37,229 nt of DNA from Candidatus Cloacimonadota bacterium (GTDB lineage: Bacteria; Cloacimonadota; Cloacimonadia; Cloacimonadales; JAFGVF01): positions 1 to 37,229 of the forward strand of contig JAEKNW010000284.1 of NCBI GenBank assembly GCA_016838885.1, in the 5' to 3' direction. The translations under genes were made by a program, and so were the position numbers. Under the pieces are notes generated by a model, which was not told the origin of the DNA, did not search any database, and saw nothing but the letters and a program-made list of their open reading frames with translations. Position 1 is the stretch's first letter. The number at the start of each line of letters is the position of its first letter. Shown here piece after piece: positions 1-37,229 of this stretch.

Positions 1-41
1 ATAGCACTATCTTCTTTTGCAAAAGTAAGCTACATAATTTT

Positions 42-167
42 CAGGAATATATATATTATATGCCTTCAAATTCTGTAACTTATTTTGCTAAAAGAATCTG
101 CACTCTTCGCCTGTGATACGTAGCTTTAGCGAAGTATTACTAAAGCTCTACTGCACCATTCTGGTTT
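42..167. repeat. Left-end copy of a dispersed palindromic repeat
   Basis: Positions 42-118 match the reverse complement of the right end (about 37153-37229) with one visible mismatch. Positions 141-160 match the next part of that right-end copy. The left copy has an extra ~22 bases (CCTGTGATACGTAGC... GCGAAGTATTAC) missing on the right but present in the internal copy near 13290-13380. Both window edges therefore fall in inverted copies of one repeat, as expected if assembly stopped there. Positions 1-41 and 168-209 show nothing recognisable apart from the 3' flank of the minus-strand gene. Confidence 0.8.
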
Positions 168-209
168 AATTTAATTAGCAGTTAACAAAACTTTCCAGAT
201 TTACTTCAC

Positions 210-1712
210 CTAATATTCTAATTTTTGTCCGGGATAGATAAGAACAAGACCATTTTTATCTTTTTTAAGGTTATTTTTTGTGATTAAATAATTTTGTTTC
301 ACTCTAAGTTTAGTACTTATTCCACTGATAGAGTCACCTTTTTGGACTGTATAGACACCAGATTCTGAGTCAGAAGTGTTTCCATACAACTTAAGCTTTT
401 GACCGGGTCTTATCATATTTGAGTTCATACCGTTAAGTTTTTTTATTTTTGCTACAGTTGTTTTATATTTTCGGGCAATATCATAAAGGTTATCCCCTTT
501 TTTTACGACATGATGGGTAAAGAAACCGGCATTTTTATTAAGAAAGAGTTTTTCCAGTTCAGCAACTTTTATGGTGTCCGGAATAGCTTCAAGAGGGACT
601 AGGATGTTATGGATACCCGCTGGTAGAACAACATCATTAATGGCTGAGTATTTTTGTCTGCTTTGACGATATATTTTAATCCAAGGATTTAGTTCATAGA
701 CACTACCAATGTTTGTCCCTTGAGCTTTAGCCCATTCATCTAATTTATAATGTCCATTAAGAGTAACTTGAATAACTTTGGTTCTTTCAAGAAGATTAGG
801 TTCTCTTTCAAATTTACTGCCAAAAATTTTCTCTTCATTTTCAAAGATATATTTTATGGCTATGGCTTTCCAGACATATTCATTTGTCTCTTGAGTTTTA
901 AAGATTAAGTCAGTGAATTTAGTCCCACCTTGAGCTTGTAAAACTTTATTAACATTTCCCATTCCTGCGTTATAAGCACAATATGCCAGTAACCAATCTT
1001 CCGCTCCTTTCTGAGAAAAATAGCGATAAGTATCATTCAAAAGCTGAGCTGCAACCTGAGTTGATTTATAAATATCACGCCTCTCATCGATGAAGTCATT
1101 TATTTGCATCTTATAATGTTTTCCTGTGTTAGGCATAATCTGCCAAATCCCATCAGCGCCCATGTGGGAGTGAGCTCGATAACTTAACCTACTCTCTGCT
1201 ATGGCTAAATATTTGGTGTCTATGGGCACTCCGGCTTCAGTGAAAATAGAATCCATAAGAGCAAAATATCTTCCTGAACGAGGTATGAAACTTACAGCAG
1301 ACTTCACTTCACTATTATAAGCTTTTTCAAATCTCTCCAAATTTCTCTCGATTGATAGATCAATAATCTGTCCGGCAAATTCAATCTCATTGGGAAATCC
1401 AACATCAACTATCATAATGTTGTCTTTATATTTGCTAATCTCAAAAATTAAGGAGTCGATTAAAGCGTCTCTATCAATGAGTTCTTTGTAGAGAGAATCA
1501 ATGGTAGTTTGGTAATTATACATTTCTTCTGCTCTTTTATTGTCTGTCTCTGTTCCACTAAAATCTTCTTCTGAGTCATCGCTTGAACTATAATCATTAG
1601 TTGAAGCAGTCTCACCATCTAAAAAAACATTACTAGTCTCTATTAGCGGGATAAAGCTACTACAAGCATTTAACAACATTGATAAGATTATTATATATAA
1701 GATTTTCTTCAA
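210..1712 (-). CDS. mltD: MltD-like membrane-bound lytic murein transglycosylase with two LysM domains
   Basis: This is a predicted outer-membrane lipoprotein that cleaves the MurNAc-GlcNAc bond of peptidoglycan. The N-terminus is a lipoprotein signal with lipobox LNAC (Cys17). An acidic Ser/Asp-rich linker follows (about 35-60). The SLT (goose-lysozyme-like) domain spans about 145-290; the ES motif in AIAESRLS gives catalytic Glu173, and GADGIWQIMP and AYNAGMGNV are the other family signatures. Two LysM peptidoglycan-binding domains close the protein (about 400-443 and 453-500). The start is a TTG: GGAG lies 12 nt upstream and an in-frame TAA sits just before it, so no ATG is available. A TTGACA box lies 56 nt upstream. 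The gene is monocistronic and points toward the left end. The MltD assignment follows from SLT plus multiple C-terminal LysM. Confidence 0.92.
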   Translation of the reverse strand: MKKILYIIILSMLLNACSSFIPLIETSNVFLDGETASTNDYSSSDDSEEDFSGTETDNKRAEEMYNYQTTIDSLYKELIDRDALIDSLIFEISKYKDNIMIVDVGFPNEIEFAGQIIDLSIERNLERFEKAYNSEVKSAVSFIPRSGRYFALMDSIFTEAGVPIDTKYLAIAESRLSYRAHSHMGADGIWQIMPNTGKHYKMQINDFIDERRDIYKSTQVAAQLLNDTYRYFSQKGAEDWLLAYCAYNAGMGNVNKVLQAQGGTKFTDLIFKTQETNEYVWKAIAIKYIFENEEKIFGSKFEREPNLLERTKVIQVTLNGHYKLDEWAKAQGTNIGSVYELNPWIKIYRQSRQKYSAINDVVLPAGIHNILVPLEAIPDTIKVAELEKLFLNKNAGFFTHHVVKKGDNLYDIARKYKTTVAKIKKLNGMNSNMIRPGQKLKLYGNTSDSESGVYTVQKGDSISGISTKLRVKQNYLITKNNLKKDKNGLVLIYPGQKLEY

Positions 1713-1739
1713 TTTATTATCTCCATTTCATGATTAATG

Positions 1740-1768
1740 CATTAAAAAATTTTCTGGAATAGTGTCAA
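1740..1768 (-). promoter_or_regulatory. Candidate promoter of the mltD-like gene
   Basis: On the minus strand TTGACA (1768-1763) is followed after 17 nt by TTAATG (1745-1740), about 56 nt before the TTG start. The -35 is a perfect sigma70 consensus and the -10 is weak. The same box and distance recur at other genes in the window. Confidence 0.5.
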
Positions 1769-1799
1769 GAGAGAAGATTTTCACCCTTCGTGAAAAGAA

Positions 1800-1989
1800 A
1801 TAGAGAGATGAAGAAGAGTTTCACCACAAAGGCACAAAAAACACAAAAAAAGAAGGAGAATCTATCCACGAATTACACGAATAAGAATATCCCTAACACA
1901 GAGTTACACAGAGGCCAAGAGGAGTTGCACAGAGTTTTAAGAGAGAAAAAGAATTTAGTCACCGAAAGCACCGGAAAACACGAATAAAA
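1800..1989. repeat. Non-coding tract of CACAGAG / ACCGAAA-type short repeats
   Basis: The tract is a string of related words: TTCACCACAAAGGCACAAA, ACACAGAGTTACACAGAGG, TTGCACAGAGTTTTAAGAGA, CACCGAAAGCACCGGAAAAC. The same words in the same order occur at 21172-21290. A 65-codon ORF runs through it, but its protein is low complexity and simply follows the repeats, so it is not called as a gene. Such words are seen in intergenic regions of many environmental FCB genomes; their function is unknown. Confidence 0.7.
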
Positions 1990-2373
1990 GCCTGTTCTGT
2001 CGGACGGTGGACATTTTGTCAGCCTCTTACCGACTAGAGAAGGTGATTTTCGCTGAAGCTAAACACAATCTTGAGCCCATGGTCGGAAGGCGGGCGTTCC
2101 CGCCCGCACCAAGCTTGTAGCTTGGTGAAATCTGGCGGCAAGATGCCCCCAGTCCATATCCCCTCACTTCAGCTAGCAGGAGATTGATAGCTGTGATACA
2201 TTCTGGCGACAGGTGGCATGGAGTGGAAGCACCCTTGCTTCCACAATCAAGCTTCCAAAGCTTGGTTATGATACAATATCCCCAAGGGGGATAAATAGTT
2301 TAGCCCAGGGTCCCATTCAACAAAGTTTTGAAAAAACGAAGTTGAATTGACCCTGGGTAAGGTTTCTCACCCA
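1990..2373. repeat. Hairpin-repeat array, first part (modules a and b)
   Basis: Module a (1990-2107) contains GTCGGACGGTGG, TTTTCGCTGAAGCTAA and a GCGGGCG/CGCCCGC hairpin, and recurs at 8954-9070 and inverted at about 29530-29610. Module b (from 2108) opens with ACCAAGCTT...AGCTTGGT and carries a perfect 8-bp hairpin GTGGAAGC/GCTTCCAC. Further hairpins follow: TATCCCC/GGGGATA near 2270-2292, and a long one at 2304-2357 (CCCAGGGTC with GACCCTGGG, ATTCAAC with GTTGAAT). No protein-coding signal was seen. Confidence 0.8.
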
Positions 2374-2600
2374 ATACCTAACCCTGAAGGGGTTAAATAG
2401 GATTTATATACTAGCAAAATTTCCTATCTAAAACATTGACATCATTATTAATTATGCATTATGAATTATCCATTATGAAGTATGAATTATGCATTAGAAG
2501 AATATATGTCGCCCCTGTAGGGCTCGTCTGTGGTTGGGATCTCGGAACAGTGTCTTGCGAACACTGCCTATTATATGGCATCCCTTTGGGATTTGAAGAA
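2374..2600. repeat. Hairpin-repeat module c, left copy
   Basis: This is nearly identical to 9075-9281, allowing for a ~25-bp insertion in this copy (the ATTATGAATTAT words). It contains successive short palindromes: ACCCTGAAGGGGTT, GCCCCTGTAGGGC, CAGTGT/ACACTG and ATCCCTTTGGGAT. A TTGACA near 2437 is carried in both copies. An ORF crossing this region (2436-2930) follows the repeats and is rejected as a gene. Confidence 0.85.
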
Positions 2601-2602
2601 TC

Positions 2603-2936
2603 ACCAAGCTTTTCAAAGCTTGGTGAAATCTGGCGGCAAGATGCCCCCAGTCCATATCCCCTCACTTCAGCTAGCAGGAGATTGACAGCTGGGTTAGATT
2701 CTGGCGACCAGTGGCATGGAGTGGAAGCACCCTTGCTTCCACAACCAAGCTTTTCAAAGCTTGGTGAAATCTGGCGGCAAGATGCCCCCATTCCATATCC
2801 CCTCGCTTCAGCTAGGTGGAGATTGACAGTTGGGATACATTCTGGCGACCAGTGGCATGGAGTGGAAGCGTCCCGCTTCCACAACCAAGCTTTATTAAGC
2901 TTGGTGAAATCAAATCCCTTCGGGATTTAATACTAA
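2603..2936. repeat. Tandem ~141-bp repeat with HindIII-type palindromes (module b)
   Basis: Units start at 2603, 2744 and 2884 (periods 141 and 140; the third is partial). Each begins with a palindrome, ACCAAGCTTT facing AAAGCTTGGT in the first two, followed by GTGAAATCTGGCGGCAAGAT and a GTGGAAGC/GCTTCCAC hairpin. Related units lie at 2108-2270, 9283-9590 and 29372-29530. Open frames on both strands across these units are repeat-driven. Confidence 0.88.
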
Positions 2937-3063
2937 CAAGCTTACAGCTTGGGGCGGAGAGAATCTCCACCGTCCGACAGAAGAGGCTTTGTTACCAATA
3001 AGCAATCATTATAAAATGTCAAGAAAACTTAAGATGGGCAATATAATAACTTTCCTTAAAGAT
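2937..3063. repeat. 127-bp repeat, inverted copy at 28081-28208
   Basis: Starting at CAAGCTTACAGCTTGG and ending at TTTCCTTAAAGAT, this segment matches the reverse complement of 28081-28208 with only a few differences and one length difference. A more diverged direct copy occurs around 21416-21480 (AAGAGGCAATATAACTAATA, AGCAAATATTTTAAAATTCA). 3064-3120 shows nothing beyond an AT-rich run. Confidence 0.85.
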
Positions 3064-3124
3064 AGTTAACTGGGAAAGGTGGCAGAGAGGCACATTCAAA
3101 TATTACAAAAAAAAATAAAAATCC

Positions 3125-3153
3125 TTGACAGCTTTTTCCTTCGAATCTAAATC
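3125..3153 (+). promoter_or_regulatory. Candidate promoter upstream of the CTCTT-repeat ORF
   Basis: TTGACA (3125-3130), a 17-nt spacer, then TAAATC (3148-3153). It lies 59 nt before the ATG at 3184, which has an excellent ribosome-binding site (AAGGAGAT). Promoter plus SD suggests this segment is expressed, unlike the repeat ORFs to its left. Confidence 0.5.
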
Positions 3154-3183
3154 TGCATTAGATGTAATGGAAGGAGATAAAAA

Positions 3184-3441
3184 ATGTGCAACTTTGTAGA
3201 AGGAAAGCTTGTATTTAATACATGTTTTAATAGTAACTACAGGGATTGCTTGCCCAAATTTAATAGTAACTCCTTATTAAATATTACAAACAATCTCTCT
3301 TCTCTTCTCTTCTCTTCTCTTCTCTTCTCTTCTCTTCTCTTCTCTTCTCTTCTCTTCTCTTATGTTTATTTACTATATACAATAAATTATATCAAATATT
3401 GTGTCGTTTCAAATTCATTACGAGACTGGTTAAACGAATGA
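3184..3441 (+). CDS. Possible small membrane peptide built on a CTCTT microsatellite
   Basis: 85-codon ORF with strong AAGGAGAT Shine-Dalgarno 5-6 nt before ATG and a TTGACA promoter candidate 59 nt upstream. Residues 1-37 are unremarkable. About 38-60 are (LLFSS)n, encoded by 13 exact CTCTT pentamers, and continue into a hydrophobic YVYLLYTINYI segment, so the product would be a single-span membrane peptide. No family is recognised. The pentamer count sets the reading frame: in the other two frames translation stops within about 8 codons or at about 3447. No frame can fuse with the gene at 3554, because an in-frame TAA lies at 3527-3529. It may be a leader ORF rather than a functional protein. 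Confidence 0.35.
   Translation: MCNFVEGKLVFNTCFNSNYRDCLPKFNSNSLLNITNNLSSLLFSSLLFSSLLFSSLLFSYVYLLYTINYIKYCVVSNSLRDWLNE
3297..3361 (+). repeat. CTCTT pentanucleotide microsatellite, 13 copies
   Basis: 65 nt of uninterrupted CTCTT. The unit length is not a multiple of three, so a gain or loss of one copy changes the reading frame of the surrounding ORF. CTCTT is also the unit of the phase-variable coding repeat of Neisseria opa genes, where it encodes the signal-peptide core; no homology is implied here. Confidence 0.97.
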
Positions 3442-3450
3442 TCGTTTAAC
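3429..3450. promoter_or_regulatory. Perfect 9-bp inverted repeat (hairpin or operator)
   Basis: GTTAAACGA (3429-3437), loop ATGA, TCGTTTAAC (3442-3450). It spans the end of the CTCTT ORF and sits about 100 nt before the beta-helix gene. No U-run follows, so an operator or RNA processing hairpin is as likely as a terminator. Confidence 0.5.
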
Positions 3451-3553
3451 TTATAAATTCCGATGAAAAGTAATGTATATTAATTATTCCAACACGTAAT
3501 GATTGAAATTAAGATATTTGATTTAATAACTTTTTAACATAAGGAAACTAAGA

Positions 3554-6274
3554 ATGAAAAAAATGATAATTATACTATTTAGTATAACCTTAGGTTATCT
3601 GTATTCAGATGATATATATCTAACAGTAAATGAACCAACAGCTCAATATAATGATAGTAACTTTAGAACTATCAGTGAGGCAGTACATCATGCTTCAGAA
3701 AATTACAATGATACTCTTTATACTGTAAAAATCCAAATATTTCAAAATCCAGAAATTAATAATGATCCGGTGTATGAAAATGGTGCTTATCGAGAAAATA
3801 TAATTACATCGGGTTTATGTGGATATGAGTTTTATTCTGGCGAACAAGAATCCATTATTATATATCCATTTGTACATATTAATCCCGTAATCTCCTTGAG
3901 AGGAGGAGGGAGTAATAATATGATAATAAGAGATATAAGATTTCATAACGATACTCAAAATTTCATTGAATATGGGGATAATGTTGCAATATACGTTAAA
4001 TCACCAAATGTCATAATCAAAAACTGTCAATTTATGACTGGTTTATATAGAAATCCATTTAATCATGATATAAAATTAGAACATGACAATGATTCTGAAG
4101 CTTACGAGAAAGCGCTATATGTAAATGATTGCCTATTTGATACAAGTATGGAAAGTTATATAAATGTTTCTCAGATTGGATTACCAAGAATTTTATGTAG
4201 TCTTATAGGTGATAAATATTATGAAACTACATATACTTTTTATGGGAGTAATAATCAATTTATTAGAACAGGACCAGCAGCGTATTCATCTGGAGCTAGG
4301 AATATTTACTGGAATAATAACTATAGTAAATTGGGTTACTGTAATCCACTTACAGCAACGTTTTTATTCACAAATTGTGATTATGGAAATGGAATAATAT
4401 GCAAGGATAATACTTCGGAGGTTGGTGGTTATGAAATTGTAACCTCTCCAAGGCGCGTCTCTTTTTTTGAAGGCAATATCTTTCATGGTTTCCGATTTGA
4501 TATAAATTATCCAACATCAGGTTTAGTAACAACTTCAAAATTCGTAAATAATGTAATTGTAACCTCTGAGGATGGAAGGTTTGTGAATTTTTTATTTACA
4601 ACCGTTCACCAGGATACAATAAGTAACAACAATTTTCTGAATGAGGTGAATCCTCAAGGCATTAGGCATCAAAACTTAACAATAGCAGGAGTAGCACAAA
4701 CACATAATAATATATTCTCAAACTATGAATTTGAACCGATACATTTTTTTTACCCATATCATATAGTCAGTAACATGTTCAATAATTGTTATAATTCTTA
4801 TGATCATGACCTAAATATAACTGGAGAACCGATATTCGAAGATATAAATGCACTAGATTTTTCACTAGTTTGGCCTTCGCCTGCTATCGGCAACGGATAT
4901 TCTGACGTATTCGATAGCCCTGAACCTGGTTTAGATATGAAACTATTAACCTATCAAGATGACACTATTGATATTGGGGCAATCCCCTTTAATGAGGATA
5001 GAAAACAATATCATCGCTTTGAAGGAGGAACTACAACCAAAAACTGGACAGGCTTTCCAGCCTTGGATCCAGAGAATGAAACTACCATCTTCTATGATGG
5101 TATAAACCAGACCCTGCCTAACAATAATATGATTGTGATGTTTCAGGACTTTACTGATTATCAAGGCAATTATGCATCAGTTGGTTATAAGGATTGGGAT
5201 GTTGATGATTATGTGGATTTTAGTTTTGTTTGGGGAAATTATACAACTCAACCTACGTTAGTTCAACCTTACCTGGGTTATAAAATAACTGCCCAGAATG
5301 ATATTGACCATTGGTTCGGAGGATTGTTGCAAGATCCAGATATGGATATTCCGCTTCCAGCAACACCAAATGAAATCTGGTTAGGTTATCATGTACCTTA
5401 CACAACAGATGTCTTAGTCGCTTTTAATGATATTTTGGGAAGCTTACAGACCATTAAGCATAAAGATTGGGCTATGTATTGGAATGGAACTAAGTGGACT
5501 GGGAAAACCACTACAGGTAATACTAATCTGGAATTAGGAGATTTTGTTGCAATAACATACCGCAGTAGTGCTGAACCCCCTTCTTCATTTAACTGGACAT
5601 ACTATTCTTATAGTAATCCAAATTCTTTCAAATACCAAGATGCTTCTTATGTAAGCTATGAAGAAAAGAATGATTATACTTCTTTCTTTGTTGATATTGA
5701 CGAAAATTCCAATATCGAAGAAATTGCTCTTTATGCCAACGATGAATGTATTGGTGGGGCTAAAACCCAAGGTGAAGCAACAGTAATGGTAAAAGCCTTT
5801 ATGGAAGATGTCCCCGAAGATAGCGAGATATCCATAATAGCTTTTACAGGTGCTAAAACGTCGAAAAAGGTTAAGCATCTAGCTGAGTATAATAGCAATT
5901 TGCAGGTATGGAATAATACAGATAACATCATCAAAGACAGTCGAATCTATTATCATGTCTCTTTGACTAAAGATAATACTTCTATCATCGAAACAAATCA
6001 GATTATTACTACAAACTACCCCAACCCCTTCAACCCTGAAACAACCATAGAATTTAATAATCCGGTTCAGGGTCAAGTTTCTGTTAATATCTATAACTTA
6101 AAAGGACAGCTTGTTAAATCGTTATTACAGGATAATCTCAATCAAGGTGTGCATAAGGTTATCTGGAGAGGAAATGACAGCAATGATCAGCAAGTAGCCA
6201 GTGGTGTCTATTTCTACAAAATCTCTTCTGGAAATAACAAGTCAGTAACTAAGAAAATAATCTTGATGAAATAG
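3554..6274 (+). CDS. Secreted right-handed beta-helix protein with FlgD-like/T9SS sorting domain
   Basis: 906-residue exported protein. The N-terminal signal peptide has a Lys-rich start and hydrophobic core, ending near YLYSDD (about 1-18). Residues about 25-440 are Asn-rich, with short repeated strands (ISEAVHHASENYND, IIRDIRFHND, VIIKNCQF) typical of parallel beta-helix surface proteins. About 460-680 is a Trp/Tyr-rich region with internal similarity (DWDVDDYVDF; DWAMYWNGTKWTG). Residues 821-906 form the FlgD-like C-terminal domain (NYPNPFNPETTIEF, GQVSVNIYNLKGQLV, SGVYFYKI, KKIILMK), used by FCB bacteria as a type IX secretion signal. The start is supported by AAGGA 8 nt upstream. The last ~260 bp are almost identical to the end of the next gene. 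Substrate or adhesive function cannot be read from sequence. Confidence 0.88.
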   Translation: MKKMIIILFSITLGYLYSDDIYLTVNEPTAQYNDSNFRTISEAVHHASENYNDTLYTVKIQIFQNPEINNDPVYENGAYRENIITSGLCGYEFYSGEQESIIIYPFVHINPVISLRGGGSNNMIIRDIRFHNDTQNFIEYGDNVAIYVKSPNVIIKNCQFMTGLYRNPFNHDIKLEHDNDSEAYEKALYVNDCLFDTSMESYINVSQIGLPRILCSLIGDKYYETTYTFYGSNNQFIRTGPAAYSSGARNIYWNNNYSKLGYCNPLTATFLFTNCDYGNGIICKDNTSEVGGYEIVTSPRRVSFFEGNIFHGFRFDINYPTSGLVTTSKFVNNVIVTSEDGRFVNFLFTTVHQDTISNNNFLNEVNPQGIRHQNLTIAGVAQTHNNIFSNYEFEPIHFFYPYHIVSNMFNNCYNSYDHDLNITGEPIFEDINALDFSLVWPSPAIGNGYSDVFDSPEPGLDMKLLTYQDDTIDIGAIPFNEDRKQYHRFEGGTTTKNWTGFPALDPENETTIFYDGINQTLPNNNMIVMFQDFTDYQGNYASVGYKDWDVDDYVDFSFVWGNYTTQPTLVQPYLGYKITAQNDIDHWFGGLLQDPDMDIPLPATPNEIWLGYHVPYTTDVLVAFNDILGSLQTIKHKDWAMYWNGTKWTGKTTTGNTNLELGDFVAITYRSSAEPPSSFNWTYYSYSNPNSFKYQDASYVSYEEKNDYTSFFVDIDENSNIEEIALYANDECIGGAKTQGEATVMVKAFMEDVPEDSEISIIAFTGAKTSKKVKHLAEYNSNLQVWNNTDNIIKDSRIYYHVSLTKDNTSIIETNQIITTNYPNPFNPETTIEFNNPVQGQVSVNIYNLKGQLVKSLLQDNLNQGVHKVIWRGNDSNDQQVASGVYFYKISSGNNKSVTKKIILMK

Positions 6275-6325
6275 TATCTTGCTAGCAAGAGTGATAAATG
6301 ATAAGATAAAAGTGAAAAAATTGAA

Positions 6326-6365
6326 TTGCAGGGGTGGGCAAAATATTAAAAGCCCACCCAAGCAA
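6326..6365 (+). terminator. Hairpin between the two beta-helix genes
   Basis: GGGTGGGC (6332-6339) pairs with GCCCACCC (6352-6359), and TTGC/GCAA extends the stem. There is no clear U-run after it, so intrinsic termination is uncertain; it could also stabilise or process a bicistronic mRNA. Confidence 0.5.
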
Positions 6366-6418
6366 TTATTAGATGAAACAAAAAAAATATTTTAACTTAT
6401 ATAACAAAGGACAGATAA

Positions 6419-8818
6419 ATGCACAAAATGCTCATACCCATATTAATGCTGATTTCTTTTAATCTGCATGCTTTGTTAGAGGTCTCTTTAGATGGAACAA
6501 AGCCTTATACAGAGATCCAATCAGCCGTTAACAGTGCTGAAGCAGGAGACACAGTCTTGGTATATCCCGGAACTTATTTTGAAAACATAGATTTGAGTAA
6601 TACTCAAAACCTTAGCCTAATATCACTGGAAGCAATTACTAATGATACTACTTATGTCTCTGCTACGATTATTAATGGTTCTCATAATCAAACTAGTGTA
6701 ATTATCTGTAATGGTAATAATACTAACTTCCTGGTACGCGGTATTACCATAACCGGAGGTTCAGGCTGGCAAGGTAACGTATTTTCACTTGGGGGGGGAG
6801 TCTTAGTTGTTTTTGGTAACATGACCTTGATGAATTCTATTGTTAAATATAACTCTGCTGATAGAGGGGGTGGGATAGCCATACTTCCAACAACGGGCAT
6901 TGCTCTTAGTGGAACTACTCTCCGCAATAATTTAGCTTATGATAACGGAGGAGGGTTAGGAATAGCCAGCAGTTATTATGAGCAACCGAGTATTATTTTT
7001 GATCAAGAAAACAGGTCTTCTATCTATGATAATTATGCCAGCTTAGGAAGTGACATCCATTGGTACAATCATAATGGAGGCAACTGCGAAGTATACTTAA
7101 AGAAATTTACTAATAGTGATTATGAGTTTTATTATGCCAGTTATTTTGATCCTAATGGAGGCTACTTAGATTTTGGTTATAATCCTTATTATGTTTTTGA
7201 TGTTGAGGAAGGAGTTCATGAGCAAGTAGATGCTGATTTATATGTATCAATGGATGGTAATGATAATAATAATGGTTTAACTCCTGAGCAAGCCTTACGC
7301 TCTACTTACAGAGCCTTTCAGATAATAAAGAGTAATCCTGATAACCAAAGGACTGTTCATTTACCGGCAGGGAATTACAGTAATTGTGCTAATGGCCATG
7401 AAAATTTACCCATCACTGTTAAGACTAATACTACTCTGCAAGGAGCATCGGCTGAAGAGACTATTATTGATGGGGAAAATATGAAAGTTGTCCAAATGGT
7501 TGGAATTATAAATGCCTCTATGACTGGAGAGAATATTACTATTAAGAACATGTCTTTACCAAACAGGACAGGATGTACCATTAGATCATCTGCAGTTATG
7601 AATCTAAAAATTGAAAATATATTAATAAATAACTGCACAAATATTGGAACTTGGGATAGAAATTTGCATTTAGGTAGTGTTGCTTATTCATCTGTAGAGA
7701 TGAAAAATGTTTTGATTCAGAATAGTGTTTCTGACCTCTTTGAAGCAGCAGGACGAGTTGAAGGTATTGATGTTACTTTGGACAATGTAGTTGTCAAAAA
7801 TAATACTAATACTAACACTATAGGTGGCGGGATAGTTGGGATATTAGAAGTTTATGCTAATAATCTCCTTAATGTGAATAAATGTCAATTTGTAAATAAT
7901 AATAGTGCTATCCAAACTTCTGGAGGGGCTCTAATTAGATTTTACGGAATGAGTGATAGCTTGGTGACCATTATTGATAATTCATTATTTGCAAATAATA
8001 GTAATGGTGATACTACAAGTAATTTTTATTTAAGTTCTGATAGATCAATTACCGTAAACAACTGTACTCTTTCCTATAATTCGGGAGGAGCTAGTAGCAC
8101 AATGGTACTGGGATCACATGGAGAAATTAACGTATATAACACGATTTTTGCTAATAATTCTCAATCTTATGCTATTAGGTACGGAAATACTTCTTTAAAC
8201 GTTGATAATTCTCTATTTAGTAATAGCATAAATAATATCTCATTTACATATGGCAACTATCCTTCTTATCTTGGAGATAACAATCTCTATGAAAGGGATC
8301 CTCTTTTTGTAGGAGGAGACCCTGCAATATATTCTTATTATCAGCTATCAGGAGATGAAGTTAATGGCTACTCACCTGCAATCAATGCCGGTACTGAAGA
8401 CTTTTCATTTATGCCGGATTGGTACGAAATAAGCCAGCTTGATTTATGGGGAAATCCCAGAATATTTGGAGATAGAGTTGATATGGGTTGTTATGAGTAT
8501 CAAGGTTATACAGGTAATCATGATAGCGAAATTGCTTTGAATAATTTAACAGCTACCAACTACCCCAACCCCTTCAACCCTGAAACAACCATAGAATTTA
8601 ATAATCCGGTTCAGGGTCAAGTTTCTGTCAATATCTATAACTTAAAAGGACAGCTTGTTAAATCATTACTAAAAGATAATCTCAATCAAGGCGTTCATAA
8701 GGTTATATGGAGAGGAAATGACAGCAATGATAAGCAAGTATCCAGTGGTGTCTATTTCTACAAAATCTCTTCTGGAAATAACAAGTCGGTAACTAAGAAA
8801 ATAATCTTGATGAAATAG
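6419..8818 (+). CDS. Secreted beta-helix protein (DUF1565-like) with FlgD-like/T9SS sorting domain
   Basis: 799-residue exported protein. The signal peptide is about 1-18 (ends FNLHA). The first beta-helix block starts at SLDGTKPYTEIQSAVNSAEA, then DTVLVYPGTYFENI and GITITGGSG. A second block begins around 275 (LYVSMDGNDNNNGLTPEQAL, HLPAGNYS, TTLQGASAEETIIDGENM), a DUF1565/pectate-lyase-like pattern. Near 650-690 is the PAINAGTEDFSF ... GNPRIFGDRVDMGCYEYQG segment common just before the tail of such proteins. The sorting domain is 714-799. It has its own AAAGGA ribosome-binding site. It follows the first beta-helix gene after 144 nt, and the two share their 3' end at DNA level, extending past the stop codon. 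It is likely surface-bound or secreted; the ligand is unknown. Confidence 0.88.
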   Translation: MHKMLIPILMLISFNLHALLEVSLDGTKPYTEIQSAVNSAEAGDTVLVYPGTYFENIDLSNTQNLSLISLEAITNDTTYVSATIINGSHNQTSVIICNGNNTNFLVRGITITGGSGWQGNVFSLGGGVLVVFGNMTLMNSIVKYNSADRGGGIAILPTTGIALSGTTLRNNLAYDNGGGLGIASSYYEQPSIIFDQENRSSIYDNYASLGSDIHWYNHNGGNCEVYLKKFTNSDYEFYYASYFDPNGGYLDFGYNPYYVFDVEEGVHEQVDADLYVSMDGNDNNNGLTPEQALRSTYRAFQIIKSNPDNQRTVHLPAGNYSNCANGHENLPITVKTNTTLQGASAEETIIDGENMKVVQMVGIINASMTGENITIKNMSLPNRTGCTIRSSAVMNLKIENILINNCTNIGTWDRNLHLGSVAYSSVEMKNVLIQNSVSDLFEAAGRVEGIDVTLDNVVVKNNTNTNTIGGGIVGILEVYANNLLNVNKCQFVNNNSAIQTSGGALIRFYGMSDSLVTIIDNSLFANNSNGDTTSNFYLSSDRSITVNNCTLSYNSGGASSTMVLGSHGEINVYNTIFANNSQSYAIRYGNTSLNVDNSLFSNSINNISFTYGNYPSYLGDNNLYERDPLFVGGDPAIYSYYQLSGDEVNGYSPAINAGTEDFSFMPDWYEISQLDLWGNPRIFGDRVDMGCYEYQGYTGNHDSEIALNNLTATNYPNPFNPETTIEFNNPVQGQVSVNIYNLKGQLVKSLLKDNLNQGVHKVIWRGNDSNDKQVSSGVYFYKISSGNNKSVTKKIILMK

Positions 8819-9074
8819 TATCTTGCTACACAAGAGTGATAAAAGGTAAGATAAGATAAGAAGTTATTTAACACAATGAACAAGAATGTAGTGCAAAATA
8901 TCTTTTGCTAAAAAGGATTTATTTGCCGAAAACACAGGAAAATACATATATAAGCCTCTTCTGTCGGTCGGTGGACATTTTGTCCGCCAAGCACCGACTA
9001 GAGAATGTGATTTTCGCTGAAGCTAACCACAATCTTGAGCTCATGGTCGGACGGCGGACGTTCACGCCACATAA
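8819..9074. repeat. Hairpin-repeat array after the beta-helix pair (module a copy)
   Basis: 8819-8860 repeats the 3' flank of the first beta-helix gene (TAGTATCTTGCTA, AAGAGTGATAAA). Module a (8954-9070) matches 1990-2105 with scattered substitutions and no coding pressure visible. 8900-8950 has a short CCGAAAACACAGGAAAA word of the CACAGAG-type family. Confidence 0.75.
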
Positions 9075-9387
9075 ATACCTAACCCTGAAGGGGTTAAATA
9101 GGATTTATTTACTAGCAAAATTTCCTATCTAAAACATTGACATCATTATTAATTATGCATTATGAATTATGCATTAGAAGAATATATGTCGCCCCTGTAG
9201 GGCTCATCTGTGGTTGTGATCTCGGTACAGTGTCTTGCGAACACTGCCTATTATATGGCATCCCTTTGGGATTTGAAGAATAACCAAGCTTTTAAAAGCT
9301 TGGTGAAATCTGGCGGCAAGATGCCCCCAGTCCATATCCCCTCACTTCAGCTAGCAAAAGATTGAAAGTTGGGTTACATTCTGGCGA
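9075..9387. repeat. Hairpin-repeat module c plus b, right copy
   Basis: 9075-9281 is a near-identical direct repeat of 2374-2600, including the TTGACATCATTATTAATTAT stretch and the same run of short palindromes. 9283-9304 is the ACCAAGCTTT/AAAGCTTGGT palindrome beginning a further module b. Confidence 0.85.
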
Positions 9388-9593
9388 CAGGTGGTATGGA
9401 GTGGGAGCACCCTTGCTTCCACAACCAAGCTTTTCAAGCTTGGTGCGGCCAGGGGTGGCCGCGGTCCGACAGAAGAGGTCTACATCCTAGCAACAGGTGG
9501 TATGGAGTGGAAGCACCCTTGCTTCCACAACCAAGCTTTTCCAGCTTGGTGCGGCGAGGGGTGGCCGCGGCCCGACAGAAGAGGTCTACATCT
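9388..9593. repeat. Tandem 106-bp duplication (GTGGAAGC hairpin plus GC-rich palindrome)
   Basis: Two units start at CAGGTGGTATGG (9388 and 9494; period 106). Each holds the GTGGAAGC/GCTTCCAC-type hairpin, an AAGCTT palindrome, and a GC-rich palindromic segment (GGCCAGGGGTGGCCGCGG) ending CCGACAGAAGAGGTCTACAT. Several overlapping frames stay open across it, but their products are repeat translations. Confidence 0.88.
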
Positions 9594-9627
9594 CTTATCT
9601 ACAAAAGTTTCCTTCCTCGGAGTTTAT

Positions 9628-9723
9628 CTCAACAACTCAACAACTCAACAACTCAACAACTCAACAACTCAACAACTCAACAACTCAACAACTCAACAAC
9701 TCAACAACTCAACAACTCAACAA
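9628..9723. repeat. CTCAACAA octanucleotide microsatellite, 12 copies
   Basis: 96 nt of exact CTCAACAA units, about 140 nt upstream of the cold-shock gene. All three forward frames stay open through it (QLNNSTTQ repeats) because the translated pattern repeats every 24 nt. A degenerate complementary tract (TTGTTGAACTGTTGAATTG) occurs at about 21309-21330. Confidence 0.96.
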
Positions 9724-9803
9724 TAAAAACCCCACTTCCACTGTAACTAAAGCTTGATTTTTCGTTTCCTTTAAGTAGGTCAGTAAGAAATAATTATTTT
9801 TTA

Positions 9804-9832
9804 TTGACTTAGATGTTAGTTAATAATAACTT
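9804..9832 (+). promoter_or_regulatory. Candidate promoter of the cold-shock gene
   Basis: TTGACT (9804-9809), 17-nt spacer, TAACTT (9827-9832). It lies 58 nt before the ATG at 9862, leaving a short leader. Confidence 0.5.
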
Positions 9833-9861
9833 GATAAAAAATCTAAAAGAAGAGGTAATTA

Positions 9862-10074
9862 ATGAAAGGTACAGTGAAATGGTTCAATGAGAATAAGGGG
9901 TATGGATTTATACTTTCTGATGAAAATGTCGAGTATTTCGTCCATTGGAAGAGTATAGTTACGCCTAATCCTATGCAACAGAAGATTCTTATTCAGGATG
10001 AGAGAGTAGAATTTGATACAATAGAGACTCCAAGGGGAACCCAAGCAATTAACATAATTAGAGTTGATGTATAA
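9862..10074 (+). CDS. Cold-shock domain protein (CspA family)
   Basis: 70-residue single-domain nucleic-acid chaperone. MKGTVKWFNENKGYGFI is the classic opening, with RNP1 as KGYGFI (12-17). RNP2 is YFVHWKSI (25-32), with Tyr and Trp replacing the usual Val and Phe of VFVHFSAI; the aromatic face is kept. Length equals canonical CspA. AGAGG lies 6 nt before the ATG. The radical SAM gene follows after 45 nt and may be cotranscribed. It probably binds single-stranded RNA and counters secondary structure. Confidence 0.93.
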   Translation: MKGTVKWFNENKGYGFILSDENVEYFVHWKSIVTPNPMQQKILIQDERVEFDTIETPRGTQAINIIRVDV

Positions 10075-10119
10075 AGCACAATTGCTGATGTTTCTGAATT
10101 AGTTTGAGGGCAGGATTAT

Positions 10120-11904
10120 ATGGGAACTAGTGGCAGGAAGGAATTTCTACCCATCACACTTGCTGATATGCAAGCACGTGGGTGGGAGCAATTGGATATA
10201 ATAATTGTCTCAGGTGATGCTTACGTAGATCATCCCAGTTTTGCAGCTTCTATCATTGGTAGGAGTTTAGAGTCACGCGGTTATAAAGTAGGGATAATCG
10301 CCCAGCCTGATGTAACTAATCTTCACGATATTCAAGCCTTAGGTCAGCCTAGATTAATGTGGGGGGTTACTTCGGGGAATATGGATTCCTTAGTTAACCA
10401 CTATACAGCTCAGAAGAAATTACGTTCTGAAGATGCTTATACTCCCGGGGGTAAGATAGGTATTAGGCCTGACCGAGCAGTTATCAGATATACAAATTTA
10501 ATCAAACAAGTTAGTAAAGATAAACCGGTAATCATAGGTGGGATAGAGGCTTCAATGAGACGAATATCTCATTATGATTATTGGAGCGACAAGGTAAGGA
10601 ATTCAATTCTGATTGATGCTAAAGCTGATATGTTAGTCTATGGCATGGGAGAAGAGATAATTATCGAGATTGCTGATAAATTAAATTCAGGCTATCCTAT
10701 TGAGTCTCTTCAAGATATTCGAGGAACTGCACTTCTTGTTCCTCAAGTAGATGATTCAGTACCTTTTATAAGTCTCCCTAATGCAGAAAAGTGTTCCGAT
10801 AAAGAAGTTTTTTTTGAACTAACTAAAATCTTTCAAAGTCATTACTCTTCAGCTGTTATTTATCAAAAGTATGATAATCGTTATTTAAAACACAATCCAC
10901 CTCTAGACACTATATCCACTCAAGCATTAGATAAAATTTATGATTTACCTTTTGTTAGAGAAGTTCATCCAAGTTATGGCAAGAAAAGCATAAAAGCTTG
11001 GGAACAGATAAGAGACTCGATAACAGCTCATCGTGGTTGTGGAGGGGGCTGTAATTTTTGTGCAATTGGCTATCATCAAGGGAAAAAGATAAGTTCAAGG
11101 AGTCCTAAATCCATTATTAATGAGACAGAGAAACTAACCAAAAAAGCTTATTTTCATGGGACAATAAGTGATGTGGGTGGTCCTTCAGCTAATATGTATG
11201 GAATGAAGTGCAATTTGACAGAGGCTTTAATTTGTAAAAGATCTTCTTGTTTATATCCTGATATATGTTCAAATTTTGAGACAAATCATGACGAATATCT
11301 AAACCTCTTAGATCAAGTAAGCAAAGTCAAGGGAGTGAAAAATCTCTTCATTGCTTCAGGTATAAGATTTGATTTAGCTCTAAAATCTCCTAGGTTTATT
11401 AAAACAATTGCCGGTAAATATATTGGTGGGCATCTTAAACTAGCCCCTGAGCATACAGTTCCTAAGGTCTTGAAATTAATGAATAAACCAAATATAAGTC
11501 TTTACGAAGACTTTTCTCGCCAATTTTTTGCATCAAGTCAAAAAGCTGATAAACTCCAACAGATCATACCATATATAATTGTCGGACATCCGGGTACAGA
11601 TTTGAATGATGCCATTCAATTAGCCTTGTATCTTAAGAAGAATAATTTAAGACTTGAGCAGGTTCAAGAGTTTTATCCTACTCCTATGACTCCAAGCACT
11701 GCCATGTATTTCACTGAGAAGAAGCTCATTGAAGGAAAGCCCTTGTTTGTAGCAAAAGGGCGGAACATCCGCTTACAGAAGGCCTTAGTTCAATGGTTTA
11801 TTCCCGGTAACAAAAAGTATGTTATCGAGGCTTTGAAATCTGTAAGCAAGCTAAATCTTTTAAATGAGTTTTATCCTGAGAAGAGAAAAATTAAACCCAG
11901 ATAA
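10120..11904 (+). CDS. ygiQ: YgiQ family radical SAM protein
   Basis: 594-residue protein of the YgiQ (UPF0313) family. The N-terminal part carries the family signature FLPITLADMQARGWEQLDII and a B12-binding-like fold region (VSGDAYVDHPSFAASIIGR). The radical SAM cluster motif CxxxCxxC is complete: Cys307, Cys311, Cys314 in HRGCGGGCNFCAIG. GGHLKLAPEHTVPKVL and QEFYPTPMTPSTAMY are typical C-terminal family segments. The ATG start has GAGGG/AGGA upstream. A shorter C-terminus than some homologues is possible. The reaction is not established for this family; a [4Fe-4S]/SAM enzyme is expected. Confidence 0.93.
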   Translation: MGTSGRKEFLPITLADMQARGWEQLDIIIVSGDAYVDHPSFAASIIGRSLESRGYKVGIIAQPDVTNLHDIQALGQPRLMWGVTSGNMDSLVNHYTAQKKLRSEDAYTPGGKIGIRPDRAVIRYTNLIKQVSKDKPVIIGGIEASMRRISHYDYWSDKVRNSILIDAKADMLVYGMGEEIIIEIADKLNSGYPIESLQDIRGTALLVPQVDDSVPFISLPNAEKCSDKEVFFELTKIFQSHYSSAVIYQKYDNRYLKHNPPLDTISTQALDKIYDLPFVREVHPSYGKKSIKAWEQIRDSITAHRGCGGGCNFCAIGYHQGKKISSRSPKSIINETEKLTKKAYFHGTISDVGGPSANMYGMKCNLTEALICKRSSCLYPDICSNFETNHDEYLNLLDQVSKVKGVKNLFIASGIRFDLALKSPRFIKTIAGKYIGGHLKLAPEHTVPKVLKLMNKPNISLYEDFSRQFFASSQKADKLQQIIPYIIVGHPGTDLNDAIQLALYLKKNNLRLEQVQEFYPTPMTPSTAMYFTEKKLIEGKPLFVAKGRNIRLQKALVQWFIPGNKKYVIEALKSVSKLNLLNEFYPEKRKIKPR

Positions 11905-11969
11905 TAAGAATAAATCTAGGCAGAAGACCTTTCAAACTAAGGCAAAGAAGAAAAGATAATAAAATATAA

Positions 11970-11998
11970 TTGACATGAAATAACTAAATTATGAAATG
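11970..11998 (+). promoter_or_regulatory. Candidate promoter of the EnvC-like gene
   Basis: TTGACA (11970-11975) lies 63 nt before the preferred ATG at 12033. The hexamer 17 nt downstream (GAAATG) is a poor -10; TGATAA a few bases later is an alternative. Confidence 0.4.
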
Positions 11999-12032
11999 AT
12001 AAAAAAAGAATAAAATAATCTTGGAGAAGCAA

Positions 12033-13226
12033 ATGTTAAAAGTAATTTTGGGTCTATTTCTGTTATTTGCTAGCATAGTAGTAACAGGATATCAACCAGC
12101 TCCAAGTGATGAAATAACTCAAAAAGAGAATGAGTTAAAGAGCAAGAAGAAACAGATAGATGACTTACAAGCAGATATTAAAAGATTGCAGGCTGAAGAA
12201 AACGCCCTGAAAAGTGATAAATCTCTGACTAATCAAGAGAAAGAGAGAAAAAGCAAAAAACTGAGGCAACTAATAAAAGATAAGACATATCTTAGGAACA
12301 ATTTGCAATGGTGGGTTTCCCAAGCGGAGAATGTCCAAGATAATCTTTCCCAAAAGAAAGTAGAATCACAAGAAAATTTGAGTGATTTTGAAATCATGCA
12401 AAATAACTATGAAAAAGAGCTAATTGCCCTCTTTATGCTAAGTCTTCTCCCGGAAGATAATGATAATATTCGTCATAAGATGCTACTCAAATCATTGATG
12501 GCTTATCAAGAGGATCTTATCATCGATATTGATAAGAATTACTTGAAAAATAAAAATGTTATTGCTGCTAATGAGGATGAATTATCTAAAATTAATGAAA
12601 AGATAAAATCAAAGCAAAAACAACAAGATGAAGTTGACCAGGAATATACAGAATATAAAAAAGTTACTGATGAGTTAGAAAGTAAAATTGCTGTTTTAAG
12701 TGATCAAGAAGCCTTAGTTCTCAAACAAAGAAAAGAGTTGATCGCTGAAAAAGAAAGATTGGAAAGAGAATCTGCTGAATTAGAACTTTTTATTGATGAA
12801 TTAATCAAAAGTAAGGCTGAGATAGATGCCTCAAAACTGGTTAATAATATTTTAATTAAAAGACCTTGTCAAGGAAACATAATTAAAGAATTTGGTGCTA
12901 ACTTAAACCAGCTCTCCAAAGTTACTAACAAGGGTATTGAGATTAATACTCCTCCGGGGAGTCAAATCGAAGCAGTTTTTGATGGAGAAGTAATCTTCAG
13001 CGGTTATGTTAAATCGCGAGGACAGTTGGCTATTCTCGATCATTTAAACGGGTTTGTCTCGGTTTATGCTAATAATAGTTCTTTGAAAGTTAGAAAAGGG
13101 GATTTTGTTAAACAGGGAGATGTCATTGGGATCTCCGGAACTGATTCTGAAGGTAGAGCAATAGTCTATTTTGAGCTAAGAAAAGGTGGAAATCCTGTTA
13201 ATCCAAAAATCTACTTCATTAATTAG
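12033..13226 (+). CDS. EnvC/NlpD-like coiled-coil protein with degenerate LytM (M23) domain
   Basis: 397-residue exported protein, probably periplasmic. Start: ATG at 12033 is preferred over the in-frame TTG at 12021, because GGAG (12023-12026) sits 6 nt before this ATG. A hydrophobic signal segment (about 2-19) is followed by long charged coiled coils (about 25-270: ELKSKKKQIDDLQADIKRLQ). The C-terminal LytM/M23-like domain occupies about 285-397. The zinc ligands of active M23 peptidases are not conserved: HxxxD appears as NKGIEI, the final HxH appears as VYFELR, and YGHN-like as VYANN. As with E. coli EnvC and NlpD, this suggests a regulator that activates an amidase rather than a hydrolase. 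It stands alone, between ygiQ and a repeat element. Confidence 0.85.
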   Translation: MLKVILGLFLLFASIVVTGYQPAPSDEITQKENELKSKKKQIDDLQADIKRLQAEENALKSDKSLTNQEKERKSKKLRQLIKDKTYLRNNLQWWVSQAENVQDNLSQKKVESQENLSDFEIMQNNYEKELIALFMLSLLPEDNDNIRHKMLLKSLMAYQEDLIIDIDKNYLKNKNVIAANEDELSKINEKIKSKQKQQDEVDQEYTEYKKVTDELESKIAVLSDQEALVLKQRKELIAEKERLERESAELELFIDELIKSKAEIDASKLVNNILIKRPCQGNIIKEFGANLNQLSKVTNKGIEINTPPGSQIEAVFDGEVIFSGYVKSRGQLAILDHLNGFVSVYANNSSLKVRKGDFVKQGDVIGISGTDSEGRAIVYFELRKGGNPVNPKIYFIN

Positions 13227-13237
13227 ATTCATTATAC

Positions 13238-13410
13238 TTTTAACCCAAATAATGCAGTAGAATTTAGGGAAAAAGCGAATAGCACTCTTCACCTGTGATA
13301 CGTAGCTTTCTACTTCGCTAATACATTCTACGTAGCTTTAGCGAAGTAGAAAGCATGTAGAATGTATTAGCGAAGTATTATCAAAGTTCTACTGCATCAT
13401 TGGGTTTAAA
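13238..13410. repeat. MITE-like terminal-inverted-repeat element with alternative hairpins
   Basis: The ends are inverted: TTTTAACCCAAATAATGCAG (from 13238) and TTCTACTGCATCATTGGG (from 13387), about 24 bp with few mismatches. Inside, 13311-13331 pairs perfectly with 13357-13377 (21 bp). Alternatively 13305-13320 pairs perfectly with 13339-13354 (16 bp). The two stems share 13311-13320, so they exclude each other. Part of the element (GCACTCTTC.CCTGTGATACG, CTTTAGCGAAGTA) is shared with the left window end. No ORF is inside. It lies in the leader of the GTG-started gene at 13476, ending 65 nt before it. Confidence 0.85.
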
Positions 13411-13475
13411 AATTATTAAATAAAGCTAGATAAAATTAAGAATAAAGAGATCAAACAAATAATCCGGGAGCTAAA

Positions 13476-14558
13476 GTGAAACTTTATAAAGATATAAAAT
13501 TTAAGCAAGTTGATAAGATGATAGATAAATCTTTTCAAGCTGACTCTGTATTTTTACATCATACAGGGTTCATGTATGGGATTGGTACAAGCATAGATAG
13601 TGAAGCTGGAATTAAGAGGATTTTACAATTAAAATCTCGGACTTCGGCTGATGGATTCGTTGTTTTAGTCTCAGATATCCAAGATATTATTGAAGTCGTA
13701 GATGAGATAGACAGCAGAACTATCAGGTTAATGGAACAGTATTTACCGGGCAATGTTACTTTTGTCCTCAAGTGTTCAGATCCCAGATTTAGTAAGGTAG
13801 CTCAGCAAGGGACAGTCGCCTTTAGGGTACCTCAAAATCCGGTCCTCTGTTATTTTATTGATCAGATTGGTAGTCCGATAATTTCTTCTAGTGTTAATAG
13901 AGTTGGATTAAGCCCGGCTACTGATTTAAAAGTTATCACAAAGGATTATGATGACTGGTTTGATTTTGGTTTTACCACCTCAAAACCTTTTCAAATAGCT
14001 GATGATCAACCCTCCACTATTATTAAAATATCAGAAGGTATAGAATGTCTGCGTGAAGCTTCAGTACCTTTTTATGAAATAAAACAAGGTTATGAAAAGT
14101 CCCTGATTCTCTTTGTCTGTACAGGTAATGTGTGTCGTTCTCCCATTGCAGAATACTTGCTTAAAAAGAAGATTAAAGAGTTAAATCTTCCTTTTAGAAG
14201 TGCTTCAGCAGGGGTTTTACAAGATGGGATGATTATCTCTGCCAACTCTTCTGTCTTGCTCCTGGAAGCGGGGATTGATGCAAGTAACCATCTTTCCCGG
14301 AAATTAACCGAAGAGATGATTAGGGATAGCTGGTTAATTCTTTCCATGGAAGAGAAGCATAAAGAGTTTTTTGCTAAAAACTATCCTCAATATGGACGAA
14401 AAGTTTCCACTTTACTAGAGTTTTGTGGGGGGGGAGGGGATATAGAAGATCCCTACCAAGAGAGTATAGAAAAATATAAAATTGCTTTCAAAATTATTGA
14501 AGAAAACATAGATTGTTTGATAGAGATATTAAAAGAAGAGGTAAAAATAGATGATTGA
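13476..14558 (+). CDS. Fusion of YrdC/Sua5-like domain and low-molecular-weight protein phosphatase
   Basis: 360-residue two-domain protein. N-terminal YrdC/Sua5-like domain (about 10-200, threonylcarbamoyl-AMP synthase fold): YGIG at 34-37, LKSR (K53, R55), [10 protein letters not shown] (89-98), VAFRVPQNP and SSSVNR (S139, N141) match the family. The usual PTDTVYGL is altered to HTGFMYGI, so activity is uncertain. C-terminal LMW phosphatase domain (about 209-352): P-loop CTGNVCRS with nucleophile Cys215 and Arg221, and the general-acid Asp325 in EDPY. The start is GTG with GGGAG 5 nt upstream. Its 3' end overlaps purL by 8 nt, implying coupling. In Bacillus, ywlC (Sua5) and ywlE (phosphatase) are close neighbours, so the fusion joins a known gene pair. 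The position that is Thr in YwlE is Val219 here, arguing for tyrosine-type rather than arginine-type specificity (inference). Confidence 0.85.
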
Positions 14559-16752
14559 ACCTAAGATTACGCCTGAGTTAATCAAAGAACATGGCATTAA
14601 CGAAAGTGAGTGGCAACTTATTTTAGATACTTTAAAGAGACAACCAACTTTTACAGAATTAGGCATTATTTCCGTCATGTGGTCGGAACACGCCAGCTAC
14701 AAAAACTCCATTAAACTAATCAAAACGTTACCAAGAGATGGAGATGCAATGTTGGCCAAAGCTGGCGATGAGAATGCCGGTGTGGTTGATATTGGTGATG
14801 GATTAGCTGTATCTTTCAAGATTGAGAGTCATAATCACCCCTCCGCTGTTGAACCTTATCATGGGGCAGCAACAGGAGTTGGTGGTATTTTAAGAGATAT
14901 TTTTACTATGGGAGCAAGACCTATTGCAGTTCTAGATTCTTTAAGATTTGGTAATCCCAAGGATTCTAATGTAAAATTCTTAATGCATGGTGTTGTGGAT
15001 GGAATCGCTGATTATGGCAACTGCTTCGGAGTCCCTAATGTCGGGGGAGAAGTTTATTTTGAAGACAGTTATACCGGTAATCCTTTGGTAAATGCCATGG
15101 CTGTGGGTATTCTCAAACACGAGAACTTAGCAAAATCAGGTGCTGAGGGTGTGGGTAATTATGTCATGTATGTAGGAGCTAAGACTGGTCGTGATGGTAT
15201 TCACGGAGCAACTTTTGCTTCTGTTGAATTAACCGAAGAGTCTGAAGAAAAGAGAACTGCTGTCCAGGTGGGTGATCCTTTCATGGAGAAACTACTTTTA
15301 GAAGCAACTTTAGAAACTATTGAGGCTGGTGTAATCGTAGCAATTCAAGATATGGGTGCTGCCGGTTTGACTTGCTCAAGTAGTGAAATGGCAGGAAAGA
15401 CAGGTGTCGGGATTGAATTAGATGTTAATCTGGTACCTAAACGAGAAACAGGTATGACTCCTTATGAAGTGATGTTGTCAGAATCACAAGAAAGAATGCT
15501 GATGATTGTAAAGCCTCATAATGTAGAAAGAGTTCAAGCCATCTACGAGAAGTGGGATTTACATGCTGAAATAATAGGTAAAGTTACTGATGATGGATTC
15601 TTAAGAGTGAAAGAAGGGGATTTAGTAAAAGCTGAGCTTCCCGCTAAAATGTTAGTTTTAGGTGGAGATGCTCCTCAATATGTCCGTGAAACTAAGAAAC
15701 CTGACTATATAGACCAAGTTCAGTTAGCAGATTTAACTCAATTTCCGGAACCAAGTAACTATAATCAAGCCTTGCTCCAACTTGTTTCATCTTATAATAT
15801 TGCCTCAAAAAGAAGTATTTATAATCAGTATGACCAAATGGTCCAAATTAATACTATGGTTGAGCCGGGTTCTGATGCCGGAGTTGTCAGAGTTAAAGAT
15901 ACTAACAAAGCCCTAGCTTTAGCTACAGACTGTAATGGCAGGCACTGCTGGTTAAACCCTTATGAAGGTGCTAAAGGTGCTGTTGCAGAATCAGCTCGTA
16001 ATGTTGTGTGCAGTGGGGCGAAACCTGTGGCAATTACCAACTGTCTAAATTTTGGTAATCCTTATAAACCGGAAGTTTATTGGACTTTTGACCAAGCTAT
16101 CAAAGGGATAGGTGATGCTTGTAGAGCCTTTGAAACTCCTGTTACCGGTGGCAATGTCTCCTTCTATAATGAAAATCCTACCGGGGCTATCTATCCAACT
16201 CCTACCATAGGTATGTTGGGTGTGATTCAAGATAATACAAAAATTATGGATCAATATTTCAAAGATGACGGAGATGTAATTATCTTACTTGGTGATTCGG
16301 CTGATAATATTGGTGGCTCTGAATATCTTAAAGAAGTGCATGGTAAGATCCTAGGCAATGCTCCCTACGTTGATTTAGTAAAAGAAAAGAGACTTTATGA
16401 AATTGTACTTAGACTCATAGATGAAGGCTTAATCAAATCAGCTCACGATTGTTCTGATGGTGGATTAGCAGTCGCTGTAGCAGAAAGTTGTTTTTTACCA
16501 AATAATACTTTGAAAGGTGCTATTCTTGACCTTGATTTTGACTATAGACCAGATGCAGAACTCTTTGGAGAAGCTCATTCTCGCATTGTAATATCTACTG
16601 TAGCTGAAAATATCCCTGCTATTATTGATATTTGTGATGATTTCACTTGCACTGTTATAGGCGAAGTAACTGGAGATAGCTTCAAAATTAATGATATAAT
16701 AGATTTACCAATAGAAGAGTTATTTACTCAATGGTATAATAAAATTAAATAA
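14551..16752 (+). CDS. purL: Phosphoribosylformylglycinamidine synthase subunit PurL
   Basis: 733 residues, the length of the small PurL type that works with separate PurS and PurQ. It carries out ATP-dependent conversion of FGAR to FGAM in purine synthesis. [13 protein letters not shown] holds the His (47) equivalent to the active-site His of Thermotoga Pur[25 protein letters not shown] is the first nucleotide/metal-binding motif. [47 protein letters not shown] and [16 protein letters not shown] are further family blocks of the two AIRS-like halves. The start overlaps the preceding gene by 8 nt, with AGAGG upstream. An intrinsic terminator follows. PurS and PurQ are not in the window. Confidence 0.97.
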
Positions 16753-16767
16753 TATTTGACAGAAAAT

Positions 16768-16839
16768 AAAAGGGACACAATTATTGTTTAACTTGAATAA
16801 TGAAGGCATTATTTGGGTTCAATACTTGTGTCCTTTTTT
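16768..16839 (+). terminator. Intrinsic terminator after purL with embedded repeat palindrome
   Basis: Outer stem GGACACAA (16773-16780) with TTGTGTCC (16826-16833), preceded by an A-run and followed by TTTTTT. An inner stem TTGAATAATG / CATTATT...TTCAA resembles the fused termini of the TTTAACCCAAATAATG repeat family. A TTGACA at 16756 precedes it without an obvious -10. Confidence 0.85.
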
Positions 16840-16881
16840 AGGAAATAAAAAAATACTCACTTATTTGGAGGAGGAATGAAA

Positions 16882-17388
16882 ATGAACTTTTTCTTTAGTG
16901 GCGCTTTCTGGGGTGTCTTATTAATCTTATGGGGATTGTCTTTATTAAAAGCATTTTTCCCAAGTATAAGAATGCCTTTAGGAACGATTTTTGTCTCGAT
17001 TTGTATAATTATTTTTGGAATTCAACTTCTAGTCGGTGGATTTGGTAATCGTAGCAGGCATAGCTCCAGAGGAGTAAAAACTGGCTACTCAGACCATCAA
17101 AGCAGTCAATATACTGAAGAGTTAAACGTCGTATTTTCCACAGATACTCTCAATCTGACCGGCCTTGATGTTTCCAGTCACGACAGATTTGTTGAAATTA
17201 ATGCTGTCTTTGGCAAAGCAATTTTGTATGTTGATAGCACTGTGCCTGTTAGACTAGAAGCTGATGCTGTCTTTGGAAAAGTATATAAAGATTCTCGTTT
17301 AAAATGGGCATCAGCTACCGAAACTGCCTTAATAATCAATGCAGATGCCGTATTTGGTTCAGTAGATATCATAGTTTTAGATAAATAA
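16882..17388 (+). CDS. LiaF-like membrane protein
   Basis: About 168-residue membrane protein. Two N-terminal transmembrane segments (about 7-24 and 33-53) form the DUF5668/LiaI-LiaF type membrane region. The soluble C-terminus (about 80-168) has repeated AVFGK and DAVFG motifs and a beta-solenoid-like pattern, as in LiaF C-terminal (DUF2154-like) domains. Two ATGs compete, 16876 and 16882. The strong GGAGGAGG (16867-16874) ends only 1 nt before the first and 7 nt before the second, so 16882 is preferred. Its stop overlaps the next ATG (TAATG), giving translational coupling to the patatin gene. LiaF in Firmicutes inhibits an envelope-stress kinase, but no such two-component system is nearby, so the role here is open. 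Confidence 0.75.
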   Translation: MNFFFSGAFWGVLLILWGLSLLKAFFPSIRMPLGTIFVSICIIIFGIQLLVGGFGNRSRHSSRGVKTGYSDHQSSQYTEELNVVFSTDTLNLTGLDVSSHDRFVEINAVFGKAILYVDSTVPVRLEADAVFGKVYKDSRLKWASATETALIINADAVFGSVDIIVLDK

Positions 17389-19544
17389 TGAGAAGATTTT
17401 TCCTCACTCTCACCCTGATAATCTCTTTAGCATCTCTAAAAGCAGAAGATCTTAAGATTGGCTTGGCTTTAAGTGGAGGAGGTGCACGAGGCTTAGCGCA
17501 TATTGGTTTACTCAAGGTTATTGATGAAGTTGGACTCGAAGTAGATTATATTTCAGGGACCTCTTTTGGAGCTTTGATAGGAGCAATGTATTCTTTAGGC
17601 TATTCTGGGGAGGAGATTGAGGAAATTTTTCTTAAATTCGATTTTAGAAGTCAGATAAATGATTCTATAAATCGCGATGAACTCTTTATTGGTGAAAAGA
17701 GATGGTTAGATTATGGGGCTATAGATTTAACAATTAATAGTGATTTATCTTTAGATATTCCCATCTCTATCCTCTCTGGTAACAATATGTTGCAAAAGTT
17801 AGCAACTTACCTTAATAGAGGGATTTATTATCAGAATTTTGATGAATTTCCTATTCCCTTTAGGTGTAATGCTACTAATTTAACTAGCGGAGAAAGTGAA
17901 ACATTTAGTAAGGGGAACTTAATCGATGCCGTCAGGGCTTCAATGGCTTTCCCAACCTTGCTAGAGCCTTTTGAAGTTGAGGGAAAACTATATGTTGATG
18001 GTGGAGTAAAAGATAATCTCCCTGTCCAAGTCTTGATTGATATGGGAGCTAATTACATCTTAGCCAGTAAAGCTAATACTCCTCTAAAAGATAAAAATGA
18101 ATGTCAGGATTTCTTAGCAATCTTGAATCAGACCATCAATATCAATATGAATGTTTGGGTAGAGCAGTCAATTGAAAAATCAGATTTAGTCCTTTCTCCT
18201 CCCTTGAACAGCTTCAGCAATGGCAGTTTTGATGATATGGAAGAGATTATTCGCTTAGGGGAAGAGGAAGCTAGAAATAATATTGCAGAATTAATCAGAC
18301 TTCAAGAAGGTCAATCGCCTGCTAAACCTAGCAAACAGGTTTTTACCCTACCCAATAAAATCTTTGTTAATAATATTACTATCTCTGGTAATAATGATAT
18401 TCATAGTACCAAAGTCAAACTCTACTCAGGCTTAACAAATAGAAATTACTATACTTATGAAGATATTCTAGAAGCCACTTTAAAGTGCTATAATACTAAA
18501 TTCTTTCACTGGGTTTATCCTAAACTTAGTTATGATAAGGGAAAATACAATTTAGAAATTGTAATCAAAGAAAAAGGAAGAAGCTTTGTTAGTTTTGATG
18601 CTATCTATGATACCTCAGATGATTTAGTAGCCCGAGTAACAACCACCATGAATAATGTGGTCCAGAAAAATTCTAAGCTAATCACCAGTCTTCAATTAGG
18701 AGGTGTTAACTCCCTAATCTTTGATTATGTTAAAAACTTTGGTGATTTGTACGGAGCATATTATCGTGCCTTTCCTTATCTTGAAGAAGTTAAACTTTAT
18801 AACTACAACTTTGAAGGTAACAAAAGTAGTAGAATCAAGAAACTTGAATATGGTTTAAACTTAGGTGTAGGTTTCTTCATTAAAGATATTTTAGTAGGTG
18901 AAGCTTATGCTTTCGGCTATAGATCAAGTCTTTATCAAGATGTTGCTGAATTAGAGTTACCTCAAAGAAAGTTCAAAGCTTTCGGGATTGGAGTTAAAGC
19001 ATATCACGAAAGTGTTGATGACTTATATTTTCCTAAATCTGGTAACAAGTTTATGATGAGTTACCAAAAAGCACTTGATAGTCCTTTTACAGAAGAAGAT
19101 TATGAAAAAATTTATATTGAACTCTTTAAAGCCTTTCCTTTGAGAGAAAACCTCTCTCTCCATGCAGGAATTGATTCCGGTGTCTTTCGTAATGCCTTCC
19201 TGGGAATCTTATTTACCCCCTTCGAGATTGGAGGAATTGATTCTTTTACCGGTATGGATAAACATAGCCTAAATGAAGAAGGTTACCAAATTAACCGTTT
19301 AGGTCTTCAATATGACTATAGAAATAAATATTTTATTAATATTAGTGGACAGTTTCTTTATAAAGGAGAATTAAAGAAGTCCGGTCAATCTTTATCCTCA
19401 CAAAAGGTTTTAGATTTAAGTCTGGGCTATAAAACTCCTCTGGGGCCTCTAAGAATTACAGTTTCTCATGATCTCGAATCTACTATTAACTATTATTTAG
19501 CTTTCGGATTTACCAAAGATATTTTTAAATTTTCAAGACATTAA
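17388..19544 (+). CDS. Patatin-like phospholipase with POTRA and outer-membrane barrel (type Vd-like)
   Basis: 718-residue outer-membrane protein. Signal peptide about 1-19 (ends LKAE). The patatin domain (about 22-300) has the oxyanion loop SGGGARG (29-35), nucleophile Ser59 in GTSFG, and catalytic Asp204 in VDGGVKDNLP, so the Ser-Asp dyad is intact. Around 325-395 (NKIFVNNITISGNNDIHSTK ... LEIVIKEKG) is a POTRA-like domain. The rest is rich in alternating aromatic/polar strands and ends LAFGFTKDIFKFSRH, typical of a BamA-superfamily beta-barrel with C-terminal aromatic strand. This is the PlpD/type Vd architecture, predicting a lipase exposed or released at the surface. It is coupled to the LiaF-like gene by a 1-nt overlap. 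Confidence 0.9.
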   Translation: MRRFFLTLTLIISLASLKAEDLKIGLALSGGGARGLAHIGLLKVIDEVGLEVDYISGTSFGALIGAMYSLGYSGEEIEEIFLKFDFRSQINDSINRDELFIGEKRWLDYGAIDLTINSDLSLDIPISILSGNNMLQKLATYLNRGIYYQNFDEFPIPFRCNATNLTSGESETFSKGNLIDAVRASMAFPTLLEPFEVEGKLYVDGGVKDNLPVQVLIDMGANYILASKANTPLKDKNECQDFLAILNQTININMNVWVEQSIEKSDLVLSPPLNSFSNGSFDDMEEIIRLGEEEARNNIAELIRLQEGQSPAKPSKQVFTLPNKIFVNNITISGNNDIHSTKVKLYSGLTNRNYYTYEDILEATLKCYNTKFFHWVYPKLSYDKGKYNLEIVIKEKGRSFVSFDAIYDTSDDLVARVTTTMNNVVQKNSKLITSLQLGGVNSLIFDYVKNFGDLYGAYYRAFPYLEEVKLYNYNFEGNKSSRIKKLEYGLNLGVGFFIKDILVGEAYAFGYRSSLYQDVAELELPQRKFKAFGIGVKAYHESVDDLYFPKSGNKFMMSYQKALDSPFTEEDYEKIYIELFKAFPLRENLSLHAGIDSGVFRNAFLGILFTPFEIGGIDSFTGMDKHSLNEEGYQINRLGLQYDYRNKYFINISGQFLYKGELKKSGQSLSSQKVLDLSLGYKTPLGPLRITVSHDLESTINYYLAFGFTKDIFKFSRH

Positions 19545-19553
19545 GGAGTAAGG

Positions 19554-20537
19554 ATGATTCCTGTAATTGATCTTCACGCTGATACTTATATGAAAAAAGA
19601 TATTTTTAATACTCTTCCCTGGATTAGAAAAGCCTACTTCAAACTACCATCAGATCAGGATAAGGAAGTGCAATTTTCAGAAGATATTACTACTGAAACA
19701 ATTATTAAAGGCAATGTTAGAATTCAAACCCAATCTCTCTTCATTGGTCAATTAGGCATCACCAATCCACTACACAATGGCTTAAAAATGCTAGCCAATA
19801 TCAAGCGCGATATCAAGGCTAACCCCAGTCTATACCAATACTATTCAATTGATGATTATTACCATAACAAAGATAAATATGGAAATTTAATCTCTATTGA
19901 AGGATTAGAATTAATTGCTAATGATTTGGATATGTTAGACATTTTTTATGAATTAGGGGTGAGGATATTGGCTCCAACTTGGAATAGAGCCTTACCCTAT
20001 GTTGGCTCAGCTGTGGAACCCTATGGTATTCTGGATAAAGGAAGACTCTTAGCTGATAAAATCAACGAGTTAAATCTGATTTTCGATGTTTCTCATATCT
20101 CAGATCAAGGTTTCTGGGATTATTTAGATATCCTGGAAGTGCCTATCATAGCCTCCCATTCTAATTATAGAAAAGTCGTCCCCCATGAAAGAAATCTTTC
20201 CGAAGATATGATCAAAGAAATTGATGATAGGGGTGGAGTTATGGGCTTGAATTTCTATCCCGGCTTTATGGAAACTTCACAGATAAAAATATATCCGGAT
20301 TACCCCACCGGCTATTCTGCTATTTATAATATGTTAGATGCTGTAGTCTCAGACTTTGGTGATGATGTTCTTGCCTTCGGTTCTGATTTTGATGGTATCT
20401 CAAAATACTTAGATGGTGTTAAAAATCCCAGCTTCTACCAAGATTTTGCTGTATTCCTTAGAGAAAGAAATGTCTCAGAAACTACTATTGAAAAACTCTT
20501 CTATAAAAATGCTCTTCGTGTACTAGAAATGATCTAG
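19554..20537 (+). CDS. Membrane dipeptidase (peptidase family M19)
   Basis: 327-residue zinc-dependent dipeptidase (renal dipeptidase family). All expected ligands are visible: His8 and Asp10 (DLHADT), bridging Glu116 (SIEGLE), His181 (DVSH), His202 (ASHSN), with acidic Asp278 in FGSDFDG. No signal peptide, so probably cytoplasmic despite the family name. AAGGAG is 5 nt before the ATG and overlaps the upstream stop region; spacing to the patatin gene is 9 nt, so it is in the same operon. It probably hydrolyses dipeptides; the exact substrate is unknown. Confidence 0.93.
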   Translation: MIPVIDLHADTYMKKDIFNTLPWIRKAYFKLPSDQDKEVQFSEDITTETIIKGNVRIQTQSLFIGQLGITNPLHNGLKMLANIKRDIKANPSLYQYYSIDDYYHNKDKYGNLISIEGLELIANDLDMLDIFYELGVRILAPTWNRALPYVGSAVEPYGILDKGRLLADKINELNLIFDVSHISDQGFWDYLDILEVPIIASHSNYRKVVPHERNLSEDMIKEIDDRGGVMGLNFYPGFMETSQIKIYPDYPTGYSAIYNMLDAVVSDFGDDVLAFGSDFDGISKYLDGVKNPSFYQDFAVFLRERNVSETTIEKLFYKNALRVLEMI

Positions 20538-20545
20538 GACTAGCC

Positions 20546-21103
20546 ATGAAGAGATGTCAATGGTGCTTATCAGACCCAAGCTATATTAAATATCACGATG
20601 AAGAGTGGGGAAGACCTATTAAAGATGATCAAAAATTGTTTGAGTTTTTAGTCCTAGAATCTATGCAAGCAGGACTAAGCTGGCTTACTATTCTCAAGAA
20701 AAGAGAGAATTTTAGACAAGCCTTTGCAAATTTTGATATAGAAAAAGTTGCTAAGTTTGATGAAGAAGATGTTAATATTTTACTTCAAAACCCTGGTATT
20801 ATTCGTAATAAACTCAAAATTCGAGCTGCTATCAATAATGCCCAAAGAATCTTAGAAGTCCAAAGAGAATTTTCGTCTTTCTCCAACTACATCTGGTCCT
20901 ATGTCCATAACAAACCTATTATCAATAACTTTACAGAACTCCACCAAATACCGGCATCAACCCCTCTCTCTGATCTGATATCCAAAGATCTTAAGAAAAG
21001 AGGATTCAAATTTATCGGCACTACTATCATCTACTCCTTCATGCAAGCAGTGGGGATGGTCAATGATCATGTGGTTGACTGCTTTACAAGAGATCCTGAA
21101 TGA
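20546..21103 (+). CDS. tag: DNA-3-methyladenine glycosylase I
   Basis: 185-residue base-excision repair enzyme removing 3-methyladenine. MKRCQWCLSD...YHDEEWGRP is the family opening. The zinc-binding residues of E. coli Tag are at the same numbers: Cys4, His17, His175, Cys179. LESMQAGLSWLTILKKRENF and FKFIGTTIIYSFMQAVGMVNDH are diagnostic. It is the last gene of the LiaF-patatin-dipeptidase-tag cluster, 8 nt after the dipeptidase. The ribosome-binding site is weak (AGGA inside the upstream stop region), so translation may depend on coupling. Confidence 0.96.
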   Translation: MKRCQWCLSDPSYIKYHDEEWGRPIKDDQKLFEFLVLESMQAGLSWLTILKKRENFRQAFANFDIEKVAKFDEEDVNILLQNPGIIRNKLKIRAAINNAQRILEVQREFSSFSNYIWSYVHNKPIINNFTELHQIPASTPLSDLISKDLKKRGFKFIGTTIIYSFMQAVGMVNDHVVDCFTRDPE

Positions 21104-21563
21104 AACCAGATATAGAGCCCGTATGCCTCGTTAGAGGCGGGGTGTTCAAATAAAAAAGAAGAAGAAGATCCTTAACACAGAGTTACACAGAGGGCAAGAG
21201 GAGTTTCACAGAGTTTTAAGAGAAGAAATGGCCACCGAAAACACTGAATACACCGAAAAGAAAGAAGAGTTTTTACACGAAATATACTTTGGTTGAATCG
21301 TTTATTTGTTGAACTGTTGAATTGTTGATTTAACCCAAATAATGCATTTTCATCCCTTCGGGATTTTTAAGAATTTCCAAGCTATCGCTTGGAAGCGGAT
21401 GTGGGCATCCACACTCCCAGCAAAGAGGCAATATAACTAATAAGCAAATATTTTAAAATTCAAGAAAACCATAAGATAGGCAATAAACTAAGTTATATGA
21501 AAAAGTGGCTTGATGTCAGCACAGTCTCCTTTCCCATCTGAAAAAATTTCAGATAAATAATCC
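21104..21563. repeat. Repeat-filled intergenic region (CACAGAG words and short palindromes)
   Basis: 21136-21149 is GCCTCGTTAGAGGC. 21172-21290 repeats the word order of 1800-1989 (ACACAGAGTTACACAGAGGG, TTTCACAGAGTTTTAAGAGA, CACCGAAAACACTGA). About 21309-21330 is a degenerate TTGTTGAA tract. At 21331-21348 TTTAACCCAAATAATGCA matches one terminus of the 13238 element. Next come ATCCCTTCGGGAT, CCAAGC/GCTTGG and GGATG..CATCC hairpins, then a diverged copy of the 2937-3063 repeat (about 21416-21490). No gene seen. Confidence 0.75.
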
Positions 21564-21592
21564 TTGACTACAAAAGCTATTATAAATATCCT
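21564..21592 (+). promoter_or_regulatory. Promoter of the kdsA-kdsC-lptC-lptA operon
   Basis: TTGACT (21564-21569), 17-nt spacer, TATCCT (21587-21592), 57 nt before the kdsA ATG at 21621. This TTG could be read as a start codon of an extended ORF, but it is better explained as the -35 box. Confidence 0.6.
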
Positions 21593-21620
21593 AATACAAG
21601 ATCATAATAAGGAAACGAAA

Positions 21621-22415
21621 ATGTATAATAAGTTGAAACAAAGTGAGAATTTCTTTCTGCTTGCCGGACCTTGTGTCATAGAATCAGAAGCGATTATGTA
21701 TAGAACAGCAGAGGAGTTAAAGAGGATAACAGAGAAATTTGATATTCCCTTTATCTTTAAAGCTTCTTATAAGAAAGCAAATCGGACTTCATTAGATTCA
21801 TATACAGGTGTGGGTTTAGAAGAGGGTTTGAAAATTCTTGCTAAGATTAAGCATGATTTCCAAGTAGCCATAGTTACAGATATTCATGAGACATGGGAAG
21901 TTAAGTCTGTAGCAGAAGTAGCAGATATCATCCAAATCCCGGCATTTTTATCACGTCAGACAGATCTTTTAGTAGAATCTGGGAAGAGTGGTAGAATAGT
22001 TAATATAAAAAAAGCTCAATTCATGGCAGGTGAAGATATTATAACAGCCTCAGAAAAGGTTGCTTCTACGGGGAATGATAAAATTCTCTTAACAGAGAGG
22101 GGGACTTCCTTTGGTTATCATAACTTAGTTGTTGATTTTCGTAATTTTGCTATAATGAGTGGGGCAGGTTATCCGGTGGTCTATGATGTAACTCATTCTT
22201 TACAACAGCCTTCAATTGGTAAGATATCGGGTGGAAATCCGGAATACGTTCCTATGATGGCTAAGGCTGCCTTAGCAAGTGGTTATGTAGATGGACTTTT
22301 CATTGAAACCCATCCTGAGCCTCTTTCAGGGCTTAGTGATGCTAAATCTATGTTTCAATTATCTAAGATGGAACAATTAATTACAGAATGTGTGAGGTTA
22401 TGGAATGCAAGATAA
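21621..22415 (+). CDS. kdsA: 3-deoxy-8-phosphooctulonate (KDO-8-P) synthase
   Basis: 264 residues. It condenses PEP and arabinose-5-phosphate into KDO-8-P, the first committed step to the LPS inner-core sugar. The ATG at 21621 is chosen: AAGGA lies 7 nt upstream, and the 19 extra codons to the TTG at 21564 would put a promoter inside the gene. FFLLAGPCVIESE, FKASYKKANRTS, VTDIHE, IQIPAFLSRQTDLL, NIKKAQFMA, ERGTSFGY and DVTHSLQQP are family motifs. Cys18 of AGPCVIES is the metal-ligand Cys of class II (metal-dependent) enzymes; E. coli KdsA has Asn there. It overlaps kdsC by 11 nt. Confidence 0.97.
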   Translation: MYNKLKQSENFFLLAGPCVIESEAIMYRTAEELKRITEKFDIPFIFKASYKKANRTSLDSYTGVGLEEGLKILAKIKHDFQVAIVTDIHETWEVKSVAEVADIIQIPAFLSRQTDLLVESGKSGRIVNIKKAQFMAGEDIITASEKVASTGNDKILLTERGTSFGYHNLVVDFRNFAIMSGAGYPVVYDVTHSLQQPSIGKISGGNPEYVPMMAKAALASGYVDGLFIETHPEPLSGLSDAKSMFQLSKMEQLITECVRLWNAR

Positions 22416-22932
22416 GTTGAGTAAAATTAAAATTGTCTGCTTTGACTGTGATGGGGTCTTAACAGATGGGAAAATTACCTATCTCCAAACAGAAAATAAT
22501 GCTATTTTGGAGCAGAAGTCTTTCTCAGCCAAGGATGGAATGGGAGTAATGATGTTGCATAGAGCAGGTTTAATTACTGCTGTTATCACAGGAAGAAGCT
22601 CGGAGGTATTAAAAAGAAGATGTGCTGATTTAAATATCCGGCATCTATATCAAAATATAGATAGCAAAGGCCAAAAGATGCAAGAATTACTGAATGAATT
22701 GAAGTTGGACTGGGAGAACTTGGCTTATATAGGTGATGATTGGAATGATTATCCAGTCTTATCCCGCGCCGGTTTTGCAGCAACTCCCAATGATGGTGAT
22801 GAAGCTATTAAGCCCTATGTGGATTTTATTGCTAAGAAAGAAGGTGGAAAAGGGGCAGTTAGAGAGATTATCGACATCATTTTAGATGCTCAAGGATTAT
22901 ATGAGAAAGCAATTGAAAAATTTACTATTTAA
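22405..22932 (+). CDS. kdsC: KDO-8-phosphate phosphatase (HAD family)
   Basis: 175 residues. It dephosphorylates KDO-8-P to KDO. It is a C0-type HAD phosphatase with FDCDGVLTDG (nucleophile Asp14, acid Asp16), ITGRSSEVLKRRCADL (motif II region), and YIGDDWNDYPVL (metal-binding Asp pair). KKEGGKGAVREIIDII is the typical KdsC C-terminus. It starts inside kdsA (11-nt overlap) and its end overlaps the lptC-like gene by 32 nt. Confidence 0.95.
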   Translation: MQDKLSKIKIVCFDCDGVLTDGKITYLQTENNAILEQKSFSAKDGMGVMMLHRAGLITAVITGRSSEVLKRRCADLNIRHLYQNIDSKGQKMQELLNELKLDWENLAYIGDDWNDYPVLSRAGFAATPNDGDEAIKPYVDFIAKKEGGKGAVREIIDIILDAQGLYEKAIEKFTI

Positions 22933-23494
22933 TATTCTTCTAATTTCCTTCTTAATTATTGTAGGGTGCGAAACTACTTCACAGCCTTCAACTCTGGAAA
23001 TTGATCAGAATGAACCTGATGAAAACAGTAAGAATGTCGAGCTTAAGAAGTATAATGGTAGCAAATTAGAGTATTTACTTAAAGCCCGAAGTATTACCCG
23101 CTATTACGAAAAGCAGTCAACGATTGCTGATTCTGTCTATATTGTTACAGTAGAAGAAGGGACAGGGATTATAACGACTGTTGTCTGTGATACAACTATC
23201 ATCGATGATAAATCTAATATTATTCGGGGTATCGGGAATGTAGTCTTTAAATATGGGGATATGCGAAGAGTAGAGACAGAGTTAGCCTATTGGGATCGGA
23301 CTCGGGACAGGATTATTTGTCCGGGGGAAGTTGATTTTTGGGATGAGAATACTTATTTGAATGGTTTTAATCTAGAGACTAATTCAAAACTAGAAATGAC
23401 TAGAATGGAAAAAGTTTCAGGACAAGGAGTTGCTGATGAAAAAGCTTTTAGCGATATTTCTAATCGTAATAAGCGCAACAATAGTTCTGAGTAA
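22901..23494 (+). CDS. lptC: LptC-like LPS export lipoprotein
   Basis: About 197-residue lipoprotein related to LptC/DUF1239. The ATG at 22901 is preferred over 22886 because AAGGA (22892-22896) sits just upstream and the protein then begins MRKQLKNLLFNILL. Lipobox IVGC is near Cys23. The body (KARSITRYYEKQSTIADSVY, IRGIGNVVFKYGDMRRVETE, DEVDFW-like and GFNLETN segments) has the strand-rich beta-jellyroll pattern of Lpt bridge proteins. Classical LptC has a transmembrane anchor; lipid anchoring is seen in some FCB homologues (knowledge less firm). It sits directly after kdsC, as in many diderms. It overlaps lptA by 59 nt. Confidence 0.8.
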   Translation: MRKQLKNLLFNILLISFLIIVGCETTSQPSTLEIDQNEPDENSKNVELKKYNGSKLEYLLKARSITRYYEKQSTIADSVYIVTVEEGTGIITTVVCDTTIIDDKSNIIRGIGNVVFKYGDMRRVETELAYWDRTRDRIICPGEVDFWDENTYLNGFNLETNSKLEMTRMEKVSGQGVADEKAFSDISNRNKRNNSSE

Positions 23495-24542
23495 CGAACT
23501 TCTTAGAGATAAGAGCTATAGAATCATAAACTCTGATAATGTTCTTTTAAACAAACATAATGAAAAGTATATTCTCAATATGAATGGGAATGTTAACTTC
23601 TTCTATGGTCAAATTGAGTTTTACTGCGATAAAGGCACTATTGTAGAGGGCAATGAGACTGCTAAACTATTTAATAATGTTGTGGTAAAAAAAGATACAC
23701 TTACTATTACATCAGACTATGCTTTCTATAATAATATTGATGAGATTGTCCAGTTCAGTGGCAATGTTATTGCTTATGAATATGACTTAAACAAGCAGCT
23801 TAAAAGAGAATTTCAGGCAGACACCTTGATTTATAATAAGAAGATTGAGAAGATTATCGCTGCTAAAAATGTCCTAGCCATGGAATATACAGAAAACATC
23901 ACAGCAAAATCCGGATATTTAGAATATAATCGTAATGATGGCTATGGCTTTATGAACATTCAACCTCAGATTGAAAATAAAAAAGATTCTCTGACTATCA
24001 GCTCTGAGAAAATTGAATATTTCGCAGATTTTGATAAAGTTGTTGCTATGTTTAATGTTCATACTAAACTAGCAGAAGCAGATATTTTTAGTAATTTCCT
24101 CATCTACTATAATGAAGAGGGGACTGCTGTTTATACCGGTGATCCTCGTATCGAAACTGAATTCGGTAGAGGAAGTGCTGAGACCTTTAATCTCCTCTTT
24201 GTTGAAAATAAATTAGCCCATGTTGAATTTATTAATAATTGCAGAATAGATTTTGCCTTTGAGGAAGAAAAAGAGTTCACTAATTGGCTTACAGCTGAGA
24301 AAATTGACATCTATTTCAAGAATAAAAATCCTGAATCTATGCTGGCTGAAACCAAAGTAACCTACCAAATAATCTCTGAAGATGAGAAGGAAAATTCTAA
24401 AGACTATTCTAAAAATGTTTCTACTTCTAATAAGCTTGAACTTACCTTCACCGAAGATAACAAAATTGAAGAAATAAGGCAATTTGAAAATATTCAAGGC
24501 TCTTATATATTCAAAAGTGCTAGAAGAAATAACGCTGAATAG
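23436..24542 (+). CDS. LptA/OstA-like LPS transport protein
   Basis: 368-residue exported protein with repeated OstA/LptA beta-jellyroll units. ATG 23436 is chosen over TTG 23430: AAGGAG (23424-23429) is 6 nt before it. Signal peptide about 1-18 (ends IVLSNE). Repeating patterns GNVNFFYGQIEFYCDKGTIV, FNNVVVKKDTLTITSDYAFY, FSGNVIAYEY and TAKSGYLEYNRNDG indicate at least four OstA-type repeats, longer than E. coli LptA (~185). It may be an extended periplasmic bridge, or the N-terminal half of an LptD-like protein without barrel. It is the last gene of the operon. Confidence 0.82.
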   Translation: MKKLLAIFLIVISATIVLSNELLRDKSYRIINSDNVLLNKHNEKYILNMNGNVNFFYGQIEFYCDKGTIVEGNETAKLFNNVVVKKDTLTITSDYAFYNNIDEIVQFSGNVIAYEYDLNKQLKREFQADTLIYNKKIEKIIAAKNVLAMEYTENITAKSGYLEYNRNDGYGFMNIQPQIENKKDSLTISSEKIEYFADFDKVVAMFNVHTKLAEADIFSNFLIYYNEEGTAVYTGDPRIETEFGRGSAETFNLLFVENKLAHVEFINNCRIDFAFEEEKEFTNWLTAEKIDIYFKNKNPESMLAETKVTYQIISEDEKENSKDYSKNVSTSNKLELTFTEDNKIEEIRQFENIQGSYIFKSARRNNAE

Positions 24543-24565
24543 AATTTTTTGAGCGAAACAAAAAA

Positions 24566-24589
24566 AAGGGACTGATTAATCAGTCCCTT
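24566..24589. terminator. Perfect palindromic terminator between convergent genes
   Basis: A 24-bp perfect palindrome, AAGGGACTGATT followed by AATCAGTCCCTT. The A-run just left of it (24560-24567) reads as a U-run on the minus strand, making it a good intrinsic terminator for ppdK. On the plus strand the stem would also stop lptA transcription, but without a U-run. Confidence 0.9.
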
Positions 24590-24612
24590 CCATTTATATG
24601 TTTAGTTATATA

Positions 24613-27342
24613 CTATCTTGGGTTTCTAATGGCAGCTTGTGCTGCTGATAATCTAGCAATTGGTACACGGAAAGGTGAACATGATACATAATTCATGCCT
24701 ACACCGTGACAGAATTCAACAGAAGATGGCTCACCACCATGTTCTCCACAAATACCTACTTTAAGGTCAGGTCTAACAGATCTACCTCTTTCAGTACCCA
24801 TCTGAACTAACTGGCCAACACCTGTTTGGTCTAGTTTTTGGAATGGATCATCTTTCAATATACCTTTCTCGAGATAAACAGGTAAGAATTTACCGGCATC
24901 ATCACGTGAGTAACCAAATGTCATCTGAGTTAAATCATTTGTTCCAAATGAGAAGAATTCAGCATGTTTGGCTATGGCATCAGCTGTTAAAGCAGCTCTA
25001 GGGATTTCAATCATGGTACCTACCAAATAATCTACTTTTGCCCCTTTTTCTGCAAAGACAGCATCTGCAGTTTCTCTGATAATACTTTCTTGAAGTTGGA
25101 ATTCTTCAACAGTTCCAATTAAAGGAACCATAATCTCAGGATGAACATCAACACCTGCTTTTTTCACATTAACAGCAGCCTCAATGATAGCACGGGCTTG
25201 CATTGCAGTGATTTCAGGATATGTGTTACCTAAACGACAGCCTCTATGACCAAGCATTGGGTTAAACTCAGCAAGTTCTTCAACTTTAGCCTTAACTTCT
25301 TCAACAGAAATTCCCATTTCATCAGCCATAATTTGTTGGTTTTCATCCTCATGTGGTACAAACTCGTGAAGTGGTGGGTCTAACAATCTAATTGTTACCC
25401 CAAATCCATCCATAGCTTTGAAAATACCTTCAAAATCTTCTCTTTGATAAGGAAGAATCTTAGCAAGAGCTGCTTCTCTTCCTGCTGTATCATTTGAAAG
25501 AATCATCTCACGAACAGCTTTAATTCTTTCACCTTCGAAGAACATGTGCTCTGTACGACAAAGTCCGATTCCTTGTGCACCGAATTGACGAGCTACAAGA
25601 GCATCATTTGGAGTGTCTGCATTTGTTCTTACATACATGTTTGAATATTTGTCAGCTATCTTCATCAATTTACCAAAGGTTCCTGATAATTCAGGGTCAA
25701 TAGTTTTGATTTGGCCATCATAAACTTCACCGGTTGAACCATTTAAAGAGATGAAATCATTTTCTCTATATACTTTACCATCAATAGTTAAAGTTCTTTC
25801 ACGGTAGTTGATTCTTAAGGCACCAACCCCAGAGACACAGCATTTACCCATACCGCGAGCTACAACTGCTGCGTGTGATGTCATACCACCACGAGCTGTT
25901 AAGATACCTTCAGCAGAATCCATTCCTGATAAATCTTCAGGAGATGTTTCAATCCTAACTAAGATAATCTTCTCACCGTCTGCATATCTTTTTACAGCTT
26001 CATCTGAGAAGAAACAAATTTTACCTGTAGCAGCTCCGGGAGATGCCGGTAAACCTTTTGCTAAAACTTTTGCACTTGCAACAGCTTCTTTGTCAAATAC
26101 CGGGTGGAGAAGTTCATCTAATTTATTAGGTGCAACTCTTAATACAGCTGTTTCTTCATCAATAAATCCTTCTTCTACCATCTCAACAGCCATTCTAACC
26201 ATTGCTGAACCGGTTCTCTTACCACTTCTGGTTTGAAGTAACCACAATTTACCATCTTGAATAGTGAATTCAAGATCTTGCATGTCTTTATAGTGATTTT
26301 CTAATTTTTCTTGAATTTCATCTAACTCTTTATAAACAGTTGGCATTGTCTCTTCTAAAGATGGGAATTTTGCTGCTCTCTCTTCTTCAGTAACACCGGC
26401 TAATTTAGCCCATCTACGTGAACCTTCTAGAGTGATTTCTTGAGGAGTTCTAACACCGGCAACCACATCTTCACCTTGGGCATTAATTAAGTACTCACCA
26501 TTAAAGATGTTCTCACCAGTTCCTGCATCACGGGTAAAAGCAACACCGGTTGCTGAATTGTTACCCATGTTACCATAAACCATGGCCTGTACATTAACTG
26601 CAGTTCCCCATTCACCTGGGATTGAATTCATCTTTCTGTAATAGATAGCTCTGTCATTGTTCCAGCTTCCAAATACAGCAAAAACAGCACCCCATAATTG
26701 ATCCCATGGATCATTAGGGAATTCATTACCAGTGTTTTCCTTAACTGCTACTTTGAACTTAGCAACTAATTCTTTTAAATCATCTACTGTTAAATCTAAA
26801 TCACTTTCAACATGTTTCGCTTCTTTAACTTCTTCAATGATCTCTTCAAAAGGATCTATATCTTCTTTGGATTTTGGTTTCATATCCATAACAACATCGC
26901 CATACATCTGGACAAATCTACGATAAGAATCCCAAGCAAATCTATCATTACCTGTTCTCTTAGCAATACCTTCTACTGCATCATCATTTAACCCTAAGTT
27001 TAAAACTGTGTCCATCATACCTGGCATTGATATTCTAGCACCAGAGCGTACTGAAAGTAAAAGAGGATTTTCACTTGAACCAAACTTTGTTCCAAGAATG
27101 CTTTCCAAATTTGCTATTGCATGCTCTACTTCAGCCTTTAATAAAGTCTTTGATTTCTCTTGACCAACTTGATTATACTCTGTACAAACTTCAGTTGTAA
27201 TTGTAAATCCTGGAGGTACCGGAACTCCTATTAAGTTCATCTCTGCTAAGTTAGCACCCTTACCACCAAGAAGGTTTTTCATTGTACTATTGCCTTCTGC
27301 TTTTCCATCGCCAAATAAATAAACGCGTTTCATGTCGGACAT
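24613..27342 (-). CDS. ppdK: Pyruvate, phosphate dikinase
   Basis: 909 residues, the normal bacterial PPDK length. It interconverts pyruvate + ATP + Pi and PEP + AMP + PPi; in anaerobes it serves PPi-saving glycolysis or gluconeogenesis. Start at ATG 27342: GGGAGGA lies 5 nt upstream, while the further upstream TTG (27354) overlaps that site. The N-terminal ATP-binding region has GGKGANLAEM and PVPPGFTITTEVC. The swivelling phosphohistidine is in GGMTSHAAVVARG (His490). The C-terminal PEP-binding TIM barrel includes MIEIPRAAL, FFSFGTNDLTQ and catalytic GICGEHGGEP. It is convergent with the LPS operon. Confidence 0.98.
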   Translation of the reverse strand: MSDMKRVYLFGDGKAEGNSTMKNLLGGKGANLAEMNLIGVPVPPGFTITTEVCTEYNQVGQEKSKTLLKAEVEHAIANLESILGTKFGSSENPLLLSVRSGARISMPGMMDTVLNLGLNDDAVEGIAKRTGNDRFAWDSYRRFVQMYGDVVMDMKPKSKEDIDPFEEIIEEVKEAKHVESDLDLTVDDLKELVAKFKVAVKENTGNEFPNDPWDQLWGAVFAVFGSWNNDRAIYYRKMNSIPGEWGTAVNVQAMVYGNMGNNSATGVAFTRDAGTGENIFNGEYLINAQGEDVVAGVRTPQEITLEGSRRWAKLAGVTEEERAAKFPSLEETMPTVYKELDEIQEKLENHYKDMQDLEFTIQDGKLWLLQTRSGKRTGSAMVRMAVEMVEEGFIDEETAVLRVAPNKLDELLHPVFDKEAVASAKVLAKGLPASPGAATGKICFFSDEAVKRYADGEKIILVRIETSPEDLSGMDSAEGILTARGGMTSHAAVVARGMGKCCVSGVGALRINYRERTLTIDGKVYRENDFISLNGSTGEVYDGQIKTIDPELSGTFGKLMKIADKYSNMYVRTNADTPNDALVARQFGAQGIGLCRTEHMFFEGERIKAVREMILSNDTAGREAALAKILPYQREDFEGIFKAMDGFGVTIRLLDPPLHEFVPHEDENQQIMADEMGISVEEVKAKVEELAEFNPMLGHRGCRLGNTYPEITAMQARAIIEAAVNVKKAGVDVHPEIMVPLIGTVEEFQLQESIIRETADAVFAEKGAKVDYLVGTMIEIPRAALTADAIAKHAEFFSFGTNDLTQMTFGYSRDDAGKFLPVYLEKGILKDDPFQKLDQTGVGQLVQMGTERGRSVRPDLKVGICGEHGGEPSSVEFCHGVGMNYVSCSPFRVPIARLSAAQAAIRNPR

Positions 27343-27407
27343 TATTCCTCCCAATTATTTTAGGTTTATTATGTTAATACTTTATCTCAGTAAATTTTCA
27401 CCTAAAC

Positions 27408-27436
27408 ATAACTATTAATACTTACTAATCTGTCAA
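27408..27436 (-). promoter_or_regulatory. Candidate promoter of ppdK
   Basis: Minus-strand TTGACA (27436-27431), 17-nt spacer, AGTTAT (27413-27408); 94 nt before the ATG. The box lies just upstream of the end of the DUF3795 gene. Confidence 0.45.
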
Positions 27437-27440
27437 TAAT

Positions 27441-27869
27441 TTATTTTGCACCCTTTCCTAAGGCTATTTTTCCATGAAAATATTTATCCTTTATAGTTTG
27501 TGAATTATCTAAAAAGTAATTTATTCCCTGACTCTTGATAAGGGATAAATTATAAACTTTTAAATTGTGGGGGTAGCTGTTAGCTCCATCTGCTAAAGGC
27601 TGATACCTCTGGCAAGGAAAATCATCACACTCAAAACAGTAGCGTAAATCCTTGTCCTCAGCACATTTGTATGTTTCACATTTAGAAGACATTAAAACAC
27701 ATCTTCCACCATTTGCATTACAGCCTGCACATGGTAATTTATCCCGGGGAATCCCCTTGGAAACTAACTGCTCCAATAACTCACTATTATCTCGACTTAA
27801 GTACAATTCACAAATACTGCAATCTAAACCACATTTGGCTACTAATCCTTCCCTTTTGCTTGAGTTCAT
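27441..27869 (-). CDS. DUF3795-type cysteine-rich protein
   Basis: 142 residues from ATG 27869, chosen because AAGGAGAG lies just before it; the upstream TTG (27887) would overlap that site. KCGLDCSICELY is the DUF3795 opening, followed by CAGCNANGGRC, SSKCETYKCAEDKDLRYCFECDDFPCQRY. About a dozen Cys in CxxC-like pairs imply zinc or Fe-S binding. Function is unknown in the family. It lies 98 nt upstream of ppdK on the same strand, so cotranscription is possible but ppdK has its own promoter candidate. Confidence 0.85.
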   Translation of the reverse strand: MNSSKREGLVAKCGLDCSICELYLSRDNSELLEQLVSKGIPRDKLPCAGCNANGGRCVLMSSKCETYKCAEDKDLRYCFECDDFPCQRYQPLADGANSYPHNLKVYNLSLIKSQGINYFLDNSQTIKDKYFHGKIALGKGAK

Positions 27870-28080
27870 TGTCTCTCCTTCTCTCAAATAGAATCATCAA
27901 TCTTTGCTAAAAACAGCTCGAAATCTCCAGATGTACATGGAACAAGACATGTCTTTAAATTTCTCATATATGTGAAATTAAAATAATAATAGTTGATTTA
28001 TGAGTCAAGTAAAAAAATGGTTAATTTTTTGTTCAATTATTGGAGACTGTTCAACAATCAAGGCACCCTCTCAATAGCTT
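27870..28080. other. AT-rich upstream region of the DUF3795 gene
   Basis: Minus-strand TTGACT (28008-28003) with TATTTT 17 nt downstream is a candidate promoter about 135 nt from the DUF3795 start. 28040-28080 shows no gene or clear structure. Confidence 0.4.
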
Positions 28081-28208
28081 ATCCTTAAGGAAAGTTATTA
28101 TATTGCCCATCTTAAGGTTTTCTTGACATTTTATAGTGATTGTTTATTGGTAACGAAGCATCTTCTGTCGGACGGTGGAGATTCTCTCCGCCCCAAGCTG
28201 TAAGCTTG
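28081..28208. repeat. 128-bp repeat, inverted copy of 2937-3063
   Basis: The reverse complement matches 2937-3063 with only a few substitutions and one extra base. The block includes GTCGGACGGTGG, GGAGATTCTCTCC and CCAAGCTGTAAGCTTG. 28209-28300 continues with shared words (ATCCCGAAGGGAT, AGTGTTCCAAGACACT, CCCAAATAATTCAGTAGA). Confidence 0.85.
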
Positions 28209-28301
28209 TTTCTATTAAATCCCGAAGGGATGAAAATATAATAGGCAGTGTTCCAAGACACTGTTAATCCCAAATAATTCAGTAGATCTTTGAGAATAGT
28301 A

Positions 28302-28439
28302 CTCTGGGATTGCGGGCTTCCAGCCCGTATTAGAAACCGGTAACTCGTTGCCGGTTCTTATCATCTTGCTGTTAGCAAGATAGATAATTTCTCCCCTTTA
28401 GGAGAAATGAATACGGGCTGGAAGCCCGCAATCCCAGAG
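28302..28439. repeat. Cloverleaf-like inverted repeat: 30-bp stem enclosing three hairpins
   Basis: 28302-28331 is the perfect reverse complement of 28410-28439 (30 bp). The 78-nt interior holds AACCGG/CCGGTT (28335-28356), ATCTTGCT-gtt-AGCAAGAT (28363-28381) and ATTTCTCC/GGAGAAAT (28387-28408). No protein is plausible. The GC content of the arms is far above the surrounding sequence. Confidence 0.9.
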
Positions 28440-28538
28440 AATTTGCCGCAATCCCAGAGAATTTGCCGCAATCCCAGAGAATTTGCCCGCAATCCCAGAG
28501 AATTTGCCCGCAATCCCAGAGAATTTGCCCGCAATCCC
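28427..28538. repeat. Tandem 20-21 bp array, five copies plus a partial
   Basis: Units begin at 28427, 28447, 28467, 28488 and 28509 (CGCAATCCCAGAGAATTTGC, with an extra C in the later units), then a partial unit at 28530. The first unit is the end of the right arm of the 30-bp inverted repeat, so the array looks like an expansion of that arm. There are no spacers, so it is not CRISPR. 28540-28790 shows no gene; TAGATGCCCAATGAACCCC/TAGATGCCCAATAAAAAG is a short direct repeat near 28691-28730. Confidence 0.93.
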
Positions 28539-28872
28539 GGTTAAGAATGCCATCAGGGATGTTAGTGCTCCTAGATAAGAAGTCGCGCTCCAAGTCAGGA
28601 AAAGCTCATTTTGCATGAGGCTGTCTATTATCAATCTCATTACCACTTGTCTATTGTATCACTGTTAGCTTTTAGTCTAACAGTGACCTAATAGATGCCC
28701 AATGAACCCCAATAGATGCCCAATAAAAAGACAAGACATCAAAAATATAAATTAAAAAAAATCAATAGAGGAAATCCAATATTCGAAAGAGAAATTTAAA
28801 TTTGCTAATTAAGTAAATTATTTTATATTAATTATAAAATTAGATATTAATATAAAAAAAGGAGAAATTAAG

Positions 28873-29373
28873 ATGGCAAAGATAACTTTGAAAGGACATG
28901 AAATAAATAGTAATGGAAATTTACCGGAAGTGGGAGCAACAGCTCCAGAATTTACTTTAATTAAGAATGATTTAAGCCCAGCAAAATTAAGTGATTATAG
29001 GGGCAAGAAGGTAATACTAAACATTTTTCCAAGTTTGGATACCGGAGTTTGCGCAGCCTCAGTTAGAAAATTCAATGCTGAGCTTAATAACTTAGATAAT
29101 ACTGTAGTCCTATGTATATCTCGTGATTTACCATTTGCACAAGCCAGATTTTGTGGCGCGGAAGGATTGGATAAAGTGATTACTCTTAGTGAAATGAGAG
29201 GTGAGGAGTTCTCTACAAGTTATGGTGTGCAAATTGTGGATGGTCCAATGGCTGGATTAATGGCAAGAAGTGTCGTAATTATCAATGAAGAAGGCAAAGT
29301 TACTTATACTGAGTTAGTTCCTGAAATTGTTCAAGAACCTGACTATAATAGTGCTTTAGCTAGTTTGAAATAA
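28873..29373 (+). CDS. tpx: Thiol peroxidase (atypical 2-Cys peroxiredoxin)
   Basis: 166 residues. It reduces H2O2 and alkyl hydroperoxides using thioredoxin. Peroxidatic Cys60 in SLDTGVCAASVRKFN and resolving Cys94 in ARFCGAEG are spaced as in E. coli Tpx (61/95). GATAPEFTL and GLMARSVVIINEEGKVTYTELVPEI are family blocks. GGAG lies 8 nt before the ATG, in a very AT-rich leader. It is monocistronic, flanked on both sides by repeats; its stop codon is the first part of an AAGCTT-type palindrome. Confidence 0.97.
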   Translation: MAKITLKGHEINSNGNLPEVGATAPEFTLIKNDLSPAKLSDYRGKKVILNIFPSLDTGVCAASVRKFNAELNNLDNTVVLCISRDLPFAQARFCGAEGLDKVITLSEMRGEEFSTSYGVQIVDGPMAGLMARSVVIINEEGKVTYTELVPEIVQEPDYNSALASLK

Positions 29374-29640
29374 GCTTTTCCAAGCTTGGTGAAATCTGGT
29401 GGCAAGGGTGGCCCAGTCCATATCCCTACGCTTCAGTTAGCAGTAGGTTAGTAGCTGGGTTAGATTCAGGAGACAAGTGGCCTGGAGTGGAAGCACCCTT
29501 GCTTCCACAACCAAGCTTTTTTAAGCTTGGTGTGGGCGGAAACGCCCGCCTTTCGACCCCGGGCTCAAGATTGTGGTTAGCTTCAGCGGGAATCCCCTAC
29601 TCTAGTCGGCAGTAAGCGGGCAAGCTACCCGCATTCCCAC
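29372..29640. repeat. Hairpin-repeat array directly abutting tpx
   Basis: AAGCTTTTCCAAGCTT starts at the tpx stop codon, followed by a full module b (GTGAAATCTGG..., TGGAGTGGAAGCACCCTTGC) to about 29530. An inverted module a follows to about 29610 (GGGCGGAAACGCCCGCC, GCTCAAGATTGTGGTTAGC, TACTCTAGTCGG). 29641-29850 is plain AT-rich sequence with no gene seen. Confidence 0.85.
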
Positions 29641-29854
29641 TTACTTGAAATATCATCCAATAATTATAAAAAAAGAAACTATAAAGAATGCTAATGTAAA
29701 TATTGCAGAGGAATTATTTTTAATTATTATCCAAAAACCGGGACATTTTGGAAAAGTGGATCCTATATAATAGTGAAGGGTTAAAATTTTTTCAAAAGAA
29801 TGAGGGGGTAAGGGGGAGAAGTTTATAGGCTAATTGGTCCGAATAAAAAAAACA

Positions 29855-29883
29855 TTGACTAATCTTCTCTCTTTCTAAATTTA
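29855..29883 (+). promoter_or_regulatory. Candidate promoter of the nuclease-helicase/glycosyltransferase operon
   Basis: TTGACT (29855-29860) 60 nt before the ATG. The -10 is not clear at 17 nt (AATTTA). The Shine-Dalgarno before ATG 29915 is weak (TTGGA). Confidence 0.4.
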
Positions 29884-29914
29884 TTACAATAACAAAAATA
29901 TTGGATGTAAAAAT

Positions 29915-32900
29915 ATGGTTCGAATCCTAAGTGATGAGAGAATTGTCTCCTATTGTGACTGGTTAGAAGAGATATCTAGAGATAATGGTAGTGAAGATTC
30001 TTTGAAGGTCTTAAATTTACGGAATCTCTTAGAATCCTTTTATGAAGAGATAAGCAGTGAGTTTAAGGAGTCTTTCCCTAATCTTTATAGTAGATTCACT
30101 TATGCTAACGAATATTATAATTTTGATAATGACCTACAAGCAAACTTGAACGGTATCCGTATCTTATATAATAAAGTAGTCCATGGAGAAATAAAAAATA
30201 TCTCATCAAAAAGTCTCAAAAGTAGCATCTATTATCTTTATCTACTGGTTTGTCAATTCACTGAGAGAAGGATTAGTAGTTTAGAAGCTGACTTTGCTGA
30301 TATAGAGATAGAACAATTTACCAAGATTCAAAAGAGTCCTCATACCCCAGTTTCTCATCTATCTTTAATAGTAGATAGGTGGGACTTAATTCAACAGAAT
30401 GACGGGAGTTTCAAGAGTGAAATTGTAGGTTATGAGAAAGATGGAGATGAAGAGATTAAGGTTTTAGTTTGGGATTTAAAAGATTCTGAAAACCCAAAAG
30501 ATAATTTTGTATATGGTAAAAAGATAGGATCTATTGCTAAATTGCTATGGCAGTGCTGTAACTTGATATTTTATCATATCAAACAAAATTCAAATGATGA
30601 AAGAGTTTATTTTACTCAATCTAATACCAAGATAGTCTTAGAAGCTGATTTTTTATTAGATGCCACGACTATTGCTAAGTGTTTTCAGAATAATAGTGCT
30701 TATCACAAAATTGCAGTAATTTCACTCTTTGATAAAGCCGGGATATCCATACCCATGGTTACAGGTAATTTTGTTAATCAGATGTTAGATAGAATGATCT
30801 CCGGTAATCATCGTGATTTCAATACTACTTTTAAAGAATGTGTTCATTCCTCTGTGTTGACTTCCTTAAGTTTAGGAACTGGTAACCTGGTTGATATAAT
30901 GGAGAACATCAAGCAGAATCACTACTCTAATCTACAAAACTTGTGTGAAAAAATAAAAGATATCAGAGTTACTACTGAGCCGACTTTTTATTCTCCTCAA
31001 TATGGACTCTTTGGTCGGCTGGATGGTCTCTTAGAAGGAGAGACTGATGATTCTAATAGGCGTTCAATCTTTGAATTAAAAAGTGGAAGTGTACCCAAGT
31101 TTGGAGTGTGGATTAATCATGCAATTCAAGTTCATATTTATGATATGTTGCTAAGTTCACTCTATGGAGAGGGGAGAACAGGGTCTTCCATGATATTTTA
31201 TAGTCAAGATAAGCAGGGCGAATTACGCAATATTGCCCCGGCACCTTTTATGGAACAACATATCTTGATGGTCAGGAATTGTATAGTTAGTGAATTTAAA
31301 GCCTTGGCTGAAGGTTCTCTTGATATTATTAAATACTTTAAGGAGATAGATCTTAAGAGGATTCCTAAGTTTAGTTTAGAGAGATTTCAAGTTATTCAAG
31401 CTGCTATAGCAAATCTATCTTTGGAAGAGAAGAGTTACTTTTCAAACTATCTGAGTTTTCTCTTTAGAGAAATATGGGCGACTAAAACCGGGGCTTATAC
31501 CAAGAAAACAGGAGTGAATTCTGGGAAATCAGGTTTTTCTTCACTCTGGACTTCTTCCTTAATAGAAAAAGAAGATAACCCACGTGTTCTGACTAACCTA
31601 AAATTTGCCGGCTATGAAGATAATTTACTGCTGTTTAATCGACCAAAAGAGATAAAGACTCTAAGTTTAAGAGAAGGAGACAGGGTAATTCTCTATTTAT
31701 ATGCAGATAAAATATTATCTCAAGTATTGAAATGTTCCCTTAACTATATCGATTCGAACCAGATAGCTCTTTCACCCAGAAATGCTGAAATTAATAAAAG
31801 TCTCTTTTTAAATGAAGATAACTGGATTATCCAAGCAGACACAGGTGATGCCAATCTCTTTGGTTTAATGACTTCCTTATCTGAATTTGTTGTCTCTGCA
31901 GAAGCAAATCGTCAGCTTCTTCTAGGCAAAGTTAGACCACGCTTTGACCCCAAATTCCAATATCAAGATGCTGATGAATATCTGAATCCGATTATTCAAA
32001 AAGCTCTCTCTTCTCAAGATTATTTCTTGTTACAGGGACCTCCTGGGACAGGGAAGACCTCATCATTTCTTTTAAGGTGTATTTCCTACCTAAACAATAA
32101 AAGTTCAGAAAAAGTCTTGGTCTTAGCCTTTACGAATCGAGCCATTGATGAAGTGTGCTTGAAGTTGAATCAAGCTGAACTTAAATATCTTAGATTAGGC
32201 TCTAGTAGCAGTGATTCAATCTCGTCACTTAATAATCTCTGCCATGAAGCAGAGAAACTTCAAGAAATCTCACAGAGGATTAGCACTTACCGCATCTTCT
32301 GTTCCACTGTAGCCTCTTATCATGCCAATAGAGAGGCTCTACATAACATTATTAGTTTTGATACCCTCTTTATAGATGAAGCCTCACAATTGATTGAACC
32401 GGAGCTCATCGGGATAACCAAGAATTTCCAAAGATTTATTCTTATCGGTGATCAGAATCAACTGCCGGCTATTAGTATACAAAGTGATAATAATCAAGGG
32501 TGCCAAGATCAGCTTCTTAACAACCTTAATATCCATAGCTTCCGTCAATCTCTCTTTGAAAGATTATTTGCCAATGCTCAAACTAAGGGCTGGAAACATG
32601 CTTATCATACCCTAACCCATCACTATCGCATGCATCAAGAAATTGCTGATTTGATTAATCTAAACTATGATAATCAATTAATGACTAAGATAGAAAGACA
32701 GACCAATGCTCACTTTTTTGAGAATTATACACCTAGCAATAATAATCTGGTAAAAAATATTCTCGCTAAAAACAGGTGTATCTTCATCGATATCCCCGAT
32801 AAAACTAGCAGTAAGATTTCTCACTTAGAAGCTATAGTTGTTAAGAAGTTGCTTCAAGCAATACTAACTTCATATCAAGAAAGCTTGACATCAAACACAG

Positions 32901-33280
32901 TTGGAGTAATATGTAATTGGAGATCGCAGATTAACTTAATCAAAGAAATAACCCAAGATCTACTTTCCGGTAAGGATGTTACTATTGATACTGTGGAAAG
33001 ATACCAAGGATCAGAAAGAGATATAATAATCTACTCTCTAACAGTAAATTATCATCACCAGTTAGAATTGCTGCAATCTCTCACTCCAAATAGAAGAGTT
33101 GACAGAAAACTTAATGTCGCACTTTCTCGATCCAGAGAACAGATTATTGTAATAGGTAACGCTTCAGTTTTAAGCTCATTACCTCAATATGCTATGTTGA
33201 TTGACCAAATAAAACGTTCTTTTTTATATATTGGATTCAACCAAGCAAGCAAAGAATTTTTTAACCAAAGGGAGAATTAA
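29915..33280 (+). CDS. Dna2-like fused RecB-type nuclease and superfamily 1 helicase
   Basis: 1121-residue DNA-processing enzyme. The N-terminal ~340 residues have no recognised motif. The RecB/Cas4-type PD-(D/E)XK nuclease is at about 350-410: Asp370 in GRLDGLLEG, Glu387-Leu-Lys389 in FELKSGS, and QxxxY (Gln405-Tyr409). The SF1B helicase has Walker A GPPGTGKT (708-715), FTNRAIDEV (motif Ia region), Walker B DEAS (821-824), GDQNQLPAI (motif III), HHYRMHQEIADLIN, TVERYQGSERDIIIYS (motif V) and LNVALSRSREQIIVIG (motif VI). Order and motifs resemble eukaryotic Dna2, but no clear Fe-S cysteine set around the nuclease was seen. Its stop overlaps the next start (TAATG). A repair or replication-fork role is likely; a defence role is possible but nothing beside it supports that. 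Confidence 0.9.
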   Translation: MVRILSDERIVSYCDWLEEISRDNGSEDSLKVLNLRNLLESFYEEISSEFKESFPNLYSRFTYANEYYNFDNDLQANLNGIRILYNKVVHGEIKNISSKSLKSSIYYLYLLVCQFTERRISSLEADFADIEIEQFTKIQKSPHTPVSHLSLIVDRWDLIQQNDGSFKSEIVGYEKDGDEEIKVLVWDLKDSENPKDNFVYGKKIGSIAKLLWQCCNLIFYHIKQNSNDERVYFTQSNTKIVLEADFLLDATTIAKCFQNNSAYHKIAVISLFDKAGISIPMVTGNFVNQMLDRMISGNHRDFNTTFKECVHSSVLTSLSLGTGNLVDIMENIKQNHYSNLQNLCEKIKDIRVTTEPTFYSPQYGLFGRLDGLLEGETDDSNRRSIFELKSGSVPKFGVWINHAIQVHIYDMLLSSLYGEGRTGSSMIFYSQDKQGELRNIAPAPFMEQHILMVRNCIVSEFKALAEGSLDIIKYFKEIDLKRIPKFSLERFQVIQAAIANLSLEEKSYFSNYLSFLFREIWATKTGAYTKKTGVNSGKSGFSSLWTSSLIEKEDNPRVLTNLKFAGYEDNLLLFNRPKEIKTLSLREGDRVILYLYADKILSQVLKCSLNYIDSNQIALSPRNAEINKSLFLNEDNWIIQADTGDANLFGLMTSLSEFVVSAEANRQLLLGKVRPRFDPKFQYQDADEYLNPIIQKALSSQDYFLLQGPPGTGKTSSFLLRCISYLNNKSSEKVLVLAFTNRAIDEVCLKLNQAELKYLRLGSSSSDSISSLNNLCHEAEKLQEISQRISTYRIFCSTVASYHANREALHNIISFDTLFIDEASQLIEPELIGITKNFQRFILIGDQNQLPAISIQSDNNQGCQDQLLNNLNIHSFRQSLFERLFANAQTKGWKHAYHTLTHHYRMHQEIADLINLNYDNQLMTKIERQTNAHFFENYTPSNNNLVKNILAKNRCIFIDIPDKTSSKISHLEAIVVKKLLQAILTSYQESLTSNTVGVICNWRSQINLIKEITQDLLSGKDVTIDTVERYQGSERDIIIYSLTVNYHHQLELLQSLTPNRRVDRKLNVALSRSREQIIVIGNASVLSSLPQYAMLIDQIKRSFLYIGFNQASKEFFNQREN

Positions 33281-34350
33281 TGAAAATAAATAATGATTGT
33301 ATCTATTTCAAAGGTGATATGCCTTGTAAGCCCCACAAAGATAAGGGCTATCACTGCCATGCTTGCCCTGAATACGCCCCTTATGACCATCAAATATTGA
33401 TAATAAAATTAGGTTCGGGAGGAGATGTTGTAAGAACAAGTCCTGTTTTACATCAAATAAGAAAATCTTTTCCTCAAGCTCATATCATCTGGATAACAAA
33501 GACAGTTGACTTAGTCCCCCAATCTCATGTTAACACTATCCTTAACTGGAATACAGATAATATTCTTTGGTTAAAATCCCTTAAATTTGATATTGTCTAT
33601 AGCCTAGATAAAGATAAACAGGCAATTGCCTTAGCTACTTCTCTGCAAACTACTCACCTAAAAGGTTATACTATGGATGAATGGGGACACTGCCAAGCTG
33701 TAGATAAAGATGCCTGTCATAAATGGCAAATTGGCTTATGGGATGACCTCTATAAAGAGAATCCAAACAGCTATTCCCAGGAGATTGTTGAATTGTGTGG
33801 TTTCACTTATAACAAAGATGAATATATCATAAATCCCCCTAATCCCACTTATCGTTATGGTATTGATGCTACTATGAAGATCGTTGGACTTAACCCTGGC
33901 AGTAGTAAAGATTATGCCACAAAACTCTGGGGGGAAGATAATTGGATCCAACTCTGCAAAGCATTAAACAAGTCTGGTTTTACTCCAGTTATTTTCGGTA
34001 ACGAATATGATAATGAAATGAATATGAGAATCTCTTCACGCGGAAGAGCATTATACTTTGGAGTGAAGCCAATTAAAGAGTTAGTATCCCTGATAAACTG
34101 CTGTGAGTTAGTCGTTACCAACGTAACAATGGCCATGCACATAGCAATCGCCTTAAAGAAAAAGGTGGTAATTCTCAACAATATTTATAATAAGAATGAG
34201 TTTGAGTTATATGGCTTAGGAACAATCTTAGAACCAGATAAACCATGCAAATGTTGTTATCTCAATAGCTGTGATGAACCATGCTTAGAAACAATCCCTG
34301 TCGAAAATGTTTATAATGAGATAACTGATCTTATAGGGTTACCTGAATGA
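33280..34350 (+). CDS. Glycosyltransferase family 9 (heptosyltransferase-like) with cysteine clusters
   Basis: 356 residues. GT9 signatures: ILIIKLGSGGDVVRTSPVLHQI at about 45-66, GLNPGSSKDYATKLWGEDNW (nucleotide-sugar/active-site loop), and VVTNVTMAMHIAIALKKKVVIL at the C-terminal half, where the usual TNDTGxMH is TNVTMAMH. The protein also has a Cys-rich N-terminus (Cys at 6, 16, 26, 29) and a C-terminal CKCCYLNSCDEPC, which would suit a metal or Fe-S site; plain WaaC/WaaF enzymes lack the N-terminal set. It probably transfers a heptose or similar sugar to LPS or a surface glycan. 1-nt overlap with the helicase upstream and 4-nt overlap (ATGA) downstream. Confidence 0.87.
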   Translation: MKINNDCIYFKGDMPCKPHKDKGYHCHACPEYAPYDHQILIIKLGSGGDVVRTSPVLHQIRKSFPQAHIIWITKTVDLVPQSHVNTILNWNTDNILWLKSLKFDIVYSLDKDKQAIALATSLQTTHLKGYTMDEWGHCQAVDKDACHKWQIGLWDDLYKENPNSYSQEIVELCGFTYNKDEYIINPPNPTYRYGIDATMKIVGLNPGSSKDYATKLWGEDNWIQLCKALNKSGFTPVIFGNEYDNEMNMRISSRGRALYFGVKPIKELVSLINCCELVVTNVTMAMHIAIALKKKVVILNNIYNKNEFELYGLGTILEPDKPCKCCYLNSCDEPCLETIPVENVYNEITDLIGLPE

Positions 34351-35453
34351 AAATAGCTTTTCTTGGTCCTGCTTATCCACTTAGAGGGGGAATTGCTCAA
34401 TTTATGGCAATCCTGGCTAAAAAACTACAAGAGCGAGGACACGAAATTAAGGTGTTCTCTTTCAAGAAGCAATACCCCAAGATTATTTTCCCGGGTAAAG
34501 AACAGATTGAGAAAAGTAAAATGGTAATTGATTTACCTATTGAATCCTATCTAATACCCTATAACCCACTTACATATAATAGAACAGTGCGGGAAATTAT
34601 CAAATTTCAACCTGATTTGTTAATCTTAAAGTATTGGATTCCCTTCTTTGCTCCTGCCTTTGGTTACATCGTAAGTAAGCTAAAAAGGAAATCTAAGATA
34701 AAAGTTATTTATAATATTGATAATATTGATTTTCATGAAAAGTGGGTGGGGGGAGATATCCTTACTAAATATGCTTTTAGAAAGGCTGATTTCTTCATTA
34801 CTATGTCTGATAGCGTGGATAAAAGTCTCTTTAAACTCTTTCCGAAACTAGCCAAAGACCGTGTTGTTAAAATTAATCATCCCACTTATGATTTCTATGC
34901 TTCAGAGCAAAAAAATAATTTTGAATTTCAATATAATCTCCTCTTCTTTGGTTATATCAAGCCCTATAAAGGTTTAGATACAATATTAGAAGCCATGCCA
35001 ATAGTCTTGAACATGATACCTCAGCTAAAACTTACTATTGCCGGAGAAGTCTACGGAGATGATTCACCCTATTTGGATATAATAAAGAAATATAGCTTAG
35101 AAAAGAATGTGATTCTGCATGATAAGTATATCACAAATGAAGAAGTCAAAGAGTTTTTCTTAACTGCTGATGTTTGTGTCCTTCCTTATAAACAGGCTAC
35201 TCAAAGTGGGATTATTCAATTAAGTTATGCCTTCGGTGTCCCTGTGATCGCTACAGCAGTTGGAGGTATTCCTGAAGTCATTCAAGAAGGGAAAACAGGG
35301 TCTTTAGTGCTTGCAGATAATCCGAAGGCTCTGGCAAAGGCAATCCTTGACTTTTATGAAACCTTTGATTTAAAAGAAAGTTATCAATATATTCTCCAAG
35401 AAAATAGCAAATACTCCTGGCAACCCTTTATTGAGGTTATTGAAAAACTATGA
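34347..35453 (+). CDS. Glycosyltransferase family 4 (GT-B), first copy
   Basis: 368 residues. N-terminal Rossmann half opens MKIAFLGPAYPLRGGIAQF (glycine loop for acceptor/phosphate binding). The C-terminal donor-binding half includes NLLFFGYIKPYKGLDTILEA, TIAGEVYGDDSPYL, and SGIIQLSYAFGVPVIATAVG followed by GIPEVI (about 287-312). The conserved Glu of the EX7E motif is represented by a less typical Q...SGIIQ sequence. Retaining sugar transferase; donor and acceptor unknown. It overlaps both neighbours by 4 nt. Confidence 0.88.
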   Translation: MKIAFLGPAYPLRGGIAQFMAILAKKLQERGHEIKVFSFKKQYPKIIFPGKEQIEKSKMVIDLPIESYLIPYNPLTYNRTVREIIKFQPDLLILKYWIPFFAPAFGYIVSKLKRKSKIKVIYNIDNIDFHEKWVGGDILTKYAFRKADFFITMSDSVDKSLFKLFPKLAKDRVVKINHPTYDFYASEQKNNFEFQYNLLFFGYIKPYKGLDTILEAMPIVLNMIPQLKLTIAGEVYGDDSPYLDIIKKYSLEKNVILHDKYITNEEVKEFFLTADVCVLPYKQATQSGIIQLSYAFGVPVIATAVGGIPEVIQEGKTGSLVLADNPKALAKAILDFYETFDLKESYQYILQENSKYSWQPFIEVIEKL

Positions 35454-36706
35454 AGAGATTACTCTTGATAACCTATTACTTCCCTCCCTGTGGAGGCGCA
35501 GGAGTGCAAAGATGGGTTAGAATCCTCAAGTATCTTCCCCAAGAAGGCTGGGATATTACTGTACTAACTACCAAAGATGGCGATTATCCCATTATTGATG
35601 ATTCATTAGTGGATAAGATCCCTGATAATATTAAAATTATTAGGACTACAACCCCAATCTTCGGTAACTTCTATAAAAAAGTAACTAAGGATAATCAAGG
35701 AATTCCTTATGGAACTCTTAATTCAGATAAACATGATACTTTTCTAAAGAAACTTCTTTACTGGATCAGAATAAATCTGATTATCCCTGATGCTCGTTTT
35801 ATCTGGAACAAGCATGCCCTAAAAGAAGCCACTAAACTGCTTAAAACTAATCCCTACGATATTGTCCTAACAAGCTCACCTCCTCATTCAACCCAGCTGA
35901 TCGGGCTAAAACTTAAAAAGAGATTTAATATTACCTGGGTTACTGATTTTAGAGATCCCTGGGCTGAGATCTATTATCTTAAATTAGCTAAACAAAATAA
36001 ATTATCACACTACATAAATAGACTCTTGGAAAAGAAAGTAATGAAAGAAGCTGATCTTAATCTCATTGTCTCAGATGAAATTAGAAAGAACTTTCCCCAA
36101 GGAAATAAGCTTACCTTTACTAATTCTTATGATCCTGAAGATTTTATAGCCCATGAAAAAAAGAGAAGTGATATCTTTAGAATCAAATATGTAGGTAAAA
36201 TAACCCAAGCTCAAGATATAAACTCTATTATTACAGCCCTCAATAACCTTCCTCAACTCTATGAAAACACTGAATTCACCTTTATAGGGACTTACCCCAA
36301 TAATCCTTTTAATACTAAGTTCCCGGTGGTAATGAAAAATTATCTGCCCCATTCTCAAGCTATTCAAGAGATGGTGAACTCAGATTTACTGATTCTTTTA
36401 ATTAATGATTACCCCCAAAATAAGGGAATGCTTACCACGAAACTTTTTGAATATTTAGGTGCAAAAGTCCCAATTCTTTGCATTGGACCTCAAGATGGTG
36501 ATGCAAATGCGATTATCAAAGAGTGTGAAGCTGGTGTTTGTGTTGATTATGGAGATGTAGCTACTATTAAAAAGGTAATCTTAGAATATTACGCTCAATG
36601 GAAATTAGATAAGTTACTGCTATGTAACAACAACAAAAACTATTCCATAGTTCAACAAATTACAAAACTTGACCAAATCTTAACAAAACTCATCACTAAA
36701 AGTTGA
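35450..36706 (+). CDS. Glycosyltransferase family 4 (GT-B), second copy
   Basis: 418 residues. YYFPPCGGAGVQRWVRILKYL (9-29) is the common opening of a GT4-like family in FCB bacteria. VLTSSPPHSTQLIGLKLKKRFNITWVTDFRDPW is a second signature. The C-terminal half ends its donor site with LTTKLFEYLGAKVPILCIG and DANAIIKECEAGVCVDYGD. Little similarity to the neighbouring GT4 beyond the fold. Last gene of the operon; with the GT9 and first GT4 it likely builds an LPS or surface polysaccharide. Confidence 0.88.
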   Translation: MKRLLLITYYFPPCGGAGVQRWVRILKYLPQEGWDITVLTTKDGDYPIIDDSLVDKIPDNIKIIRTTTPIFGNFYKKVTKDNQGIPYGTLNSDKHDTFLKKLLYWIRINLIIPDARFIWNKHALKEATKLLKTNPYDIVLTSSPPHSTQLIGLKLKKRFNITWVTDFRDPWAEIYYLKLAKQNKLSHYINRLLEKKVMKEADLNLIVSDEIRKNFPQGNKLTFTNSYDPEDFIAHEKKRSDIFRIKYVGKITQAQDINSIITALNNLPQLYENTEFTFIGTYPNNPFNTKFPVVMKNYLPHSQAIQEMVNSDLLILLINDYPQNKGMLTTKLFEYLGAKVPILCIGPQDGDANAIIKECEAGVCVDYGDVATIKKVILEYYAQWKLDKLLLCNNNKNYSIVQQITKLDQILTKLITKS

Positions 36707-36765
36707 ACAATAAACGATTCTAACTACTTATTTTACATAGATATAAAAAAATAACAAAAAAACTA

Positions 36766-36794
36766 TTGACAGGATTTAGCTAATTCTTTTTTTT
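36766..36794 (+). promoter_or_regulatory. Candidate promoter of rpsT
   Basis: TTGACA (36766-36771) 83 nt before the ATG. The sequence 17 nt further on is a T-run, so the -10 cannot be assigned with confidence. 36707-36765 holds nothing else recognisable. Confidence 0.35.
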
Positions 36795-36848
36795 CACTTA
36801 AAGAAAAATATTATCAAATAAATAAAAGATAGATTAATTGGAGGAACA

Positions 36849-37118
36849 ATGCCAAATAGTAAGTCTCCCGAAAAGAGATTAAGACAGGAAGCCAAAAGAG
36901 CTGCTAGAAATCATTATGTGAAGAAAACTTTATCTACCCTCGATAAGAAGATGCATTCAAACATCTCATTAGACGAGAAAAAAGAACTTATTAATACAAT
37001 ATTTTCAAAATTAGATAAGGCTGCTAAAAGCAACGTTATACACAAGAGAACTGCTTCTAGAAGAAAAGCTAGAATTGCTGCTTATCTTGCCAAAGAATAT
37101 AAAATAAACGCTGAATAA
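36849..37118 (+). CDS. rpsT: 30S ribosomal protein S20
   Basis: 89 residues, the usual S20 length. MPNSKSPEKRLRQEAKRAARN is the typical basic N-terminal helix, and NVIHKRTASRRKARIAAYLAKEYK the C-terminal rRNA-binding helix. It binds 16S rRNA early in 30S assembly. GGAGGA lies just upstream of the ATG. Monocistronic here, as in many genomes, and read toward the right end. Confidence 0.97.
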   Translation: MPNSKSPEKRLRQEAKRAARNHYVKKTLSTLDKKMHSNISLDEKKELINTIFSKLDKAAKSNVIHKRTASRRKARIAAYLAKEYKINAE

Positions 37119-37229
37119 GTTTATTACAAAGTTAAACCCGAATGGTGCAGTAGAGCTTTAGAGAAGAGTGCAGATTCTTTTAGCAAAATAACTTACAGAA
37201 TTTGAAGGCATATAATATATATATTCCTG
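37119..37229. repeat. Right-end copy of the dispersed palindromic repeat
   Basis: TTAAACCCGAATGGTGCAGT (37132-37151) is the terminus also seen at 13238. 37153-37229 is the reverse complement of 42-118 with one visible mismatch. It lacks the ~22-bp internal segment of the left copy. It begins just after the rpsT stop, so it may double as that gene's 3' structure. Confidence 0.85.

Follow-up and report, generated by a model that had tools for sequence, protein, structure and literature searches.

A CTCTT pentamer array in a putative leader reading frame 5' of a gene for a T9SS surface protein in an uncultured member of the Cloacimonadales

Introduction

In S. gallolyticus, the leader ORF of the pil1 pilus locus carries 22 GCAGA repeats, with which the stop falls 39 bp short of a terminator hairpin and expression is low, whereas one copy more or fewer moves the stop into or past the hairpin and expression is high (PMC3894217). 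Expression was lower after removal of the leader start and was locked high after deletion of the terminator stem, and the terminator failed without its 6 T (PMC3894217). Our search of the open literature found repeat-slippage leader-peptide switching detailed for this one streptococcal pilus only. Two further systems are of relevance here. In Neisseria opa, CTCTT repeats lie in the signal-peptide coding region and encode hydrophobic residues (PMC3745409), and the genomes of marine Beggiatoaceae contain abundant intergenic tandem heptamers, for example, TAACTGA (PMC4679880).

Here, we describe a locus in a stretch of 37,229 nucleotides from Candidatus Cloacimonadota (contig JAEKNW010000284.1), referred to below as the window. 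The locus resembles pil1 in placing a frame-shifting pentamer array inside a leader ORF that has a Shine-Dalgarno (SD) site and an ATG and lies 5' of a gene for a surface protein. Likewise, one of its frames closes some 40 nt 5' of a hairpin (at 3385) and the other two close within or beyond it (3441 and 3449). It differs from pil1 in repeat unit, phylum, and target, in a hairpin that lacks the 6-T run, and in being known from sequence alone. With Neisseria opa, it shares the CTCTT unit in many copies (13 here), the hydrophobic LFSSL coding, and the neighborhood of a surface protein; however, the repeat in the window lies outside the surface-protein coding frame and no frame joins the two. The genome is reminiscent of Beggiatoaceae in that it is also rich in perfect arrays between genes, most of them with units of 7 or 8 nt, but it uses several different units, and the CTCTT array differs from the other arrays of the genome by its location inside an ORF with an SD site, downstream of a promoter box.

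Results

The features of the locus, with the basis for each in parentheses, are as follows.

3125 to 3130, plus strand: TTGACA promoter box (-35), with an A-rich tract before it (strand enrichment)
3171 to 3177, plus strand: AAGGAGA SD site of the leader ORF, with the ATG at 3184 (census of AAGGAGA-n4-9-ATG)
3184 to 3441, plus strand: putative leader ORF, which at 13 copies encodes 85 aa and ends with a TGA (3439-3441) in the loop of the hairpin (start signals; codon use not gene-like)
3297 to 3361, plus strand: (CTCTT)13 array of a frame-shifting unit (exact count and TRF)
3383 to 3385, plus strand: TAA, leader stop at 11, 14, and 17 copies, 43 nt 5' of the hairpin (exit-frame computation)
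3429 to 3450, plus strand: 9-bp perfect hairpin or inverted repeat with a 4-nt loop (-10 kcal/mol)
3447 to 3449, plus strand: TAA, leader stop at 9, 12, and 15 copies, within the hairpin's 3' arm (exit-frame computation)
3554 to 6274, plus strand: 906-aa secreted protein with a T9SS type A sorting domain and its own SD site, AAGGA, at 3541-3545; presumed target (profile matches)
6419 to 8818, plus strand: second T9SS-sorted protein, in the same direction as the 3554 gene (PF18962, 43.5 bits)

A sequence-only reading of this DNA had described a TTGACA promoter candidate, a strong SD site, and an ATG that lead into an expressed-looking ORF with a hydrophobic core encoded by 13 exact CTCTT units. 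Each of these elements was located, the array lies within the ORF, and the (LLFSS)n stretch is present in the 85-aa translation. Because CTCTT is free of stops in all frames, an open frame through the array is by itself no evidence of a gene. The view that the ORF looks expressed is supported by the box, the spacing, and the SD site taken together. Upstream of genes in the window's genome, TTGACA is found 149 times compared to 66 times on the other strand, with a peak at 50 to 74 nt before start codons (67 versus 13). The box at 3125 lies 59 nt from the leader ATG and 429 nt from the 3554 gene. The sequence AAGGAGA followed by ATG at a distance of 4 to 9 nt occurs at 45 called gene starts and at four positions in uncalled intergenic DNA, including that of the leader ORF. 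When TTGACA is placed 45 to 80 nt 5' of an AAGGAG-led ATG, 17 cases are found in 1.23 Mb, of which 16 are called gene starts and the 17th is the leader ORF. Over the whole genome, this composite is matched 37 times, compared to a single match when the pattern is reversed, and of 30 sites inspected, 28 open a reading frame of at least 85 aa. Since this composite signal marks gene starts almost exclusively in this genome, the leader ORF is very probably real and translated, starting at what is most likely a genuine site of transcription and translation initiation. A generic sigma-70 scan did not call the box at 3125, owing to a poor -10 region, but this says little because TATAAT shows no strand enrichment upstream of genes in this genome (158 versus 163). 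The coding score of the N-terminal part of the leader ORF falls under the 1st percentile for coding windows; codon use as poor as this would be in keeping with a leader peptide. Elsewhere, the composite signal opens only 15 codons at one locus (L313; G000 C23:15519-15588), a candidate short leader peptide.

The array consists of 13 exact CTCTT units (TRF: 3296-3361, 100% matches), and a perfect pentamer array of 65 bp is far beyond chance. No second CTCTT array of at least 4 copies exists anywhere in the 3.34-Mb genome. We consider it likely that the copy number varies in the population. As the earlier reading had it, slippage by one unit shifts the frame: 13 copies place the leader stop at 3441 in the loop of the hairpin, 12 copies at 3449 in the 3' arm, and 14 copies at 3385, a pattern that recurs every three copies. 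Its further points, that the frame ends before the downstream gene and that a 9-bp hairpin follows at 3429, also held, the former for all three exit frames, which close 5' of 3554.

The hairpin (GTTAAACGA-ATGA-TCGTTTAAC, with 3 G-C pairs of 9) is unique in the genome, allowing up to 3 mismatches. Its tail, TTATAAAT, has no T-run, with T at 4 of the 8 bases that follow the hairpin; 4-T tails are found at 15 of 65 gene-3'-end hairpins in this genome, most of which have at least 5. A terminator scan did not call the hairpin, and no Rfam element was matched in the window. Transcription termination at this site is possible but not indicated, and pausing, RNA decay, or Rho are alternatives to intrinsic termination. 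The RNA of the array contains C and no G, which would suit Rho. When 3362-3553 was shuffled with its dinucleotides preserved, 3.0% of the shuffles had a 9-bp hairpin and 0.4% had one together with such exits. Among 223 real 5' regions of the genome, 2 show the hairpin-plus-exit geometry, and the window's own may be one of them. All of these figures were obtained after the fact and are no more than suggestive.

The 3554 protein is identified as T9SS type A cargo by a C-terminal sorting domain that scores above the curated cut-offs (PF18962, 39.4 versus 27 bits; TIGR04183, 42.4 versus 23 bits). The beta-helix fold ascribed to it earlier was not recovered in Pfam, where no beta-helix family matched; a PDB sequence search gave no match, and a single-sequence structure model (mean pLDDT, 30.5) is too poor to judge the fold. 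The protein has 83 matches in the window's genome, nearly all within the sorting domain. Relatives cover it partly, with approximately 25 to 34% identity over long stretches. No orthologous locus was found in a GTDB scan with the 3554 protein, among 58 relatives, or in a comparison of the leader protein and DNA with 107 genomes of the order, in which the DNA gave only short A-rich promoter-like matches. The C-terminal domains of the 3554 and 6419 proteins are 75% identical, closer than any other of the 83 genome matches, which suggests that the sorting domain recently underwent duplication or gene conversion.

Discussion

The layout and the genome-typical start signals are plain in the DNA, and from these we infer transcription, translation, slippage, an action of the hairpin, and an effect on the 3554 gene. 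In the proposed mechanism, the leader ORF that contains the array and precedes the T9SS surface-protein gene would be transcribed and translated, and polymerase slippage would add or remove a CTCTT unit, changing the frame and thereby the position at which the leader ribosome stops. In two of the three frames, the ribosome would stop inside the hairpin and keep it open, while in the third frame it would stop 43 nt upstream and the hairpin would form. As with pil1 in S. gallolyticus, the result would be stochastic switching of downstream gene output. The earlier proposal that any switching would act through the leader or the hairpin fits the exit geometry and the pil1 precedent (PMC3894217). 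In our judgment, an influence of the leader frame on the 3554 gene is plausible, if somewhat short of probable. The full reading, an independently evolved switch of the pil1 kind that works through a hairpin without a T-run (via RNA stability, pausing, or Rho) and stochastically controls a T9SS surface protein in an uncultured Cloacimonadales bacterium, is tentative and, taken as a whole, rather doubtful. If true, it would represent a second, unrelated leader-peptide switch, in an uncultured T9SS lineage, and would suggest that the design evolves easily; such a leader design would escape scans that are limited to repeats in large genes or core promoters. The key prediction of the switch is the presence of mixed CTCTT copy numbers.

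The main rival is a neutral microsatellite, that is, an array that grew by chance in a short transcribed ORF and leaves the neighboring gene unaffected; we regard this as a serious possibility that still falls below an even chance. Array clusters are indeed frequent in this genome. In the 1.23 of 3.34 Mb surveyed, 39 were found, 36 of which lie outside called genes, with the genes in all orientations, including convergent, and T9SS genes are not clearly enriched among genes with an array 5' (2 of 30, versus 41 of 902 genes). In addition, the DNA upstream of the locus is a dispersed-repeat mosaic to about 3083, and the codon use of the leader is not gene-like. Yet, CTCTT is the only pentamer among the arrays surveyed and, of 29 arrays checked on both strands, the only one entered by an ATG ORF with a strong SD site. 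On this account, moreover, both the start signals and the exit geometry would have to be coincidence. Several other 5' arrays have a TTGAC box between the array and the gene, 52 to 69 nt from the start codon. No such box exists between the CTCTT array and 3554, which is weak evidence, as many genes are without a TTGAC box.

Alternatively, the ORF might encode a small membrane peptide in which the repeat forms the hydrophobic segment and slippage alters the tail, with no effect on the downstream gene. The hydrophobic LLFSS stretch and the good start signals of the ORF would be in keeping with this, but the leader protein matched no Pfam or NCBIfam family and had no convincing homologue in the 107 genomes of the order, the sole match being 39% identical at an E value of 0.02. 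Together with the low coding score, this makes a peptide function improbable. It is still less probable that the array acts in the 5' untranslated region by altering spacing or RNA structure or stability, with translation of the leader being irrelevant: with a transcription start near 3160, a long 5' leader would contain the array, but given the strong SD site and ATG the leader should be translated. Finally, a switch of the Opa type, in which the repeat controls whether the surface protein itself is read in frame, is scarcely credible despite the unit and hydrophobic coding shared with opa (PMC3745409), since none of the exits at 3385, 3441, or 3449 reaches 3554, and the fusion, ruled out on the sequence as assembled, could be revived only by an assembly error in 3362-3553.

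The tandem arrays elsewhere in the genome merit some description. Dispersed-repeat mosaics, found in 10 to 50 copies in the 1.23 Mb sampled, occupy window positions 1793-3083, 8939-9590, and 28028-28320 and fill most of the intergenic space that holds or adjoins tandem arrays. An exact (CTCAACAA)12 array is found in the window at 9628-9723, past the T9SS genes and before a cold-shock-like gene at 9862. This array is probably outside the transcript, as judged by a TTGAC box between it and the 9862 gene, at 58 nt. The heptamer AACTCTT forms long perfect arrays at no fewer than five separate loci (among L077, L139, L148, and the G000 contig starts C21, C28, and C220), and the octamer CTCTATCT does so at several loci. 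In three contigs, an 8-nt array takes up exactly the first 99 bp, probably because the assembly was interrupted at longer arrays.

Stretches with CTCTT arrays of at least 8 copies number at least 118 and come from many phyla, and CTCTT was therefore rejected as a hallmark of Opa. Hence, the comparison with Opa made in the sequence-only reading stands for the repeat unit and the hydrophobic coding, but not for fusion to the surface protein or for specificity of the unit. When 120 CTCTT arrays were examined, 34 abutted a frame open for at least 150 codons with a start codon close upstream, 54 had no such frame, and 32 were too near an edge to tell. The open-frame class includes Neisseria opa loci, Endomicrobiellum signal peptides, and probable Treponema lipoproteins. 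The window's array falls in the class without a long open frame, where its start signals set it apart from most others. The sole other CTCTT array of at least 7 copies in the order (G040, L291; 8 copies) has an unrelated setting; G040 contains the DNA of L265, which is Candidatus Tenebribacter davisii (Cloacimonadales, Candidatus Cloacimonadota in the NCBI taxonomy). The window's genome is listed under the order of G040 and so very probably belongs to Cloacimonadales as well.

Among the arrays in other organisms, at least four Opa-like loci (L190, L216, L223, and L256) with the same SD site and ATG occur in Candidatus Endomicrobiellum incisitermitis from the termite gut. In these, (CTCTT)12-21 follows MxKTLTTSFKKA, and one frame runs into the end of a signal peptide and, if the contig extends far enough, into a long frame. 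From their sequences, they look like a family of phase-variable surface proteins; a literature search found no paper on the CTCTT loci of Endomicrobiellum. Five CTCTT arrays (L226, L251, L191, L199, and L234) are present in one uncultured Treponema MAG, CAMJZA01. In L226 and L251, lipobox-like ends (SSCTG and ASCTG) follow the array, and the products are probable phase-variable lipoproteins; the other arrays are at contig ends. In a 210-kb viral contig from IMG/VR (L288), 16 CTCTT copies, for which no clear upstream start codon was found, stand directly before a 330-codon open frame that looks phosphoesterase-like.
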